A DNA stretch of 64,000 nucleotides from Oceaniferula flava (GTDB lineage Bacteria; Verrucomicrobiota; Verrucomicrobiia; Verrucomicrobiales; Akkermansiaceae): positions 124,001 through 188,000 of the forward strand of contig NZ_JAFBGL010000001.1 in assembly GCF_016811075.1 (NCBI RefSeq). Direction: 5' to 3'. The stretch's first letter is position 1; each line of letters opens with the position of its first letter. Shown piece by piece: positions 1-64,000 of the stretch. A program made the position numbers and the translations under genes. Under the pieces are notes generated by a model that made no database searches, was not told the origin of the DNA, and saw only the letters and a program-made list of their open reading frames with translations.

Positions 1-2
1 GC

Positions 3-926
3 TTGGGGATTTCCCCTTTGGTGGTCGGGCTGACGGTGGTCGCCTTCGGCACCAGTATGCCGGAGTTGCTGGTCTGCCTCAAAGCCAACTCACCGGAAGT
101 CGTAGCAGCGCCGGCGGCGTGGTTTGGTTTTGCTGTCGATGTCGGAGTGGCGAGTCCTGACATTGCCTTCGGTAATATTGTGGGATCGAACATTTTCAAC
201 ATCGCCCTGATCTTGGGCGTCGCCTCATTGATTCGGCCCATCGAGGTGCATTCACAGCTGATTCGCCGAGAGCTGCCGATCCTGATTGTGGCCTCTCTGG
301 TATTTGTCGCGATGATGTCAGACATGGTGCTGATGCGCTGGGAAGGTGCTCTGCTGGCTGCCGGAGTGGTGACCTACGTGTTCATGAGCGTGCGCATGGC
401 GAGGGGAGAGAAGGACATCGACCAGTATGAGGAATTCTCCGAAGAGGAAATCGAAAAGGCCAAGCAGGGTGGCGGACGACTGCTGATCGATCTCATGCTC
501 ATTGTCGTCGGCATTGGCGCTTTGGTCGTGGGTGCCGACTGGTTGGTCGATCACGGCGAGTCCGTGGCCCGAGTATTTGGTGTGCCGGAAGTGATCATCT
601 CACTGACGCTTTTCGCTCTTGGGACCTCATTGCCTGAGTTGGCGACCTCTGTGGTGGCAGCTCTGAAACGTCAAGGCGATATCATCACCGGCAATGCGAT
701 TGGCTCCTGTATTTTCAATCTCTTGGCCGTAATGGGCGTCACTGCGAGCGTCAAACCACTGCAAGCAGAGCACATCGCGTGGATGGATCTCTGGGTGATG
801 CTGGGGCTGGCGATTTTGATCATGCCCTTTATGTGGTCCCGTAAGCGGATTAATCGGGTGGAGGGGGCCATTTTAACAGCAGTGGCACTAGGATACTCAG
901 TGCTCGTGGTGGTGATTGATCGCTAA
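3..926 (+). CDS. CaCA-family Na+/Ca2+ (cation) antiporter, 5' partial
   Basis: Inner-membrane cation antiporter of the CaCA superfamily (YrbG-like), which exchanges Ca2+ or a similar cation for Na+ or H+. Both alpha repeats are visible. The first has GTSMPEL followed by GSNIFN. The second has GTSLPEL followed by GSCIFN and starts near residue 205. A hydrophilic loop rich in Glu and Lys (about residues 130-155) separates the two halves, as in the family. The frame is open to the window edge and begins inside the first alpha repeat, so the N-terminus lies outside. Oddly, about 25 extra residues sit between GTSMPEL and GNIVGSNIFN in repeat 1, while repeat 2 has the usual short spacing. The family is clear; the ion is inferred. 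Confidence 0.88.
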   Translation: MGISPLVVGLTVVAFGTSMPELLVCLKANSPEVVAAPAAWFGFAVDVGVASPDIAFGNIVGSNIFNIALILGVASLIRPIEVHSQLIRRELPILIVASLVFVAMMSDMVLMRWEGALLAAGVVTYVFMSVRMARGEKDIDQYEEFSEEEIEKAKQGGGRLLIDLMLIVVGIGALVVGADWLVDHGESVARVFGVPEVIISLTLFALGTSLPELATSVVAALKRQGDIITGNAIGSCIFNLLAVMGVTASVKPLQAEHIAWMDLWVMLGLAILIMPFMWSRKRINRVEGAILTAVALGYSVLVVVIDR

Positions 927-950
927 AGATCGGCGAAGGCTGAGGCTATC

Positions 951-989
951 GCAAAATAATCCCCCCATGCGCATGATGCAGGCGGGGAT
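951..989 (-). terminator. Possible terminator of the exported protein gene
   Basis: The arms ATCCCC (959-964) and GGGGAT (984-989) are perfectly complementary. On the minus strand the hairpin is followed by a T-rich stretch (TTATTTT). It lies between two convergent genes, just after the stop of the minus-strand gene ending at 1019. The stem is short, so this is tentative. Confidence 0.35.
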
Positions 990-1018
990 GGGGTATTCTT
1001 AACCGCTGACTTTTTAGA

Positions 1019-1441
1019 TCACTTGTAGCCGATAATTAGGGCGTAGTGTGCTCCATTGCGTGTGCTGTTGGACATTTGCACCTTGATGTGGAAGTTGCCA
1101 GACCACTTGGGTTTGACTCGGACGACCGGGACGGCATCCACTTTGGTGTCTCGGCCAACTTCGTTCCAGTTCTCATCGTAAACGATGATATCAATATCAC
1201 GGGCATCTTCACAACCTCCGGCCACGAGCACATACTGGGTGCCGGCTTTCAGGGTGGTTTTGATCGTGGTGCTCCCTTTATATTTCAGTAAGCCGTGCCA
1301 GTATTTTTCACGGAACTGAATATTTTGTTTTTTCAGCGCCTTGGCGATACGATTGGCCCGATTTTGGGCCTCCTCGGTAGTAGCCTGAGCGGCTGAGGTT
1401 ATCAGGGTGACCGCGATCGTGAAAAAGAGGAGCTTGTTCAT
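1019..1441 (-). CDS. Small exported protein with a PPC-like beta domain
   Basis: A 140-residue protein with a clear signal peptide: MNKLLFF, a hydrophobic core, and likely cleavage after AAQA. The mature part has a short charged helix followed by a beta-rich domain. Its pattern (a TTLKAGTQYVLVAGG segment, then DIDIIVYDENWNEVGRD) resembles bacterial pre-peptidase C-terminal (PPC) domains, which are exported beta-sandwich modules. I chose the ATG at 1441 because the signal peptide begins there; an in-frame start 30 bases upstream would add a polar leader. No catalytic motif is visible and the function is unknown. A 12-base palindrome lies 43 bases upstream. Confidence 0.6.
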   Translation of the reverse strand: MNKLLFFTIAVTLITSAAQATTEEAQNRANRIAKALKKQNIQFREKYWHGLLKYKGSTTIKTTLKAGTQYVLVAGGCEDARDIDIIVYDENWNEVGRDTKVDAVPVVRVKPKWSGNFHIKVQMSNSTRNGAHYALIIGYK

Positions 1442-1483
1442 TGGGTCAGGTGAGGTGTCCAAGCACGCCAATTAAATCAAGAG

Positions 1484-1495
1484 GTGCCATGGCAC
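1484..1495. promoter_or_regulatory. Perfect 12-base palindrome, possible operator
   Basis: GTGCCATGGCAC is its own reverse complement. It lies between the AraC-type gene (stop at 1530) and the start of the exported protein gene (1441), both on the minus strand. No T tract follows, so an operator is more likely than a terminator. It could also be chance. Confidence 0.25.
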
Positions 1496-1529
1496 GAGCT
1501 CCGTCAAGGGGGCAAGATCTGGAGGGGGC

Positions 1530-1907
1530 TTACTTCTTGCCGAGTTCTGGCTGAAGTTTCTTTTCCAGCTGCTTCGGTGAGATCCCGTAGAACTTTTTGA
1601 TGTCGGTGCAAAAATGGCTGTAATAGAGATAGCCCAATTTCTCTCCAATTTCGTGAAGGTCCATCCCTTCGGTGATCATGCGTTTGGCGAGCAAAGCGCG
1701 GTGGTTGCAAAACAGATCCTTGGGTTTCAGCCCAATGGCGGCCTCAACATGGCGCTGCAGCTGAATCACGGTGAAGCCAAGCTCCTCTGCAACATTTTTC
1801 ACATTGAAGCCTTTTTCCTCGGCAAGTTGAAGGAGGTCGACTCCAGATTTGTCGACAACACGGTCTCCTTGTCTGAAGAATGGTGTGGGTGTGGCGGGTC
1901 TACTCAT
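1530..1907 (-). CDS. Stand-alone AraC-type DNA-binding protein
   Basis: A 125-residue protein that is almost entirely an AraC/XylS C-terminal DNA-binding domain. The first helix-turn-helix lies around VKNVAEELGFTVIQLQRHV, and the second around LHEIGEKLGYLYYSHFCTDIKKFYGISPKQ, matching the usual family ending. There is no effector-binding domain, so it either senses nothing itself or works with a partner. The ATG at 1907 (MSRPATP) is preferred; the longer frame from 1994 adds a segment unlike the family. It is transcribed away from the PhcB-like gene at 2138, and the shared 230-base intergenic region holds a strong inverted repeat (2060-2109). It is therefore a good candidate regulator of that cassette, which is an inference. 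Confidence 0.72.
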   Translation of the reverse strand: MSRPATPTPFFRQGDRVVDKSGVDLLQLAEEKGFNVKNVAEELGFTVIQLQRHVEAAIGLKPKDLFCNHRALLAKRMITEGMDLHEIGEKLGYLYYSHFCTDIKKFYGISPKQLEKKLQPELGKK

Positions 1908-2059
1908 GGTGGTGATTTTTCGTAAAACTCTTCCTATAGAGGGAATTATTGTTTGCGCGGGCTTGATAGTAAACGAGAAAGTGTAACTGCGCACGAATTT
2001 TTTTCCTGCTAGGTAGCTTTTGCCTGTAGATTTTTCTCTAAATATGCCAGTTTATAACA

Positions 2060-2109
2060 GTCTTACAAAAGTGCTGTGAAGGTTATTGCCCAGCTCGGTT
2101 TTGTAAGAC
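2060..2109. promoter_or_regulatory. 11-base perfect inverted repeat before the signalling cassette
   Basis: GTCTTACAAAA (2060-2070) and TTTTGTAAGAC (2099-2109) are exact reverse complements, 28 bases apart. The right arm ends 28 bases before the ATG at 2138. A -10-like TATAAC sits at 2053-2058, directly before the left arm, and CTTTTT directly follows the right arm. Two readings are possible: a two-half-site operator covering the transcription start, or an RNA stem plus U tract acting as an attenuator. Confidence 0.55.
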
Positions 2110-2137
2110 CTTTTTACACCCTTCCTAAATACACATA

Positions 2138-3589
2138 ATGTCCACAACAACAACGGTTCCCACCAATAGCAGTGTCAAATTTTCTAACAGCCAAGGCTAC
2201 ACTCTCAATGCTACGATTCTGAGGCTACGCCGATATTCCGTGTCATTTGAAATCTACAATCCTTACAGTATTGTTCAGCTTTCTGAAGTACTCAAGGATT
2301 TCAAGATTAGACTCAACGGGCGTCTGATCTATGAAGGACAAGCTGTGGTTTCCGGTTTGGTGAATACTGGTGTGCTGCTGGTTTGTGAGGTGACCCTAGC
2401 CGGAGGTTGGAAGGATGTTGATTTCTTGGCGCAGTCCCAAGAAGGAGGGTCGCTGGTGACGCAGTTTGATGATTTTGTAGATGATTGGAACCGGGCACAC
2501 CAGGTGTCCTCCGATTTTAAAATCAACGTCGCGGATATGCAGAACTTGATGATCGGAGTGAAGCGCTGGCTAGAGCAGATCGACTTGGGGATTCGCTCTA
2601 CCGATACCGAGGATAAAGATGGTCTGGAAAAGCAGGTGATTTCTGAAATCGAGGAACGGATGATGCAGGAGGTCAATCCCCTGATGAGTGACTTTGAAGC
2701 ATCTACGCGAAAAGTTTCCTTGGCGGATCAGCCGGCGCACAAGTTCTACGTTCGTCGGCATATGCATCCGCTGATGCTTTGCTCGCCATTTGCATATCGA
2801 GCTTTTAGCAAGCCTTTGGGGTATGCCGGTGATTATGAAATGGTGAATATGATGCTTCGGGATCCCTACGAGGGTGGCACCCTGTTTGCCAAAATGTTGA
2901 ACCGGACGTTCCTCAGCATCGATCCTGTGCAAGCGCACCGGAACCGGATTGATTACCTGGTTGAAAACCTCAAGAGTGAAGCTCAGAAAGCTGTGAGCGA
3001 AGGGCGTCGACTCAAGGTGCTTAACCTTGGCTGTGGACCGGCACAGGAAATTCAACGCTTTGTCAAAAATGAGGAAATTAGTGATCAGTGTGACTTCACG
3101 CTTCTCGACTTTAACAAGGAGACTCTCGACTACACCCACGGTCTTCTCGCTAAGATGAAATACGAGATGGGCCGTGGCACCAATTTCAAGATGATCGAAC
3201 GTTCCGTGCACCAGTTACTCAAGCAAGCGAGCAAAGGGGACGTCGATATGGACTGGGAATCGTATGATATGGTCTACTGTGCGGGGCTTTTTGATTACCT
3301 CTCACAGAAGGTCTGCAAGCGTTTGGTGGAGCTCTTTACCAAGCTGATCCGCCCCGGCGGAATGCTAATCACCACGAATGTTGCGTCGACGAACCCTCGT
3401 ATCGGGTGGATGGAATATGTTGTCGAATGGAACTTGATTTATCGTAACGATTGGGAGATGCTCGATCTCATCCCGCTCGACGGAACCATTCTCCAAACTG
3501 ATCTCAAACGAGATGCAACCGGCGTCAACCTGTTCTTGGAAATACGCAAGGTGGCGATGGATCCAATTTTCAAACCGACGAGTTTGTAA
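2138..3589 (+). CDS. PhcB-like SAM-dependent methyltransferase with PilZ-like N-terminus
   Basis: A 483-residue class I SAM methyltransferase. The SAM-binding glycine motif LNLGCGP is at about residues 296-302, and an acidic strand end (FTLLDFNKET) follows. Upstream, a signature around KPLGYAGDYEMVNMM is typical of proteins annotated as 3-hydroxypalmitic acid methyl ester biosynthesis proteins (PhcB of Ralstonia). About residues 10-95 form a beta-rich segment reminiscent of PilZ domains but without a clear c-di-GMP motif; a helical linker follows. The hybrid kinase starts 15 bases downstream, the same synthase-sensor order as phcBSR. Predicted role: methylation of a hydroxy fatty acid to a diffusible signal. 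The methyltransferase is certain from motifs; the substrate is inferred from family and context. No SD precedes the ATG. Confidence 0.8.
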   Translation: MSTTTTVPTNSSVKFSNSQGYTLNATILRLRRYSVSFEIYNPYSIVQLSEVLKDFKIRLNGRLIYEGQAVVSGLVNTGVLLVCEVTLAGGWKDVDFLAQSQEGGSLVTQFDDFVDDWNRAHQVSSDFKINVADMQNLMIGVKRWLEQIDLGIRSTDTEDKDGLEKQVISEIEERMMQEVNPLMSDFEASTRKVSLADQPAHKFYVRRHMHPLMLCSPFAYRAFSKPLGYAGDYEMVNMMLRDPYEGGTLFAKMLNRTFLSIDPVQAHRNRIDYLVENLKSEAQKAVSEGRRLKVLNLGCGPAQEIQRFVKNEEISDQCDFTLLDFNKETLDYTHGLLAKMKYEMGRGTNFKMIERSVHQLLKQASKGDVDMDWESYDMVYCAGLFDYLSQKVCKRLVELFTKLIRPGGMLITTNVASTNPRIGWMEYVVEWNLIYRNDWEMLDLIPLDGTILQTDLKRDATGVNLFLEIRKVAMDPIFKPTSL

Positions 3590-3604
3590 TGGGCGATCAG
3601 TATC

Positions 3605-6268
3605 ATGACTGATTCCATCAAAGATTTAAGATCACTGTATCGTAAGTCCCGGCGATTTGCCCGGCGGAAAAATTGTCGCCAAGCAGCTATCTTTGGTGCC
3701 GTCTTCATGATGGTGGGGGGCTGTTTGGATGCGGTGGTGTATCCTGAGCTATTGGTTAACTTTCTGCTCTACCGTGTGCTCGCGGCAGCGTTGTTGATCA
3801 TTTTCGGTATGGGAGTTACCCAGGTTAGATCAGATGCTCTGGCTCGAGTAATCGTTCATATCGTGGGGATCGTTCCTCTGGCATGCATGAGTTTAATGAT
3901 TGCTCAAGCCGACGGAGCAGCATCCTCTTACTATGCGGGGTTGAACCTAGTGCTGATGGGCGCCACGCTCTTGCTTAGGTGGTCGGCCGCAGACAGTGCG
4001 ATCAACATGCTGTTCTGTCTGGTCTTTTACGGCATGGCGGTTTTCAGCTACGGCAATACTTGGCGTGAGGCTTATGTCCCTGGCTACTTTATCTTTGTCA
4101 CTGGAGCGATTGCTTGCGCCGGAACTTACTTTTTCAACCAAGGCCGTTTTCGCGAGTTTTGTCTATCGAAGGATGTTCAGGATGCCAAAGACCAGTTGGA
4201 GCAGAGCTATAAGCAGCTGCAGGCGATGGATGAGACCAAGTCTCGGTTTTTCGCCAACATCAGTCATGAACTGAGAACGCCATTGACTCTGATACTTGGC
4301 CCGGCTGAGAACCTTCGCTCCAATCAGAAATATGCCAAGGATGTGGGTTTTCTGGAACACCTGGACACCATCGAGGATAACGCGCTTAGACTGCTGCGTT
4401 TGATCAATGACATTCTTGATTTGGTTAAACTGGATAGCGACGAAGCGCCACCTCGTCCGGAGGCTGTGAACGTGAAGGAGTTCATCAGCACGTTGAGCAA
4501 CCATCTTAAGGCGATTGCCGCGTTGAAAAGCATCGAGATTTCCTACACCAGCCACTGCGATCAGCAGGAGATGGTCTGGCTTGATCGTGATCGCTTGGAG
4601 AAAATCGTCCTGAATTTGGCGGTGAATGCGGTGAAGTTCACCGAGCCAGGAGGGGCGATCAAATTGGGAGCACATACCTCAAATGGTGTTCTGCAACTCA
4701 TTGTGGAAGACACTGGCGAGGGAATGTCTTCCGAGGAACTCGATAGTATTTTTGTTCGTTTTTGGCAGGCTGACATGTCAGCAAGACGTAGGCACCGTGG
4801 AGCCGGAATTGGCTTGGCTTTGGTCAAAAGTTTGACGGATAGCATGCAGGGCAAGATTAGCGTGCAGTCTGAGGTGAAAAAAGGAACAACCTTCAGTGTG
4901 AGCATCCCTGCACCGATGCCTGAAGCTGGAGTATTGGTGGAACCCAAACAAAATGCCAGCGATGTGCTCGAGCGGTTCAACGAGAAAGCCCGTCTCAGTG
5001 GTGCCGCCTCAATGGACGAGGTGTTACCGGATGGTGGTGCTGCACTGAAAGTGCTCGCTAAGAAACCTAAGGTTGAAGGGCAGAAGCCACGGGTCCTTGT
5101 GGCTGATGATGAGGATGCCATGCGCCATTTCATCGCTCGCCAGCTGGATGACTACGAAGTGGTGGGGGCCCGCGACGGAGACGAAGCGTGGACGCTCGTG
5201 CAAACGGAGCCTCTGGACCTGATTGTTCTCGATCTGATGATGCCAGGCATGGATGGTATCGAAGTGACCACCCGGATTCGGAGCTTTGCCGCCACGGCAC
5301 GCATCCCTATAATCCTGGTAACAGCGCAGGCGAGTGAAGAGCCTCGACTGAAGGCTCTCGAGGCGGGGGTGAATGATTTCATCGCCAAACCGTTCTCCAT
5401 CGTGGAATTACGTGTCAGGGTGAAAAACCTCCTGGCAAGCAGCGCCTTCGAGGTGAAGCTCGCCGAAAATAAGGTCAACCTTGAGAAAGCCTACAAGCAG
5501 CTGCAGGAGCAACGATCGATCCTCGTGCAAACCGAAAAGCTCTCTTCGCTAGGACGGATGAGTGCCGGTATCGTGCATGAGGTCAATAACCCTCTTAATT
5601 ATGCCAAGACGGCTCTGCATGCTCTCAAATCGTTTGAACGGCAGATCTCAGACGTTGATCGAGAGGACTACCTTGAAGTTCTGGGAGATGCCCAAGAAGG
5701 CGTAAATCGCGTGATCGGAATCGTCAGTGATCTGAGATCGTTCACCAGGGGGGATGCCGTTAGCCGCTCCAGCGTTTTGATCAAGAACACGATTGAGAGT
5801 GCTCGCCGCTTAAGCAGTGCGACCCTCTCTGGAGTGCACTTCGAGGTCAGCGCACCCGACAATCTCGAAGTCATCGGTCACGACGGACAGCTCTGCCAGT
5901 TGTTCATGAACTTGTTCCAGAATGCAGTGCGCGCGATTCAAGTGCGTGGCCCGGAGGGGGACGCTCCCCGGATCTCTGTGGTTGCAGGCCCGTCGATCGA
6001 TGGGGGGCATGTCATTGTTAAGGTCAGAGATAATGGCTGCGGTATTTCGAGAGAGGATATTGAGCGAATGTTCGAGCCGTTTTTCACCAAGAACGATGTC
6101 GGCGAGGGCATGGGGCTCGGTTTGAGCATCTGTCACCGCATTATCCGACAGCATGAAGCGCTGATTGATGTGCAGTCCGAGGTGGGAGTGTTCACAGAGA
6201 TAGCAATCCGCTTCAAAGGTGTTCCAAAAACGTCTAAGAATGAAAATTTACAGCTCGGCGCTGTTTGA
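3605..6268 (+). CDS. Hybrid sensor kinase with two histidine kinase modules (PhcS-like)
   Basis: An 887-residue membrane protein. About six hydrophobic segments (residues 25-180) precede a coiled coil and a first kinase with HELRTPL (His ~221), an N box (LNLAVNAVKF) and G boxes (EDTGEGM, GAGIGLAL). A receiver follows, with an acidic pair ~501, phospho-acceptor Asp ~543 in LDLMMPGMDG and Lys ~595. After a coiled coil comes a second kinase with HEVNNPLNY (His ~658), NLFQNAVRAI, DNGCGI and GEGMGLGLSI. Both kinases look intact. The second is of the type expected for PhcS. It is the middle gene of the cassette, 15 bases after the methyltransferase. The ligand is not evident from sequence; a membrane-dissolved fatty acid ester is the contextual guess. 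Confidence 0.88.
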   Translation: MTDSIKDLRSLYRKSRRFARRKNCRQAAIFGAVFMMVGGCLDAVVYPELLVNFLLYRVLAAALLIIFGMGVTQVRSDALARVIVHIVGIVPLACMSLMIAQADGAASSYYAGLNLVLMGATLLLRWSAADSAINMLFCLVFYGMAVFSYGNTWREAYVPGYFIFVTGAIACAGTYFFNQGRFREFCLSKDVQDAKDQLEQSYKQLQAMDETKSRFFANISHELRTPLTLILGPAENLRSNQKYAKDVGFLEHLDTIEDNALRLLRLINDILDLVKLDSDEAPPRPEAVNVKEFISTLSNHLKAIAALKSIEISYTSHCDQQEMVWLDRDRLEKIVLNLAVNAVKFTEPGGAIKLGAHTSNGVLQLIVEDTGEGMSSEELDSIFVRFWQADMSARRRHRGAGIGLALVKSLTDSMQGKISVQSEVKKGTTFSVSIPAPMPEAGVLVEPKQNASDVLERFNEKARLSGAASMDEVLPDGGAALKVLAKKPKVEGQKPRVLVADDEDAMRHFIARQLDDYEVVGARDGDEAWTLVQTEPLDLIVLDLMMPGMDGIEVTTRIRSFAATARIPIILVTAQASEEPRLKALEAGVNDFIAKPFSIVELRVRVKNLLASSAFEVKLAENKVNLEKAYKQLQEQRSILVQTEKLSSLGRMSAGIVHEVNNPLNYAKTALHALKSFERQISDVDREDYLEVLGDAQEGVNRVIGIVSDLRSFTRGDAVSRSSVLIKNTIESARRLSSATLSGVHFEVSAPDNLEVIGHDGQLCQLFMNLFQNAVRAIQVRGPEGDAPRISVVAGPSIDGGHVIVKVRDNGCGISREDIERMFEPFFTKNDVGEGMGLGLSICHRIIRQHEALIDVQSEVGVFTEIAIRFKGVPKTSKNENLQLGAV

Positions 6269-6284
6269 AACAGTATTTAATATA

Positions 6285-6307
6285 AATGTTAATAATTAGC
6301 TAACATT
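6285..6307. promoter_or_regulatory. AT-rich inverted repeat before the response regulator
   Basis: AATGTTA (6285-6291) and TAACATT (6301-6307) are perfect reverse complements with a 9-base spacer. They lie in a very AT-rich 98-base gap that also contains TATAAA-like stretches. The gap suggests the response regulator can be transcribed from its own promoter and may be autoregulated; this is inferred only. Confidence 0.3.
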
Positions 6308-6366
6308 AGATATAAATAAGCTTGTAGTATGTGTATTTTCAGATAAAAGGCGGAAGACGCACCGAT

Positions 6367-7554
6367 ATGACTGAATCACCTAATAAAGAGCACCTGATCT
6401 TATTCGTCGATGACGAGGAAAAAACTCGTAAGTATTTCGCCAGACTTTTTGGTCAAAATTTTGAGGTGCTTGTGGCTGAGGACGGCGTCCAAGCCTTGGA
6501 AATTTTCCGTGAGAATATGGATCGGATCGGTGTGGTGGTGACTGACCAACGCATGCCGAACATGACAGGCTCCCAGCTGCTTGAAAAAGTGGCGGAAATG
6601 AAGCCCACCTGTATCCGTATTCTTTCCACGGCCTATGCCGACGTCGATGCCGCTGTGGATTCGGTCAACAAAGGCGGCATTTACCGCTACGTCACCAAGC
6701 CTTGGGAGGTCAATGATCTCGAGATGACCTTGAACCGGGCCATGGAACGCTATGTTCTGGAAAAGGAACGCGGCACACTTTTAAAACAGAAGCTCTCCAG
6801 TGTGGAGATGCTGGCATCCTCAGACCGGGTGCTTTCCATCGCCACGATCGCGGTGATTGGTCACCCAGGCTTACGCCACGTCGGTCAGGCCCTGACTGCC
6901 CTCGTGCAGCTCGCGGAAGTGGGTGGCTCTGAGGATTCTGATGAAGCACCACTGGACCAAGCACTGAACTGGCGCGAACTCTATGGTCGCCACCTGTCTT
7001 ATCTCCGTTCCATCCACCAAGGTTTGACCCGTGATAAGCTGAAAGGCTTTGAGCTGGATTACAGTCGCACGGTCGCTGTGGGCGATGTCATGGGCCCATT
7101 GGTCGGTGGCAATGGCTACTTCGAATGGCTACGCGGTGAACCTTCAACCACTGGCTGGCCTGGACCAGCTGAAACCATGGCGGCTGAAATCAGCACTCTG
7201 CTGATGGCTCTGGAAGCGGTGATGCGCGATGCGGGTATTCTTCTGGTCTCTGAAATTCAGGGTGGCATTGAGTTCCGTCTGTCGTCCCGTTTGCTGGCGA
7301 GAAATCTGGAACCTCTGAGAACTGCGACCAAGGACGCACCATCTACGGAGTGCTTGGCCCTGGCCTCCTCGCTGTTCCGCCTGGCTGATGCTGGCGCTTT
7401 CTTCGAAGTGGTGCCGGAAGAAGGTAGAGACATGATTCGTTTCAAGGTCACCTTCGACCCAACGCGAAACCCCGACACGGGTGTCGCTGGTTGGGATTCG
7501 CTCATGGCCGCGTTGACTGGCAATGACGTCTTCTGGGCACGCTACGGCGGCTAA
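6367..7554 (+). CDS. Response regulator with degenerate kinase-like C-terminus (PhcR-like)
   Basis: A 395-residue protein. The N-terminal receiver shows Asp15-Asp16 in LFVDDEEK, the acceptor Asp in VVTDQRMPNMTG and the conserved Lys in YVTKPW. The rest is not a DNA-binding domain. It resembles a worn histidine kinase: a helix around AVIGHPGLRHVGQAL in the H-box position, and an ending (LASSLFRLADAGAFFEV then IRFKVTF) laid out like the last part of an ATPase domain but without the G boxes. PhcR of Ralstonia is likewise a receiver joined to a kinase-like domain. It probably acts by protein contact rather than as a transcription factor. The ATG at 6367 is preferred over 6331, which adds 12 unlikely residues. 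Confidence 0.8.
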   Translation: MTESPNKEHLILFVDDEEKTRKYFARLFGQNFEVLVAEDGVQALEIFRENMDRIGVVVTDQRMPNMTGSQLLEKVAEMKPTCIRILSTAYADVDAAVDSVNKGGIYRYVTKPWEVNDLEMTLNRAMERYVLEKERGTLLKQKLSSVEMLASSDRVLSIATIAVIGHPGLRHVGQALTALVQLAEVGGSEDSDEAPLDQALNWRELYGRHLSYLRSIHQGLTRDKLKGFELDYSRTVAVGDVMGPLVGGNGYFEWLRGEPSTTGWPGPAETMAAEISTLLMALEAVMRDAGILLVSEIQGGIEFRLSSRLLARNLEPLRTATKDAPSTECLALASSLFRLADAGAFFEVVPEEGRDMIRFKVTFDPTRNPDTGVAGWDSLMAALTGNDVFWARYGG

Positions 7555-7574
7555 GGCATTCATCCCTTACATTT

Positions 7575-8744
7575 ATGCACACAAAAAACCTCGCTGCTTT
7601 TACAGCGTTATCACTGATGTCACCTGCCGCGATTCTTGCGGACGGTTTTCACCTGGCTGGTCAATCTCCCGAAGCGGTTGGTAAAGGCAACGCATTTGTT
7701 GCCACGGCCAATACTGCAGCCGCTGTTTATTACAATGCAGCTGGCCTGACCCAGATCGATTCATCCTCTGTCCAAGTAGGATTTTACAGCATTTCCCTAG
7801 GGATCGAGGCCGATGTGGCTGGTGGCAAATACGATCTCGAACGTGAGGTCCAGTTCACCCCGCAGATTTACTCAGCTTTCCGACTCAATGAAAAGGCGGT
7901 GCTTGGCTTCGGCTTGAACTCACCCTTTGGTCTGGCTTCCGAGTGGGAAGACAACACCAGCTTCAGAAGCACCGCGACCACATCGGAGCTGAAATACGCC
8001 ACCTTCTGGGCGGTGGCAGGCTATGAAGTCACCGACACCCTGTCCGTGGGGGGCGGTATCGGGATTCACCATGCTGATATGGACCTGCGCCGTGGCATTT
8101 TCGCACCCGGTGATGAATTTGGTTTCAATGGCGATGATCAAGGTCTGTCGTGGACGCTCAGTGTGCTCTGGCAGCCGCATGAGAAACACTCGTTCGGTGC
8201 TGTCTATCGCAGCAAGACCGACTTCACCTTCGAAGGTGAGTCCGAGGCCGCTCCCTATGCCCCAGCCGAGAATGCCGAGCTGGATCTCACTACTCCGGCC
8301 ACTTTTGCGGTGGGCTATTCCTATCGACCCAATCAGTGTTGGAACTTCGAAGTCAATGTCGAGTGGGTGGACTGGGATGAACTTGGCACACTGACCCTGG
8401 AGCAAGACTCCGGTGACCTCGCCATCCCCTTCGAGTGGGAAGATTCCTTCATCTATTCCATCGGTGCCGAGTATGACTTTGGCAATGGTTACCTTGGGCG
8501 TATTGGTTACAACTACATCGAAAGTGCCCAGCCAGACGAATACTACAACCCGGGTGTTGGCGATGCCGACCGTCACTGGCTGACCTGCGGTATCGGCTAC
8601 AAGGGCGAGAGCTGGTCGTGGGATGCTGCCTATCAGTATGCCTTCTCCGATCGTGAGGTCGACTCTGCGCTCGATCCTGCTGTCAACGGCGACTACAAGT
8701 CACGTTTCCACTCGCTCAGCCTGACGGCTCGTTACGATTTCTAA
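7575..8744 (+). CDS. FadL/OmpP1-type outer-membrane channel for hydrophobic compounds
   Basis: A 389-residue outer-membrane beta barrel. It has a signal peptide, and the mature start DGFHLAGQSPEAVGKGNAF, followed by NTAAAVYYNAAGLTQI, is the FadL/TodX/OmpP1 hatch signature. Alternating beta strands run to a C-terminal aromatic (TARYDF), the usual barrel insertion signal. Family members move long-chain fatty acids and other hydrophobic molecules across the outer membrane. It begins 20 bases after the response regulator and is followed by a strong terminator, so it is probably the last gene of the cassette. A role in uptake or release of a fatty acid ester signal would fit but is inferred. Confidence 0.88.
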   Translation: MHTKNLAAFTALSLMSPAAILADGFHLAGQSPEAVGKGNAFVATANTAAAVYYNAAGLTQIDSSSVQVGFYSISLGIEADVAGGKYDLEREVQFTPQIYSAFRLNEKAVLGFGLNSPFGLASEWEDNTSFRSTATTSELKYATFWAVAGYEVTDTLSVGGGIGIHHADMDLRRGIFAPGDEFGFNGDDQGLSWTLSVLWQPHEKHSFGAVYRSKTDFTFEGESEAAPYAPAENAELDLTTPATFAVGYSYRPNQCWNFEVNVEWVDWDELGTLTLEQDSGDLAIPFEWEDSFIYSIGAEYDFGNGYLGRIGYNYIESAQPDEYYNPGVGDADRHWLTCGIGYKGESWSWDAAYQYAFSDREVDSALDPAVNGDYKSRFHSLSLTARYDF

Positions 8745-8773
8745 CTGATAGCAGCGAACTAATTTACCAAAGC

Positions 8774-8808
8774 AAAAAACCAGAGTCGTTTCCGGCTCTG
8801 GTTTTTTT
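8774..8808. terminator. Strong Rho-independent terminator, probably bidirectional
   Basis: CCAGAG (8780-8785) pairs with CTCTGG (8796-8801) around a short loop. A run of seven T follows on the plus strand, and six A precede it, which gives a T run on the minus strand. It ends the FadL operon and the convergent small lipoprotein gene. Confidence 0.85.
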
Positions 8809-8828
8809 GTGCAGTGGCTGCGGGTTTG

Positions 8829-9059
8829 TTAATAGCCGCCCAGGCCGTAACCTTGGCTGCTCTGCATGTATTTTGGTCCGACTGTTGAGCCGGGTCCTTT
8901 TTTCTCGGCTGCCGACATGATGTCTTGGTCCATTTCCTTTTGCACAGTGGGGTCCGGAGCGCCACAGGAGGCGCAGATAAGGGAAAGGCCAATGGCGAGG
9001 GCGGGGAGGCCCATGGCTGCGAGTTGACTTGGGGTGATTTTGAGGGGCGTTGTTTTCAT
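8829..9059 (-). CDS. Small putative lipoprotein
   Basis: A 76-residue protein with a lysine-containing N-terminus, a hydrophobic core and a cysteine-containing export region ending ICASCG. The second Cys is a plausible lipidation site, though the preceding residues are a weak lipobox. The mature part is about 45 residues, polar, ending in a Gly/Tyr-rich tail (GYGLGGY). Its stop lies next to the shared terminator at 8774-8808. No family is recognised. Confidence 0.55.
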   Translation of the reverse strand: MKTTPLKITPSQLAAMGLPALAIGLSLICASCGAPDPTVQKEMDQDIMSAAEKKGPGSTVGPKYMQSSQGYGLGGY

Positions 9060-9158
9060 AACAGCTTAAGCATGATATCACGATTGATGCAGATCAAGAG
9101 GTAAATCGAGACAGCCTTTGTGATTGCCATCCGCTGCTGCGCTGCGTCTTATCGTGGT

Positions 9159-10829
9159 ATGCCAGATTCCGCGATGAAGCGACTCCGTCGACTTGGACTG
9201 TTGTTGCCTGTGTTTTCTCTCCGAAGGGACCACGATTTGGGGATCGGGGATACTCTGGCACTGCGTCAGGCGGTCGATTGGGCTGCCGCTCACCACGTTG
9301 GCTTTTTACAGCTCCTACCTATCAATGAAACGGGAGCTGACAGCAGCCCATACAATGCCATCAGCTCGGTGGCCCTTGATCCGGTGCTCATCGCCATGGA
9401 GTTGATCCCAGAGATTGATTCCGCCGTCATTGAGTCAGAATCGAGAGCTTTTCAGGAATCGGCATTGGTCGATTATCCCCCGACCGGTGCCGCCAAGTGG
9501 CGACTGCTCAAGCGTGGTTACCAAATCTATCAAGCCACCGAAAAACAGGACCCCGAGTTCGATGCTTTCTGTCAGGCGGAGCAAGATTGGCTGGTGCCGT
9601 ATACCAAATACCGTTGGTTGATGGAGCAGGCCGGCACCGAGGAGTGGGACCTCTGGCCCGAGGCCTATAACAGCGCGGAAAAAGCGGAACGCTGGCTGGC
9701 ACAGCAAGCAGGTGCTGAGCAGGGGATGCGTTTTTACGCTTGGGTGCAATGGCATGCATTTAGTCAGTGGCGTGAGCTACGAGAGTATGCGGCAGAGCGT
9801 GATGTGAAGCTGATGGGGGACATTCCCATCGGGATTTCCTATTCCAGTGCGGATGTGTTTTTTGAGCCACAGTGGTTTGATCTTAGCCTCTCCGGTGGCT
9901 CGCCGCCTGAAAAGGTGTTCAAAGAAGATGCCTTTGCCTGCCAGTGGGGGCAGAACTGGGGTGTGCCGATCTACAACTGGAAGGCGCTGAGAAAAGATAA
10001 CTTCTCATGGTGGCGCCGCCGGATTGAGAAACTCACCGATGTGTTTCACATTTTTCGCATCGATCACATTCTCGGCTTTTACCGGATTTTCAGTTTCCCC
10101 TGGCGCCCGAACCGCAATGCCGAGTTCTTGGGCTTGAGTAAGCCCAAGGCGAAAAAACTCACCGGAGGGAGACTGCCGAAATTTCACCCCTTTCCGGATG
10201 ACACGGTGGCGCACAAAAAGAGTAACCTCGCAGCTGGGGATGAATACTTGAAGATGGTGTTAGAGGCAGCTGGCGATAGCGAAGTGGTGGGGGAAGATCT
10301 CGGCTGTGTGCCGGATTATGTTCGCCCTCATTTGGCCAAGCTAGGCATTGCCGGCTTTAAAATTTGCCACTGGGAAGAGGCTGCCAAAGGGAAGGCTGTG
10401 CCGGGCAGTGAGTATCCAGAATGTTCTTTCGCCACATACGCGACTCATGATCACGAATCCATTCCCGCCTTGTGGAATACTTTGGTGGGGATGCTGGATG
10501 GTCCGGATCGTAAGGGGGCGCTGGAAGGTTTGACCCTGCTCAGCGACTTCGCCGGTTTGCCGAAAGGCAAGGATGCCAAGGTTTATGGGCACTATGACCC
10601 TGTGATCAAGTGGGCGCTATTCGAGAGCTTGTTCCAAAGCCGCTCCAACTACGCCGCGATCATGATCACGGACCTCATTAATAGCTGCAAGCGGATCAAT
10701 ATTCCAGGCACGGTGGGTGGTGAAAATTGGCGCTATCGTTTGCCGTGGGAACTGGCTGACATGCCAGAAGCTCTGCAGGTGGAATGCCGACGGATGAGTG
10801 AACTCATCCACTTGAGCCAGCGCGATTAG
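9159..10829 (+). CDS. malQ: 4-alpha-glucanotransferase (amylomaltase, GH77)
   Basis: A cytoplasmic enzyme that transfers alpha-1,4-glucan segments between maltodextrins or glycogen. The start LLLPVFSLRRDHDLGIGD and the segment FLQLLPINETGADSSPY are typical of GH77. FRIDHILGFYR carries the nucleophile Asp, GEDLGCVPDYV the acid/base Glu, and ATHDHESI the transition-state Asp region. At about 556 residues it has the size of the short bacterial form. Possible starts are the GTG at 9120 and ATGs at 9159 and 9174; I chose 9159. It is a single-gene unit, and its stop overlaps the convergent coaB stop by 4 bases. No other glycogen gene is nearby. Confidence 0.9.
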   Translation: MPDSAMKRLRRLGLLLPVFSLRRDHDLGIGDTLALRQAVDWAAAHHVGFLQLLPINETGADSSPYNAISSVALDPVLIAMELIPEIDSAVIESESRAFQESALVDYPPTGAAKWRLLKRGYQIYQATEKQDPEFDAFCQAEQDWLVPYTKYRWLMEQAGTEEWDLWPEAYNSAEKAERWLAQQAGAEQGMRFYAWVQWHAFSQWRELREYAAERDVKLMGDIPIGISYSSADVFFEPQWFDLSLSGGSPPEKVFKEDAFACQWGQNWGVPIYNWKALRKDNFSWWRRRIEKLTDVFHIFRIDHILGFYRIFSFPWRPNRNAEFLGLSKPKAKKLTGGRLPKFHPFPDDTVAHKKSNLAAGDEYLKMVLEAAGDSEVVGEDLGCVPDYVRPHLAKLGIAGFKICHWEEAAKGKAVPGSEYPECSFATYATHDHESIPALWNTLVGMLDGPDRKGALEGLTLLSDFAGLPKGKDAKVYGHYDPVIKWALFESLFQSRSNYAAIMITDLINSCKRINIPGTVGGENWRYRLPWELADMPEALQVECRRMSELIHLSQRD

Positions 10830-11464
10830 TCGTGCGGCGCGAGGGCCATGGACTTTTCCAGAATGATCTGTCCCAAGTGCTCTTTCGAGTGCTTCTCAAG
10901 CGGCTCGGTGTGCTCCGGGTAGACGAGCAGGATTTCGTTGTCATTGGAATCAAAACCAATGTCCTGGCGCGCCACATCATTGGCGATCACCAGGTCACAG
11001 CCTTTGCGTTGTAATTTGCCGCGCGCATTGTCTTCCAAGTTCTCCGTCTCTGCGGCAAAGCCGATCAGTGCGCCGTGGAAACCAAATTCTTTCCGGGCCG
11101 ATCCCAAAATGTCTGGGTTGCGCACCAGCTCGAGGGTCATGGTGTCGCCGGTTTTCTTGATTTTCTGATCGGGCACAGCGGCAGGTCGGTAGTCGGCCAC
11201 AGCCGCGGCAAAAATAGCGACATCCGCTTTCTTGATCCAATGCTGAACAGCCTCAAACATTTCCTGCGTGCTCTCCACGGGGATGTAATCAACCCGATGC
11301 GGCACGTCGATCTGAGTGGGGCCGGAGATGAGGATGACCCGGTGTCCTGCCTCCGCCGCGGCATCGGCGATGGCGTAACCCATTTTTCCAGACGATCTGT
11401 TGGTCAGGAAACGGACGGGATCGATGGCCTCGCGTGTGGGGCCGGCGGTGATGAGAATGGTCAT
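10826..11464 (-). CDS. coaB: Phosphopantothenate-cysteine ligase (CoaB half of CoaBC)
   Basis: Second step of coenzyme A synthesis from 4'-phosphopantothenate: nucleotide-activated addition of cysteine. The start ILITAGPTREAIDPVRFLTN followed by SSGKMGYAIA is the nucleotide-binding signature of the CoaB domain, and IFAAAVADYRP and KIKKTGDTMTLELVRNPDIL are conserved. At 212 residues it equals the C-terminal half of the usual fused CoaBC. It begins 10 bases after the coaC stop, so the normally fused protein is encoded here as two adjacent genes, last in the prfB-gmk-coaC-coaB run. Confidence 0.92.
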   Translation of the reverse strand: MTILITAGPTREAIDPVRFLTNRSSGKMGYAIADAAAEAGHRVILISGPTQIDVPHRVDYIPVESTQEMFEAVQHWIKKADVAIFAAAVADYRPAAVPDQKIKKTGDTMTLELVRNPDILGSARKEFGFHGALIGFAAETENLEDNARGKLQRKGCDLVIANDVARQDIGFDSNDNEILLVYPEHTEPLEKHSKEHLGQIILEKSMALAPHD

Positions 11465-11474
11465 GACGTGCGTG

Positions 11475-12005
11475 TTATCCCAGTTCCTCCGCCTTGGCGA
11501 TGATGGCGGATTCGGTCATTAGGCGACCCGGGCCGGAGTAGCCGCAGGCGAGCATTCCTTCGTCCTCGGGGCCGATGAATTCACAGCCGTCGGTGACCAG
11601 CTGCTGGACATTGCGCTGCGTCGCCGGGTGCTGCCACATCTTGCCATTCATCGCCGGAGCGATCAGCACTTTCGCGCGGGTAGCGAGGTAGATGCTGGAG
11701 AGTGGATCGGGTGCCAGGCCGTTGGCAAAGTTGCCCAAGGTGTCGGCACTGCAGGGGGCGACCAAGAGCAGATCGGCTCGATCGGCGAGGTCGATGTGGC
11801 CAGGTTTCCACGCCTGCTTTTCATCCTCCAAGGAAACCAGAACCGGGTTCCGAGAGATTACCTGCAGCGTCAGCGGGGTGATGAATTCGGTGGCCGCCTG
11901 GGTCATCACCACGTGAACCTCGTGGCCATTTTTAACGAGCTGCGAGGCGATTCCCGCAGCCTTGTAGGCGGCGATGGATCCGGTGATGCCGAGGATGATG
12001 GTCAT
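11475..12005 (-). CDS. coaC: Phosphopantothenoylcysteine decarboxylase (CoaC half)
   Basis: An FMN flavoprotein that decarboxylates phosphopantothenoylcysteine in coenzyme A synthesis. The sequence shows the HFCD-family start LGITGSIAAYKA, TQAATEFITPLTLQ, the catalytic His in PGHIDLADRADLLLVAPCSADTLG, PAMNGKMW (substrate-binding PXMNXXMW) and the Cys loop ACGYSGPGRL. At 176 residues it is a complete decarboxylase domain and ends before the linker that normally leads into CoaB. It starts 3 bases after the gmk stop, so translational coupling is likely. Confidence 0.92.
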   Translation of the reverse strand: MTIILGITGSIAAYKAAGIASQLVKNGHEVHVVMTQAATEFITPLTLQVISRNPVLVSLEDEKQAWKPGHIDLADRADLLLVAPCSADTLGNFANGLAPDPLSSIYLATRAKVLIAPAMNGKMWQHPATQRNVQQLVTDGCEFIGPEDEGMLACGYSGPGRLMTESAIIAKAEELG

Positions 12006-12008
12006 GAT

Positions 12009-12614
12009 TTAAGCTTCTGGGGTGAGACGGGAAATACGCAGACGTTCGGCTTCGAGTAAGGCCTTGAAGCGGGAGTAATCTTCTTCTCTGGTGCGGGAAA
12101 TCAGGCGGTAGGTGTATTTCGGCCAGTGGCTCATTTCCTCGATGGCATTGGTCATGCGGAGCTCGATGACATCGGCGGCATCGGTTCCCCGGCCCGTCAG
12201 GCGGGCGCGAAGTTCTTCCTCGCTGGGTGGCATCACAAAGAGCTCGACCAGGGCATTGCGGATGTTGGCCTCCGGGCAGGCGCGGACGAGGTCGGCGCCC
12301 TGGACATCGATGTCCATCACCACATCGGTGCCGGCGGTGACGTGATCGATGACCTCGGACTTCAAGGTGCCGTAGAGATTGCCGTGCACTTCCGCGTGCT
12401 CGATGAACTGATCGGCGGCGATGCGCTTTTCGAAGTCTTCGCGACTGAGGAAGTGGTAATCGTGGCCATCGACTTCACCCTCGCGGGCGGGGCGGGTGGT
12501 GCAGGAGGTGGAGTAGACCGCTTCACCTTCGTCGGCAAGACGGCGGCAGAGGGTGGTTTTGCCCGAGCCTGACGGTCCGGATACTAACAGAATGATACCA
12601 GTGCGGTGGTGCAT
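12009..12614 (-). CDS. gmk: Guanylate kinase
   Basis: Converts GMP to GDP with ATP in the cytoplasm. The Walker A loop is GPSGSGKTT near residue 13. It is followed by the GMP-binding stretch STSCTTRPAREGEVDGHDYHF and the conserved Asp region VVMDIDVQGA. At 201 residues it has the normal length. It lies 40 bases downstream of prfB and 3 bases upstream of coaC in a four-gene minus-strand run. In many bacteria gmk sits next to coaBC, often with rpoZ between; no rpoZ is present here. Confidence 0.94.
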   Translation of the reverse strand: MHHRTGIILLVSGPSGSGKTTLCRRLADEGEAVYSTSCTTRPAREGEVDGHDYHFLSREDFEKRIAADQFIEHAEVHGNLYGTLKSEVIDHVTAGTDVVMDIDVQGADLVRACPEANIRNALVELFVMPPSEEELRARLTGRGTDAADVIELRMTNAIEEMSHWPKYTYRLISRTREEDYSRFKALLEAERLRISRLTPEA

Positions 12615-12654
12615 CGTTTTTCGGTGGGAATGGATGAGATGGAAATGGGATGGG

Positions 12655-13774
12655 TTAAGAGCCGCGGGTTTTCCCCTTCAGCATGGCCTCGATGAAGGCG
12701 TCGAGCTCACCGTCCATGACGGCGGAGATGTTGCCTGTTTCCTGACCGGTGCGCAAGTCTTTGACCATTTGGTAGGGTTGGAAAACATAGGAGCGGATCT
12801 GGCTGCCCCAGCCGATTTCTCCCTTGGCGGAGTATTCGCGATCGGCTTCGGCGCGCTGTTTGTCTTCCTCGATCTGGTAGAGTTTTGCACGCAGTAGCGC
12901 CCAGGCATTTTCGCGGTTGCGCAGCTGGGAGCGTTCCTGGGTGGAGCGAATGACGATGCCGGTGGGTTTGTGTTTTAAGATCACGGCGGTTTCCACCTTG
13001 TTGACATTCTGACCTCCAGCGCCTCCCGAACGGGCGGTGTTGATCTCCACATCGGAGTCGGGGATGTCGATGACGATGTCGTTGGAAATCTCCGGGGTGA
13101 CATCGATGGCGCAGAAGGATGTGTGGCGTTTTCCGGCGGCATCGAAGGGGGAAATGCGCACCAAGCGATGCACGCCTCGTTCGTTCTTGAGGTAGCCGTA
13201 AGCGTGTGGGCCGTCGATTTTCAACGAGGCAGCCCGGCAGCCTGCGCCATCGCCGTCTTGGTAATCGACGCTGGTTACGGTGAACCCCTTGGATTCTGCC
13301 CAGCGGGTGTACATGCGCAGCAGCATTTCCGCCCAGTCGCAGGCTTCGGTGCCACCCGCTCCCGCCTGGATGTTGAGATAGGCGTTGGCGGAGTCGGTGG
13401 GTTTATCGAGCAGGGTGAGTAGCTCGAACTTCTCCAGCTCCTTGATGATGGCGTGATAGTCGTTGTTCGCCTCGCGGGCGAATTCCATGTCGTCGGTTTC
13501 CTTCGCCAGTTCAATCACCTCGTCGAGGTTGCCGGCGCGTTCTTCGAGGTCGAGGAAGGGATGGAGGCGGCCTTTGAGTAAGTTGGCCTGGCCGACCGTT
13601 GACTGGGCTTTTTCAGGATCGTCCCAGAAGTTCGACTGGGTCATGGTCTTGTCGAAATCCGCGAGTTGGCTCTGCAGGGATTCGACGTCAAAGATACCTC
13701 CTGAGTTCGGACAGGCGGCTTTTCAAAGCCCCGGTGTCCAGCGCCAGGAGGTCAGCGATATTGTGTTCACTCAT
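12655..13774 (-). CDS. prfB: Peptide chain release factor 2, programmed +1 frameshift
   Basis: Release factor for UGA and UAA stops. Translation starts at the ATG at 13774 and reads 28 codons to an in-frame TGA (13690-13688). It must then shift +1 to continue with GAC at 13689, giving about 372 residues, close to the E. coli length. The GGQ catalytic motif lies in [13 protein letters not shown]. The RF2 anticodon-like tripeptide SPF is seen in [15 protein letters not shown]. The frameshift lets RF2 control its own level. It is first in the gmk-coaC-coaB run and divergent from recO, with a 123-base shared promoter region. Confidence 0.95.
13687..13702 (-). promoter_or_regulatory. prfB programmed frameshift signal
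   Basis: The coding strand reads AGGAGGTATCTTTGAC: an SD-like AGGAGG, the slippery CTT, then TGA followed by C. This is the classic RF2 autoregulatory site. The SD-like element pairs with 16S rRNA to promote the shift, so this organism must keep a functional anti-SD even though its gene starts rarely use one. Confidence 0.95.
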
Positions 13775-13897
13775 ACGCGCCGAGTGATAGCGGGAATCCG
13801 GCAGATTGAAATGCTGAATCGCAAGAAATCCTGCGTGATTGCCACACGGCTCTTCACGCGCACGGGGATTCGTGGTTCATTGACGTCAGCACCAGCT

Positions 13898-14431
13898 ATG
13901 GAAAACACCACCGGCATCATCATCCGCCTGACCAAACTGACCGAGAGCAGCCTGATCGTGCACTGGTGCACCGAACAACACGGCCTGATCAAAACGGTGG
14001 CCAAGGGGGCGCGCCGACCGAAAAGTGCCTTCGCTGGAAAAGTCGATTTATTCTTCGAGGCCGATCTCAACTGGGTGCGTAGTCGCAAGGGGGAGCTGCA
14101 CACGCTGCGGGAGCTGTCGGTCACGGATTACCGTGAGGGGTTGCGGAAACGTTATGCCGACACCGTGGTGGCCTCTTATTTCGGCGAACTACTGGCTCAC
14201 GTGGTCGAGCTGGATCACCCGGTGCCTGAGTTGTTTGATCTGCTGCGGCGCGGACTGGGCTATCTCAGCGAGCAGGGCGCTGATAAGCGTGCTGTTCTGC
14301 ACTACGAAAAAGAACTGGCGAGGCTGATGGGTGTGGGGCAGGGGCGCACAGGGGCGGCGATGGCACTTGAGCAGGCGTTCGGTAGCTTGCCGCGGTCACG
14401 CGAGGCTTGTCTGCAGGCCACGGGCGGGTGA
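13898..14431 (+). CDS. recO: DNA repair protein RecO, short form
   Basis: Recombination mediator that helps load RecA with RecR. The N-terminal OB fold is recognisable: TTGIIIRLTKLTESSLIVHW, then GLIKTVAKGARRPKS. The helical region (YFGELLAHVVELDHPVPELFDLL) follows. At 177 residues it is well short of the usual 230-250, and no C-terminal Cys4 zinc motif is seen. The ATG at 13898 matches the family N-terminus; the frame is open further upstream but that sequence is unlike RecO and overlaps prfB. An 8-base palindrome (TGACGTCA) lies at 13881-13888. recR is also in the window, at 51766. Confidence 0.8.
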   Translation: MENTTGIIIRLTKLTESSLIVHWCTEQHGLIKTVAKGARRPKSAFAGKVDLFFEADLNWVRSRKGELHTLRELSVTDYREGLRKRYADTVVASYFGELLAHVVELDHPVPELFDLLRRGLGYLSEQGADKRAVLHYEKELARLMGVGQGRTGAAMALEQAFGSLPRSREACLQATGG

Positions 14432-14562
14432 CTTGGCGGGCCTTGAGAGGTCGATATTTCGGATGTCCTAAGGGGGTGTATTTCGCTGGTCAGCGGCTGG
14501 GTTGTGGTGTTTATTTTCCCCGCGTTGTGGTTACATCGCATCTTCCTCCACGTCAAAAATCT

Positions 14563-15459
14563 ATGGAATCTGGTACAGCGAATTTACTGAACATGCTTCA
14601 GGCCCGAGTGCGAAAGCTCTGCGAAGAAGGGAACTGGAACGAGGCCATGCACTCGGCCACTGCTGGTGTGGATAAAGCACGGGCTGCATTGGGATCGGAT
14701 CTTGAAAGTCGCGAGGCCCTGGCGATCTCTCTCGAGGTCCAGGCTGATTTTTTGCGCCAGTATGGAAAATTGGAAGAGTCCCGTCAGGCCTACCTTGAGG
14801 CTTTGGAGTTACTCGGTGAAACTGATGGTGATCACACCGAGCAAAAAGCACGCATCAGTGCCAGTGTTGCTGTGGTTTATGATAGCGATGGCAACGAGGA
14901 AGAGGCGATTCGATTTTACGAACGCGGGGTAGACCTCTTTGAACGCATGACTCCACCCGCATTGTTAGATGTTGCCGATTTATGCAATAACTTGGCCTAC
15001 ATTTACAAAACGCGCGGAGACTTCGATGAGGCAGAGAGCCTGTATCTCAAGGCTCTCCAAATTTGCCACGAACATTTGGGCCCTAATGATGAAGAAACGG
15101 CTGCCATTTGTAACAATGTGGGGGCTTTGTATCTCGCTGCAGGCTATTACGAGCAGGCTCGCGAGATGCAAATGATGGCGCTGGAAGCTCGCCGAGTAAC
15201 CTTTGGTGAGGATCACGTTGAGACGGCTCAATCGCACGCAAACCTGGCTCTTTCCCTCTGCGAGACGGATGAGTTAGAGGAGGCCAAAGAGCACTTCGTT
15301 ACCGCGCTCAGTATTTACGAAAAACAACTTTCCGAAGCCCCGATGGATTACGCCACCGTATCATCAAACTATGCTGAGTTTCTGCGTGCAAATGACGACG
15401 AAAAAGGAGCCGCTAACATCGAGAAACGAGCGGGTAAGAAACTGAAAAAAGTTTCTTAA
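14563..15459 (+). CDS. TPR repeat protein
   Basis: A 298-residue soluble protein made almost wholly of tetratricopeptide repeats of the kinesin-light-chain type. Repeats such as LADLCNNLAYIYKTRGDFDEAESLYLKAL, shown here only by its pattern of Ala, Gly, Tyr and Leu at standard spacing, recur from about residue 80 to 270; others begin AAICNNVGALYLAAG and AQSHANLALSLCETD. There is no signal peptide or membrane segment. TPR proteins act as interaction scaffolds; the partner is unknown. The 131 bases between it and recO contain no recognised element. Confidence 0.75.
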   Translation: MESGTANLLNMLQARVRKLCEEGNWNEAMHSATAGVDKARAALGSDLESREALAISLEVQADFLRQYGKLEESRQAYLEALELLGETDGDHTEQKARISASVAVVYDSDGNEEEAIRFYERGVDLFERMTPPALLDVADLCNNLAYIYKTRGDFDEAESLYLKALQICHEHLGPNDEETAAICNNVGALYLAAGYYEQAREMQMMALEARRVTFGEDHVETAQSHANLALSLCETDELEEAKEHFVTALSIYEKQLSEAPMDYATVSSNYAEFLRANDDEKGAANIEKRAGKKLKKVS

Positions 15460-15494
15460 CAAGCGGGTTTTAAAAGCCTTGGTATCTCGCCAGG

Positions 15495-16250
15495 TTATAA
15501 ATGGGTGGGGAATGGCTCGTTGCGTAGCCACTTGATGAGCACAGCGTCATCGGCACAGATGTTTCCGACTACTCGGTAGTTAGAGGCCTGGATGGAATAG
15601 GCATCGTCCTGGTTTTCATCGACCACACGCCTGAGGACACCGCCAGAGTGAAGGAACTGAAGCCCTTGTTCGTTGTGAACGAGAAAGCCGACGTGTTTAT
15701 CCAGTCCGATGATGTAGATGCCGTGTTCCTTCTCGCGCATTGACTGCATGAAGTCCTCGTAATCCATGCCGACCCGGATGCTGAGTTTCTTACGGGGCAG
15801 GAAGGTAAGTAAGATATTCTGCGACGGTTGCTGCGCGAGGCGGATGCGCTGAACTTCAAATCCAGAGTCTCGCATGATGGTGGAAACGTAGTAACCACAT
15901 GCCACCTTGCCGCCACCGGGGGCACTGGCTGTGCCGTTAAAATCCCACGGCGTGCCCAGCCAGCAGCGCATCAGTGAGGGCATGGTGAGTTCTAACAATG
16001 AACGCGCGCTGGCGAGCACTTCTTTGCGTTCAGCCTCGGTGCTGGCTTGCTGATATTGCCGTGAGAGTTTCTCGCGATGAAACCGAATCTCTTCCACCGT
16101 GACGGCATAGGTTTCCGGATCGGGGATGGGGGCTGGTTTCTCGCTTTCGGCGCGCTGCAGATAGAGCGGCGAGGACGGGGTGGTGAGGAAATAGATCACG
16201 CCCCCGGCCAGGGCAGAAAAGATTAGTAGGAAGAAAATCAGGAAGCGCAT
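15495..16250 (-). CDS. Membrane-anchored protein, possible papain-like fold
   Basis: A 251-residue protein with one N-terminal membrane segment (residues 2-22) and an exported domain. Within it, GGGKVACGYYVSTIMRDSGF resembles the catalytic Cys helix of NlpC/P60 and CHAP enzymes. LDKHVGFLVHNEQGLQFLHSGG has the expected later His strand, and GTPWDFNG precedes the Cys as in that fold. A cysteine amidase or peptidase acting on the cell wall is possible but unproven. It starts 20 bases after the pepP stop and probably shares its transcript. Confidence 0.5.
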   Translation of the reverse strand: MRFLIFFLLIFSALAGGVIYFLTTPSSPLYLQRAESEKPAPIPDPETYAVTVEEIRFHREKLSRQYQQASTEAERKEVLASARSLLELTMPSLMRCWLGTPWDFNGTASAPGGGKVACGYYVSTIMRDSGFEVQRIRLAQQPSQNILLTFLPRKKLSIRVGMDYEDFMQSMREKEHGIYIIGLDKHVGFLVHNEQGLQFLHSGGVLRRVVDENQDDAYSIQASNYRVVGNICADDAVLIKWLRNEPFPTHL

Positions 16251-16270
16251 CTGGGCCGGAGCGTAAAATG

Positions 16271-17560
16271 TTAGGCATTCATCAAGGCCTCGATCTCATC
16301 GGCTTCGATGGGGATGTTGGCCATGAGGTCGACGTTGCCATGCTCTTCGATGACGACGTCATTTTCCAGTCGGACGCCGATATTTTCCTCTCGGATGTAG
16401 ATGCCTGGCTCGATGGTGAACACCATGCCGACGGCAAAGGGCTCTTCGACCGGGCAGATATCGTGCACATCGAGACCGAGGTGATGGGATGTGCCGTGCA
16501 TGAAATACTTTTTCACCAGAGGTCTGCTGGCGTCCTGCTTGGCGGCCTCCGCGGCATCGATCAGGCCTAGATGGATCAGTTCTTCCTCCATGAAGCAAGT
16601 GACTTGCTTTTGATACTCGGTGGGGAGCATACCGGGACGCAGGATTTCATTCGCCTTGCGCAGCACACGGAGCACGGCGTTGTAGACTGCCCTTTGGCGG
16701 TCAGTGAACTTGCCGTTCACGGGGATGGTCCGGGTCATGTCGGCATTCCAATTGCCATACTCGGCGGCGACATCCATAAGCAGCAGGTCGCCATCCTCGC
16801 AGACGTCTTGATTTTCCAGATAGTGCAGCACGCAGGCGTTCTTGCCGCTGCCAATAATCGGGCTGTAGGCGAAACCTCGGGATTTTCTGCGGAGAAATTC
16901 GTGCATGTATTCAGCCTCGACTTCCCACTCACCCACACCGGGTTGGACGAACCCCAGGATTCGGCGGAAGCCGGCTTCGGTGATGTCGCAGGCCTGCTGC
17001 AGCATCTTGATTTCCTCGGCGTCCTTGATAATGCGCAGCTGGCGCATCAGCGGGGAGAGTCGCTCATACTTGTGGAGCGGATAGTGGCTTTGGCATTGTT
17101 TGAGAAAACGGGCGTCTCGTGTTTGCACCGACACCGGCGGGCGCAGGTATTCGTTAGTATTCAGGTAGACATATTCCGACTGCTGGATGAGGCGGTGAAG
17201 GTAGAGCTCGAACTGATCGACCCATTGGACGTTCTCGATGCCCGATAGTGCCGACGCCTGCTCTTTGCTTAATTTGTTGCCTTCCCAGATGGCGATCTGC
17301 TCGTTGGTTTCGCGGATGAAGAGGATTTCGCGATCCTTCTTATTCTTCGCATCGGGGAATAGCAGGAGGACGCTTTCTTCCTGATCAATGCCGCAGAGGT
17401 AGTAGAGGTCGGTATTTTGCTTCAAGAGCATCGTGCCGTCCGCATTGGTCGGCATGATGTCGTTGGAGTGTAAAATGGCGACGCTGTTGTCCTTGAGTTT
17501 GGCGGTTAGGCGGGCGCGATTGCGGACAAAAAGTTGGGCATCGGCAGGATCGTATCTCAT
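16271..17560 (-). CDS. pepP: Xaa-Pro aminopeptidase (M24B)
   Basis: Cytoplasmic metallopeptidase that removes an N-terminal residue preceding proline. At 429 residues it has the usual two domains. The M24 metal ligands are all visible: Asp in LLMDVAAEYG and NADMTRTIPVNG, His in MHGTSHHLGLDVHD, Glu in FTIEPGIYI, and Glu in RLENDVVI. The N-terminal creatinase-like domain covers about residues 1-165. It sits between nadK (78 bases upstream) and the papain-like membrane protein. The gap to nadK has only a weak hairpin (17604-17626). Confidence 0.93.
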   Translation of the reverse strand: MRYDPADAQLFVRNRARLTAKLKDNSVAILHSNDIMPTNADGTMLLKQNTDLYYLCGIDQEESVLLLFPDAKNKKDREILFIRETNEQIAIWEGNKLSKEQASALSGIENVQWVDQFELYLHRLIQQSEYVYLNTNEYLRPPVSVQTRDARFLKQCQSHYPLHKYERLSPLMRQLRIIKDAEEIKMLQQACDITEAGFRRILGFVQPGVGEWEVEAEYMHEFLRRKSRGFAYSPIIGSGKNACVLHYLENQDVCEDGDLLLMDVAAEYGNWNADMTRTIPVNGKFTDRQRAVYNAVLRVLRKANEILRPGMLPTEYQKQVTCFMEEELIHLGLIDAAEAAKQDASRPLVKKYFMHGTSHHLGLDVHDICPVEEPFAVGMVFTIEPGIYIREENIGVRLENDVVIEEHGNVDLMANIPIEADEIEALMNA

Positions 17561-17638
17561 ACCTCAATCTCAGCGAACATTCGCCCGGCCTGCAATCACA
17601 AAGGCCCGGGGAGCAGGCATTCGGGCTTAAAAAAGGCG

Positions 17639-18499
17639 CTAATTTTGCCCCCAGCCAAGTTTCTGGCGAAGGGTGGCGTAAAATGTCTGACCTTCCAACC
17701 GAAGAAGGGGGAGTGCGTGGCCAGCTTGCTCGACGCAAATCCGGCTGCCTTGATTGATTTCCACAACCTCGCGACCGTCCACGGTGAACAGCATGGGGCA
17801 CTCGGCGTCTTTTGCGGGAGCGAGTTCGACCACTGAGCTGTCCGATACCACTAGTGAGCGGTTGCTCAGGCTGTGAGGGCAAATCGGAGTGATCACAAAA
17901 ACATCGGCATTGGGCGCAATCAAGGGGCCTCCGGCGGAGAGCGAGTAGGCGGTGGAACCGGTGGTGGTGGCCACAATGAGACCATCGGCGCGGTAGTGGT
18001 TCAGAAGTTCTCCATCTACCCAGGCGTCTAACGAGACCAAGCGGCCTGTCTGGCCACGTGCCAGGGTGATCTCATTGAGCGCCCGAAAGCTTTGCTCGGT
18101 GCCATCGGCGGAGCGCACATAAGCGCGCAACTGCATGCGCTTGATCAAGGTGTAGCGTTTGTTAGCCACAGCATCGGCAAAGACATCTAACTCGGTGTCC
18201 GTGCAGGTGGTGAGGAAGCCCAGGGTGCCTATGTTAATTCCTGCCACGGGGATGTTTGCCGGTCCCAGCTGATTGGCGGCATTCAGCATGGTGCCGTCGC
18301 CGCCCAGCACGGCCACCACATCACAGGTATCAGCAAAGGTCGCTGCATCTTGGCCTCCATCCGATTGAATGATGTCCGCAGTCACGGTTTCCAGCACCGG
18401 GGTGATTTTGACTTTTTCCAAGGCCTTGCAAAGCGCCCGAATCGTCTTTTCTGCGCCTGATTTCCTAGGGTTTGCAATGATGCCAACTTTCATCGCCAC
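17639..18499 (-). CDS. nadK: NAD kinase
   Basis: Makes NADP from NAD in the cytoplasm. The GGDGTML motif (catalytic Asp) lies near residue 68, followed by INIGTLGFL, and the NAD-binding TTGSTAYSLSAGGPL and ITPICPHSLSNRS motifs are intact. At 286 residues the length is normal. Two ATGs, at 18499 and 18493, both fit; the second (MKVGIIANP) is closer to typical family starts. It is first in the nadK-pepP-papain-like run and divergent from the thioredoxin lipoprotein. Confidence 0.94.
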   Translation of the reverse strand: MAMKVGIIANPRKSGAEKTIRALCKALEKVKITPVLETVTADIIQSDGGQDAATFADTCDVVAVLGGDGTMLNAANQLGPANIPVAGINIGTLGFLTTCTDTELDVFADAVANKRYTLIKRMQLRAYVRSADGTEQSFRALNEITLARGQTGRLVSLDAWVDGELLNHYRADGLIVATTTGSTAYSLSAGGPLIAPNADVFVITPICPHSLSNRSLVVSDSSVVELAPAKDAECPMLFTVDGREVVEINQGSRICVEQAGHALPLLRLEGQTFYATLRQKLGWGQN

Positions 18500-18705
18500 G
18501 GATAGTGAACTTAATCATTCAAAGTTACAATAGAAACAGAGTCATCAGGGTAACAAAGATGAGTGGGGCGCTGGCGGAGCGAGAAATGTCGGCTAGGTTT
18601 TCGTCCGAGGTTCCTCATCAGACGGCTCAGTGAGAGCTCGTTCGGGGGGTAGGTCTTAGTTTCTAATGGCAAGCGAGTTGTTCCCGCTATCCGAGCATTC
18701 ACGTC

Positions 18706-18734
18706 TTGCTATTGTTAGCGGCGAGTGATATTAC
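18706..18734 (+). promoter_or_regulatory. Possible promoter of the thioredoxin lipoprotein gene
   Basis: TTGCTA (18706-18711) and TATTAC (18729-18734) resemble -35 and -10 boxes with a 17-base spacer. If real, transcription would start very near the ATG at 18741, giving a nearly leaderless message. The rest of the 241-base gap to nadK holds nothing else that I recognise. Confidence 0.3.
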
Positions 18735-18740
18735 ACATTT

Positions 18741-19352
18741 ATGAAGCGTTTTGCCGGAAGTAAGCGTCCCCAACTGGGGCTGCTGATGAACCTCAGCATC
18801 GCCTGCGCCATGATGAGCGTGACTTCCTGCGATAAAGTCGTCGATCTCAAGGATAAAGCCATGGGTGCCTTGGATCAGGTGAAGGAGAAAAGCGGTCTCA
18901 GTTTGGCCTCCGTTGACGAGAAAGAGGGGCTGGAAATCATCAATGAGGAGGCGCGCCTGGTAGTGGTCGAGTTCTACACCGACAGCTGTGGTCCGTGCAA
19001 AGCCATCGCTCCCACGCTGGAGCGCCTCGCTGAAAGCAACGCCGAGCAGGTGAGAATTATCAAGGTGGATGCCAATGACGAACGCGCTTGGGCAACTCGT
19101 GAAAAGATCAGAGCTGTGCCGACTTTCCAATTCTATCGAGGCGGCAAAAAACTCGCGCAATTCTCCGGAGCTCCATCCGAGGCTGAGTTGCAGAAGAAAA
19201 TCGATGTCTGCGTAGCTTCGTCCGAAGGATCCAATGCTCAATCTCTCGTTAATGAGGGCTCGTCGGGTTCTGCCGATAGCAGTGGAACCGTCCAGCCGGT
19301 TATTCAGCGCATGCCGGACGATTGGTTGCCTGCCGGCGTGACTCGCGAATAA
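18741..19352 (+). CDS. Thioredoxin-fold lipoprotein
   Basis: A 203-residue protein with a basic start, a hydrophobic stretch and a lipobox-like SVTSC, so probably a periplasmic lipoprotein. After a short helical linker comes a full thioredoxin domain with FYTDSCGPCKAIAPTLERLA (active site CGPC) and the cis-Pro loop RAVPTFQFYRGGK. A Ser/Gly-rich spacer then leads to the tail MPDDWLPAGVTRE. The next lipoprotein gene, 18 bases downstream, shares both the SCDxV start of the mature part and this tail, so the two probably act together. A disulfide reductase or chaperone role in the envelope is inferred. Confidence 0.82.
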   Translation: MKRFAGSKRPQLGLLMNLSIACAMMSVTSCDKVVDLKDKAMGALDQVKEKSGLSLASVDEKEGLEIINEEARLVVVEFYTDSCGPCKAIAPTLERLAESNAEQVRIIKVDANDERAWATREKIRAVPTFQFYRGGKKLAQFSGAPSEAELQKKIDVCVASSEGSNAQSLVNEGSSGSADSSGTVQPVIQRMPDDWLPAGVTRE

Positions 19353-19370
19353 AACTTTTCCCTTCCTGAC

Positions 19371-20042
19371 ATGACCATTCAATCATCCATCGCCTTGTTG
19401 CTGATTTCGATCACGCTGCCGTTGATCAGCTCTTGTGATCAAGTGGATCAGCTGGTGAATAAATTCAAAACCGAAGAGGCCAAAGCGACCATTTCGGAAG
19501 AGGAGCTGGCTAAGTCCGATGCTGCTGCCGCGAAGTATTTGGAAATCCTCGAGCGAGTTCCCGTCATTCTTTCCAAAGTAAACGGTGAGAAGTCTGCCTT
19601 CCATGCCAGAAAACAACTGGACGAAGTGGCCCATGAAATTGATCAGGTGGTGCTCGATTTGGTGGAGCTCGATGGAGCGCCAACCACTTTGCTCAGCACC
19701 GACCTTTCTGCGGGCTCTCATTCCGGATCCTCGAACTCGTCCTCTGATGATGGGATCATGGCCACGCGCAAGACTCCCACCATCGCCGGCGCCATTCACT
19801 GGCACATTCGCGAGGAAAACCAGGAAGCCTACAAGCAGCGCGCCATGCGAGTTGCCCAGCGTATCCAGTCGCACATTCATCGCATCGCCAAAGCCACCGA
19901 TCGTTCACCTGTGGCCTTTGACGTGGTGATGGACGGGGTGTTGACCATGGCCTCGACCCGGAAGAATACCGGTAGCTCTAGCTATCCTGGTGTTTCCCCG
20001 ATGCCTGAAGGCTGGATGCCGCTTGGTTTATCGGAAGAATAG
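19371..20042 (+). CDS. Lipoprotein paired with the thioredoxin lipoprotein
   Basis: A 223-residue protein with a signal peptide ending in the lipobox LISSC. The mature part starts with an acidic helical segment and is mostly helical and polar, with a central Ser-rich stretch. It has no recognised catalytic domain and no Cys after the lipid anchor. Its C-terminal tail MPEGWMPLGLSEE matches that of the upstream thioredoxin lipoprotein (Met-Pro, acidic residue, Trp, Pro, Gly and final Glu at the same spacing). The two are co-directional, 18 bases apart, and 87 bases before ileS. Function unknown. Confidence 0.65.
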   Translation: MTIQSSIALLLISITLPLISSCDQVDQLVNKFKTEEAKATISEEELAKSDAAAAKYLEILERVPVILSKVNGEKSAFHARKQLDEVAHEIDQVVLDLVELDGAPTTLLSTDLSAGSHSGSSNSSSDDGIMATRKTPTIAGAIHWHIREENQEAYKQRAMRVAQRIQSHIHRIAKATDRSPVAFDVVMDGVLTMASTRKNTGSSSYPGVSPMPEGWMPLGLSEE

Positions 20043-20129
20043 GCTGGCGATCCAGATTTTCGCAGCAGGCGGACTAAGTAAGCGATTGACCGCCAGCCCC
20101 GAAGTGTCTAGCGTCCGCCGCCTTAGATT

Positions 20130-22871
20130 ATGAGTGCGGACGAGTCCAAAAATCAGCCCGATTACAAGGCCACCCTGAGCCTTCCTGAAACGAGTTTCCC
20201 TATGCGCGGAGATCTCGTGAAAAACGAACCAAAACGTCTCGAGCGTTGGAATCAGGAGAACCTATACCAGCGCATTCAACAGCGTCGCAAGGACTCCTCC
20301 TCGCCTCGCTTCCTGCTTCACGACGGCCCTCCATTTGCCAATGGTGATGTCCACATGGGCACCGCACTGAACAAGGTGCTCAAGGATCTGGTGCTGAAGT
20401 CGAAAACCATGGCTGGCTTCGAGACTCCCTACATTCCCGGCTGGGACTGCCACGGTCTGCCGATCGAATTCAAAGTCATGCAGGACGCCCGCGATGAGGA
20501 ACCTGCGGAAATCCGCCGCCGCTGCGAAGAGTTTGCCCGCGGCTGGATCGATACCCAAAAAGCATCCTTCAGACGCCTCGGTGTGCTGGGCGATTGGGAA
20601 AACCCCTACCTCACTCTGGACCCGGCTTACGAGTCGGACATCATCCGCACCTTCGCCACCATGGTGGAAAAAGGCCTGGTCTATCAGTCGCAGAAACCCG
20701 TGCAGTGGTCCTACGGAGCCAAGACCGCACTGGCTGAAGCTGAGGTTGAGTATCAGGATAAAAAATCCATCGCCATCTTCGTGAAGTTCGATCTGGTAGC
20801 GAACGACAAACTGCCCGCCGACACCTCCTTTGCCATCTGGACCACCACACCGTGGACGCTTCCGGCTAACCTCGGTATCGCGGTGCACGAGCGCTTCAAT
20901 TACGTGGTCGGACGCTTCACCAAGGAAGACACCCCAGACCAGAATATCATCATCGTCCGCGAGCTGCTGGAAGAATTTCAGAAGAAAACCGGCCTGACCC
21001 TTGCGCAGGAAATCGCCGAGATCAAAGGAGCGGAACTCGAAGGGCTTGAAGCCCAACATCCCTTCCTGGATCGCACCTCCAAGGTGATTCTGGCTCCCTT
21101 CGTCACCACCGATACCGGAACCGGCGCGGTGCACATCGCCCCCGGTCACGGTGCGGACGATTACTCCGTCGGAATGCAAAACGGCCTAGCCGTGCTTTCG
21201 CCGGTGGACGACGATGGTCGCTTCACGGAAGAAGTGGGCGTGCCTGAACTGGTGGGCCTCCATGTGATGGAGAAAAATGAAGGCAACGTCGGCGTGCTGC
21301 GACTTCTCGCAGCCAAAGGTGCTTTGTTAGGCAAGGAAACCTACGCTCACTCCTACCCGCACTGCTGGAGATCGAAGACGCCGATCATTTTCCGCGCCGT
21401 CGAACAGTTCTTCATCCGCATCGATGACCTGCGTAAGAAAGCGCTCAGTGAGATCGATGAGACCACCTGGCTTCCTGCCTGGGGCCGGAACCGTATTTTT
21501 GGCACCGTCGAGGCTCGGCCCGACTGGTGCATCTCCCGTCAGCGCACCTGGGGAGTTCCGCTTCCTGTGTTCTTCGATAAAGACGGAGAGGTCATTCTCG
21601 ATGCTGAGATCTCGCGCAAGGTCGCGGACCTGGTGGAAGAAGAAGGCACCAATATCTGGTTCGAGCTTTCGGACGCCGAACTCGCTGCCCGTTTGGGACT
21701 GCCCGAGGGAGCGACCAAGTGCCGCGATACTCTCGACGTCTGGATCGATTCCGGCAGCTCCCACGTTGCGGTGATGGATCGTCATCCTGAACTTTCCTGC
21801 CCAGCTGACCTCTATCTTGAAGCGACCGATCAGCACCGTGGCTGGTTCCAGAGCAGCCTGATGCTCAGCGTGGCAGTGCGCGACAAGGCACCTTACAAAT
21901 CCGTGCTGACTCACGGTTTTGTGGTCGATAAAGATGGTGGCAAGATTTCCAAGTCCGCCGCCAAGGCCAAGGGGAAACCTACCGATGCCGCGCACTTCTA
22001 CAACAAGTATGGTGCGGACATCGTGCGCCTCTGGGTGTCGTCGGTCGATTGGCAAACGGAAGTTCCCTTCGGTGAAGATCTGTTCAAGCAAATCGCCGAT
22101 CCTTATCGCCGTCTGCGCAACACCTTGCGTATTTTGTTAGGCAATATCAATGGCTTCGACCCCGCCAGCCAATCCGTGTCCAAAGCGGACATGACGGTGT
22201 TGGATCGCTGGGTGCTGGAGCGCTTGAACGAAGTGATTGCCGAGTGCCGTAACGACTACGAAAGCTATCAGTTCCGCAAGGTGTTCAATCAGATCAACCA
22301 GTTCTGTGCCAATGAGCTGAGTGCGCTCTATATCGATATCACCAAGGACCGCATGTATTGTGACGGGCTAGATTCCACGCGTCGCCTGGCTGCCCAGACG
22401 GTGATGTATCGCGTTTTCGATTCCATCGTGCGCCTGATGGCTCCCATCCTGGCCTTCACGGCGGATGAAGCTTGGGAACATGCTGGTAATGAAGGCAGCG
22501 TGCACGAGCAGGATTTCCCTGAGGTCGATGCCGAGTTTGCTCCTGGTGAAGCGATCGAAACAGTCAATGCCTTGCTGGAAATCCGCGCTGTCATCCAGAC
22601 CGCGATCGAAGAGCAGGTGCAGGCGAAGGCCTTCAATAAAAACAACGAGGCAGATGTCACCCTGACGCTGCCAGCCGATCACCCATGTGCGGAGCTGTTG
22701 AATGACCGTGATTTTGTCACCGAGTTCTTCATTCTTTCCAAGCTCACCGTCGAAAACGGAGCGGAAATTACCGCCACTGCGAAGGCGACGGATCACGGCA
22801 TGTGCCCACGCTGTCGCCGCTACGAGCCACTGGTCACCGACCTGTGCCAGCGTTGTAGTGAGGTTGTTTAA
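20130..22871 (+). CDS. ileS: Isoleucyl-tRNA synthetase
   Basis: Charges tRNA-Ile. At 913 residues it is the usual bacterial type. The HIGH-type motif appears as GPPFANGDVHMGTAL near residue 75, and the KMSKS-type motif as GGKISKS near residue 605. The editing domain (TTTPWTLPANLGIAVH and GTGAVHIAPGHGADDY) is intact. The C-terminal zinc finger has CPRCRRYEPLVTDLCQRC, the four-Cys form. No T-box leader is visible in the 87 bases upstream. It is followed at once by lspA, as in many bacteria. Confidence 0.97.
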   Translation: MSADESKNQPDYKATLSLPETSFPMRGDLVKNEPKRLERWNQENLYQRIQQRRKDSSSPRFLLHDGPPFANGDVHMGTALNKVLKDLVLKSKTMAGFETPYIPGWDCHGLPIEFKVMQDARDEEPAEIRRRCEEFARGWIDTQKASFRRLGVLGDWENPYLTLDPAYESDIIRTFATMVEKGLVYQSQKPVQWSYGAKTALAEAEVEYQDKKSIAIFVKFDLVANDKLPADTSFAIWTTTPWTLPANLGIAVHERFNYVVGRFTKEDTPDQNIIIVRELLEEFQKKTGLTLAQEIAEIKGAELEGLEAQHPFLDRTSKVILAPFVTTDTGTGAVHIAPGHGADDYSVGMQNGLAVLSPVDDDGRFTEEVGVPELVGLHVMEKNEGNVGVLRLLAAKGALLGKETYAHSYPHCWRSKTPIIFRAVEQFFIRIDDLRKKALSEIDETTWLPAWGRNRIFGTVEARPDWCISRQRTWGVPLPVFFDKDGEVILDAEISRKVADLVEEEGTNIWFELSDAELAARLGLPEGATKCRDTLDVWIDSGSSHVAVMDRHPELSCPADLYLEATDQHRGWFQSSLMLSVAVRDKAPYKSVLTHGFVVDKDGGKISKSAAKAKGKPTDAAHFYNKYGADIVRLWVSSVDWQTEVPFGEDLFKQIADPYRRLRNTLRILLGNINGFDPASQSVSKADMTVLDRWVLERLNEVIAECRNDYESYQFRKVFNQINQFCANELSALYIDITKDRMYCDGLDSTRRLAAQTVMYRVFDSIVRLMAPILAFTADEAWEHAGNEGSVHEQDFPEVDAEFAPGEAIETVNALLEIRAVIQTAIEEQVQAKAFNKNNEADVTLTLPADHPCAELLNDRDFVTEFFILSKLTVENGAEITATAKATDHGMCPRCRRYEPLVTDLCQRCSEVV

Positions 22872-22888
22872 TTGTGATTCCCGAGACC

Positions 22889-23524
22889 ATGTCCACCACT
22901 CCGACCAAAGCGAGAATGATCCGGCTTGTGCTGCTGATCTCACTGCCGCTCTACATTCTTGATCAGATCACCAAGTGGTGGACGGTGATGAACTTCAAGC
23001 TCCCCTTCGTAGTTATCGAGGGGCAGAAATATGCCGTGCCGGAAGACACCCGGCCGGTGATTGAAGGCTTTTTCAATCTGGTCCGACGCCATAACCAAGG
23101 GGTCGCCTTTGGCATTGGCAATGGCACCACCTGGGCCCCGGTCGTCTTTCTTTTTGTCCTGGTCATCGCCCTCGCGGGGATCACTTATTTCTGGAAAAAG
23201 GGAGCCTTCACCGGTCCGGCAAAGTGGGCACCCCCCTTGCTGATCTCGGGGATTATTGGAAACCTGACCGATCGCTTGTTCCAAGGTTTCTGGCTGGAAC
23301 CCTACAAGGATGCCAGCTTCATGGAGCGTCTGGGGCAGGGCTATGTGGTCGATTTCCTCGACTTCAAGATCCCGGGTTTTGAGAAAATCATGCCCTCAAG
23401 CGGCGGTCACTGGCCCGCCTTCAATGTGGCTGACAGCTGCATCACCACCGCCGCCGTCCTGCTGTTCTGCACCGCGCTGTTAGAAGCGTGGAAGGAATTT
23501 AAGGAGAAAAAGGCGAAGGCCTAA
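22889..23524 (+). CDS. lspA: Lipoprotein signal peptidase (signal peptidase II)
   Basis: Inner-membrane aspartyl protease that cleaves prolipoprotein signal peptides. Four hydrophobic segments are seen. The two catalytic Asp residues lie in YVVDFLDF and FNVADSCI, and RRHNQGVAFGIG is the conserved Asn motif. At about 211 residues it is longer than the E. coli protein, mostly through periplasmic loops such as the one after WWTVMNFKL. The ATG at 22889 is preferred; a GTG at 22874 would add five residues. It directly follows ileS and suits the several lipoproteins in this window. Confidence 0.93.
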   Translation: MSTTPTKARMIRLVLLISLPLYILDQITKWWTVMNFKLPFVVIEGQKYAVPEDTRPVIEGFFNLVRRHNQGVAFGIGNGTTWAPVVFLFVLVIALAGITYFWKKGAFTGPAKWAPPLLISGIIGNLTDRLFQGFWLEPYKDASFMERLGQGYVVDFLDFKIPGFEKIMPSSGGHWPAFNVADSCITTAAVLLFCTALLEAWKEFKEKKAKA

Positions 23525-23558
23525 GGGGGGGGGCATACCATCGACTGAGTCAATGCTC

Positions 23559-23582
23559 CTGAAGCGATAATCAATGCTTCAG
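23559..23582. repeat. Intergenic hairpin between lspA and DUF2339 gene
   Basis: CTGAAGC (23559-23565) and GCTTCAG (23576-23582) are perfect reverse complements with a 10-base loop and no T tract. A run of nine G (23525-23533) lies just before it, directly after the lspA stop. Function unknown; possibly an mRNA-end structure. Confidence 0.4.
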
Positions 23583-23609
23583 CTCGGGGGATTGTGATAG
23601 GCTGATCGT

Positions 23610-26453
23610 ATGGATCAGGACTTTCGCGATCGATTGGACAAGCTGGTGACCCGGCAGGCAGAGATGCAGTCTCAGCTGAAGCGTCTGGGCAGAGAGAGTG
23701 AGCGGATGGATGCTGACATTCGGCAGGTGTCTGAGGCATTGTGGAAGGAGGAAAAAGCATCCGCCAAGAACCTAGATCAGCTGAAAAAGTCGATCGCGGA
23801 CGAGAGGAAGCAGCCCAAGCTGCCAGCTCCACCACCTCTTCCTCGGAAAAGTGCAGCGCTGCAGGGTGCGAAAGACGACGGCAAAAAGCCGAAGCGTGCG
23901 ACTCCATCGCCGCTAAAAGCCACGGCGCTAGCCCAGCCATCATCCGCTCAGAAGAGTGTCCGAAAACCAGCCTTCAACAGCGGTGAGTGGGAGTTGAATT
24001 TTGGCAAGATCTGGCTGGTTCGGATCGGGGTGCTATTACTGCTCACGGGGCTGATTTTCCTGAGCACCTATGCGTATAAAAACTGGCTGTTCAATGCCGG
24101 AGCAGGAGCCAAGGTGGCATTTTTCATGATCATCTCGTTAAGTCTGACCAGTCTGGGGATGTGGCTGGAGAGGAAGAAAAAGCGTTTTCTCCACTACGGG
24201 CGGGTGGTGGCGTCGGGTGGCCTGGCGGCCGGCTATTACACGATTTATGCCTCACATTTCACCCCTTCGCTGAAGCTCATCGATAGCACGATCCTCGTGG
24301 GCTTTCTGCTTACCATCTGGGCGGCGATGATGTTGGCTTACGCGGTGTGGAAACGATCGCGAGTCGTCGCGGTGATGGACATCGGTCTCGCCTTCTACGG
24401 CACCATCGTGAATCCCGCCGGATGGCTCTCGTTATTTTCCGCGCTGCTTTTGTCGGCCGCCGGTATCGGGCTGATGTTGCGGTTCAAGTGGATTGTCATC
24501 GGCATCGGCACGATGATTGCGGCCTACATCGCACATGCATTCTGGCTCGGTGGGTATTATCCACAGCAGGCGCAGGAGTCGGTGCGGATTACTTATTTGC
24601 TGAGTTACTGGCTGCTTTTCACCGTAGCTCTGACTCTACCTGCCGCGAAATCTTTGGAGGCAAAAATCCAGCGGATGTTCTGCGCGATCAACAATGGCGC
24701 GGCGTGGACTTTGACCGTGTTCTTGATTCCGTCCTTCACGCCTCATGCCCAGATCGGCTGGATCAGTCTGGGCGTGGGAACCCTGTGGCTAGGACTGGCC
24801 GTGGTCGCGCGGCGAGGGGCAATTTGGCATCGCTCACTGACATCGATTTTTGCCTATCAGGGGATCTTCATCGCCAGTTTGGGAATCCTGATCGAGGCCA
24901 CCGGCTACACGCGTTTCTTGGTGTTCGCGGTTGAGGCCTGTGTGCTGTTAGCCGGGGCGCGTCGTTTCGGTGGTTCACTGACACGTGTCTTGTCGGTGTT
25001 GATGTATTTCTGCGCCTTGGTGACCGCTGTGCCAGCTGTGACTGGAGGGGCCATCGCGCCATGGCTGAGCTACGCCGCGCTGGCTCTGGTGAGTGCGGTC
25101 TACACCGCCATGGTGAACCATGATTTGGCGAAGGGGGCGTCAGAGGCAGAGGGACACCATCTTCTGTCCTTGCTGCCGGCATTGATGACTTGGGCGATCC
25201 TCGGCTTCGGCGTGTTTGATCGTCTACCCCTCGCTGTGGGCATCAATGCCATGTGGCTCACCGTGACAGCAGTGATGAGTCTTTTTTTCCTGCTGAAAAA
25301 ACCAAGATGGATCGCAGACCTCGCGACCATGTCAGTGATCGTGGCCTTTGCCGGCGTCGGGAGCTTTCTCTATGGGCTCGGTTCTCTGCCGGTGGCGGGG
25401 GCGTTGCTTCCGCTCCTCGGAATCGCTTCGTTCTGGTGGATGGCGCCTGCACTGAGTCAGGCTTGGGCGGATCTTGCCGAGAACAAGACGACCGATGCCG
25501 AAGTCCACAATGGGGCGTTCGAGTGGGTGTTCAGTTGTCTCTTTTGGCTGTCGCTGACGATGACTGTCAACGAGCAACTGGTGAGTAGTCGATGGTGGCT
25601 GCTGCTTGGTGGCGCGTTGGCTCTGGTCGGTCACGGTGGTGCCGAGCTCACCAAGCGCCGGAGCTTCGGTGTGCCGCCGTTGCTGTTGCACATTGGAAGC
25701 ATTTTACTGCTCGTTGTCGTGGGCACGCGGGAATCGGCGCTCGGCTGGGCGACGGTTGCCTTACTGTTGGCGCATTTGGCATGGGTGGATGCGCGCAGGA
25801 ACGCGGTGGCCCGGGGCTGGCTGAAAATGGGCCTGTCGTTTGCGCTCACTGTGGCAGCCAGCGTGCATGCTTTTCAAGGTTTCGATCGACCGGACATCGC
25901 GCTGACGATGCTGGGGCTCGGGATGATGTTCTGGGCGTGGCAGCGGAAGGATGTGATTTTTGCCACGACTGGGGGATTGCTGCCCTTGGCGATTGCCTGC
26001 GTCACAGCCATCACCCTTCACCCTGGTCAGGACTGGATGAGATACTTGCCGATCGGTGCCGCCCTTGGCTGCCATGCGCTGCTCTGGTTGGGCAGCGAGG
26101 ATGATGTCTCCTGGAAACCTCTTCGCGTTCTCTTGCTGAGTGCGGGGATCGGGGCTCTGGTGATTGCCGCGTCTTTCCATGTGCACCTCAGTTTCCATGG
26201 GGCTGGCATGGCGATTTGTTGGGCTCTGCTGGCGATGGCGTTATTCTGCGCGGGGCTGGCGCTGCGCTGTCGCCCTTACCGACTGATCGGTCTGTTCTGG
26301 CTCGCCGCCGCAGTGGCGCACGTGGTGTTGATTGATGTCTTGAGGATGGAAACCGTCGGTCGTATTCTCAGCTTCATCACACTTGGACTCGTGCTGCTAG
26401 GGCTGGGTTTCCTCTACAACCGCTACCAAGAAACAATCCGTAAATTTCTCTGA
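23610..26453 (+). CDS. Large multi-pass membrane protein, DUF2339 family
   Basis: A 947-residue inner-membrane protein. The first ~80 residues form a charged coiled coil (DRLDKLVTRQAEMQSQLKRL), and a Pro/Lys/Ala-rich linker runs to about residue 125. The DUF2339 start follows (GKIWLVRIGVLLLLTGLIF), then well over 20 hydrophobic segments to the C-terminus. The family is common in Gram-negative bacteria, has no known enzymatic activity, and is only loosely linked to cell envelope functions. No catalytic motifs were noticed. It stands alone between lspA and the TPM-domain gene. Confidence 0.85.
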   Translation: MDQDFRDRLDKLVTRQAEMQSQLKRLGRESERMDADIRQVSEALWKEEKASAKNLDQLKKSIADERKQPKLPAPPPLPRKSAALQGAKDDGKKPKRATPSPLKATALAQPSSAQKSVRKPAFNSGEWELNFGKIWLVRIGVLLLLTGLIFLSTYAYKNWLFNAGAGAKVAFFMIISLSLTSLGMWLERKKKRFLHYGRVVASGGLAAGYYTIYASHFTPSLKLIDSTILVGFLLTIWAAMMLAYAVWKRSRVVAVMDIGLAFYGTIVNPAGWLSLFSALLLSAAGIGLMLRFKWIVIGIGTMIAAYIAHAFWLGGYYPQQAQESVRITYLLSYWLLFTVALTLPAAKSLEAKIQRMFCAINNGAAWTLTVFLIPSFTPHAQIGWISLGVGTLWLGLAVVARRGAIWHRSLTSIFAYQGIFIASLGILIEATGYTRFLVFAVEACVLLAGARRFGGSLTRVLSVLMYFCALVTAVPAVTGGAIAPWLSYAALALVSAVYTAMVNHDLAKGASEAEGHHLLSLLPALMTWAILGFGVFDRLPLAVGINAMWLTVTAVMSLFFLLKKPRWIADLATMSVIVAFAGVGSFLYGLGSLPVAGALLPLLGIASFWWMAPALSQAWADLAENKTTDAEVHNGAFEWVFSCLFWLSLTMTVNEQLVSSRWWLLLGGALALVGHGGAELTKRRSFGVPPLLLHIGSILLLVVVGTRESALGWATVALLLAHLAWVDARRNAVARGWLKMGLSFALTVAASVHAFQGFDRPDIALTMLGLGMMFWAWQRKDVIFATTGGLLPLAIACVTAITLHPGQDWMRYLPIGAALGCHALLWLGSEDDVSWKPLRVLLLSAGIGALVIAASFHVHLSFHGAGMAICWALLAMALFCAGLALRCRPYRLIGLFWLAAAVAHVVLIDVLRMETVGRILSFITLGLVLLGLGFLYNRYQETIRKFL

Positions 26454-26537
26454 CTGATAGGTGGGGGCGTCCCTTGGAGAAAATGAACCCCGCCGAATGG
26501 GAAGGGGGCTTTCTAGCAGCTCGGCAGAGATACGCGC

Positions 26538-27377
26538 TTGAGTAATGCTTCAGGAAAGTTTAAAGACAACCTTGTGAAACCATGGAGCGCCAAAATCGTC
26601 TCAAGACTCTTCAGCATGATGATGCTGTTGGCTAGTTGTTGCTTGGTCATTCCGGCGGTTGCACAGATTGATTTGTCGCCCGAAAAAGTGCTGCCAGCAG
26701 CGCCTCCGAATCACGTCCTGGATCAGGCTGATGTTTTTCGTGAAAAGCCTGAGCAGCTCGCCGAACTCTCGGCCACGCTGGCAAGCATCCAGCAGAAACA
26801 TGGTTATCAGGTGTATTTTGCCGTTTACTACAATATCTTGGATGGTTCGGTGCAAGGGCGGGCCGATGAACTCTACCGCGCCTGGCTGAAGGAGGAAAAA
26901 CGCGGTTTGGTGATTGTGATTCAACGTGACCCGGCGGTGGACGGGCAAAATGTGGCGGCTTCGTATTTCCAAGGCACAGGTTTGGAGCGCGACAGCGAGC
27001 CGGGCGTGATTCCCGACCGAGAAATGAATGGCATTATTCGAGCTGCGTTGGGCAAACGGGCGGATAGCTCAGATCCGGCAGTCCGCTGTAATGCTGTTCT
27101 TGCTGGTGTGGAGGAGGGGATGGACGATTACTTCGCCATCGCGCCTGCCAAGTGGAGCGATGCCGCCAACCTCAAGATGATGGCCGTGCTTTTGGGCGTG
27201 ATCGCCGTGTTGGCGATCGGTGGTTGGCTGGTGTGGAGGCGGCTCAACGCGAGCGAGGAAAAATCTCAGCAGTATTTCACTTTCCCAATGGTCGACGTGG
27301 CTCAACGTTTGGGCGCGCCTTACGGTGGGGGCTGGGGGAGTGAGAAGCGTTTCCAGCCTTCTTCTTCAAAGAAATAA
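26538..27377 (+). CDS. TPM-domain (YgcG-type) membrane-anchored protein
   Basis: An exported protein of up to 279 residues. A signal segment (MMMLLASCCLVIPAVAQ) precedes a TPM domain (about residues 60-185; VLDQADVFREKPEQLAELSATLASIQQKHGYQVYFAVY). A membrane segment near residue 212 (MMAVLLGVIAVLAIGGWLVW) and a short cytoplasmic tail follow. TPM domains are linked to photosystem repair in plants and to envelope phosphatases or unknown roles in bacteria. The start is uncertain: TTG at 26538 is the longest option, and GTG at 26574 gives a more compact signal peptide. The last 101 bases overlap the convergent DUF2062 gene. Confidence 0.72.
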   Translation: MSNASGKFKDNLVKPWSAKIVSRLFSMMMLLASCCLVIPAVAQIDLSPEKVLPAAPPNHVLDQADVFREKPEQLAELSATLASIQQKHGYQVYFAVYYNILDGSVQGRADELYRAWLKEEKRGLVIVIQRDPAVDGQNVAASYFQGTGLERDSEPGVIPDREMNGIIRAALGKRADSSDPAVRCNAVLAGVEEGMDDYFAIAPAKWSDAANLKMMAVLLGVIAVLAIGGWLVWRRLNASEEKSQQYFTFPMVDVAQRLGAPYGGGWGSEKRFQPSSSKK

Positions 27378-27891
27378 CCGCCCGTCCCTGATTGGGGAGA
27401 AAGAGCGAAATGCCGTAGACCAGAGGGTAGGCCAGTAAGCTTAGAATAATGCCCATGGCGATGAAGCCGACGGTGAAATTCGCCGGGCTGCCCACGATAT
27501 CAAGTCCAGGGAAGGGAATCCGCGTTTCCTTGCTGAAGGGCAGCGGGATGTTCATGTGGTCGTGGAGCCAGCTGCCAAATTTGATCTGCAAGAGAATCAA
27601 CGGCGGATAGGTGAAGGGGTTCGAGATCCAACATGCCGCCATGGACACGGGGATGTTCACACGGGAGCGCATGCAGGCGAGGGCTGCCACCAGCATCTGG
27701 AAGGGAATCGGTAGCATGGCGCAGAAAAGCCCGATGGATAAGCCGCCGGCCACTGTTCTCCGGCAGGGACGCCAGAGGGCTCTGTCGAACAGAGGTTTGG
27801 TAAGTGCCACGAGCCATGGTCGACTCCGAATACGAGGGTGCCGCAGATAGCGATAGGCCTTGCGGACCAATCGAAGGTATTTTTGTTTCAT
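27277..27891 (-). CDS. DUF2062 membrane protein
   Basis: A 204-residue inner-membrane protein of the DUF2062 family. A basic amphipathic start (RKAYRYLRHPRIRSRPW) is followed by ARRTVAGG-like and GLFCAMLPIPFQMLVAALAC segments, the conserved NIPVSMAACWISNPFTYPP, and another membrane pair near residues 140-165. The function is unknown; homologues sit near cell wall and glycosyltransferase genes. Its polar C-terminal tail (about 34 residues) is encoded opposite the end of the TPM-domain gene. A stop further upstream would have avoided the overlap, so it may be functional or reflect drift of a stop codon. Confidence 0.78.
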   Translation of the reverse strand: MKQKYLRLVRKAYRYLRHPRIRSRPWLVALTKPLFDRALWRPCRRTVAGGLSIGLFCAMLPIPFQMLVAALACMRSRVNIPVSMAACWISNPFTYPPLILLQIKFGSWLHDHMNIPLPFSKETRIPFPGLDIVGSPANFTVGFIAMGIILSLLAYPLVYGISLFLPNQGRAVISLKKKAGNASHSPSPHRKARPNVEPRRPLGK

Positions 27892-28058
27892 GCTAGGCGG
27901 CGGGGGATGTGTGTGAAGGGGGCTGGCTCAATGTGGGGGAAACTGGAAGGCGCCCGTGGGCATCATGGTCTCCTGAATGAGCTATTTTCAATACGAAAAC
28001 GGAACAAGACACATTTCACCGCGGACGAGTCGGCCACTTGGGTAACTTACTCGACATA

Positions 28059-28093
28059 GAAAAACCCGCAACTGTCAGTGACAGATGCGGGTT
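28059..28093 (-). terminator. Rho-independent terminator of the TIGR04073 gene
   Basis: CCCGCA (28065-28070) pairs with TGCGGG (28086-28091); the loop contains a further small repeat (CTGTCAGTGACAG). Read on the minus strand, the stem is followed by TTTTT. It lies 40 bases after the stop of the gene at 28133. The remaining gap to 27891 shows nothing else recognised. Confidence 0.82.
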
Positions 28094-28132
28094 GAAAAGG
28101 ATCGAATTAACCAGCGGACTGGTTAAGGTCAA

Positions 28133-28561
28133 TTACCACTGCTGAGAGCGAGTGTGGTAGTAGTGCTCGGAACCGAGAACAGGAGGGAACTCGGAGAGTC
28201 CGTCATGGGGGTTCATTTCGATGCGGTGGTCTTCACCACAACGCTCGTAAGGTGGCTTGAATGTGCCGTGGTAAGTTGGGCAGTGGAAGGTCACCAGCTC
28301 GTAGAAACCGTAGCCGAGACGCTTGAATGCGCGGCGACCACCGTCAACAGCTCCGTAAGACCAGCCAGCCTTGCGGCCGTAGGATTCGTTCTTGCGAACG
28401 ATCTGCTCAGGGATCTCAATAAAGCCGTAGAGAATGTTGCTGATGGCGCGGCCAAGCTTACGGGTGGATGTGTAAGTGGAGCCAGGAGGGGCCTGAATGT
28501 CAGCCATGGCACCGGAGGCCGTGACGACTAATGCTGCTGCGATCGTAAGTGCTTTTTTCAT
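28133..28561 (-). CDS. Exosortase-system-associated protein, TIGR04073 family
   Basis: A 142-residue exported protein with a clean signal peptide (MKKALTIAAALVVTASGAMA). The central TRKLGRAISNILYGFIEIPEQI is the hallmark of the TIGR04073 family, found in Verrucomicrobia and other bacteria that carry exosortase/PEP-CTERM sorting systems. The later part is Gly/Tyr rich with two Cys (HCP, ERCGE) and ends SQQW. No exosortase gene and no obvious PEP-CTERM tail is present in the window. It is a single-gene unit with its own terminator; its divergent upstream region is 232 bases long and shared with the gene at 28794. Confidence 0.78.
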   Translation of the reverse strand: MKKALTIAAALVVTASGAMADIQAPPGSTYTSTRKLGRAISNILYGFIEIPEQIVRKNESYGRKAGWSYGAVDGGRRAFKRLGYGFYELVTFHCPTYHGTFKPPYERCGEDHRIEMNPHDGLSEFPPVLGSEHYYHTRSQQW

Positions 28562-28793
28562 CGTGCTGTGATATTGAATGGCAGATCTTCGGGTGGCAAT
28601 GGAAAAATGGATTTTTTATCCAATGAGATGAAAGATCTGAGCTGTTGCTTGCTTGGTTAAGAGCGATGGCTCGCGTAAGGATCAGCTATGCAACGTTGCT
28701 CCAATGCTTGGTGGTAGTTCGGCCAAGGCACGGTCAAACAGGTGTAAGAAATAATCCTTGTGGGACTGCGAGGATGTCGTTAGAAAATGGGCG

Positions 28794-31709
28794 ATGTTTG
28801 TTACCCGGGTTCTACTTCCAACTCTCGCTCTGCTGGGGTGCGGCGTTGTGTCGGCTCGTGGCGAAGCTGCTCCTGACTCGAATCTCGCTGAGAAAGCGGA
28901 TTATGGTCCCGCTTTTCAACGCCTGGTGGCGCTGGGCCTTCCGGATTCCGAAGGGGCGAGCTACGTGAAGTTGACCTTGCAGGCTCAGAATCAACATTCC
29001 GCACAAACTTACTACAGTCGGCAGGCGACGGTTCCCCGTGAGGGCAATGCCTGGGTGCTGCCAGAGAGGGAACAAAAGGAACAAGGGGTATTTACCGTCA
29101 TCCATAATTACAGCGAGTCAATTCAAGTCTCTCAGAAAGCGAAGCGCAATGGTTTAATGCGTGCTTTGATCGGTAAAGCGAAGCCGAGTAAGAAAGGTGG
29201 AGTCGTTGGTGATTGGTCGCCGGTGGATGCCGCCAAGGATGCCGAAAAAATAATTGGGCACCTCGACGTGCTAGCGTTGGATGGCCGGACCTTCGATGCC
29301 GACCGTTGGGGCTATGACCACAGCGCCTCCAAGCTGGCTTCAAACGTGTTAGTCATAGCCTGCCACATGTATCGTGCAGGATTCACCGCTGAGGGAAACC
29401 GGATGGCTCAGAAGGTTCTTACGCTTTCGCCCTCGCCAACGATGGTGATCGATAACGTGGTGGGGGACCTTGCCGAGCAACAATATGCCGCTCTCGCTGA
29501 AGCTTTTTTTTCCAACAAAGATTGGCAAGCCTACCATGACGGCTTGGTGGCCTTGGAGAAGCGGTTCCCCAGAGGCTGGAGGGGTCGATTAGGGGTGAAG
29601 ATTCTGTTGCCCAAAGTGGAGGCTAAAATCAATGGAGAACAGGCAAGCATGGCGCAGTTCAAAGGAGTGCGGCTGAAACCGGAAGCCGTTAAGATCCTCG
29701 ATGCACTTCTTGCGCGCACCGATCCTATCCGCGTCAATCCTCGGCCCCTATGGCTAGTCGCCAAAGGAAACATGCAGGCTGAGAGAAACTACGGCGGAGA
29801 GGAGGTAGCTGAGGAATGGCTGCAAAAACTTTGCGCCATAGGAATGGATGGTTTCATTGCTCTGGCTGCAGTGGCCGCCGACGAAACATTGATCGCGACA
29901 CACATTGGCGAGAGTTCCTCTAGTGCCTATTCGCAGATGCAGATGATGCGAGCGATGATGGGGTCGTCTTCAAATTCGATCGATGTCCAGGCTCTGACCG
30001 CCTACAACGCGATGCGGCGACCCTGTACCCGCGGAGAGATAGCTCGGCGCATTTTGATCAGCACGCTTCCTAACCCAGATAATGATTTGGAGCAAAAATC
30101 GGCCGAAGGGTTGCGCGATTTTGCCTATCAGTGGTGGCTTGAGCACCTTGCCGATTCCCGCTCGACACTGGCGCGGCATTTCATGGAAACTGGTGACGAC
30201 GAGCAGCAGAGCATCGCTGTGCAAGTGCTGATATCCAGTGGCAATGATGCGGATTCGAAGTTGGTTGAGGAGTTTATCATGTCGGCTGAATCGTTATCGA
30301 TGTCGCTCACCATGTTAGAGCCTTATTTGAAAGCGCGGCGCGGCAAGGCCAAGGATTTTTATAAGAAGTATTCCTCCTCCTTGCTCGATCAGGCGTCCGG
30401 TCAGGATGAGAGTTCTCTTCCATGGAGCATTCGCGAAGCCGGTGGCCTTGAAAAGTTTCTAAAGCGACTCTCCGTCTACGTCGAGGAAGTCAGCCCGGAT
30501 AAGATTTTGGCCGATATGCGGTCTGGAAAAACCAGCCTACAAAATGGTATGGAGATGCTTAGCGCGGCAGTGGGCCCCGAGGGTATTTTCAAGCAATACC
30601 CAGCGCTCATCGAGATCGTCGCCGCACAAAAGAACCTCGCTGCGCAAACCGTGGTCCTCAGTGCATTGACCGAGCAGGTTTACACCGCGTATTACGAAAT
30701 GGAGGAATCGACGCAGGCGGCACTTCAGCAGGAGCTTTTGGAACAACTTCCTGCTTCCAAGGAGGCTTGGGGAAAGTTGCTGACGAAGACGGAACAACCT
30801 AGCGACAGCAACGATCAACAAGCCTTGCGCAGCCTGCCATCGCTCGCCGTCTATGCCGCTTGGTCGATGGAGGCGATTTACTACCCTCAGCATGCGGAGT
30901 CACTGCAGGCGCTTCACCAATTGCTCGGCCCTCAGAAAATGGCGGAGTTCATTCTCACACGCGCCAAGCAGCTACTCGACGATCCAAAAACGGCCGATTT
31001 TCCTAGCCCCGATCAGGTGACCGAGGCCCGTAGGAAATCCATCCGCGAGGACCTCACTGCTTTCACGCCGCTTGAGGTGGCGAACTATCATCAGAAACTT
31101 ACGTTGTCTGAAAAACTTGCCTGGCAAGAAATCTTGGCTGCTTACGGCGATGACATACCCGCTGGCGTTAGCGGACTGAGTAAGATGATTGTCGAGATAA
31201 GCTGGGCCAGGGCCCCTGATACGGATGCCGCTCACCAGAAAAAGTTGGGCGATCTTTTGCTCAACCAAGAACTTAATCAGAAGCTGATCGAGCAGTTATT
31301 GAATACGCTCTCCAAGAATGCTGAGCAAAATGCGCCCTATGTCTTCATGCTGCAGATGGGCGCTGGCACGGGCACCGGTATCACCTTGCATGCTTGGAGC
31401 GGTTTGCAGTCGCACTCATGGAAAACACGCATCATGGCAGAGGCCACCAGCAAGCTGAAAGAAGATCAGGCAACATCTCTCGCAGGTGTCTCGATTTATG
31501 AAAATCGTGATTGGCTAACAGGCATCAAGTTTATGCCGGCGCAAAATGATCAAGAGGAGGCAGAGCAGGTCAATAAGGTGATCAAAGCCATTGTCGAGAA
31601 CGTCAAAAATGGAAGCAGGGCCAATATCATGTTCTTCACCGAGACTGCCAGTCATTTGAAAAAAGTTTCCGAGGAGAGTTCTCAGAAGCGACTTCTTCCT
31701 GCACCTTAA
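28794..31709 (+). CDS. Large exported protein of unknown function, head of the MoxR cluster
   Basis: A 971-residue protein that I do not recognise. The start MFVTRVLLPTLALLGCGVVSARGEA is a signal peptide and may be a lipobox (LLGC). The rest is mainly helical and polar with no long membrane segment. Helical stretches recur (TVVLSALTEQVYTAYYEME, AEFILTRAKQLLDDP), suggesting an alpha solenoid or TPR-like fold. The only Cys residues noticed are scattered. The ATG at 28794 is preferred; a TTG at 28758 would add 12 charged residues before the signal peptide. It ends 44 bases before moxR and runs in the same direction, so it may belong to that operon. Confidence 0.6.
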   Translation: MFVTRVLLPTLALLGCGVVSARGEAAPDSNLAEKADYGPAFQRLVALGLPDSEGASYVKLTLQAQNQHSAQTYYSRQATVPREGNAWVLPEREQKEQGVFTVIHNYSESIQVSQKAKRNGLMRALIGKAKPSKKGGVVGDWSPVDAAKDAEKIIGHLDVLALDGRTFDADRWGYDHSASKLASNVLVIACHMYRAGFTAEGNRMAQKVLTLSPSPTMVIDNVVGDLAEQQYAALAEAFFSNKDWQAYHDGLVALEKRFPRGWRGRLGVKILLPKVEAKINGEQASMAQFKGVRLKPEAVKILDALLARTDPIRVNPRPLWLVAKGNMQAERNYGGEEVAEEWLQKLCAIGMDGFIALAAVAADETLIATHIGESSSSAYSQMQMMRAMMGSSSNSIDVQALTAYNAMRRPCTRGEIARRILISTLPNPDNDLEQKSAEGLRDFAYQWWLEHLADSRSTLARHFMETGDDEQQSIAVQVLISSGNDADSKLVEEFIMSAESLSMSLTMLEPYLKARRGKAKDFYKKYSSSLLDQASGQDESSLPWSIREAGGLEKFLKRLSVYVEEVSPDKILADMRSGKTSLQNGMEMLSAAVGPEGIFKQYPALIEIVAAQKNLAAQTVVLSALTEQVYTAYYEMEESTQAALQQELLEQLPASKEAWGKLLTKTEQPSDSNDQQALRSLPSLAVYAAWSMEAIYYPQHAESLQALHQLLGPQKMAEFILTRAKQLLDDPKTADFPSPDQVTEARRKSIREDLTAFTPLEVANYHQKLTLSEKLAWQEILAAYGDDIPAGVSGLSKMIVEISWARAPDTDAAHQKKLGDLLLNQELNQKLIEQLLNTLSKNAEQNAPYVFMLQMGAGTGTGITLHAWSGLQSHSWKTRIMAEATSKLKEDQATSLAGVSIYENRDWLTGIKFMPAQNDQEEAEQVNKVIKAIVENVKNGSRANIMFFTETASHLKKVSEESSQKRLLPAP

Positions 31710-31753
31710 ATTACATACTTAACAATCTATCCCCCTTCCAACACAGTTTTATT

Positions 31754-32737
31754 ATGAGTGAATCCAAACCTCCCTCCGAACAATGGGAAAGCATCCAGAA
31801 CTCCGTGGCCGAGATCCGCACGCAGACGGCGAAGGTCATCGTGGGTCAGGAAAAAGTCGTCGAGGAGATGCTCGTCTCCCTTCTCTGTAAAGGCCACTGT
31901 CTGCTCACCGGGGTGCCGGGGCTGGCTAAGACGTTGTTAGTGTCGACGCTGGGCACGATTCTTGGTCTCAAGTTCCAGCGGATTCAGTTCACACCTGACC
32001 TGATGCCCACCGATATCGTCGGCTCTGAAATCCTCCAGACCGGCGACGGTGCAGGGCGTGGGTTTGAGTTCGTGCCGGGCCCTATTTTTGCCAACTTGAT
32101 CCTCGCCGATGAGGTTAACCGGACACCTCCCAAAACTCAGGCTGCTTTGTTAGAGGCGATGCAGGAAAAGCAGGTCACCGTCGCAGGTCAGACTCGAAAC
32201 CTGGACGAGCCCTTCATCGTTTTTGCCACCCAGAACCCCATCGAACACGAAGGCACCTATCCTCTGCCCGAGGCGCAGTTAGACCGATTCTTTTTCAACG
32301 TCATGATCGATTATCCGACCATCGAGGAGGAGGAAGAAGTCATCCGCCGGACCACTGGCCGCAGCACCGACTCTGCCGATCCTATTCTGGATGCCGCCGG
32401 AGTGATCGCGCTGCAGGACGCCACACTCGATGTGCCTCTGCCGGATAATGTGGTGAAATACATCCTTCAGACGGTGCACAAATCACGCCCTAACACTGCC
32501 GCCGCCAGCGACTTCGTGAACAACTACGTCGACTACGGTGCCGGCCCGCGTGCTTCGCAATGTTTGGCTCGCGCCGCCCGTGCACTGGCGCTGCTGCGAG
32601 GTCGTAGCACCGCCTCGGTGGAGGAGGTGCGCGATGTCGCGCTGCCGATTCTTCGCCACCGCGTGATCCCTAACTACAATGCCACCGGTGAAGGTGTCAG
32701 CGTGGAAAACGTCATCAGTGAGCTTCTGAAGGACTAG
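31754..32737 (+). CDS. MoxR-family AAA+ ATPase
   Basis: A 327-residue cytoplasmic AAA+ ATPase. Walker A is GVPGLAKTLL near residue 55, and Walker B is LILADEVNRTPPKTQAALLEAM with the MoxR-typical sequence after it. Sensor 1 is FVFATQNPIEHEGTYPLPEAQLDRF. MoxR ATPases work with VWA-domain partners as chaperones that assemble or activate envelope and enzyme complexes. It is followed 5 bases later by its DUF58 partner, the standard pairing. Confidence 0.94.
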   Translation: MSESKPPSEQWESIQNSVAEIRTQTAKVIVGQEKVVEEMLVSLLCKGHCLLTGVPGLAKTLLVSTLGTILGLKFQRIQFTPDLMPTDIVGSEILQTGDGAGRGFEFVPGPIFANLILADEVNRTPPKTQAALLEAMQEKQVTVAGQTRNLDEPFIVFATQNPIEHEGTYPLPEAQLDRFFFNVMIDYPTIEEEEEVIRRTTGRSTDSADPILDAAGVIALQDATLDVPLPDNVVKYILQTVHKSRPNTAAASDFVNNYVDYGAGPRASQCLARAARALALLRGRSTASVEEVRDVALPILRHRVIPNYNATGEGVSVENVISELLKD

Positions 32738-32742
32738 TCTGC

Positions 32743-33621
32743 ATGGCTGATACGCACTACAAATACATCCGCCCGGAGGACATCCGCCGCCTGAGCCACT
32801 ACGAGTTCGGGGTCAAGGCGCTGGTGGAAGGGTATTTGTCCGGTCGCCACCGGTCGAAGGATCGTGGTGCGTCCATCGAGTTCCACGAATACCGCCAATA
32901 CACTCCAGGCGATGATTTGTCGTTGATCGATTGGCGAGTCTTCGCCCGCACCGATCGGCATTACCTCAAGACTTTCGAGCAGGAGACGAATATGGAGTGC
33001 CATATCTTCCTCGATAGCTCGGCGTCGATGGGCTTTCAGGAGGATGGACCGATTACTAAGTTGGAATACGCGTCCTTTTTCGCCGCCTGCCTCACCTGGT
33101 TGGTGATCTCGAAAAACGACCGCGTCTCGATGCAGATTTTCGATGAACAGATCCGGCAGTTTTTTGAGCCGGGGTCCACCCGCCGACAGCTACACAATAT
33201 CCTCACCGCCATGGAGAACAATCAGCCGGGGAATAAAACTTCGCTGGCAGAGGCTCTGAAGCGTGCCGCGCCGCTCATCAAGCGTAAGGGCACGCTGGTG
33301 GTGCTGTCCGATTTCTTTGATGAGCCGGAGGAGATTTTCAAGGCTCTGAACCCGTATTTGCACCGAGGCTTTAGGGTGCACCTTTTCCATGTGTTAGATC
33401 CGGCGGAGTTGAATCTGCCGGACCGTGGGTTGTCGCGCTTCATGGATTTGGAAACGGACGACAAAGTAGTGGTCCACACCCAGACGCTGCGTGATGCGTG
33501 GAAGAAGGAAATGCGCGATCATACTCAGCTTCTGCGTAAGCTCGCGGCAGGTCGGCAGGTGGATTATGCCCTCACCACCACCACTGAGAGCTGGTTTAAA
33601 CTCTTCGATCGGCTCGCCTAA
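32743..33621 (+). CDS. DUF58 protein with VWA-like metal site
   Basis: A 292-residue soluble protein. The DUF58 signature EYRQYTPGDDLSLIDWRVFART lies near residues 48-69, and a MIDAS-type DSSASM follows near residue 90. DUF58 proteins are the usual partners of MoxR ATPases. The gene starts 5 bases after moxR and 17 bases precede the next gene, so the three are almost certainly cotranscribed. Confidence 0.92.
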   Translation: MADTHYKYIRPEDIRRLSHYEFGVKALVEGYLSGRHRSKDRGASIEFHEYRQYTPGDDLSLIDWRVFARTDRHYLKTFEQETNMECHIFLDSSASMGFQEDGPITKLEYASFFAACLTWLVISKNDRVSMQIFDEQIRQFFEPGSTRRQLHNILTAMENNQPGNKTSLAEALKRAAPLIKRKGTLVVLSDFFDEPEEIFKALNPYLHRGFRVHLFHVLDPAELNLPDRGLSRFMDLETDDKVVVHTQTLRDAWKKEMRDHTQLLRKLAAGRQVDYALTTTTESWFKLFDRLA

Positions 33622-33638
33622 CACTTCGCCTAACTGAT

Positions 33639-35669
33639 ATGCAATTCTTACTCGCAAACCCTGCCTGGCTCTGGCTGCTCTCTCTGGGACTGGTGCCGGT
33701 GCTGGTGCATCTTTTTGCGCGTAGTAATCCGCCGAAGTATGCCTTTTCCAGCACCGAGTTCTTACGTCGGATATTGAAAAAAACCGCCCGCATGAGAAAG
33801 CCGCAGGACTGGTTGCTGCTACTTCTCCGCACCCTCGCGGTGTTGGCGCTTTTGTTTGTATTCCTGCAACCTCTTCTGACCGGTGGCGGTGAGGCTTTGC
33901 CGGGGAAAAAGACCACCGTGTATCTGATCGATCGCTCGGCGTCGATGGCGTGTAAGGAGGGCGCATCGAGCCGATTCGATGGTGCCTGCGCCAAGGCGGT
34001 GGAGCTGATGGATTCGGCCGGAGGAGACGATGCCAACGTCGTCTGGATCGATGCTCAACCGGAAGCGGTTTTCCCTCAGCCCGGGCAGAACATCGCCTAT
34101 TTACAAGATGCGCTGAAACGTGGCAGTGGCCGCGCAGAGCAGGGAGCGATCGCCGCAGCATTGAGTCTGGCACTCGGCCAGCTGAACCTCGTTGAGGGTG
34201 CCAGAGAGCTGGTGATCATTTCGGATTTCCAAGCTTCTGCATGGAAAGAATTTCAGCTTCAAGTGCCGAAGGATATCAAAGTGGTGAAAGTGAGAGTGGG
34301 GGATGAGGACACTGGAAACCTGGCCGTGAGCGAGCTCTTTGCCACTCCATCAAACCCGGTGGTGGGGCAGGATGTGGTGATGGTCTGCCGCTTGCGTAAT
34401 TTTTCAGATACTCCACGCAGAACGACGCTTTACCTGGAGTCGGGCGGCGGGCGGCAATCGCGTGATGTCGAGGTGCCAGCCTGGGGGGAGGCGGAGGCGA
34501 ATTTTTCAAGCCACTTCGCCAGCCCCGGTCAGGTGCAGCTCAGTGCATCCATTGGTGAGGATGCATTCACTGGCGATAATACTCGTCACGCTCTGGTGCA
34601 GGTCAGGGATACCTTGAAAATGGTTTCTCTGCCTGCCGCGAAAGGCAGTGCGCGGGAGCAGGCGGTTGAGGTGCTGGATCGTCTGGCAGCTTCGCTGGAA
34701 TGGCTGGATCACTCGGTGGTCGAGTCGGGAGCTTTGCCAAGTTCTGACAGCGCGGACTTTGTCTTCGTCCACGCTTGGGATGGGGAAAACACCGAAGCTC
34801 TGAAAGCACTTGCGGCTGCCGGCACGAGTGTCTTTGTTCACCCTGCCGCGGGCGTGACTTTAACCGATTGCCAGAGCTTGTTAGATGTTCCTGTTAGTTC
34901 AGGAAGCCAGCCACTCGCCATGGACACCAAAGGTTCTTGGAAGGCTGGTATTTCCAGAAAATCCGATGCCAACGCCAAGGTCTTCGAGCTCTTCAAGACC
35001 GGTGAGTTTGGCAATCCGGCAGCAGGCAGCTTCAAGGAGCGACTTCGTTTACCATCCGCATGGCCGGAAACGGTGACCCATTTGATCGATTACAACGATG
35101 ACGTGCCCGGCCTGCTCGCCGCACCGGCCGCGAATGTCATCATCTGGAATCTGCCCTTGTCGAACAGTCTGAGCTCGTGGTCGGGCCAATCTTCTTTTGT
35201 GCCATTCATGGGCGAGTTGCTGCTGAACTCACGTGCCAGCCAGAAAGGCGTGTCGGCCGAGGTCCTGCCAGGCACGCCCTTGTCGTGGGCACCCGGTGAA
35301 GGGGTGACTCCTGACTCGGTGACTTTGTTTGATGACGCCAATACTGCGCAGCCTACGGAAACGCGGATGACCGCTACCGGCGCGCAACTAACCAGCACGG
35401 GGACTGCCGCGCCGGGTGTGTATCAGTGGAAAATTGGCGACGGTCTCGCGCACGTGCAGGTTTCCAATTTCCCGGCGACCGAATCAGATCTTCGCTTGAT
35501 GGACCCCGCGGAGGTGCAGGGCGGTGAAGTGGTCGATTCCCAACAGCTCCTGCGCCGCGCCGCCCTGGGCGATGGCATCCCTCTCTGGCCCTGGTTTCTC
35601 TGCGCCGCATTTCTTTTCCTTATCCTGGAATCCCTAGTCAGCATGTGGAAACCAAAACCTGCGAACTAA
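33639..35669 (+). CDS. BatA-type membrane protein with VWA domain
   Basis: A 676-residue protein. The N-terminal ~80 residues hold the BatA (aerotolerance regulator) start ANPAWLWLLSLGLVPVLVHLF and a second membrane helix (DWLLLLLRTLAVLALLFVF). A VWA domain with MIDAS DRSASM follows near residue 100, then a long exported part and a last membrane segment (IPLWPWFLCAAFLFLILESL). It probably receives the MoxR/DUF58 pair at the membrane. It ends 4 bases before the next gene. Confidence 0.85.
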   Translation: MQFLLANPAWLWLLSLGLVPVLVHLFARSNPPKYAFSSTEFLRRILKKTARMRKPQDWLLLLLRTLAVLALLFVFLQPLLTGGGEALPGKKTTVYLIDRSASMACKEGASSRFDGACAKAVELMDSAGGDDANVVWIDAQPEAVFPQPGQNIAYLQDALKRGSGRAEQGAIAAALSLALGQLNLVEGARELVIISDFQASAWKEFQLQVPKDIKVVKVRVGDEDTGNLAVSELFATPSNPVVGQDVVMVCRLRNFSDTPRRTTLYLESGGGRQSRDVEVPAWGEAEANFSSHFASPGQVQLSASIGEDAFTGDNTRHALVQVRDTLKMVSLPAAKGSAREQAVEVLDRLAASLEWLDHSVVESGALPSSDSADFVFVHAWDGENTEALKALAAAGTSVFVHPAAGVTLTDCQSLLDVPVSSGSQPLAMDTKGSWKAGISRKSDANAKVFELFKTGEFGNPAAGSFKERLRLPSAWPETVTHLIDYNDDVPGLLAAPAANVIIWNLPLSNSLSSWSGQSSFVPFMGELLLNSRASQKGVSAEVLPGTPLSWAPGEGVTPDSVTLFDDANTAQPTETRMTATGAQLTSTGTAAPGVYQWKIGDGLAHVQVSNFPATESDLRLMDPAEVQGGEVVDSQQLLRRAALGDGIPLWPWFLCAAFLFLILESLVSMWKPKPAN

Positions 35670-35673
35670 ATCC

Positions 35674-37887
35674 ATGAACCCCGTTTTACCACTCACTCTC
35701 CTGATCCCCATCCTCCTTGTGGTGGTGGCTCTGGGTGTTTGGTTGTCGTGGAAATCCTCACAGACCGCGCCGGGGAAACTTCGTAAAATACTCACCGGTC
35801 TCCGATTGTTAGCCCTGCTGGCGATGGCCGTTTTTCTGCTGAACCCAGGCAAGTGGCAGTCGATTAGCGATCAAGTCACCCGCGTTTGGGCAGTGATGTT
35901 AGATAGCTCAAAATCCATGGGGGTGAAGGAAGGTGAGAGCACCCGCATCGAGCAGGCACTCACGCTGCAAAAGCAAATCGCCCAAAGCGCCGAGGACGCC
36001 GGAGTGGAGCTGCGCTACTTTACCTTCGACGATGCCATGACCGCGGTGGAGGCAGAATCCCCAGTGACTGCCACCGGCACTCACAGCGATCTAACAACCT
36101 CCGCCGATTCCATGCTCACCCAGCTGAGTGCGCAGGGTGAACCGCTGGCCGGCGTGCTGGTGCTGAGCGACGGTCGGCAGACCCGGCAACCGCGCCATTC
36201 CAGCTTCGCCCTACGTGCCCAAGCCCTACAAGTTCCATTCCATACCGTGCAAGTAGGTGGCGACGTGGTGATGAGCGATTTGGCGCTCAGCGCACCGCGC
36301 AAACTCATCACTGCATTCCCCGGTCAAAATGTGCAGATCACGGCGGTGATTGAATCACAGGGGCTGGACGATCTTGAAACTCCGCTGATCTTGGAAACAG
36401 AAACCGGCGAGGAACTTCAGCAGGTGAAGGTCAGGGTGAAGGCGGACGACCGCGCATTGCATACCTTTTCCATCAAAGCCCCGGAGAAATCCGCCATCGT
36501 TAGAATGAGAGTGCCGCTCGACGAAGACGAAAGCCGGGACTCTAACAACGTCGTCGATGTCCGCCTCCGCATTCTCGATGACAAAGCCAAGGTCTTCATC
36601 GCCGAGGGCGCACCCTACTGGGACAGCAAGTTCCTCGCCCAGCTGCTCCGTCAGCAAAAACACATGGAGGTGAACTCCGTGCATCGCCTCAGTGCGAACA
36701 GATGGTTCCGCATCGACTCCGGCGAGTCGAAACCTCACGAGTCGGCCAACGATGTCTTCCCAGACACCGCCGAGGAGCTGATGTCCTATGATCTGATCAT
36801 CTTCGGCAAGAACTCCGAGCATTTCCTAACACCCTCACGCATCGCCAACCTCCGCGCCTTTGTGAAAGATCAGGGCGGCGCAGTGCTGTTTTCACGCTCA
36901 AAACCCTACACCGGAAAACTGCCAGATCTCGAACCCCTGGAACCAGTCACCTGGACCACCGGGCTGAGTGGAGATTTCCGCCTGCGGCCATCGGCGGATG
37001 GCCAGACCGCGGGGCTGTTTGGGCAGGCACTGCCGGCGCCGGAGTCGAGCGTTTGGTCGTCGCTCCCCGAGTTGAAGGACGCGCATCGCATCGATGTGGT
37101 GAAGCCGTTTACCCGGGTCTTGGCACACGGCGAAATCGGTGGCGGCAGCACCCAGGGCCGCTTTCCTCTGCTCATGATCCGCCGCTACGGTCAGGGTGTC
37201 AGTGGCTTGGTCAATGCCGATGGCCTCTGGAAGTGGGATTTCTACCCGGACGCGCGTGAGCTGGGGAATATGTATCAGGAGTTTTGGATTCAGATGATCC
37301 ACTGGATGCTGTCCTACTCCGAGTTCCTCCCCGGTCACGATTACTCACTGAACGTCTCCGCTGGAACGGTCGATCCCGCCACGCCGGTTGCCGTGCGCAT
37401 GGCCTATCGTGGAGTCGGAAAACCCTCAGCCCCCAAGCTCGAAGTGAGCTCACCAGTCTTGGACGCGCCATTCATTTTAGCCCCCGCTGCCGTTCCTTCT
37501 GCCGATGGTCGATTGAAATGGGCCACCAGTTTCACTCCTGAAAAGCCGGGGAACTATCAGCTCAAGCTCATCCCTGCCAATCGACCGGAAAAAGGGGCAT
37601 CGCTGCCGGAAGCCAGTGTCACCGTGCTGCCTCCACCTTCGGAAATGGATGAACTCAGCGCAGATGCCGGATTTTTGAAGGAATTCAGCGAGTCCACCGG
37701 CGGTCAGCTCTTGGCCAGTGCCGATCTTCCCGACTTTCTCAGCACCGCCCTCCTGCCAGAAGCCCCAGAGAGCCGCGATCAAGGTGTCGAGTGGAAATCC
37801 TCGTGGATGCGCTGGTTTATGCCCATTCTGGTGATCGTCTGCCTCGCACTGGAATGGTGGTTGCGCCGACGCAATGGTCTGGTATAG
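35674..37887 (+). CDS. Second VWA membrane protein with glutamine amidotransferase-like region
   Basis: A 737-residue protein with two N-terminal membrane segments (residues 4-25 and 38-56). A VWA domain follows with the MIDAS-like DSSKSMGVKEGES near residue 79. Beta-rich domains surround a segment near residues 370-420 (ELMSYDLIIFGKNSEHFL, then LRAFVKDQGGAVLFSRSK) that resembles the inactive amidotransferase-like domains common in this class. It ends with a membrane anchor (FMPILVIVCLALEWWLRRR). It overlaps functionally with the preceding gene as the second transmembrane VWA partner; no enzymatic residues are evident. Confidence 0.8.
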   Translation: MNPVLPLTLLIPILLVVVALGVWLSWKSSQTAPGKLRKILTGLRLLALLAMAVFLLNPGKWQSISDQVTRVWAVMLDSSKSMGVKEGESTRIEQALTLQKQIAQSAEDAGVELRYFTFDDAMTAVEAESPVTATGTHSDLTTSADSMLTQLSAQGEPLAGVLVLSDGRQTRQPRHSSFALRAQALQVPFHTVQVGGDVVMSDLALSAPRKLITAFPGQNVQITAVIESQGLDDLETPLILETETGEELQQVKVRVKADDRALHTFSIKAPEKSAIVRMRVPLDEDESRDSNNVVDVRLRILDDKAKVFIAEGAPYWDSKFLAQLLRQQKHMEVNSVHRLSANRWFRIDSGESKPHESANDVFPDTAEELMSYDLIIFGKNSEHFLTPSRIANLRAFVKDQGGAVLFSRSKPYTGKLPDLEPLEPVTWTTGLSGDFRLRPSADGQTAGLFGQALPAPESSVWSSLPELKDAHRIDVVKPFTRVLAHGEIGGGSTQGRFPLLMIRRYGQGVSGLVNADGLWKWDFYPDARELGNMYQEFWIQMIHWMLSYSEFLPGHDYSLNVSAGTVDPATPVAVRMAYRGVGKPSAPKLEVSSPVLDAPFILAPAAVPSADGRLKWATSFTPEKPGNYQLKLIPANRPEKGASLPEASVTVLPPPSEMDELSADAGFLKEFSESTGGQLLASADLPDFLSTALLPEAPESRDQGVEWKSSWMRWFMPILVIVCLALEWWLRRRNGLV

Positions 37888-37912
37888 AATCTTTTAACGC
37901 CTAACAAATTTC

Positions 37913-40702
37913 ATGTCCTCATTTCACAATACACTCGGAAAGTTCCATCGCAGATGGTGCTTCGGGCGGGTGTTGCTGATCCTGCTGCTGCTCGTAGCCG
38001 CGTATGCCGTCGCCATGCTGTTGCACGGCTGGCTGGACTACAAATTTGCCTTCTCTCAGGAGGCTAGGGAGAAATACAATCTCATCTTGTTTGTCATTCT
38101 CGGAGTGGTCGGGCTGACCGCACTGGTGCAGACGCTGCGCATTCCCAGAGAAAAAATCGCCGCCCTTGCCGATGAGAAATTGTCTGATCCCCGTAAGCGG
38201 ATTCTAGCGGCTGCGAGTTTGGAAAAGTTAGAGTCGCAGCCGGATGCCACCGAGATGCAGAAATTCCACCTCGACCGAGCACTGCTAGACGCGTCCACTG
38301 AGCTCGATAAACTTCCAGCCAGCAGCCGCATGCCATTCCGCGCCATGGGGCTCTCAGCCTTGGCCGTTTTCGCCATCGGCGCTGTCATCTGGGGAATCAG
38401 TCACTGGGCACCTGAGCCGTTTCGTGTGGTGTCGACGAGAGTGTTAGATCCCTCTTCAGATCTCCCACCCTACAGCCCGCTCAGATTCGAAATCACCCCA
38501 GACGCCCCACGTGCTGTCTATGGTGGTGAGGCTGTGGTGCAGGTGAAAATCACTGGAGGCGAGATCGAGCACGATGTGGTCTGCCTGATCCGTGATCCGC
38601 TGACTGGAAACATCGAACAAGCCACGGCCTACCGCGAGGGAAAAACCGGCTACGCGAGGAAATTCGAGAACGCCCTGGCTCCGGTCGAGTTTGCCTTTGC
38701 TACAGGTCGTGCCCGCAGCGATTGGCACCGACTCGATGTGCTCCTCGAACCGAAAGTTTCCTCCGCCATGATCACCGTGACGCCACCGGCCTACACAGGT
38801 CGGGCCGAGCTGACATATCCTCTCGAGGGAGGCGAAATCAAAGCGCTTGAGGGGTCGACCATTACCCTCGCGCTGGAAAGCAACCGACCACTCTCCAGCG
38901 GAAAGCTTGAACTCAAAGCACTGGACAAAGGGAAAGATGCTCGCGTGGAGAAAGTCGACGGTAATCTCACGGGAGAACACGGTGTGCGTTTTAGCTGGGT
39001 AGCTCACCGCTCGTCGAAAGTGGCTGCCGTGATTCACGATGTGCGTGCCACACCATCTGCCAAACCTCTGGAACTCACAATCACCACTGAGCCAGATCAA
39101 GTTCCTTCGGTGGAGTTGGCGTCGCCCGAACAAATGGTGCTCGCCACCCCCAATACCGAGCTTCCATTCCTCGGCGAGGTAGAGGACGATTTTGGTCTGG
39201 CCAAGGTGTCACTGGTTCGAGCTTTGTTAGGTTATCGCGATCGCAGCCGGGTGCTGGCTGATTCTTTGGTGAAAAGAGAATACAACTTTGAAGAGCCATT
39301 GAAGCTCGCGGAGCTGGGAGTCGAAGTTGGGCAGATACTGGAATTTTATCTCGAAGCCATGGACCGCAACCCCTCCTTGCTCGGCATGGGCGTTTCCGAT
39401 GTCGTTCGTGTGAAAATTATCAGCGAGGACGAGTATGCCGAGCGCTTACGGTCGGCTGTGCAGCTGAAGAACTTCACGGCCCGCTATCGTGCCTTGGCCG
39501 AGGCGATCCGTGAAAGTCAACAAGCACTCAAGGAACTCGATGAGGCCGCTCGTGCCGGCGATCAACAAGCCTTCGAAGAAGCGCGTAAGAAAGCCGAAGC
39601 CGCTCACGCCAAGGCGGAGGCGCTGGCCGATAAGATTGGTAAGGATTTTAACGCCTTCGAGATGGAGAAACGCCTGTCAGATATAGCCAAGGAAGCAGCT
39701 CGGAAACTGGGCACTAACAAGGAGACCCTCGGTCAGTTGAAGTTGGATGACGGTGGCGCGGCAGCTCGCAAGCAGATCGAACAGATGCAGCAACGACTCG
39801 GAGGAGCGCAGAAAAAGGCGGAGCAGGCAGAGCTGGATGCCGAACTGGTAAGGAAGGTTGGCGATGTGATGGAGATGGCGTCGCGCTTCAAAAAAATCTA
39901 CAACACACAGCAATCGATCGTCGAGCGTATGGGCACCATTGCCAAGGAGGTGGCTGGAGGAAATACCCGCAACAGTGGGCAGCTGGACGGTCTGGCCCGG
40001 GTGCAAGATCGCAATCGCGACGCGCTCGAACAATTTGCTCTCGACCTCAAGAAACGTGCCGAGGCATTGCCCGATGATTTCGGCCAGATGAAGTTGGATG
40101 TGCATGAATTTTTACAGAAATTGGAGGAACTCGATATTCCGGACCCCATGCACACCTCCTCGGAGATGGCGAGGAAAGGGAAGTCCCTCGACGCGGCTAC
40201 CAATGCACTCTTAGCCTTGTCGCTGCTCGAGCGGATGATGAACCAACCGGACAATGGATTTAGCAGCATGTGTCGCGGTGATGGCCCCCCTAAGTTTGGT
40301 GTTAAGCCCGATGTGGCAGGCACTATGCAGCAGATGTTAGATTCCTTGATGAAACGGGCTCAGGGGCAAGGCAAAGGCAAGACCGGTGGCGCAGGCGGCG
40401 GTGTGGGCGGCAGTGGCCAAGACGGCTTTTCGGTCGCCGGGAACGATGTTAATATCCCGGTCTATGGACCAGACCGACTGGCCTTTTCAGAAACTTCCTC
40501 GGGCAAAAGCACTGCTAGCAGCTCCAAGCGTGGTGTCGGTGTGCAGCGTTCCAGCCAGAAACCGGCCGATCAGATCGCGCCTGATCAACATCGCAAATCA
40601 GAAAATGCCAAGCTTCTGCCTGAGAATATTCCTGCCAAATACCGCAATGCGGTGAAACGATACTTCTCACAGGAGGACGAAGCCTCCACCCCCCAATCAT
40701 AA
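37913..40702 (+). CDS. Large DUF4175-like coiled-coil membrane protein
   Basis: A 929-residue protein with three N-terminal membrane segments (about residues 20-40, 57-75 and 142-162). An exported beta-rich region follows to about residue 500. A long helical coiled-coil region (residues ~510-780) is rich in Ala, Lys, Glu and Gln (ALKELDEAARAGDQQAF). The C-terminal part is low-complexity and Gly/Gln/Lys rich (QGQGKGKTGGAGGGVGGSG). This matches the DUF4175-like proteins that often sit in MoxR clusters. Role unknown; probably a structural partner of the VWA proteins. Confidence 0.7.
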   Translation: MSSFHNTLGKFHRRWCFGRVLLILLLLVAAYAVAMLLHGWLDYKFAFSQEAREKYNLILFVILGVVGLTALVQTLRIPREKIAALADEKLSDPRKRILAAASLEKLESQPDATEMQKFHLDRALLDASTELDKLPASSRMPFRAMGLSALAVFAIGAVIWGISHWAPEPFRVVSTRVLDPSSDLPPYSPLRFEITPDAPRAVYGGEAVVQVKITGGEIEHDVVCLIRDPLTGNIEQATAYREGKTGYARKFENALAPVEFAFATGRARSDWHRLDVLLEPKVSSAMITVTPPAYTGRAELTYPLEGGEIKALEGSTITLALESNRPLSSGKLELKALDKGKDARVEKVDGNLTGEHGVRFSWVAHRSSKVAAVIHDVRATPSAKPLELTITTEPDQVPSVELASPEQMVLATPNTELPFLGEVEDDFGLAKVSLVRALLGYRDRSRVLADSLVKREYNFEEPLKLAELGVEVGQILEFYLEAMDRNPSLLGMGVSDVVRVKIISEDEYAERLRSAVQLKNFTARYRALAEAIRESQQALKELDEAARAGDQQAFEEARKKAEAAHAKAEALADKIGKDFNAFEMEKRLSDIAKEAARKLGTNKETLGQLKLDDGGAAARKQIEQMQQRLGGAQKKAEQAELDAELVRKVGDVMEMASRFKKIYNTQQSIVERMGTIAKEVAGGNTRNSGQLDGLARVQDRNRDALEQFALDLKKRAEALPDDFGQMKLDVHEFLQKLEELDIPDPMHTSSEMARKGKSLDAATNALLALSLLERMMNQPDNGFSSMCRGDGPPKFGVKPDVAGTMQQMLDSLMKRAQGQGKGKTGGAGGGVGGSGQDGFSVAGNDVNIPVYGPDRLAFSETSSGKSTASSSKRGVGVQRSSQKPADQIAPDQHRKSENAKLLPENIPAKYRNAVKRYFSQEDEASTPQS

Positions 40703-40721
40703 CTCAAACCAACAAGAACCC

Positions 40722-41300
40722 ATGAAGAAACTACTACCACTTATCGCGCTCGGATTGGCGATGGCCAGCCCCGTAGCCATGGCCAAGGAAGGTGCCGTCC
40801 AGTGCGGCAACTTGATCTACGCAGGCACCAAGACCTCGGAATGCTTCAGTGATGAATTCCTCAGCACGGTGCAGCAAAAAACCAGTATCACCACCGAGCG
40901 CCGATTCAAGCCGGTGAAGCTCAGCTCCGAGGAGCTATTTAAGTTTCCCTTTGTCATCATGACCGGTGAGGACGATTTTAATCTCACAAACAAGGAACGT
41001 AAGAATCTGAAAAAGTATCTGGAAAATGGCGGTTTCATGCTGGCGTCTCCCGGTTGCTCGAACAAGGCTTGGGCCACTGCCTTTCGCCGTGAAATCAAAC
41101 GCATCTTCGGCAAAGACGGCCTCAAGGATATCCCCATGGACCATGGCATTTTCAAAACCATCTACACGGTGAAAACTTTGAAGCTCAGCCATGGTGGGGT
41201 AGGGAAATTGCAGGGGATCACCCACAATGGGAAATTGGTGGTCGCCTTTGCCTCCGATGGTCTGAACGACACGTCCAATACCGAAGGGTGCTGCTGTTGA
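40722..41300 (+). CDS. Cysteine-rich exported DUF4159-type protein
   Basis: A 192-residue protein with a signal peptide cleaved after AMA. The core has KFPFVIMTGEDDFNLTNKERKNL and YLENGGFMLASPGCSNKAW, the DUF4159 pattern of an amidotransferase-like fold without catalytic residues. What is unusual is cysteine: C28, C41 and C112 plus a C-terminal C190-C191-C192, six in all and five near the ends. Exported DUF4159 proteins are standard members of MoxR clusters. The next gene encodes a thioredoxin-DsbD-type fusion, so these cysteines may be its substrates or partners (inferred). Confidence 0.78.
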   Translation: MKKLLPLIALGLAMASPVAMAKEGAVQCGNLIYAGTKTSECFSDEFLSTVQQKTSITTERRFKPVKLSSEELFKFPFVIMTGEDDFNLTNKERKNLKKYLENGGFMLASPGCSNKAWATAFRREIKRIFGKDGLKDIPMDHGIFKTIYTVKTLKLSHGGVGKLQGITHNGKLVVAFASDGLNDTSNTEGCCC

Positions 41301-41436
41301 GGAGGGAACGAAATTATTGGCTCGGTTCGAGTCAACGCAAACATTCTCGCCTACGCTCTCCTTCACTAATCAACCCACACCATTTCCTTCTTTGACCCAC
41401 AAAAGTCAGAATAACGTCTTCCCCTCTGCCTGACCC

Positions 41437-44400
41437 TTGTCCAGTCCAGCCCAACTTATCGCTGCCTGTCTGCTCCGCGCATTCGTGTTTGGCACCTGTC
41501 TCGTGCTGCCGGTGTGCTTGTTAGCTCAACCAGCTGCCGAGATCTCCGAGCTGACCGACCCTGTGCGTCTGCAGCGCCTCAGTGGGGAGGAAACCGATGC
41601 CGCTGATTGGCGCTGGGCGGCACGTAAAATTGCCGATCGCAACCTCCGCCAGGAAATTCGCGACGCCGTCATGGAGCGTGAGAATTACCCTCGCAAGGAA
41701 CTCACCGCGCTGCTTAGCGATGAGCATTTGGCGGTGCGATTGGGTAGCCTGGAACTGCTGGAAGAAGCGGCGGGCGATAGTTATGGATTCAACCCCTGGG
41801 CCAGCCCCTCAGGCAATGGTGCAGATCCCCGTAATGAACATGCTTTGAAAATGTGGCGCCAGTGGGCGGGGGCCAAGGGTGCGATCTCGGCAGCTGGACC
41901 AGTGCTGTCCGGCGAGCAAATGCAGGGATATATCCGCGATATTATTTCTGGCAATACCGATCGGAAAAGGCGTGCCGTGCGCATGCTTGAGCCGCACGGC
42001 ATGAAGGGTGTGTCAGCCATCCAAGACTTTCTCAGTATCAACCCAGCACTGCCGGAAAACTCTCGCCTGAGTTTGAAAGAGGGGCAGTATCAGCTGGTGC
42101 TGTCACGCAGCGCCGGCGAGAACGCATCTGTGCTGGCGCGCGATCTCACTTTTGGCAACAGAGATCAGCGGCTGGGTGCGATCTCGGCGTTGAAAAAGAG
42201 CGGGTTTCTCGCCATTCCCATCGTGCGTGACTACCTAGGCTCAGATGATGCCCTGGTTCGGGAGACCGCGGTGGACACTATTCTAACATTGGGTGGAGCT
42301 CAGACCGTGCCTCTTGTGGCTCCCTACCTGAAGAAGGAAAAAGACGTCAACGTCATCCACGCGGCCATGCGCCGTTTCCGTGAAATTGGAGGCAATGAGG
42401 TGAAGAATATCATCGCCGGATACCTCGACCACCAAGATGAAGATCTTGTCGTTTCCTCGGTTCAGAGTCTGACCAAACTTTCCTCGAGCAGCAATTCCTA
42501 CTCGTTCAGTTCGGGGGGCAACTTGGAAGCACGTGGCGATCGGAAAAAGCCGTGGTCGGCTAAAATTATCAAACTTCTCGATGACCCTCGCTGGAGGATT
42601 CGTTCGGCGGCCTTGGATTACATCGCCGGCACCACCACCACGAGAGCCGAGGACAAAGTGATCGATCTGTTAGCCGACAAGGATGAGTTCGTCCGAGCTC
42701 AGGCGATTAAGGCTGCCGTGGCATTGCGCCTGACCAAGGCACAAGATCGGCTACGTAAAATGTTTCTTGCCGACGATGAAATGATCGCCCCGGCCACCAA
42801 GGCGTTGACAGGGATGAACATTCCATTGTCCGCCGATTTAATCCGTCATCTCGACCAGCGACCGAGCGATATCATCATCGCAGCCATTCGCGCGATGGAT
42901 CGTGATAAAAAAGAGTGGCTCGATATTGTGGCTCGATACGCCACCAGCAAGGATCTCGATGTTGCTTGCGCCGCTCTGCGCTCACTGGCCAACGAGGAGG
43001 ACAAGCTGGAGTTTGCTTTTGTCTCGAACCACCTCACTTCGGCATTAAAATCGGGAGTCGACGAGAAAATCACGGCGGTGATCGATAGCTTGGATTTACC
43101 CACCTCCAGCGCCTCTGCGAGTCCAGCTTTGCTGAAGTTGTTAGGTGATGCCTCACCGGGCGAAACAACAGCGCTCGACCCTCTTTATGATGCCTTTTTG
43201 CGCCCCTTGAGAGATCAACAAAAAGTCGATGCCGAAGCTGCGAAGGCGCTATCGCCCACGAAGGCCGCTGATGCCACCGGTGGTCTGGCGACACTCACAG
43301 CGACACTGGCCGAACTAGCTACCGATTGGTCAAATCATGAGAGGGCATTCCGTGCCGCGCTGCTGTTAGCCAAGTCTGGCGATGAGCGGGGGATGAAACC
43401 TCTGGCTGAAAAAGTAGCATCTTTATCCACCAGCGAACGTGCAGCCATTGCCGATGGTCTTTATTATCCGAGAACCACCTCCGCCGTGCCTTTGTTACGC
43501 GCACTCATGCAAGATGTGGTGCCGGACATCCGCAATGCCGCTGGCGAGAGGGCGTTTGATTCCGATGGGGGGGCGGCGCTGGTGCAGATGGCTCTCAAGC
43601 AATTGGAATTGCCCAATACCAAGATCAAGGCGTCTGAGGTGTATGGCTATAACTTGGAGCGCGCGGCAGGCCAAAGTAGCACCAAGCGCATGATCCGCTC
43701 ATGGTGTTTGCGGACGCTCAAGGATCAAGGGAGTGATGATCAAAATAAGGTGCTCGCAATCATGATGATGCGCCATGCGATGAATTTCTCCGATACCGAG
43801 GTGATCGAGCCCTTTACCAAGTCGTCCAACCAGTGGCTTCGGCGCGCTGCGTGGTATACCCTCGGTAAAGCTCGAGCCTCGTGGTTGAAGGAGAACTCGG
43901 ATCTGCTCGCTATTGATCCCTCACCGCGTGTTCGTGAAGTTCTGCCATGGGTGCTCACTGCCGCTCCCGGCCGATGGAAGCATTTCTTTTCAGACAGTCA
44001 TGTGGTGACCGATCAGAGCTACAGTTCATCGAGCCGAAGAGCCTCGCTTTCCCCGGACCAAATAAAAATCCTTAGATCTCTGGCGGAGAAAGATCCCTCG
44101 GCTGAGGTGCGTTTCGAGGCATGGTTTTGCCTGCTCTCGAACAGTCAGGCGATCGACCTGGATACCTTCACTCGCCTACTGCCTCAGCAACCGAAGGAGG
44201 CAAATGTGGCGGATCGCTTGGCGAACCACATTGAGCAGAACTACCGTCGGATGGGGAAAGGCATGAAACCACTGCTCGCTTACGCCAATGTGAAAGAGAT
44301 TTCCAAAACCAAGCTGCCATTGATCATCAAGTATTTTGCAGAGGAGGGAAAAGAGAGCTCATTCACGTCTTTTGCTGCGTTGGCGCAGGCCACTGAATCG

Positions 44401-45546
44401 TCCGGTCAGCCACAGCATGTGGAATCTGCCGAGGATCCTGCTGAGATGGCGGCGAAACGTCAGCGCTTGTTAGTTGTGGTATTCCACAAACCAGGTTGCA
44501 AAGAATGTGAGCGGGTGGAGAAGCAACTCGCCGATATGAAAAGCAATTTCCCTCTCTTGGAAATTGAAAGGCGGAACATTTTAAATCAAAGCGATGTGCT
44601 TTTAAACCGGGCGCTGTGCGACCGCTTCGGCGTGAGTGGGGCAGGGAAGACCCCCTCCTTGTTTACCCAGGCAGGCGCGGCCATTGCACCGAATACCCAA
44701 CCTGAAATGATCGGCGAGCTCCTGCAGAGCACCATGGTCTTGAAAGATGATCCGTCATGGAACCAATTTGGCAGTGAGGAAATTGCCGAGGCGAAGGAAA
44801 TGGTCGAAGAGAGCTTTGCCAGTCTCACTCTTCCCTTGGTATTAGGGGCAGGTTTGTTAGATGGGGTGAACCCCTGCGCATTTGCGACGATTATCTTTTT
44901 CCTCTCTTACTTGCAGGTCGCCCGCCGTTCGCCGCGTGAGATTCTGATGGTGGGCGGAGCGTTTATCTTGGCTGTATTCCTCGCCTACTTCTCTGTGGGA
45001 TTGGTGTTCCATTCCTTGGTGGAAAAACTGACCACAATGGATGGTTTTAAAGTCGTTAGGAATGCGGTGACTTATATCTTTGCTGGCTTCGCTCTGCTCG
45101 TCGCCATCCTCAGCTTGCGTGATGCTTTACGGGCGCGGAAAGGGAACTTGGACGACATGACGCTGCAGCTCCCATCCTTCTTGAAAACCAGAATTCGAGG
45201 AGTGATTCGCAAGGGGGCCAAGGCTCGTAACTTTGTCATCGCAGCCTTCATCAGCGGGATCCTGATTTCCTTTCTGGAACTGGCCTGCACCGGTCAGGTC
45301 TATGCGCCGATCATTTTCCAAATCCAACAAGGCTCCACCGATGCGGTGTTCTATCTCCTGCTCTATAACCTCGCCTTTATTTTGCCACTGGTGATTATCT
45401 TCATTCTTGCCTATCGGGGGATGACCAGTGCGACCTTGATCGATTTCCAGAAAAAGCACACGGCCACGGTGAAGTTCGCCACCGCGGTGCTATTCGTCCT
45501 ACTCGCGGTGGTGATTTTGTTCAGCGAGTCGATTCTGCCTCACTGA
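41437..45546 (+). CDS. HEAT-repeat / thioredoxin / DsbD-like membrane fusion protein
   Basis: A 1369-residue protein in three parts. After a signal peptide, residues ~60-960 form HEAT-like helical repeats (for example LSDEHLAVRLGSLELLEEA, LGSDDALVRETAVDTILTL). A thioredoxin-like domain follows with FHKPGCKECERVEKQL (CKEC, Cys 1021 and 1024) and a cis-Pro loop KTPSLF. The last ~240 residues are a DsbD/CcdA-type membrane domain of about six to eight helices with GVNPCAF (C1147) and ELACTGQ (C1284), the cysteine pair that carries electrons across the membrane. Likely role: bringing cytoplasmic reducing power to an envelope thioredoxin held on a HEAT scaffold. The start is a TTG, the only plausible one before the signal peptide; 136 bases separate it from the DUF4159 gene. 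The last 7 bases overlap the convergent yihY-like gene. Confidence 0.82.
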   Translation: MSSPAQLIAACLLRAFVFGTCLVLPVCLLAQPAAEISELTDPVRLQRLSGEETDAADWRWAARKIADRNLRQEIRDAVMERENYPRKELTALLSDEHLAVRLGSLELLEEAAGDSYGFNPWASPSGNGADPRNEHALKMWRQWAGAKGAISAAGPVLSGEQMQGYIRDIISGNTDRKRRAVRMLEPHGMKGVSAIQDFLSINPALPENSRLSLKEGQYQLVLSRSAGENASVLARDLTFGNRDQRLGAISALKKSGFLAIPIVRDYLGSDDALVRETAVDTILTLGGAQTVPLVAPYLKKEKDVNVIHAAMRRFREIGGNEVKNIIAGYLDHQDEDLVVSSVQSLTKLSSSSNSYSFSSGGNLEARGDRKKPWSAKIIKLLDDPRWRIRSAALDYIAGTTTTRAEDKVIDLLADKDEFVRAQAIKAAVALRLTKAQDRLRKMFLADDEMIAPATKALTGMNIPLSADLIRHLDQRPSDIIIAAIRAMDRDKKEWLDIVARYATSKDLDVACAALRSLANEEDKLEFAFVSNHLTSALKSGVDEKITAVIDSLDLPTSSASASPALLKLLGDASPGETTALDPLYDAFLRPLRDQQKVDAEAAKALSPTKAADATGGLATLTATLAELATDWSNHERAFRAALLLAKSGDERGMKPLAEKVASLSTSERAAIADGLYYPRTTSAVPLLRALMQDVVPDIRNAAGERAFDSDGGAALVQMALKQLELPNTKIKASEVYGYNLERAAGQSSTKRMIRSWCLRTLKDQGSDDQNKVLAIMMMRHAMNFSDTEVIEPFTKSSNQWLRRAAWYTLGKARASWLKENSDLLAIDPSPRVREVLPWVLTAAPGRWKHFFSDSHVVTDQSYSSSSRRASLSPDQIKILRSLAEKDPSAEVRFEAWFCLLSNSQAIDLDTFTRLLPQQPKEANVADRLANHIEQNYRRMGKGMKPLLAYANVKEISKTKLPLIIKYFAEEGKESSFTSFAALAQATESSGQPQHVESAEDPAEMAAKRQRLLVVVFHKPGCKECERVEKQLADMKSNFPLLEIERRNILNQSDVLLNRALCDRFGVSGAGKTPSLFTQAGAAIAPNTQPEMIGELLQSTMVLKDDPSWNQFGSEEIAEAKEMVEESFASLTLPLVLGAGLLDGVNPCAFATIIFFLSYLQVARRSPREILMVGGAFILAVFLAYFSVGLVFHSLVEKLTTMDGFKVVRNAVTYIFAGFALLVAILSLRDALRARKGNLDDMTLQLPSFLKTRIRGVIRKGAKARNFVIAAFISGILISFLELACTGQVYAPIIFQIQQGSTDAVFYLLLYNLAFILPLVIIFILAYRGMTSATLIDFQKKHTATVKFATAVLFVLLAVVILFSESILPH

Positions 45547-46550
45547 TGAGGGCTTCTTGTTTGGGTGGGGTGATCGATGGTTATATCTTCGCCGGATTGG
45601 GCGACATGGTCTGCGACATAGGCGCCGCGTTTTCCCATTGGGCGATCCTCGCCGTGCGTCGTGTCGTGCACGGTTTGCAGTTCCATCTCACTGTTGAGTT
45701 CCGCTCCTAACATTATCACAAAGCCTGTGACGTAGAACCACAGGTGCAAGAGCACGATGGCGCCTAGTGACCCGTAGGTTTTACTGTAGTCGCCTATGGT
45801 TGAGGTATACCATGTGAGGATTGCGGAGGCCGCTACCCACAGGAGAGTGCCGAGACATGATCCGTAAGTCACCCAGCGCCATTTGGCGCGACGGCGGTAG
45901 GGGGCAAAGCGGTAGATGACCGAGAGACCAGTCATCGCGGCCAAAGCTAATAGCAACCAGCGGAACACGGTGATTACCAGTTCGGTGGCGTGGCCAAGCT
46001 CTAGATAGGCCATGACGGCAGGGACCACAGCTAACAGAAACATAACGACAACTGCAAAAATCACCCCGCAGACGGTGAGTCCCAACTCCAGAGATTTGCG
46101 TCTTAAAAAGCTACGCCCGTCAGGCTCCTCGTAGGCGACATTCATCGAGGTGACCATCGCATTCATCGCCTTGCTGCCACCCCAGAAGGCGAGTATGAGA
46201 CCGAGCAGTAGTCCCCAGCCTGCAGCGATGTCATCATTGGCAAAACGCTGCAGCTCGACCGCAATAAGATCGGACACATCGACAGGCATGAGGTGCTTAA
46301 TACTGCCTAACTGACGTTCAACATCACTCTGATCTGCAATCAAACCGTAGATTGACATCACCGCGCCGAGAGCAGGAACTAAGGAAAGGATGAGGTAGAA
46401 TGCAATGCCGGCGGCGACAAAGCTGACACGATCGTTTTTCAATTCCTTCCAGACGCGTTTCAGAATCTGCCACCATCCAGCGAATGAGATGTCGCAGGGG
46501 CTGGCGGCGCGTTGCTCTGGTTCCGGGGTGATGCTTTTGTGGTGATGCAT
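45540..46550 (-). CDS. YihY/UPF0761 family inner-membrane protein
   Basis: A 336-residue protein with about six membrane segments. The start FAGWWQILKRVWKELKNDRVSFVAAGIAFYLILSLVPAL and the later FWGGSKAMNAMVTSMNVAYEEPDGRSFLRRKS and YGSLGAIVLLHLWFYVTGFVIMLGAELNSEME are family hallmarks. Members were once labelled ribonuclease BN by mistake; a lipid or phospholipid transport role is now discussed for YhjD/YihY proteins. It is convergent with the preceding gene and overlaps it by 7 bases. Confidence 0.9.
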   Translation of the reverse strand: MHHHKSITPEPEQRAASPCDISFAGWWQILKRVWKELKNDRVSFVAAGIAFYLILSLVPALGAVMSIYGLIADQSDVERQLGSIKHLMPVDVSDLIAVELQRFANDDIAAGWGLLLGLILAFWGGSKAMNAMVTSMNVAYEEPDGRSFLRRKSLELGLTVCGVIFAVVVMFLLAVVPAVMAYLELGHATELVITVFRWLLLALAAMTGLSVIYRFAPYRRRAKWRWVTYGSCLGTLLWVAASAILTWYTSTIGDYSKTYGSLGAIVLLHLWFYVTGFVIMLGAELNSEMELQTVHDTTHGEDRPMGKRGAYVADHVAQSGEDITIDHPTQTRSPHQ

Positions 46551-46713
46551 ATTTTATCTCAACTCTTGGGATGTGGCGTTACACCAACTTGGGTCGCTAG
46601 TTTTAGAGTATGAGAGGTCAAGATAACACAGAACCCTGGCCTTGCATCAGGTATGGGTGATAGGTGTTGGCTTGGTTGTTCGTCTTGGCGATTGAACGCG
46701 AAAGCGTTGGGGT

Positions 46714-46747
46714 AAAAAAATACCCGCACCAGCAGAGCTGGGCGGGT
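46714..46747 (-). terminator. Rho-independent terminator of the kinase gene
   Basis: ACCCGC plus CCAGC (46722-46733, one bulged A) pairs with GCTGG plus GCGGGT (46737-46747) around a 3-base loop. On the minus strand ATTTTTTT follows. It lies 19 bases after the stop of the kinase gene at 46767. The rest of the gap to 46550 shows nothing recognised. Confidence 0.88.
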
Positions 46748-46766
46748 AGAGGAAAGTAGGATGGGG

Positions 46767-49286
46767 TTATTTCTTTTCGCTAAGGCGGCGTTTCAAGATC
46801 GAAGACGCGCGGTCGGCTTTGTCGGCCACTTTGTTGTCTTTGTCTTTTTTCAACTCCTGCAGGATCGGCATGGCCCACTGGTGTTTTTGATTGGCCATGC
46901 CTGCGATGATTTGCAGTTTTTCCCGTTGGCTCTGCGCGGTGTCGGCGAGCAATTTCCACAGCTTACCGAGAGCTTTTGGCTCGCGTTTCCGCTCTTCGCG
47001 CAGGAAGCCGTAAGCGGCATCAAAGGCTTGGCGGCGCAGGCCGTCGTTGCCCGTGTCTTCAATGAAGGTGATGAAGGTTTCAAACTGCGAGTCGTCAGCC
47101 CACTGGCCAAGCGCTGCAATGGCGGCACTTTGCAGTGACGTATCCTTGGAGTTCAATGCCTCGATCACTGTTTCCGCAGCATTTGTTCCACCGGCCGCAC
47201 CGGTGAGACGGAGCATGGCAAACTTGGCGTCATTGTTTAATGCTGACTCGTAAGATCCGATGATGGGGTCGGCGAAGTCTTCTTTGTTGTCCGATTGGGC
47301 AATCAGCTCGGCAGCGGCACGTTCAGCGGCACCGCGGATGCTTGGCGAGTCCGTGTTGTTGATCAAGTTGAGGAATTCGTCGATAAATTCATCGGCGTCC
47401 TGATCTTCGGCTGAGGCGCGGGCGGCTTCGATGGCGGCTGCTGCGGCTTCGTCGTGCTCGGTTTCCTTCGCATAAGCCAGCAGCGGGGCCACATTGGCGA
47501 TGTCTTGGCGGCGCGTCATCACCGACTTGAAGATCTCAGTGCGGATGTTCTCCGGGCACTGTGCGTTGATCACGTGCTCGATGATCATGTTGTTGATATC
47601 AAAGCTGCCTTTGGGCTTGGCGTAGGCCAGTGTCTTGAGTAGCAGTGGACGTTTTTTATCCTCCGCGGTGGCGGTGGCTCGATCGAGCACACCTTCCACT
47701 TCTTCTTGCGTGAGTTCAATGCCGTCACTCAGCGTGCGAGAATCGTTCATCTCTTTGGCCGTGAGCATGACATTGTTGACCATGCGCGCTTTGGCACGCT
47801 CCTTCATGTATTTCTGACCCAGAACACCTGCGACCACGGCGATAAAGATGAGCATCCCAATGATGGCCCATTTGGCGCCATTGTTGAGACCTTTCTTCTG
47901 TGGAGGTTCAGGTGCGGCAGGGGCAGCGGCTTCCTCGGCAGCAGGCGGCGCCGGTGGAGTAGTTTGGGCTGGTTGAGCTGGTTGAGCTGGTTGAACAGCT
48001 GGAGTCGGTGCCGGTGCCGGTGCCACAGGTTGACCTGCGACGCTGGCCGGCTGAGCGGGGGCTGCTGCGGAAGGGGTGACCAATGTGGGTGTGGTCGCTG
48101 TGGTAGGCGTGGGTGGAGTGTCCGGAGCTTTTGACGTTTGAGATGTGGTAGCTTCTCTGGCCAAGTTCTGAGCTTGTGTGTGCGGGCTCACTTTGCCGGT
48201 GATATCCTGCGGCGGAGAAATTGGCTGGGGTGAGGTCTTGGGGTTGACTTCGTCGGCGCTAACCACAGTGGCTGCAGTTTCCTCCATGGAGGTCGGCTGC
48301 GGGGTCATAGAGACCGGTGGGCTTACCGCCGGAGGTTCTGGAGTTGGGAGCGTTTCAGGCTCTGGCTCGGGAGTGGCCCCGGGGAATAAAAACTTGGGAG
48401 CGCTGGGGCTGGGCTCTGGAGTTGCGAGCTCGGCGCTCATGGTGACGGGTTGCGTCGATTGTTTATCAAGGAAGAGGAATCGTTCGAGTGCTTCGCGCGC
48501 ATCCTTGGGACGTGCGTCCATGCTGCGTTCGATATGCCACATCACCCAGTCGGCGCCCCACTTGGGAATGTCCGGACGAAGTTCGTGCAGCGGCGTGACG
48601 TGGTGCTGCAGATGGCTTGCCATCACGGCTGCCGCAGTGTCTCCATTGAATGGGTATTCCCCAGTGAGAGCGTAGTAATAAAGGCAACCCATGGCATACA
48701 TGTCGGTGCGAAGGTCGAGCGGAGTGCGCTCAAACTGCTCTGGAGCCATGAAGAAGATGGAGCCGAAGACCGCATCGCCGTGATCAATGGTTTGCAGCGA
48801 GGGTTTGGGTGAGAATTTTGCCAGGCCGAAATCCACAATTTTAACCTGGAATTTACCAGATGGCAGCCAGCAGACCATGACGTTGCTGGGTTTCAAATCG
48901 CGGTGGAGCAAGTTGAGGTCCTGAGCAGCGATCAGTGCCTCTTGCGACTGCAGGGCAATTTCGCGCAGGTCGTCCCATGTCAGAGTTCCTCGCTCTACCA
49001 TTTCATCCAAGGTTTTTCCATGGATCAGCTCCATGACCACGTAGGGACCATCGGAATCCACGCCGGCGTCGTAAACGGTAACGATGTGGGGGTGCTGCAC
49101 CGAAGAAAGGGCGGTGGCCTCTTTCAGCAGATTCTTCGTGGCATCCTCCTGGTTTTCGTAGCCGCCTTCAGCGAGAACTCGCTTAATAGCCACTTCACGG
49201 TTCAGCTGGGTGTCGAATGCTGCGTAAACAGCACCGACTCCACCTTGTCCTAACTTGCCTTTGATCTCGTAGCGTTCGTCGCTCAT
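46767..49286 (-). CDS. Transmembrane Ser/Thr protein kinase with HEAT-like repeats outside
   Basis: An 839-residue PknB-type kinase. The Gly loop is GKLGQGGVGAVY, followed by the catalytic Lys35 (VAIK), HRDLKPSNVMV and DFGLAKF, all intact. After the kinase (~residue 275) a long Pro/Thr/Ala-rich linker contains three QPA repeats encoded by a 9-base tandem repeat. One membrane helix (KWAIIGMLIFIAVVAGVLG) lies near residues 468-490. The exported C-terminus is about 350 residues of HEAT-like helices (DDSQFETFITFIEDTGNDGLRRQAFDAAY). It probably senses something in the envelope through the repeats. The ATG at 49286 (MSDERYE) is clearly preferred; the frame stays open upstream but without resemblance. 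It is divergent from the ClpX-like gene. Confidence 0.88.
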   Translation of the reverse strand: MSDERYEIKGKLGQGGVGAVYAAFDTQLNREVAIKRVLAEGGYENQEDATKNLLKEATALSSVQHPHIVTVYDAGVDSDGPYVVMELIHGKTLDEMVERGTLTWDDLREIALQSQEALIAAQDLNLLHRDLKPSNVMVCWLPSGKFQVKIVDFGLAKFSPKPSLQTIDHGDAVFGSIFFMAPEQFERTPLDLRTDMYAMGCLYYYALTGEYPFNGDTAAAVMASHLQHHVTPLHELRPDIPKWGADWVMWHIERSMDARPKDAREALERFLFLDKQSTQPVTMSAELATPEPSPSAPKFLFPGATPEPEPETLPTPEPPAVSPPVSMTPQPTSMEETAATVVSADEVNPKTSPQPISPPQDITGKVSPHTQAQNLAREATTSQTSKAPDTPPTPTTATTPTLVTPSAAAPAQPASVAGQPVAPAPAPTPAVQPAQPAQPAQTTPPAPPAAEEAAAPAAPEPPQKKGLNNGAKWAIIGMLIFIAVVAGVLGQKYMKERAKARMVNNVMLTAKEMNDSRTLSDGIELTQEEVEGVLDRATATAEDKKRPLLLKTLAYAKPKGSFDINNMIIEHVINAQCPENIRTEIFKSVMTRRQDIANVAPLLAYAKETEHDEAAAAAIEAARASAEDQDADEFIDEFLNLINNTDSPSIRGAAERAAAELIAQSDNKEDFADPIIGSYESALNNDAKFAMLRLTGAAGGTNAAETVIEALNSKDTSLQSAAIAALGQWADDSQFETFITFIEDTGNDGLRRQAFDAAYGFLREERKREPKALGKLWKLLADTAQSQREKLQIIAGMANQKHQWAMPILQELKKDKDNKVADKADRASSILKRRLSEKK
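47968..47994. repeat. Three perfect 9-base tandem repeats in the kinase linker
   Basis: The unit GCTGGTTGA occurs three times in a row, encoding Gln-Pro-Ala on the minus strand. Being a multiple of three, copy-number change would only alter linker length. Confidence 0.85.
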
Positions 49287-49446
49287 ATGATGTTGTATAG
49301 TGTCGGCAAAAAGGGCGGCGGTGCAATGACGAATTTTGTGAATCGTGGCTGTCAAACTAGCTATTAATCGGCTTTGGCTCGCGGCAGGTAGGCATTTACA
49401 ACTTTCGGTTGCGGTCTCCAAATCCGTGATGGATAGTCGTTCCGTC

Positions 49447-51117
49447 ATGAGCGATAAAAAAGACAAAGACCTGCCAGATCCGGACGAGTTGCAAAAAATG
49501 CTGCAAGATATGTTCGGTAAGCTGGGCGGGGCGAGTATGCCATTTCCCGGCTTTTCCAAAGATGAACCCGAGACCGATGAGGGGACTCCCGATGACGCTC
49601 CCATGGACATCGACGGCGCCGATGCGATTTTTGATTTCAATTACAAACCGAGGGATATCAAATCTTACCTCGACCGCTTTGTGATCCGCCAGGACGAGGC
49701 GAAGAAGGCGCTTTCGATCGCCGTCTGTGATCACTACAATCACGCTAAATACATGCGCGGCCTGGAGCAGGAGCATGGGAAAATCCCCGATGGCATCGAG
49801 TATCAAAAACAAAATGTCATCGTCGTGGGTCCCACCGGTGTGGGGAAAACCTACCTGATCAAACACATTGCCGAGATGATCGGCGTGCCCTTTGTCAAAG
49901 CAGATGCCACCAAGTTCTCGGAAACCGGATACGTCGGCGGTGACGTCGATGATCTTGTGCGCGAGCTGGTGCAGAAGGCGGATGGCGATGTGGATTTGGC
50001 GGAGTATGGCATCGTTTACATCGATGAAATCGACAAGTTAGCCGGCTCTGGCGGCACCATGGGGCGCGATGTCAGTGGCCGCGGGGTGCAGACGACCCTG
50101 CTCAAGCTGATGGAGGAAACGGAAGTCGCGGCGAGAAATCCCAACGACATGAAAGGCCAGATGATGGCGATGATGGATTTCCAAAATGGCAAGGAGAGCG
50201 GCAAAGACACCATCAACACCCGCCACATTTTGTTCATCGTGAGTGGTGCTTTTTCCGGACTGGAAAAGGTCATCAAACGCCGACTCCGCAGCGGCCAAAT
50301 TGGCTTCGGTGCGGAAGTGGTGGACCCCAACGATGCCGAGCTGTTCAACGAGGCGACGACCCAGGATTACATCGATTTCGGCTTCGAGGCGGAATTCATC
50401 GGTCGTCTGCCCGTGCGTGTGGTCTGCGACAAATTGGAGTCGAAGGACTTCGTCAACATCATGAAGAACTCCGAGGGCAGCCTGCTGCGCCAGTATGAAC
50501 GCGAGTTTGCCGCCTATGGGATTCAAGCGAAGTTCGAGGACTCCGCGATCAAACGGATCGCCGACCGGGCGGAGTCTGAAAATACCGGGGCGAGGGCGCT
50601 GATGACCGTCTGTGAAAGCATTCTGCGCGATTTCAAATTCGAGCTCCCCGGCACTGCCGTGAGCGAGCTGAGCATCGATGCGGATCTGATCGACCAGCGC
50701 GAGACCGTGCTGGCGAAGTATCGCGAGCTGGGCCAGCGGGTCGACGTGGCCAAGGCGCGTGAGGAGGCCGATTTATACTGTCGGGATTTCCAAGAAAAAC
50801 ACAACCTCAAGATCCATCTCACCGACGAGGCTGTTAGCCTGTTAGGCGTGGAAGCTGCGCAACAAGGGCGTAGTGTCTTGCAGCTCAGTCAGCAGAAATT
50901 CAAGGACCTCCAGTTCGGCTTGAAGCTGATTCAGAAGAATACCGGTCAGGGAAAATTCGAGCTCGATGCGGAAGCGGTGGAAGATGCAGACAAGTTCTTG
51001 AGTGACCGCGTGGTTCAGTCCTATACTGATGCCGCGGAGGCCAAACAAGCAGCTCAAGCAGCCCAGACGGATCAGGACGATAGCTCGTCCGGCGACTCAC
51101 CAGTGGAGTCGTCCTGA
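49447..51117 (+). CDS. ClpX-like AAA+ ATPase without the zinc finger
   Basis: A 556-residue AAA+ ATPase of the ClpX/HslU type. Walker A is GPTGVGKT near residue 128, followed by TKFSETGYVGGDVDDLV (as in ClpX), Walker B IVYIDEIDKLAG, and a sensor region RHILFIVSGAF. The C-terminal domain (SKDFVNIMKNSEGSLLRQYEREFAAYGI) matches the ClpX small domain. It lacks the N-terminal Cys4 zinc-binding domain and has an acidic, disordered start instead. It also has an extra ~100 residues at the C-terminus. No ClpP-binding IGF loop was recognised. It is probably an unfoldase with a different adaptor or no protease. The ATG at 49447 is preferred; earlier in-frame starts add unlikely sequence. Confidence 0.78.
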   Translation: MSDKKDKDLPDPDELQKMLQDMFGKLGGASMPFPGFSKDEPETDEGTPDDAPMDIDGADAIFDFNYKPRDIKSYLDRFVIRQDEAKKALSIAVCDHYNHAKYMRGLEQEHGKIPDGIEYQKQNVIVVGPTGVGKTYLIKHIAEMIGVPFVKADATKFSETGYVGGDVDDLVRELVQKADGDVDLAEYGIVYIDEIDKLAGSGGTMGRDVSGRGVQTTLLKLMEETEVAARNPNDMKGQMMAMMDFQNGKESGKDTINTRHILFIVSGAFSGLEKVIKRRLRSGQIGFGAEVVDPNDAELFNEATTQDYIDFGFEAEFIGRLPVRVVCDKLESKDFVNIMKNSEGSLLRQYEREFAAYGIQAKFEDSAIKRIADRAESENTGARALMTVCESILRDFKFELPGTAVSELSIDADLIDQRETVLAKYRELGQRVDVAKAREEADLYCRDFQEKHNLKIHLTDEAVSLLGVEAAQQGRSVLQLSQQKFKDLQFGLKLIQKNTGQGKFELDAEAVEDADKFLSDRVVQSYTDAAEAKQAAQAAQTDQDDSSSGDSPVESS

Positions 51118-51161
51118 TGTGCTGAGCTGAGAGGGATGCACTCCGCCATTACACCACGCCT

Positions 51162-51773
51162 ATGAGTTCCCATCATCACAATCACCCTGCCACACCGGGC
51201 AGGGTGGACAGCTCCACCTTACTCTGTGGCACCGTGGGGCTTTTGCTTGCGGTGGCTATGTTCTGGGTGGGTTTGTTAGGAAAAGGCGACCAGCGGATCC
51301 TGGATATGCTTTCTCAGCCGGTGTTCCGCGGCACGGACCCGACCATTTTAGATACCCGGGTGCTCATCGGGCTGACGCTGCTGGCATGTTTCGGCCTGTC
51401 CTTTGCCGTGTTAGACTCCGCCGGCACGTGGCGACGCGTGGTCTTGGGCGTCACCGTGCTCATCCTGGTGGCCGCGCTGGTTCCTGTGTTGGCGGTGTGG
51501 GAGATCTATTTTCCTCCGATGATGACCCTGGTGGGTGTGTTCTGGAGTTGGTTCTGCGCGATGATGTATGTCAGCCACCACGAGATGCCCTGCGAGCTCC
51601 TCGGTGCGAAGCCGACGCCGGTGAAAACCAAAAAGGTGGATGCGCCGTCAGCAGCTCCCGCCAAGGCAAAGCCCGTGGCCGAGCAGCCGACAACTACGAA
51701 GGCGAAGAAAAAGAAACGCAAGGCGAGTGATGCCGACGATAAATACAAACCCAAGGACTTGATCGATGGCTAG
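51162..51773 (+). CDS. Small four-helix membrane protein with Lys-rich tail
   Basis: A 203-residue protein not assigned to a family. A His-rich start (SSHHHNHPATPG) precedes about four membrane segments (LLCGTVGLLLAVAMFWVGLL, RVLIGLTLLACFGLSFAVL, RVVLGVTVLILVAALVPVLAVW, MMTLVGVFWSWFCAMMYV). The tail is cytoplasmic-looking and Lys/Ala/Pro rich (KAKKKKRKASDADDKYK), possibly disordered. It overlaps the start of recR by 8 bases, so translation is probably coupled, although no functional link to repair is known. Confidence 0.6.
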   Translation: MSSHHHNHPATPGRVDSSTLLCGTVGLLLAVAMFWVGLLGKGDQRILDMLSQPVFRGTDPTILDTRVLIGLTLLACFGLSFAVLDSAGTWRRVVLGVTVLILVAALVPVLAVWEIYFPPMMTLVGVFWSWFCAMMYVSHHEMPCELLGAKPTPVKTKKVDAPSAAPAKAKPVAEQPTTTKAKKKKRKASDADDKYKPKDLIDG

Positions 51774-52365
51774 AGCCGATTACCCACAGCCCGTTGTCGA
51801 GCTCATTGCCGAGCTGAAACGTCTCCCCGGCGTCGGCCCTCGAAGTGCAGAACGCATTGCCGTTTGGCTGCTGCAGCATGAAAAAGCGAACCCTGTGGAG
51901 CTTTCCGATGCCTTGCTTCAAGCGAAGGCGAAGGTGACCTCCTGCGACACCTGTGGATTTTTTGCCACTGACGAAGGTTGCTCGGTGTGTGACGACTCCA
52001 GTCGCGATGAGCAACAGCTCTGCGTGGTCGAGCAAGCTACCGATGTGTTGCCGCTCGAGCGCTCCGGTGTGTTCGCCGGTTACTATCATTGTCTGGGTGG
52101 GAAACTTTCACCGCTCGATCACATTGGCCCGGAAGATCTGCGGATCACCCCGCTGCTGCGTCGGGTGGATCAGGCCCCCAATGTGGAAATTATCCTCGCC
52201 TTGGGCGCGGATGTGGAGGGGGAGGCAACCGCGAACTACCTGGCGGAAGCGCTTGCCGGGAAGAACTGCAAGATCACCCGCATTGCCCAAGGTCTACCGG
52301 CCGGTGGTGGTCTGGACCATGCCGACGATCTCACCCTGATGCGAGCCATGCAGGGGCGACGTTGA
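51766..52365 (+). CDS. recR: Recombination mediator RecR
   Basis: Works with RecO to load RecA at gaps. At 199 residues it has the normal length. The helix-hairpin-helix start LKRLPGVGPRSAERIAVWLL and the Cys4 zinc finger CDTCGFFATDEGCSVC are intact. The Toprim region includes GVFAGYYHCLGGKLSPLDHIGPEDL and ANYLAEAL. It starts inside the end of the membrane protein gene. In many bacteria recR follows dnaX-ybaB; neither is seen here. Its stop is 3 bases from the convergent transporter gene. Confidence 0.95.
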   Translation: MARADYPQPVVELIAELKRLPGVGPRSAERIAVWLLQHEKANPVELSDALLQAKAKVTSCDTCGFFATDEGCSVCDDSSRDEQQLCVVEQATDVLPLERSGVFAGYYHCLGGKLSPLDHIGPEDLRITPLLRRVDQAPNVEIILALGADVEGEATANYLAEALAGKNCKITRIAQGLPAGGGLDHADDLTLMRAMQGRR

Positions 52366-52368
52366 TTT

Positions 52369-53853
52369 TTACAGCACCAGCTGCAGCCAGACGATTCCAA
52401 CGACCGGACCAATGGCTGCCATGATCAGGCCGATCTTCATGAAGTCGCGGCTTTGCACTTTTCCTGAGGCGAGAGCTACCGCATTGGGTGGGGTGGAGAT
52501 GGGCAGGCACATGGCGCATGAGCAAGCGATTGCCAGAGGGATGGCTAACATGGCCGGGGCATTTTCTGAATGACTCGCGACGATACCGATGCCCACCGGC
52601 ACAAGGATTGATGCGGTGGCGGTGTTGCTCATCAAGTTACTCATCACCACACCGATCAGCGAGATGACGATGATGATGCCGATCAACGGTAGGCTTGCAG
52701 GCACCTGTGAACCAATCCAGGCAGCCAAGCCAGTGGCTTTCACCGCACCGCCGAGCGAGATCCCACCTGCGAGCAGGAGCAGCACATCCCACGGCAGATT
52801 GCGCATATCATCGGAGGCCAGAACGCCGGTCACGGCAAAGGCGGTGATCGGTAGAAAGGAAACCACCGGGGCAGGGATGTTGTGCAGGCTCTCCGTCATC
52901 CAGGCAAGCACGGTGGTCAGCAACACGGCGGCGACGATGAACCGTTGTTTGTTCTCATCCTTCGTCGGTGGTGCGTCCGTGCTTTGAAAGGTTCCCAGCT
53001 GGAAATGGAGACCGTCTTTTTTTCCGGAGAGAAACAGGTAGAGGTAGGCCAGTGAAGCTAACAACAATGCCGGTGGTAGACCGTATGCCATCCACTGAAT
53101 GAAGTCGGGTCTCAAATTTTCCGAGAGGCTGCCGACCGCAATGGCGTTCGGTGGCGTGCCGATGATAGTGGCAATGCCTCCGAGGTTTGCCGCGACTGGC
53201 ACGGAGAGGATAAACGATCGGCCAAAGCTGTGGTTCTTGGGAATCACGCTGAGCACGGGAGCCGCTACGGTGATCATCATGGCGGCGGTAGCGGTGTTCG
53301 ACATGAACATGCTGAAGACAAAGGTGACGGCCATCGTCGAGGCTAACAGGTAGGCCGGGTTTTTTCCAAAGACTCCTAGGATCCGACTCGCCATCCATTG
53401 GTCGAGCCGCGTTTTGCTCGCTGCTTGGGCCAAGACAAAACCACCGAGGAACAGCCACATGATGCTGGACGACCAAGCGCCGACAAATTCCGTCCACGCC
53501 TTGTTGTCGCCCTCCGCCGCATAAACGCCGCCCGGTTTCCCGAGCACGGCGATCTCCACGGCAATGACTAACACCCCTACGGCAAAGGCAGGGATCGCCT
53601 CGGTGACCCATAAAAAGGCGGCGCCGATCATGATGCCCAGGGTGACGCGTCCGGCAGGCGAGAGGGATTCAAAGCTCTGCCACCCTAGCCACTCTGGAAG
53701 GAAATAGGCAAGTAGGCCGAGCGTTATGCCGGCGAAAAATTTGACAATAGATGCCAACGCATGGCGATCGGTCTGCCCGAGCATGCGTTTGACCACAGCG
53801 CGAGTGTCCGGTCGTTCCCCCGATGGATCCTTATGCATAGCATCTCGATTCAT
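52369..53853 (-). CDS. DASS-family sodium:carboxylate transporter (SLC13)
   Basis: A 494-residue inner-membrane protein with roughly 11-12 hydrophobic segments, a probable importer of di- or tricarboxylates or sulfate. Family features include SNTATAAMMITVAAPVL (the SNT motif) near residue 170 and a second SNT motif in MSNLMSNTATASILVPVGIG near residue 415. The ending CAMCLPISTPPNAVALASG is also typical, as is GGIATIIGTPPNAIAVG in the first half. A polar N-terminal extension of about 30 residues is present. The substrate is not readable from sequence. Confidence 0.9.
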   Translation of the reverse strand: MNRDAMHKDPSGERPDTRAVVKRMLGQTDRHALASIVKFFAGITLGLLAYFLPEWLGWQSFESLSPAGRVTLGIMIGAAFLWVTEAIPAFAVGVLVIAVEIAVLGKPGGVYAAEGDNKAWTEFVGAWSSSIMWLFLGGFVLAQAASKTRLDQWMASRILGVFGKNPAYLLASTMAVTFVFSMFMSNTATAAMMITVAAPVLSVIPKNHSFGRSFILSVPVAANLGGIATIIGTPPNAIAVGSLSENLRPDFIQWMAYGLPPALLLASLAYLYLFLSGKKDGLHFQLGTFQSTDAPPTKDENKQRFIVAAVLLTTVLAWMTESLHNIPAPVVSFLPITAFAVTGVLASDDMRNLPWDVLLLLAGGISLGGAVKATGLAAWIGSQVPASLPLIGIIIVISLIGVVMSNLMSNTATASILVPVGIGIVASHSENAPAMLAIPLAIACSCAMCLPISTPPNAVALASGKVQSRDFMKIGLIMAAIGPVVGIVWLQLVL

Positions 53854-53935
53854 ACTGTCTGCTCAGCTGGAAGCAAAGCAATTTAGCCCAGTATCAGCCA
53901 TGATTAGGATGAATGATTGAGTGCTGCTCGTTGTT

Positions 53936-54880
53936 CTAACTGCAGAGTGCACGGACATGCGCCAACACCGCGCTGGCAAGCCCTTGGGGATCGTAGCCTC
54001 CTTCTAACACCGAGAGCACTCTTCCTTCACAGAGTTCGTCCGCCCAGTCGGTCACCATCGTCGTGAGAGTGGCAAAATCATCGTCGCTGAGGTTGAGCAT
54101 GCCGATGGGGTCGTGCTCCCTGGCATCGAAGCCGGCGGAGACCAGGATCATGTCGGGCTTGAAGCGTCGAACAGCCCGACCGATATTTTCTTCCCACAGG
54201 GGGAGAATGATCTCGCCTCCTGCTCCCTCCGGCACGGGAAGGTTCAGCGTGGTTCCGATGCCTTTGCCTTCGCCCGTTTCCTCGATGTCACCGCTGTAGG
54301 GGAAGATGTTTTCCTCATGGGTGGAGGCAAAGAAAACGCTGTCGTCCTGATAGAAAATGTCCTGCGTGCCATTGCCGTGGTGCACATCCCAGTCGAGAAT
54401 TGCGATGCGTTTCAGACCATGTTCCTGCTGCAAGTAGCGGGCGGCGATGGCGATGTGGTTGAAAATGCAGAACCCTATACCGCGACCAGGCGACGCGTGG
54501 TGACCCGGAGGGCGAACCGCGCAGAAGGCATGATGGACCTGCCCGGTCATGATGGCATCTGCGGCAGCGAGCACCGCGCCGGTGGCGGCCATCACCACAG
54601 TGTAGGAGTCGGGGCAGATAGCGGTGTCGCCAGTCCTCAGGACCTCGGCAAATTCTTCCACGTCCATTTTGACAATGTCGTGATACCAGCTCTCGTGGCA
54701 TCGTAAAATGTCGGCCAGCTCCGCAGTCCTCCCCTCGAGCCTCTGGAAGGGGAGCTGGGCGGAGTCCAAGGCATCCATGATCGCTTGGTAGCGCTCGGGA
54801 CACTCCACGTGACCTGGGCCGGTGTCGTGTTTTAGGTAAATGGCGTCGTAGTGCACGCCGGTGGTGTGGGTGGGCGGCAT
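53936..54880 (-). CDS. Histone deacetylase-family hydrolase (AcuC-like)
   Basis: A 314-residue zinc hydrolase of the class II histone deacetylase superfamily. RPPGHHASPGRGIGFCIFNHIAIAA carries the His pair. DWDVHHGNGTQDIF gives two zinc ligands, and LVSAGFDAREHDPIG the third Asp. The start GPGHVECPERYQAI is typical. Bacterial members remove acyl groups from lysine (AcuC) or polyamines. It lies 2 bases downstream of the CoA-transferase/GNAT fusion on the same strand, so acyl group writing and erasing may be linked here. Confidence 0.9.
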   Translation of the reverse strand: MPPTHTTGVHYDAIYLKHDTGPGHVECPERYQAIMDALDSAQLPFQRLEGRTAELADILRCHESWYHDIVKMDVEEFAEVLRTGDTAICPDSYTVVMAATGAVLAAADAIMTGQVHHAFCAVRPPGHHASPGRGIGFCIFNHIAIAARYLQQEHGLKRIAILDWDVHHGNGTQDIFYQDDSVFFASTHEENIFPYSGDIEETGEGKGIGTTLNLPVPEGAGGEIILPLWEENIGRAVRRFKPDMILVSAGFDAREHDPIGMLNLSDDDFATLTTMVTDWADELCEGRVLSVLEGGYDPQGLASAVLAHVRALCS

Positions 54881-54882
54881 GC

Positions 54883-56745
54883 TTAATCGTGAGGTGGCTG
54901 CGCTAACCGATCGGCGAGCTGTTGGGTATTGAGCGTGAACTCATCGCTGTCCTCGCCGAAGTGGGATTCCTTGGTCGCTCCGTAGCTGGTGAACAGGGCG
55001 GCCATGGGTTTGTTTTTCTTCAAAACGGATGCCCAGAAGGTCTTGATGCCCCGTCTCAAGGCAACGGCGGTGAGTTCGGCTAACAGAAAACGGGCAATCC
55101 CTAAGCGGCGGAAATTCTCACCTACAATGAAAGCAACCTCAGCCGAGTCGCTGGTGGGATCTCGATAAAACCGTCCCACCGCGCAGATCTCTTGGCGCTG
55201 CCCCATCTCGGTGAACAGGGCGAAGGCCACATCCACCGATTGGTTGACGGAGGTGAGTTTATACGCGGCCTCGTCGGTGAGGCGGTCTTTCAGGTAGCCG
55301 TAGCGCATGTTCACCGTTTCTTTGGTGTGCGAGTAGAAGAACGATTGTAGCGCTCGGGTATCGCTGGGGTGCAGCGGCCGGAAGGTGAAGCGTTTACCGG
55401 AAAGGGTTATGGTGCGGGCCTCGACTCCGGTCGCATTTTCCGAGACTTCGGTCGGGGTGATGTTGTAGAACTTGGGGATCCAGCCCCAGCGGTGGGCATC
55501 GCGCAGCAATCGCTCGCGATGGTTCGGGTGGGCGATCTCCACCAGGTTCAAGACCCGTTGACGAATGCTTCGGCCTTTGAGTCGGGCGATGCCGTATTCG
55601 GTGACCACGTAGTGCACGTCACCACGCCCGGTGTTGACGCCGCTGCCGGGTTTGAAGCCGGAGACGATGCGTGAGCTTTTGCCATCGTCCGACTGCGAAG
55701 TGAGTACGATGATGGGTCGGCCATTTTTACTGTGTCCCGCACCACGAATGAAATCCTGGGTGCTGCCCATCCCTCCGTAGAAACGGTGCCCCCGAGAGTC
55801 TCTCACCACCTGTCCGGTGAGATCGACCTCATAAGCGCCGTGGATGGCGGTCATCATGGTATTCCGCGCAATCCGCCGAACATCACCCACCCAATCCGAG
55901 GGCTGCATTTCGATGTCTGGGTTGTTATGGATAAACTCGTAGAGCTTCTGCGAGCCAAGCACGGTGGAGCACACCACCTTGCCTTTCTGAAATTGTTTGC
56001 GGCTGTTATCGACCGCGCCGCACTCGATCAACTCCATCATGGGGTCGGTGAAGATGCCGCTGTAGATCCCGAGGTGGCGATGGTTTTTCAGGGCGGCGAG
56101 CACCGCTTGGGGCGTGTTGCCCAATCCGGCTTGGATGGTGGAGCCGTCTTCGATCAGTAGAGCCGCATACTGTGCGGCCTTGATCTGAGCATCGCGCGGT
56201 GTCTCCCAGATGATTTCCGGAAGGGATTGGTCGTGCTCGATGAAATAGTGGATTTTCTTCGCCGAGATCGATGCGGCTCCTGTTTGGCGGGGCATCGAGG
56301 GGTTGATCTGGGCCACCACCGTGCGCGCTGCCTTCACTGCCGCCCGCACGACATCGACGCTGACTCCCAGCGACACGTAGCCATGTTCATCGGGCGGACT
56401 GACCTGAATGAGAGCCACGTCCACGGGGAGCAAATGGCCACCGAAAAGTGACGGCACATCGGCGAGGGTGCAAGGGGTGTAGTCCGCACGACCCGCGGCC
56501 ACTGCTTTGTGAATGTTGTGGGTTAGGAAAAATGTGTTGGTCCGCAGGTGGTCATCGTATTTTTTTGCCAACCACGGCATCTCGCCCAGGGTGTGGATGT
56601 GGGTGAGCTCCACATCGTGCAAGGCGGAGGAAGCCTGCAAAAACGAATCGACCAGAGCAAAAGGAACCGCCGCGCCGCTGCCAATAAATACCCGACTCCC
56701 GGGCGGCACGATTTTTTTCCAAACCTCTGGCGTTAGCTCCTTCAC
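54883..56745 (-). CDS. Acetyl-CoA hydrolase/CoA-transferase fused to GNAT acetyltransferase
   Basis: A 620-residue fusion. Residues ~1-430 are a family I CoA-transferase/acetyl-CoA hydrolase: RVFIGSGAAVPFALVDSFL, SPPDEHGYVSLGVSVD, AGLGNTPQAVLAAL, and VVTEYGIARLKGRSIRQRV near the C-terminal half. Residues ~455-610 are a GNAT acetyltransferase with motif A AEVAFIVGENFRRLGIARFLLAEL (acetyl-CoA pyrophosphate loop RRLGIA). The domain order is as in known bifunctional proteins of this type. Together with the deacetylase next door it could control lysine acetylation in response to acyl-CoA; the substrate is unknown. Confidence 0.88.
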   Translation of the reverse strand: MKELTPEVWKKIVPPGSRVFIGSGAAVPFALVDSFLQASSALHDVELTHIHTLGEMPWLAKKYDDHLRTNTFFLTHNIHKAVAAGRADYTPCTLADVPSLFGGHLLPVDVALIQVSPPDEHGYVSLGVSVDVVRAAVKAARTVVAQINPSMPRQTGAASISAKKIHYFIEHDQSLPEIIWETPRDAQIKAAQYAALLIEDGSTIQAGLGNTPQAVLAALKNHRHLGIYSGIFTDPMMELIECGAVDNSRKQFQKGKVVCSTVLGSQKLYEFIHNNPDIEMQPSDWVGDVRRIARNTMMTAIHGAYEVDLTGQVVRDSRGHRFYGGMGSTQDFIRGAGHSKNGRPIIVLTSQSDDGKSSRIVSGFKPGSGVNTGRGDVHYVVTEYGIARLKGRSIRQRVLNLVEIAHPNHRERLLRDAHRWGWIPKFYNITPTEVSENATGVEARTITLSGKRFTFRPLHPSDTRALQSFFYSHTKETVNMRYGYLKDRLTDEAAYKLTSVNQSVDVAFALFTEMGQRQEICAVGRFYRDPTSDSAEVAFIVGENFRRLGIARFLLAELTAVALRRGIKTFWASVLKKNKPMAALFTSYGATKESHFGEDSDEFTLNTQQLADRLAQPPHD

Positions 56746-56814
56746 TGCACGTCATCGTGCCACGATTCAGAGCGAAGTCAATTTGGGAAGAGGTTTCCAC
56801 TTCCTCGAGAGAAG

Positions 56815-56847
56815 GCGAAGTGCGCGTAGTTCATTCTCACACTTCGC
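56815..56847. repeat. Perfect 8-base inverted repeat between operons
   Basis: GCGAAGTG (56815-56822) and CACTTCGC (56840-56847) are exact reverse complements with a 17-base loop. It lies between the stop of oppC (56867) and the start of the CoA-transferase gene (56745), both on the minus strand. No T tract follows; it may stabilise the opp mRNA end or act as an operator. Confidence 0.4.
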
Positions 56848-56866
56848 GATTGAGGTGGGGGACTGC

Positions 56867-57868
56867 TTAATCCTTCGCGGCTTTCGGGTCCAAAGCGTCG
56901 CGCAGGCCATCGCCGAGGAAGTTCAGGGCGAGCAGGGTGAGAGAGAAAAGCACGGAAGGCACAATCAGTAGACGCGGCTGGGTTTCCATGTAGTTAGACC
57001 CTTCTTGCAGCAGAATGCCCCAAGAGCTGTTAGGCGACTGCACACCGAGTCCGAGGTAGGAAAGGGTGGCCTCAGCGAGGATGAAACCTGGCACGGTGAG
57101 GGTGGCGTAAACGATGATGGGCCCCAGCATGTTAGGCATGATGTGGCGCATCATGATGGTGCGGTGCGGCAAGCCGAGCGAGCGAGCTGCTTCGATGAAT
57201 TCGAGCTTCTTGATCGACAGTGCCTGGGCCCGAGTGATCCGTGCCATGGTCAACCAGCCGATGGTGCCAATGGCGATGAAGAGAGGAACCAAGTTCGCGT
57301 ATTTCGCGACAAACTCGGAATCCCAACCCCACTTATTGATCAAAAACAGCGAGGCTTCCTGAGCGTAGGCGGAGAAGAGCAGGGAGATCAAAATGACAAT
57401 GACCAGGAAGGGCAGGCCGTAGAGAATATCCACAGTGCGCATCATCAGGCTGTCCGTTCGTCCTCCGATGTAGCCGGAGAGAGCTCCGTAGGTGATGCCG
57501 ATCATGCCGGCGATGGTCGTAGAGACAAGGCCAACAAGGATCGAGATTTGGCCGCCGTAGAGCAGACGTGCCAGAAGGTCGCGGCCCACTTGGTCAGTTC
57601 CTAACAAGTGGTTGCCCGATGGAGCACTGAATTTGTTTTCCAGGTTCTGGTAGTTGGGAGGTTTGAACCAGTGCTCGTTGTATTGGAGCGTGCGGTTTTC
57701 TGTTTCACTCAATGCCGGATCCACTGGAGCCGTCAATTGTCCCACGAAGGGGATGATGAAGCAGGAGGCGATGACCAGCAGGACGAAGAAGAGCGAGGCT
57801 GTCGCCATGCTGTTTTTGCGCAGGCGCATCCATGCATCGTGCCAGAGTGAGGATCCTTTGGTTGCCAT
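56867..57868 (-). CDS. oppC: Peptide ABC transporter permease (OppC/DppC type)
   Basis: A 333-residue inner-membrane permease. The N-terminal helix (MATASLFFVLLVIASCFIIPF) is followed by a periplasmic stretch with HLLGTDQVGRDLLARLLYGGQISILVG, the OppC hallmark. The EAA loop is EAARSLGLPHRTIMMRHIMPNM. It ends LNFLGDGLRDALDPK, also typical. Third gene of the oppA-oppB-oppC run; 44 bases follow oppB. No ATPase genes are seen in this operon. Confidence 0.93.
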   Translation of the reverse strand: MATKGSSLWHDAWMRLRKNSMATASLFFVLLVIASCFIIPFVGQLTAPVDPALSETENRTLQYNEHWFKPPNYQNLENKFSAPSGNHLLGTDQVGRDLLARLLYGGQISILVGLVSTTIAGMIGITYGALSGYIGGRTDSLMMRTVDILYGLPFLVIVILISLLFSAYAQEASLFLINKWGWDSEFVAKYANLVPLFIAIGTIGWLTMARITRAQALSIKKLEFIEAARSLGLPHRTIMMRHIMPNMLGPIIVYATLTVPGFILAEATLSYLGLGVQSPNSSWGILLQEGSNYMETQPRLLIVPSVLFSLTLLALNFLGDGLRDALDPKAAKD

Positions 57869-57912
57869 AGTGTCGGTGAAAGCGGTGTGTTAGGGATGTA
57901 AAAAAGAGAAGA

Positions 57913-58830
57913 CTAGTTCGTTTCGCGCAGGCGTGGGTTGATGGCCACGAGTGCGATATCGGCGGCGAGGTTGCCGATGACGATGAGTACGCCGAGCACG
58001 ATGACCACCCCCTGAAGGAGGAAGAAGTCACGCTCTTTGGTGGCGTTGACGAAGTGCTGGCCCATGCCGGGGATTTGGAAAATCGTTTCGACGATGAATG
58101 AGCCGGTGATCAACATGGCGAAGGCGGGGCCCACGTAGGCGATGGCTGGGATGATGCCGCCGCGCAGTGCGTGTTTGAGGATGATCTTCATCGAGGGCAC
58201 GCCCTTGGCCTTGGCGGTGCGGATGAAGTCCTGGTTCAGCACTTCGAGCATGCCGCCGCGGGTGATACGGGCGAGGTAGGCTGCGGTCGCGAGACCGAGC
58301 GTGAGCGAGGGCAGAAACCAATCGAGCGGACCACCCCAGCCGGCCACCTTGAGGAAGGGGATGTTGCTGGCGATGCTGGAAGCGAGGATTGGTGCGAGCA
58401 CGAAGGAGGGAACGGAAATTCCCAACATGGCGAGAATCATGGTGCCGTAGTCGATGATGGAGTTCTTGCGCAGCGCCGAGAGAATCCCGGCGGGCAGTCC
58501 CACACAGATCGCGATGATGATGCCGGCCAGTCCGAGCACGGCGGAGGCTGGGAAGGAAGACTTGATGATTTTCACCACCGGCTGCTCACGAGTGATTGAG
58601 ATCCCCATTTCGCCCTGCGCGAGGGTGCCTAGGTAGGCGACGAACTGCACCGGCACCGGCTCGTTGAGTTTGAAGCGTTTTTCGTTCTGCTCCTTAATGT
58701 GTGGTGGCAGCGCCTTCTCGGAGGTGAACGGATCACCGGGCATCATGCGGATGAGCACGAAGGTTACGGCGAGTAGCAGGAAGACAACGATGCAGCCTTG
58801 GCCAAGTCGGGAAAGAATAGTGGAAAGCAT
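57913..58830 (-). CDS. oppB: Peptide ABC transporter permease (OppB/DppB type)
   Basis: A 305-residue permease with the usual start (ILSRLGQGCIVVFLLLAVTFVLIRMMPGDPF). VAYLGTLAQGEMGIS precedes the core helices, and the EAA loop is RTAKAKGVPSMKIILKHALRGG. FIVETIFQIPGMGQHFVNAT is conserved. It lies 70 bases after oppA and 44 before oppC. Confidence 0.93.
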   Translation of the reverse strand: MLSTILSRLGQGCIVVFLLLAVTFVLIRMMPGDPFTSEKALPPHIKEQNEKRFKLNEPVPVQFVAYLGTLAQGEMGISITREQPVVKIIKSSFPASAVLGLAGIIIAICVGLPAGILSALRKNSIIDYGTMILAMLGISVPSFVLAPILASSIASNIPFLKVAGWGGPLDWFLPSLTLGLATAAYLARITRGGMLEVLNQDFIRTAKAKGVPSMKIILKHALRGGIIPAIAYVGPAFAMLITGSFIVETIFQIPGMGQHFVNATKERDFFLLQGVVIVLGVLIVIGNLAADIALVAINPRLRETN

Positions 58831-58900
58831 GGTGAGTGCCGGGAGTCAGAAGGTGTGAGGTGAGGTGGATGGTTCCAGGTTCAGAAAACGACGAGATAAC

Positions 58901-60544
58901 TTAGTCTTCGGAATTGGAGTTCGCTGGTTCCAGCGAGATGAATTTATAAGGATGGTTATTCAGGATCAGGGGGTGCCAGCCTTTCAGGGATCCGTGCTTG
59001 AGGTAGCACTGGGTGTACCAATAGAGGGGGATGATAGGCATTTCTGCCAGCAGCACCTTTTCGGCCTTTTCCAGGGCACGCAGGCGCTGCACCGGGTCCT
59101 CGGTGAGCTCCGCCTTGCCAAGCAGGCTTTCAAATTCCTCGCTGCTCCAGCCGGTGCGGTTGTTGCCGTCGCCCTTTTTCCACATGTCGAGGAAGGTGGT
59201 GGGGTCCGGGTAATCGCCGATCCAGCCGCCGGTGCTGATGTCGTAGTCGAGATCCGACATCGCTTTTTGATAACTTTTCCACTCGGACTGGCGGATGTTC
59301 ACCGTGATGCCGAGGTTCTTGCGCCACATGTCTTGCAGCGCTTCCGCGATGACCTTGGCTCCTTCGCGATCGGTGGTCAGCAGGGTGAGGCTGAGGTCGG
59401 CAGGGTTGACTCCGGATTTTTTCAGATACTCGTTGGCCAGTTCCGGATCGTAGAACATGACTTCGGCCGGTTGGTATTCGCCCATGCGCGGAACCAGTCC
59501 GCCAGCGCGCTCTTGGCCGCCCTGCAGGATGTTGTCGATGATCGCTTGGCTGTCGACCGCATGGCCCAGCGCCTTGCGCAGGTCGAGGTTCTGGAGGATC
59601 GGGCGGGAGACATTGAGACGGAGGAAGTTCGATCCCAAGTAGGTTTCGAGCTTGGTGTTGTCTGGATATTTTTTCTGCGAGTAGCTGATCAGTTCCGGGG
59701 CCAGTGTGTAGGTGACGTGCAACTGGTCGTTGTAGAACATCCGCGCCTCGGTGTAGGCGTTGGAAATTGGTAGGAAGTTAATGCCGTCGAGTTGCACCGT
59801 ATCGGCATCCCAGTAGAGGGGGTTTTTCACGCATTCGATACGGTCGAAGAGCACCCACTTGCTGAGCACGAAGGGACCGTTGGAAATCAGGCTGCCTGCC
59901 TCGGTCCACTCACCATTTTTCGCCAGCATACCGCCGTGTTTTTCGATGATGTGCTTGGGCACAGGATACCAAGTGTAGTGTTTGGTGATGTCCGGCAGGA
60001 AGGGGATGGGGGCCCGCAGGGTGATCTCGAGAGTGTGGCTGTCGATGGCGCGCACGCCAACCGAGGAAAAGTCATCGTTCTCACCTTTGTTGAAGGCTTC
60101 TGCTCCTTTGATGTAGTAGAGCATCGAAGCATATTTGGCTCCAAACTCAGGAAGGAGCATGCGTTCATAGGAGTAGAGAAAATCCTCGGTGGTGACAGGC
60201 TTGCCGTCCGACCACTTACCTTCCGGTTGCAGGTTGAAGGTCCAGACGGTGAAGTTCTCGTTCGCGCTCCAGCTGGCGGCCGCTCCGGGCAGGTGCTTGC
60301 CGTCGTTCGACGGGTGCTGGCCGCAGAGGCCTTCGAAGAGGGCTCTGATGATGTTGGATTCGATCACTCCGGTGACGACTTGGGGGTCGAGGTCGGCTGG
60401 TTCTCCTGAGTTCCCCATGACTAGGACGTTGGCCTCGGTGGCTTTTTCCACGGGTGTCTTACTGTCACAGGAACAGAGTAAGCTACCCAAGAGTGTAAGG
60501 GAGACCAGAGAGAATAGGTGATAATGGCGTCGCGCGAATGACAT
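58901..60544 (-). CDS. oppA: Peptide ABC transporter substrate-binding lipoprotein (OppA type)
   Basis: A 547-residue binding protein (SBP_bac_5). The signal peptide ends in a lipobox-like LLCSC. The mature part shows GEPADLDPQVVTGVIESNIIRALFEGL, FNLQPEGKWSDGKPVTTEDFLYSYERML and YPDPTTFLDMWKKGDGNNRTGW, all typical. It captures oligopeptides in the periplasm. First gene of the minus-strand oppABC operon and divergent from the second transporter; the 160-base region between them contains the hairpin at 60667-60696. Confidence 0.93.
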   Translation of the reverse strand: MSFARRHYHLFSLVSLTLLGSLLCSCDSKTPVEKATEANVLVMGNSGEPADLDPQVVTGVIESNIIRALFEGLCGQHPSNDGKHLPGAAASWSANENFTVWTFNLQPEGKWSDGKPVTTEDFLYSYERMLLPEFGAKYASMLYYIKGAEAFNKGENDDFSSVGVRAIDSHTLEITLRAPIPFLPDITKHYTWYPVPKHIIEKHGGMLAKNGEWTEAGSLISNGPFVLSKWVLFDRIECVKNPLYWDADTVQLDGINFLPISNAYTEARMFYNDQLHVTYTLAPELISYSQKKYPDNTKLETYLGSNFLRLNVSRPILQNLDLRKALGHAVDSQAIIDNILQGGQERAGGLVPRMGEYQPAEVMFYDPELANEYLKKSGVNPADLSLTLLTTDREGAKVIAEALQDMWRKNLGITVNIRQSEWKSYQKAMSDLDYDISTGGWIGDYPDPTTFLDMWKKGDGNNRTGWSSEEFESLLGKAELTEDPVQRLRALEKAEKVLLAEMPIIPLYWYTQCYLKHGSLKGWHPLILNNHPYKFISLEPANSNSED

Positions 60545-60666
60545 CGGAACGGAAAGTGGCTATAAATTATGGAATGTGGAGCACTTTTTTAGAGGAAATT
60601 GAAGATCTTGCTAAAAATCAAACAGGGACTTGCTTCGCGGTAAAGTGTGTCATACAAATTTTGCGA

Positions 60667-60696
60667 GCGCACGGAAGATATGCCGTGTGCCTTTTT
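60667..60696 (+). promoter_or_regulatory. Terminator-like hairpin just before the yejB-like start
   Basis: GCGCACGG (60667-60674) pairs with CCGTGTGC (60683-60690) over 8 base pairs including one G-U, with an 8-base loop. CTTTTT follows (60691-60696). It ends 8 bases before the ATG at 60705. With an upstream transcription start it would work as an attenuator; it could also be chance or sequester the start. Confidence 0.5.
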
Positions 60697-60704
60697 CATT
60701 CCCC

Positions 60705-62045
60705 ATGAAGGCTTATTTTATCAGACGATTCCTGCTGGTTCCTCTCACGCTGTTAGGCGTGACCGTGATCGTCTTCGCGCTCACCCGTTTTATGCCGGGT
60801 AGCCCCATGGAGCGGGCGATGCAGCGCGCGGCGCAGGCAGAGGATAATTCAAAATCTTCCGGAAGCGAAAACCAGGGTGGGCTCAGCGATGAGCAGCTGG
60901 AGGAGCTGGAGGAAGAGTATGGTTACGATAAATCCATCCCGGTGGCGTACATGCAGTGGCTCGGGCTGATCCCCCGTGAACGCTATATCAGTAAGAGCGA
61001 CATCATGGCGCGTGAGGAAGATACCATCGGCGCGTCCGCTATTTCCGATCCGGAAAACGAAACACTGGTGGTGCTGAAAGGCTCGGGTCGTCAGGTCAAG
61101 GTGAACAAAGAGCGTCCCGAAGAAGCTGTCTTTGTGGACACCGGTGAGATGGTTGCCGATTCCAAGTGGACGGTGCGCATCGATTCTCCCGAAGAACGCG
61201 CCAAGCGCTGGCTGCGCAGGAATGGCGGTGAGCTGTCTGATGCTCCCGTCACCCCATACCGTGCTGTGCTCTACAAGAAACGATTTTCCGGGCTGCTGCA
61301 AGGCGACCTGGGACGTTCGTCGACCTTCCAGGATAAGGTGTCCGACATGATTCTCGCGCGTGTTCCCATCGCGGTTTACTTCGGGCTGCTCTCGACGATC
61401 ATCATTTACTCCATCTGCATTCCTCTGGGGATTGTGAAAGCGATCAAGCACCGCACCTTCCTCGACAATGCGACTTCGGTGATGGTCTTTGTCGGCTACT
61501 CCATCCCCGGCTTTGCGCTTGGCGCGATCCTGCTGGTTTATCTCGGCGCCCGCATGGGCTGGTTCCCGCTCTTCGGTCTGATGAGCCCGGATGCGGAAGA
61601 GCTATCCTTCTGGGGCAAGGTCAAGGACCTCGGGCATCACACGGTGCTGCCGCTGAGCTGCTACATCGTGGGTGGTTTTGCCTACACCACGATGATGATG
61701 AAGAACAACCTGATGGACAACCTCGCCGCCGACTACGTCCGCACCGCCGTGGCCAAGGGCGTGAGTTTTCGCCGCGCGGTCTTCAAACATGCTTTCCGCA
61801 ACTCCTTCATTCCCATCGCCACCAGCTTGGGCGGCCTGATCACGATCTTCGTGGGCGGCAGCATGCTGGTGGAGACCGTGTTCGATATCCAGGGCTTCGG
61901 TCTGCTGCAGTTCCAAGCCATCATGAACCGTGATCAATCGGTCATTATGGGCACTCTCACCATCGCCGCGTTCCTGATGATCGTGGGTAATATTCTTTCC
62001 GATATCATCGTCGCGATGATCGATCCCCGTATTAAATTTCACTAA
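60705..62045 (+). CDS. yejB: YejB-like peptide ABC transporter permease with large insertion
   Basis: A 446-residue permease. The start YFIRRFLLVPLTLLGVTVIVFALTRFMPGSPMERAM resembles YejB of the YejABEF peptide (microcin C) transporter. A hydrophilic region of about 150 residues, with an insertion (RYISKSDIM to PYRAVLYKKRF), separates helix 1 from the core. YejB is about 364 residues, so this is some 80 longer. The core shows DLGRSSTFQDKVSDMILARVP and the EAA loop RTAVAKGVSFRRAVFKHAFRNS. The ATG at 60705 is preferred; the frame stays open 75 bases upstream through the hairpin. It is 5 bases before the next permease. Confidence 0.82.
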   Translation: MKAYFIRRFLLVPLTLLGVTVIVFALTRFMPGSPMERAMQRAAQAEDNSKSSGSENQGGLSDEQLEELEEEYGYDKSIPVAYMQWLGLIPRERYISKSDIMAREEDTIGASAISDPENETLVVLKGSGRQVKVNKERPEEAVFVDTGEMVADSKWTVRIDSPEERAKRWLRRNGGELSDAPVTPYRAVLYKKRFSGLLQGDLGRSSTFQDKVSDMILARVPIAVYFGLLSTIIIYSICIPLGIVKAIKHRTFLDNATSVMVFVGYSIPGFALGAILLVYLGARMGWFPLFGLMSPDAEELSFWGKVKDLGHHTVLPLSCYIVGGFAYTTMMMKNNLMDNLAADYVRTAVAKGVSFRRAVFKHAFRNSFIPIATSLGGLITIFVGGSMLVETVFDIQGFGLLQFQAIMNRDQSVIMGTLTIAAFLMIVGNILSDIIVAMIDPRIKFH

Positions 62046-62050
62046 AGACC

Positions 62051-63670
62051 ATGTTTCGAAAAATTGGCTGGTTACTCATCCTTGGCGCGATTCTGTCGGC
62101 TGCCGGGGAGCTGCTATTGCTTAAACTTCCGACCTTGCGCTGGTCCTTTGACGTCAGTCGCGAGATGGATTGGCTGAACTGGGGCTCGGGCGATCGGCCC
62201 TTCCTGTGGTTTGGCTGGCTCAGCGTGCTAGTGTTTTTGATCTGCGGGATTTTGCTCCTGCTGAAGTTCCCCAGGGATTTTCAATTCACACCGATCACCC
62301 AACGTCGGATCGACCGCTTCAAGTCGATTAAGCGAGGCCACCGCGCCTTTGTGATCGTCGGCTTCCTGGCGCTGATTGCATCGCTCGATCACTTACTGGT
62401 CGGGAACGAAGCCTTGCTGATGAAATACAATGGTCAGTTCTACTCTCCGGCACTGCAGCGATTCTATCAGAGTTCGGCCGACGAGGATGTCATTTTCAAA
62501 GGGAAGCACTTTGGCTTGACGGGCGATCAGGCCGAGGCGGCTCCGAATTACCGCAAGCTGAAAAAGGTCTTCAAGGAAGAGCAAAAAGGCGACTGGTTGG
62601 TGATGCCGCTTGTTCCCTATGCGCCGACCCAGGACACGGTGACCACACCGACCATGGCGCTGGAAACTCGCGACGACGGACTGCTCTACAAACCAGGCTC
62701 GCTGAGCCCCTATTCCGGCTTGGCCTCGAAAATTTACGATATCAACGAGCCGAATCGCATCCACCTTCGTTACCGTTTCCGTGATGGTCAGAAGGATGGT
62801 GCGGCGGATGGCTGGGATCGCAAAAACAACCGCATCTACGGCGCGGAGTATAGCGAAGGAAAATTGGTCTCCGAGAGCTGGTCCGGCGAAGGCGACAAGG
62901 CGAAGTTTCTCAACACCTCAAGCAGCGACCTCAGTGTCATCTACTACGCTCCCTCACCGCCGAGCCTCACCATGGGGCACTTGTTAGGCACCACACCGCA
63001 AGGTTACGATGTGCTGGCCTACCTCTACGGTGGCCTGCAGGTGAACTTCAAGGCCTCGATCTTTTTCATCCCGGCAATCTACCTGATCGGGATCTCGGTG
63101 GGTTTGCTGATGGGCTTTTTCGGCGGGATCTTCGATCTCTTTGTCCAACGTCTGATCGAGATCTTTTCCAACATTCCTTTCCTCTTTGTCATCATCATCG
63201 TCAGTGCCTCGGTGCCTGTGCAGATCAAAGAGAAGTCGGGTCTAGGAGTGATCTTGCTGATTCTGATCATCTTCAGCTGGATGGGCATGACCTATCTGAT
63301 GCGCACCGCGGCCTTGAAAGAAAAGGCACGCGACTATGTGGCCGCGAGCCGGATCATCGGCTGCTCGACCCCGCGTATTTTGTTTAAACACATCCTCCCC
63401 AATGCCGTCGCTATCCTGGTGACCTTGGTGCCGTTCTCGGTGTCCGGTCTGGTGATGGGGCTGACCTCGCTCGATTACCTCGGCTTTGGTCTGCCACCGA
63501 AATACGCCACCTGGGGAACGCTCCTCAAGGATGGTCTCAGCAACCTCTCCGCCCCATGGCTGGTGAGTTCTGCTTTCTTCTGTTTGGTTTCCCTGCTGAT
63601 CCTGGTGACATTCATCGGTGAGGCAGTGCGTGAAGCCTTTGATCCTAAAAAATTCACTTACTACAAATAA
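62051..63670 (+). CDS. yejE: YejE-like peptide ABC transporter permease
   Basis: A 539-residue permease, longer than YejE (about 341). Two N-terminal membrane segments (residues 5-25, 54-73) come first. FKSIKRGHRAFVIVGFLALIASL and the periplasmic NEALLMKYNGQFYSPAL then match the YejE layout, followed by an enlarged periplasmic region (~residues 130-310). The core resembles YejE and OppC: LLGTTPQGYDVLAYLYGG, an EAA loop (AASRIIGCSTPRILFKHILPN), LTSLDYLGFGLPP and FIGEAVREAFDPKKF. Its stop overlaps the next gene's ATG by one base. Confidence 0.85.
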   Translation: MFRKIGWLLILGAILSAAGELLLLKLPTLRWSFDVSREMDWLNWGSGDRPFLWFGWLSVLVFLICGILLLLKFPRDFQFTPITQRRIDRFKSIKRGHRAFVIVGFLALIASLDHLLVGNEALLMKYNGQFYSPALQRFYQSSADEDVIFKGKHFGLTGDQAEAAPNYRKLKKVFKEEQKGDWLVMPLVPYAPTQDTVTTPTMALETRDDGLLYKPGSLSPYSGLASKIYDINEPNRIHLRYRFRDGQKDGAADGWDRKNNRIYGAEYSEGKLVSESWSGEGDKAKFLNTSSSDLSVIYYAPSPPSLTMGHLLGTTPQGYDVLAYLYGGLQVNFKASIFFIPAIYLIGISVGLLMGFFGGIFDLFVQRLIEIFSNIPFLFVIIIVSASVPVQIKEKSGLGVILLILIIFSWMGMTYLMRTAALKEKARDYVAASRIIGCSTPRILFKHILPNAVAILVTLVPFSVSGLVMGLTSLDYLGFGLPPKYATWGTLLKDGLSNLSAPWLVSSAFFCLVSLLILVTFIGEAVREAFDPKKFTYYK

Positions 63671-64000
63671 TGCGCAATCCATTGAAATCACTATTCCACG
63701 GCGTAATGATCATGGCTGCAGCATTCAGCCTGAGCGGCTGTGGCGATGAGGAAGACGTGCTCGAACGCAAATTGGGCTTCGATGAGTTTGTTCCGAAGTA
63801 CAACAGCTACATCAAAAACTGGCTCGCCAAGGAGCACTCACGGGTCACCAAAAGCCTGGCCGAGGTGGAAGCACAGATGGCCGGGGCGGAAGGGAAGGCA
63901 AAGACTGACCTGCTCGACCAAAAACAGGAACTCGACCGCGAGCTCGGACGGATAGAATTCCGCCAGTCGCTGGGCGATTACTTTGACTTCAAGGAGGAGT
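63670..64000 (+). CDS. Lipoprotein, probable transporter binding component, 3' partial
   Basis: The ATG at 63670 shares its A with the preceding TAA stop. The frame runs open to the window edge (110 codons). It encodes a signal peptide with the lipobox LSGC, then an acidic mature start and a helical, charged stretch (SLAEVEAQMAGAEGKAKTDL) that may be a coiled coil. Position right after two YejBE-like permeases suggests the substrate-binding protein of that transporter, with an extra N-terminal helical domain; the diagnostic part lies outside the window. Confidence 0.7.
   Translation, partial: MRNPLKSLFHGVMIMAAAFSLSGCGDEEDVLERKLGFDEFVPKYNSYIKNWLAKEHSRVTKSLAEVEAQMAGAEGKAKTDLLDQKQELDRELGRIEFRQSLGDYFDFKEE

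Follow-up and report, generated by a model that had tools for sequence, protein, structure and literature searches.

A predicted Phc-type signalling operon with a two-kinase sensor and a kinase-relic regulator in an apparently verrucomicrobial genome

What is the role of a response regulator whose own kinase seems to be worn out, when its gene follows that of a sensor with two complete kinases? This arrangement was noticed in a stretch of 64,000 nucleotides, referred to here as the window, and a preliminary description interpreted it as a phosphorelay whose output is protein contact. The observation was confirmed and its interpretation was partly supported. The gene order, the domain anatomy, the intact and lost catalytic residues and, through intermediates, the derivation of the regulator's C-terminal half from a kinase were established. 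The description was right about the sensor and the regulator, and an upstream methyltransferase and a downstream FadL-type channel belong to the unit as well. The combination of a worn-out-kinase regulator with a two-kinase sensor can be explained by this setting, a Phc-type operon.

Gene order and setting of the locus

Judged by its sequence, the region 2138-8744 of this apparently verrucomicrobial genome is a signalling operon of the Phc type (Table 1). Phc signalling is known from Ralstonia and its relatives; the Ralstonia signal is a 3-hydroxy fatty acid methyl ester, and the final regulator is the LysR-type protein PhcA. The window's order of methyltransferase, sensor and regulator parallels phcB-phcS-phcR-phcQ, an order found, alone or after PhcX, in 70 of 81 named loci. 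With the PhcBSRQ operon of Ralstonia, Cupriavidus, Paraburkholderia and Janthinobacterium it shares a PhcB-type enzyme and a PhcS-type sensor in the same order, together with a receiver protein lacking a recognised DNA-binding domain. In contrast to that operon, the window has no separate PhcR, its sensor has a kinase-receiver cassette in addition, FadL- and AraC-type genes are neighbours, and the host apparently belongs to another phylum. No PhcR gene was seen between the sensor and regulator genes, where the plus strand has no open reading frame of at least 100 aa. Of the 81 named loci, four that have PhcQ (L091, L113, L128 and L146) likewise gave no PhcR.

Table 1 Predicted features of the operon and of its divergent neighbour (window positions)
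Feature	Positions	Strand	Basis
Small AraC-type HTH protein, divergent, candidate transcriptional partner	1530..1994	-	Pfam HTH_18 1.7e-14
PhcB-type SAM methyltransferase, presumed signal synthase	2138..3589	+	PhcB similarity; Pfam Methyltransf_31 1.3e-9
Sensor: membrane domain - kinase 1 - receiver - kinase 2	3605..6268	+	887 aa ORF
Membrane sensor domain, PhcS type, weakly MASE8-like	3662..4189	+	MASE8 0.0011, below Pfam cut-off
Kinase 1 (HisKA + HATPase_c), His221 at 4265-4267	4190..4954	+	Pfam, residue check
Receiver between kinases, Asp543 at 5231-5233	5093..5422	+	Pfam Response_reg 5.5e-28
Kinase 2, PhcS type, His658 at 5576-5578	5441..6214	+	Similarity to PhcS kinase
Regulator: receiver + kinase relic	6367..7554	+	ORF from GTG 6331; ATG 6367 likelier start
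Regulator receiver, phospho-acceptor Asp at 6544-6546	6397..6726	+	Pfam Response_reg 2.5e-18
Signalling helix + DHp-like helices, phospho-His probably lost	6739..7065	+	hhalign, alignment
Catalytic-domain relic, boxes lost	7066..7470	+	hhalign, structure model
C-terminal tail ending GNDVFWARYGG	7471..7551	+	Tail motif in relatives
FadL/TodX-type outer-membrane channel, candidate port for fatty-acyl signal	7575..8744	+	Pfam Toluene_X 1.3e-51

The methyltransferase gene ends 15 bases before the sensor gene. Its product showed 42.8% identity over 456 residues, nearly the whole length, with PhcB of Cupriavidus pinatubonensis (L095; E 5e-129, computed in a small local set), and only generic methyltransferase models matched it in Pfam/NCBIfam profile searches. 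In 33 of 35 stretches from relatives, the sensor gene lay upstream of the regulator gene in the same orientation; in the other two, the regulator was cut by a contig end. Among the 22 stretches holding the methyltransferase, a divergent AraC-type relative less than 400 bases from it was present in 11, and a FadL-type relative of varying placement in 13; within the genus, a FadL gene stood beside the locus in the window and G011 only. A search of open-licence papers found no literature link between Phc-type signalling and Verrucomicrobia. Among the matches listed, the one paper with both phcBSR and Verrucomicrobi terms was a soil-community paper.

Sensor with two kinases and an internal receiver

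Two complete kinases with histidines at residues 221 and 658, separated by a receiver, had been described, and each of these elements was found. The H boxes lie at the two residues, each kinase has its N, G1, F and G2 boxes, and Asp543, Thr573 and Lys595 of the receiver are intact and were kept in all 27 long sensors (the window and 26 relatives). In the same set, seven tested positions of kinase 2, including ATP-binding residues, were intact in 27 of 27, and for kinase 1 eight of nine tested positions were kept in 26 and the ninth in all 27. The kinase 1 rows of the profile comparisons were selected by an H-box pattern, so H counts from them prove nothing; the count of 27 sensors was made without that choice. 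Both kinases are apparently working, as far as their residues indicate. In one relative (L058) kinase 1 is dead and kinase 2 intact.

The membrane part of the sensor matched that of PhcS (BLAST 7e-12), and kinase 2 was 35% identical to a PhcS kinase over 255 residues (2e-44). The unit of kinase 1 and receiver is inserted between these two PhcS-type parts and is missing from two same-genus sensors (L038 and L039, genomes G005 and G006); going by sequence, it is an extra cassette on a PhcS-type sensor. A fusion of PhcS with PhcR was considered and rejected, because the unit splits the PhcS membrane part from the PhcS kinase. Moreover, the internal receiver falls outside the PhcR/PhcQ receiver group, in a tree where that group also held a very long-branched unrelated row (OTHER_L002) and three such rows fell among the internal receivers.

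The best NCBIfam match of the sensor was LvrA, a hybrid kinase of Leptospira (5.8e-80, residues 190-860), at 269.4 bits, below that model's cut-off of 1200 bits. Both proteins have kinase, receiver and kinase in one chain and adjoin a receiver-kinase protein. An excerpt of PMC5863495 describes LvrA as cytosolic with a PAS domain, whereas the window's sensor has a PhcS-type membrane domain; the same excerpt reports phosphate transfer from His218 of LvrA both to Asp524 in the same protein and to LvrB.

Evidence for a kinase origin of the regulator's second half

The regulator ORF spans 6331-7554 and encodes 395 aa from ATG 6367, against 394-398 in same-genus relatives. It keeps a receiver, as previously described (Pfam Response_reg 2.5e-18). 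Apart from this domain, no Pfam match was obtained up to E 1, neither HisKA nor HATPase_c, and no recognised DNA-binding domain was among the matches.

The C-terminal half had been taken for a kinase lacking its ATP-binding boxes, and this was borne out through intermediates, with no direct match. When the second half of the window's group was compared directly with four kinase profiles by hhalign, the probability was 0.2-2.4%, and no solved chain matched residues 152-407 up to E 10. The window group matched the class C regulators at 98.8% (96.3% without the linker), and class C in turn matched the sensors' second kinase at 99.9% (99.8% without the linker); the regulator profiles comprised 32 of 34 rows, the L038 and L059 regulators being dropped. 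With the linker removed, the first of these matches was co-linear over the full second half. Reversed-sequence controls gave 0.1-0.6%, and 0.1% for the window group against class C. Since the window group matches class C and class C matches the second kinase, the second half of the regulator is, on these profile comparisons, a former histidine kinase reached via recognisable degenerate intermediates.

Class C indeed remains recognisable. Six of the 10 class C regulators were examined, and HATPase_c scored above the Pfam cut-off in five of them, with L054 below it; among five of the 22 group A/B regulators, none scored above it. The second half of the L067 regulator matches the solved kinases ZraS 9jfj (6.7e-7) and 2c2a, and this regulator matches LvrB over residues 32-373. 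The N-box Asn was lost in all 10 class C relics and retained in kinase 2 in 34 of 34. In the window's regulator, the residue aligned at the H-box position reads as Pro, and the N, G1 and G2 boxes were not seen in the alignment. A His precedes the aligned Pro by one position in the window, L035, L037 and L039 and is absent in L036 and L040; the phospho-His was probably lost, a one-position shift in the alignment that would place a His there being the less likely case. The tail motif N-D/E-x-F/L-W occurred in 12 of 12 group A and five of 10 class C regulators and was absent from group B. In the L038 regulator, a TAG lies inside the match, and ORF calling gave an 18-residue fragment.

A predicted structure of the regulator agreed with this ancestry in part. 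LvrB was the best Foldseek match in the PDB (405 columns, 4.8e-9), with a small lead over receiver-only matches and a low TM-score (0.30). Low-confidence helices begin at about residue 151, the DHp part has a pLDDT of 40-58, and blocks with a pLDDT of 65-84 follow from model residue 261 onward. The 50 VIA-align rows listed spanned only the receiver and adjoining helix. Helices and strands follow one another in the model as they do in a small catalytic domain. The receiver-controlled histidine kinases PhcR and LvrB have a receiver, signalling helix, DHp and catalytic domain arranged as in the regulator. LvrB is a live kinase according to an excerpt of PMC13269768 and PhcR retains its boxes, whereas the regulator appears to have lost its H, N, G1 and G2 boxes.

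The preliminary description proposed a comparison with PhcR homologues, and its outcome favours PhcQ in part. Of the 57 PhcR second halves profiled (those of 180 residues or less were dropped, and so was the short PhcR of L077), every one has the His, 54 have the N-box Asn, and each G-box residue is kept in 54-57. In the kinase tree, PhcR kinases fell with kinase 1, and the class C relics joined PhcS and kinase 2 (support 94/89, unstarred and subject to a long-branch warning). The regulator's receiver grouped with both PhcQ and PhcR receivers: the best tree joined the regulators to PhcR at an unsupported 37/0, and joining them to PhcQ was not rejected (AU p 0.46), so that the receivers do not decide between the two. 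By kinase class, the regulator resembles PhcQ more than PhcR, and orthology to PhcR is not favoured. Like PhcQ, it belongs to this receiver group and is the last regulator of its operon, and the two predicted models resemble each other in the sequence of elements that follow the receiver; PhcQ is shorter (335 against 395 residues).

The second half of PhcQ is called an uncharacterized C-terminal part in an excerpt of PMC6989110. No kinase was recognised by Pfam in PhcQ of R. pickettii. The second halves of PhcQ and of the regulator type matched only when the linker was included, at 90.8-95.2% against 8-20% without it, and hhalign of PhcQ with the linker cut gave 0.8, 10.6 and 0.4% against groups A, B and C. 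Of 75 PhcQ rows, 44 were kept after those outside 310-345 residues or near-identical were removed, and L070 was also omitted from the structure alignments. For the PhcQ model, LvrB ranked 44 in Foldseek amid receiver matches of similar E-value, and VIA-align matches were filled by receiver domains. These sequence and model comparisons are no more than suggestive of a kinase relic in PhcQ. We tentatively propose, at rather less than even odds, that PhcQ-type regulators including Ralstonia PhcQ are receiver-controlled pseudo-histidine kinases whose dead fold serves as a phosphorylation-switched protein clamp. In such a history, a sensor-class kinase would have been joined to a receiver and its chemistry lost stepwise, beginning with the N-box Asn, the Glu that follows the H box and the outer glycines of G2, continuing with the phospho-His and ending with what remained of the G boxes.

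Proposed working and alternatives

As a whole, the locus is best explained as a Phc-type operon with a two-kinase sensor and a dead-kinase regulator that docks on another protein, a reading to which we assign a probability of roughly 0.55. Counting against it are the relatives that have sensor and regulator and no methyltransferase (see below), the scarcity of FadL neighbours within the genus, the finding on signal transduction in PMC6989110, the failed direct profile match and the low-confidence parts of the model. The PhcB-like enzyme would produce a methylated lipid signal, which the FadL-type channel may let cross the outer membrane and the PhcS-type membrane domain may detect. Kinase 1 would phosphorylate the internal receiver, the internal receiver would gate kinase 2, and phosphate would presumably pass from kinase 2 to the separate regulator. 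Phosphorylation would alter the regulator's signalling helix, and its dead fold and C-terminal tail would dock on a protein. Its partner is most probably a transcription factor, for which the divergent AraC-type protein is a candidate close by. Protein contact is a likely output because the regulator combines a kinase relic without ATP-binding boxes with no recognised DNA-binding domain. A possible precedent by analogy is PhcQ, which binds and stabilises or protects the transcription factor PhcA according to an excerpt of PMC13320629. Thus, of the phosphorelay with contact output suggested initially, the contact is likely to hold, and a strict phosphorelay is disfavoured by the lack of an HPt domain among the Pfam matches and by a cassette missing from two sensors.

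Docking could also be directed at the sensor itself, the dead DHp half pairing with the sensor DHp and tuning its kinase/phosphatase balance as feedback or a phosphate sink. Of the kinases compared, PhcS and kinase 2 come nearest to the class C relics, and between genera the linker and DHp-like part (37-46%) is better conserved than the catalytic relic (23-31%) and only somewhat below whole kinase 2 (43-53%), ranges from which L053 was left out (receiver 58%, relic 23%). Furthermore, Ralstonia PhcQ was required for signal production and not for signal transduction to PhcA, as stated in an excerpt of PMC6989110. The binding and protection of PhcA by PhcQ (PMC13320629, excerpt) argues against the sensor as target, which we consider unlikely.

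Equally unlikely is that the methyltransferase makes no fatty-acyl methyl ester signal, acting on another substrate while the cluster senses something else. No PhcB-like gene was found at E 1e-10 in G009 (98% complete), G013 (97%) and G045 (95%), which retain the sensor, the regulator and the AraC-type gene, so in these genomes the sensor must have a use beyond the methyltransferase product. The gene was likewise absent at E 1e-10 from G016, G048 and G074, which were not counted because their sensors sit at or near contig ends. The generic models that alone match the enzyme do not reveal its substrate. A fatty-acyl methyl ester signal is favoured by the 43% identity to PhcB over nearly the whole length, the same gene order and the FadL-type neighbour.

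A classical multi-step phosphorelay, His221 to Asp543 to His658 to the regulator Asp, with kinase 2 mainly a phosphotransfer module, would suit the kinase-receiver-kinase order and the intact acceptors. However, no Hpt model was among the Pfam matches of sensor or regulator up to E 1, the ATP-binding residues kept in kinase 2 of all 27 long sensors would be needless in a mere transfer module, the G005 and G006 sensors have neither kinase 1 nor receiver, and L058 combines a dead kinase 1 with an intact kinase 2. This route is improbable, and a receiver-gated second kinase fits the data better. That the second half of the regulator is no kinase relative and instead a domain that replaced the kinase in the window's clade is very improbable, since the missing direct kinase-profile and solved-chain matches are outweighed by the co-linear class C match (96.3% without linker against 0.1% reversed) and by the modelled helix and strand order, presumably that of a small catalytic domain.

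For the preferred reading, a dead-kinase regulator that docks on another protein, the relatives form a series that runs from kinases still recognised as such to ones that no longer are, in what seems to be one operon position, and therefore a testable proposal for PhcQ's uncharacterized C-terminal part. If the pseudo-histidine-kinase proposal is true, that part would be explained and the genomes of the series would contain the intermediates. The locus extends Phc-type signalling to a lineage that is apparently verrucomicrobial, in which one genus shows the sensor both with and without the kinase-receiver cassette. Species with sensor and regulator and no methyltransferase could be listening without speaking.

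Kinases of the sensor

The two genes of the preliminary description proved to be real open reading frames by ORF calling in the window, and its observation that both sensor kinases are intact was borne out at the catalytic positions tested. Pfam recognised two HisKA plus HATPase_c kinases with a receiver in between, and a membrane domain weakly resembling MASE8 (0.0011, under Pfam's cut-off). Residues were counted in 27 long sensors, the window's and those of 26 relatives. All seven positions tested in kinase 2 (His658, Asn773, Asp809, Gly811, Gly835, Gly837 and Gly839) were intact in 27/27, and eight in kinase 1 (His221, Glu222, Asn341, Asp369, Gly371, Gly373, Gly399 and Gly401) in 26/27, the exception always being the relative's locus L058; Gly403 was intact in 27/27. 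Within the internal receiver, Asp543, Thr573 and Lys595 were intact in every long sensor, Asp501 was replaced by Glu in 8 of the 27, and Asp502 by Ser in L058. Kinase 1 of the L058 sensor has lost its His, its Asn and most of the tested glycines, with kinase 2 and Asp543 intact; this sensor thus appears to contain a pseudokinase too, inside the sensor.

When compared with PhcS, the sensor of the Ralstonia Phc quorum-sensing operon, in a small local set, the membrane part matched at 7e-12 and kinase 2 matched the PhcS kinase at 35% (2e-44), kinase 1 being far weaker (1e-8). The membrane part is fused straight to kinase 2 in two same-genus sensors, L038 (462 residues, genome G005) and L039 (460 residues, genome G006), and the L065-L068 sensors (families f2 and f4) are likewise short, with 488-515 residues. 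Kinase 1 and the receiver are therefore a cassette, and kinase 2 is the regulator's constant partner. The closest described protein with the kinase-receiver-kinase order is the Leptospira hybrid kinase LvrA (PMC5863495, excerpt).

Coordinates of features in the window
Feature	Positions	Strand	Remark
Sensor gene	3605-6268	+	membrane domain, kinase 1, receiver, kinase 2
Regulator gene	6367-7554	+	receiver and second half
Tail of regulator	7471-7551		candidate contact site
Gene that may encode a 4-alpha-glucanotransferase	9120-10829		near the regulator in 7/8 same-genus stretches

Second half of the regulator

Pfam showed only a receiver in the window's regulator, recognised no DNA-binding domain there, and found no kinase in the regulators of L041, L046, L048 and L050; HATPase_c passed the cut-off in L060, L066, L067, L068 and L069 and fell under it in L054. 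The second halves were compared by hhalign as group A (window and 11 relatives), group B (10) and class C (10 recognisable degenerate histidine kinases). Group A matched class C at 98.8% over nearly the whole length and B at 98.5%, and class C matched kinase 2 at 99.9%, the PhcS kinase at 99.8%, kinase 1 at 99.6% and PhcR at 98.4%; aligned straight to kinases, A and B reached at most 1.8%. With the linker cut along with most of the H box, the values were 96.3% over 221 columns for A to C and 99.8% for C to kinase 2, and reversed A gave at most 0.6%. The proposed worn-out kinase is thus supported through intermediates, from A by way of class C to kinase 2.

Every one of the 10 class C relics has lost the N-box Asn, the Glu that follows the His, and both outer G2 glycines, and 5/10 have also lost the phospho-site His; all 10 retain the G1 Asp, first G1 Gly and middle G2 Gly. 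These counts suggest an order of residue loss. Between the window's regulator and six from other genera (L041-L046), identity was 23-31% in the catalytic relic, 37-46% in the linker-DHp part and 65-77% in the receivers; within the genus, the relic showed 53-64% versus 74-79% for the receiver. A tail of the form N-D/E-x-F/L-W occurs in 12/12 group A and 5/10 class C regulators and is absent from group B; it recurs in regulators with an otherwise diverged catalytic relic. The L038 regulator match (1097-2293) contains one in-frame TAG, with sensor and methyltransferase present.

The regulator model, built from an alignment with 43 PhcQ rows, had a mean pLDDT of 70.5 and a good receiver; helices 151-260 were poor (40-58), and the block after 260 (65-84) consisted, in order, of a helix, two strands, two helices and two strands, an arrangement that a small catalytic domain would show. 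The best Foldseek match in the PDB was the Leptospira receiver-controlled histidine kinase LvrB (4.8e-9, 405 columns, TM 0.30), by a small lead over receiver-only hits at 1.3e-8. The R. pickettii PhcQ model (88.5) has a like order of elements, with LvrB only at rank 44; the two models are not independent, as their alignments have PhcQ rows in common.

Affinity and possible target of the regulator

Receivers from the regulators, from PhcQ and from PhcR form one group separate from the internal receiver. Within this group the best tree joined the regulators and PhcR at support 37/0; neither regulators with PhcQ (AU p 0.46) nor PhcQ with PhcR (0.51) was rejected. In the kinase tree, class C relics fell with kinase 2 and PhcS, and PhcR with kinase 1; this split had support 94/89, was not starred and carried a long-branch warning. 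Since this kinase grouping stands against a receiver tree that does not separate the arrangements, the regulator is called PhcQ-like, not PhcQ. The regulators' second halves matched those of PhcQ at 90.8-95.2% when the linker was included and at 8-20% when it was left out (reversed control 0.2-1.7%). Judged from sequence, the two likely share descent over the whole protein, and a kinase relic as the PhcQ core is plausible. The signalling-helix Arg R154 does not vary among the window's protein and 43 PhcQ rows; we assume that its number matches that of Ralstonia R154. In Ralstonia, replacing R154 of PhcQ by Cys has much the same effect as a deletion (PMC6989110, excerpt).

According to excerpts of the respective papers, pull-down and BiFC tests showed PhcQ to bind PhcA, which it shields from degradation (PMC13320629), and a phcQ mutation changed 96.8% of the genes that depend positively on the signal (PMC8578825). 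The best explanation, with a probability of about 0.55, is a Phc-type operon whose regulator would be a dead kinase docking on another protein, putatively a transcription factor. More tentatively, PhcQ-type regulators including Ralstonia's may be receiver-controlled pseudo-histidine kinases. Feedback, with the sensor itself as the regulator's target, seems unlikely; it would fit the finding that PhcQ affects signal production and not transduction to PhcA (PMC6989110, excerpt) and the fairly well conserved DHp-like part, both of which count for feedback and against the other two readings.

Neighbourhood and distribution of the operon

A methyltransferase gene lies 15 bases upstream of the sensor (42.8% identity over 456 residues to Cupriavidus pinatubonensis PhcB), a FadL/TodX-type channel gene (Pfam) follows the regulator, and a small AraC-type gene is transcribed divergently. 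Of 35 stretches around the regulator's relatives, 33 had the sensor 5' of a co-oriented regulator, and the other 2 had a regulator cut by a contig end. The methyltransferase was found in 22/35, several of the scored stretches being short; 11 of these 22 had the AraC-type gene divergently placed at most 400 bases from the methyltransferase, and a FadL-type gene occurred anywhere in 13 and directly 3' of the regulator (same strand, at most 550 bases) in 5. A FadL protein is reported to act on long-chain signals in rhizobia (PMC9938287). Among the eight same-genus stretches, the FadL gene separates the regulator from the putative 4-alpha-glucanotransferase gene in L035 and the window only.

Among 14 same-genus genomes, the methyltransferase was present in the window's, G003, G005, G006, G007 and G011. 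The genomes G009 and G013 (each at least 97% complete) and G045 (same family, 95%) have the sensor, regulator and AraC-type gene and no PhcB-like methyltransferase at E 1e-10; these receiver-only species are represented by L040, L036 and L049, respectively. In a phylum sample of 288 genomes, the methyltransferase was detected in 17 including the window's (E at most 1e-30), in 10 of 152 genera. The spread of the system is patchy. The window's genome contains ACACCTACGGGTGGCAGC, which we take to be the 16S rRNA target of the EUB338-III probe (Verrucomicrobia); membership of this phylum is therefore probable.

A methyltransferase alignment scan of named genomes gave at least 580 confirmed relatives, of which the best 80 were mostly Burkholderiales by title and included a Candidatus Nitrotoga (L132). 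These and one plasmid locus were scored with R. pickettii proteins, Phc names being assigned by similarity within loci and the operon description in excerpts of PMC8578825 and PMC10653808. The order PhcB-PhcS-PhcR-PhcQ was found in 64/81 loci and, preceded by PhcX, in a further 6/81; the remaining 11 were broken up, repeated, or without PhcR or PhcQ. Little beyond the receiver is left of PhcR in loci L070-L085 and L149, from Paraburkholderia and a Burkholderia (ORFs of 140-253 residues; annotated as 134 in L070), apparently a further case of kinase-half loss in the same operon. The Phc-type operon itself was known already; the larger finding is what appears, from the genes' sequences, to be a variant of it in which the sensor is modified and the regulator is a PhcQ-like pseudokinase.
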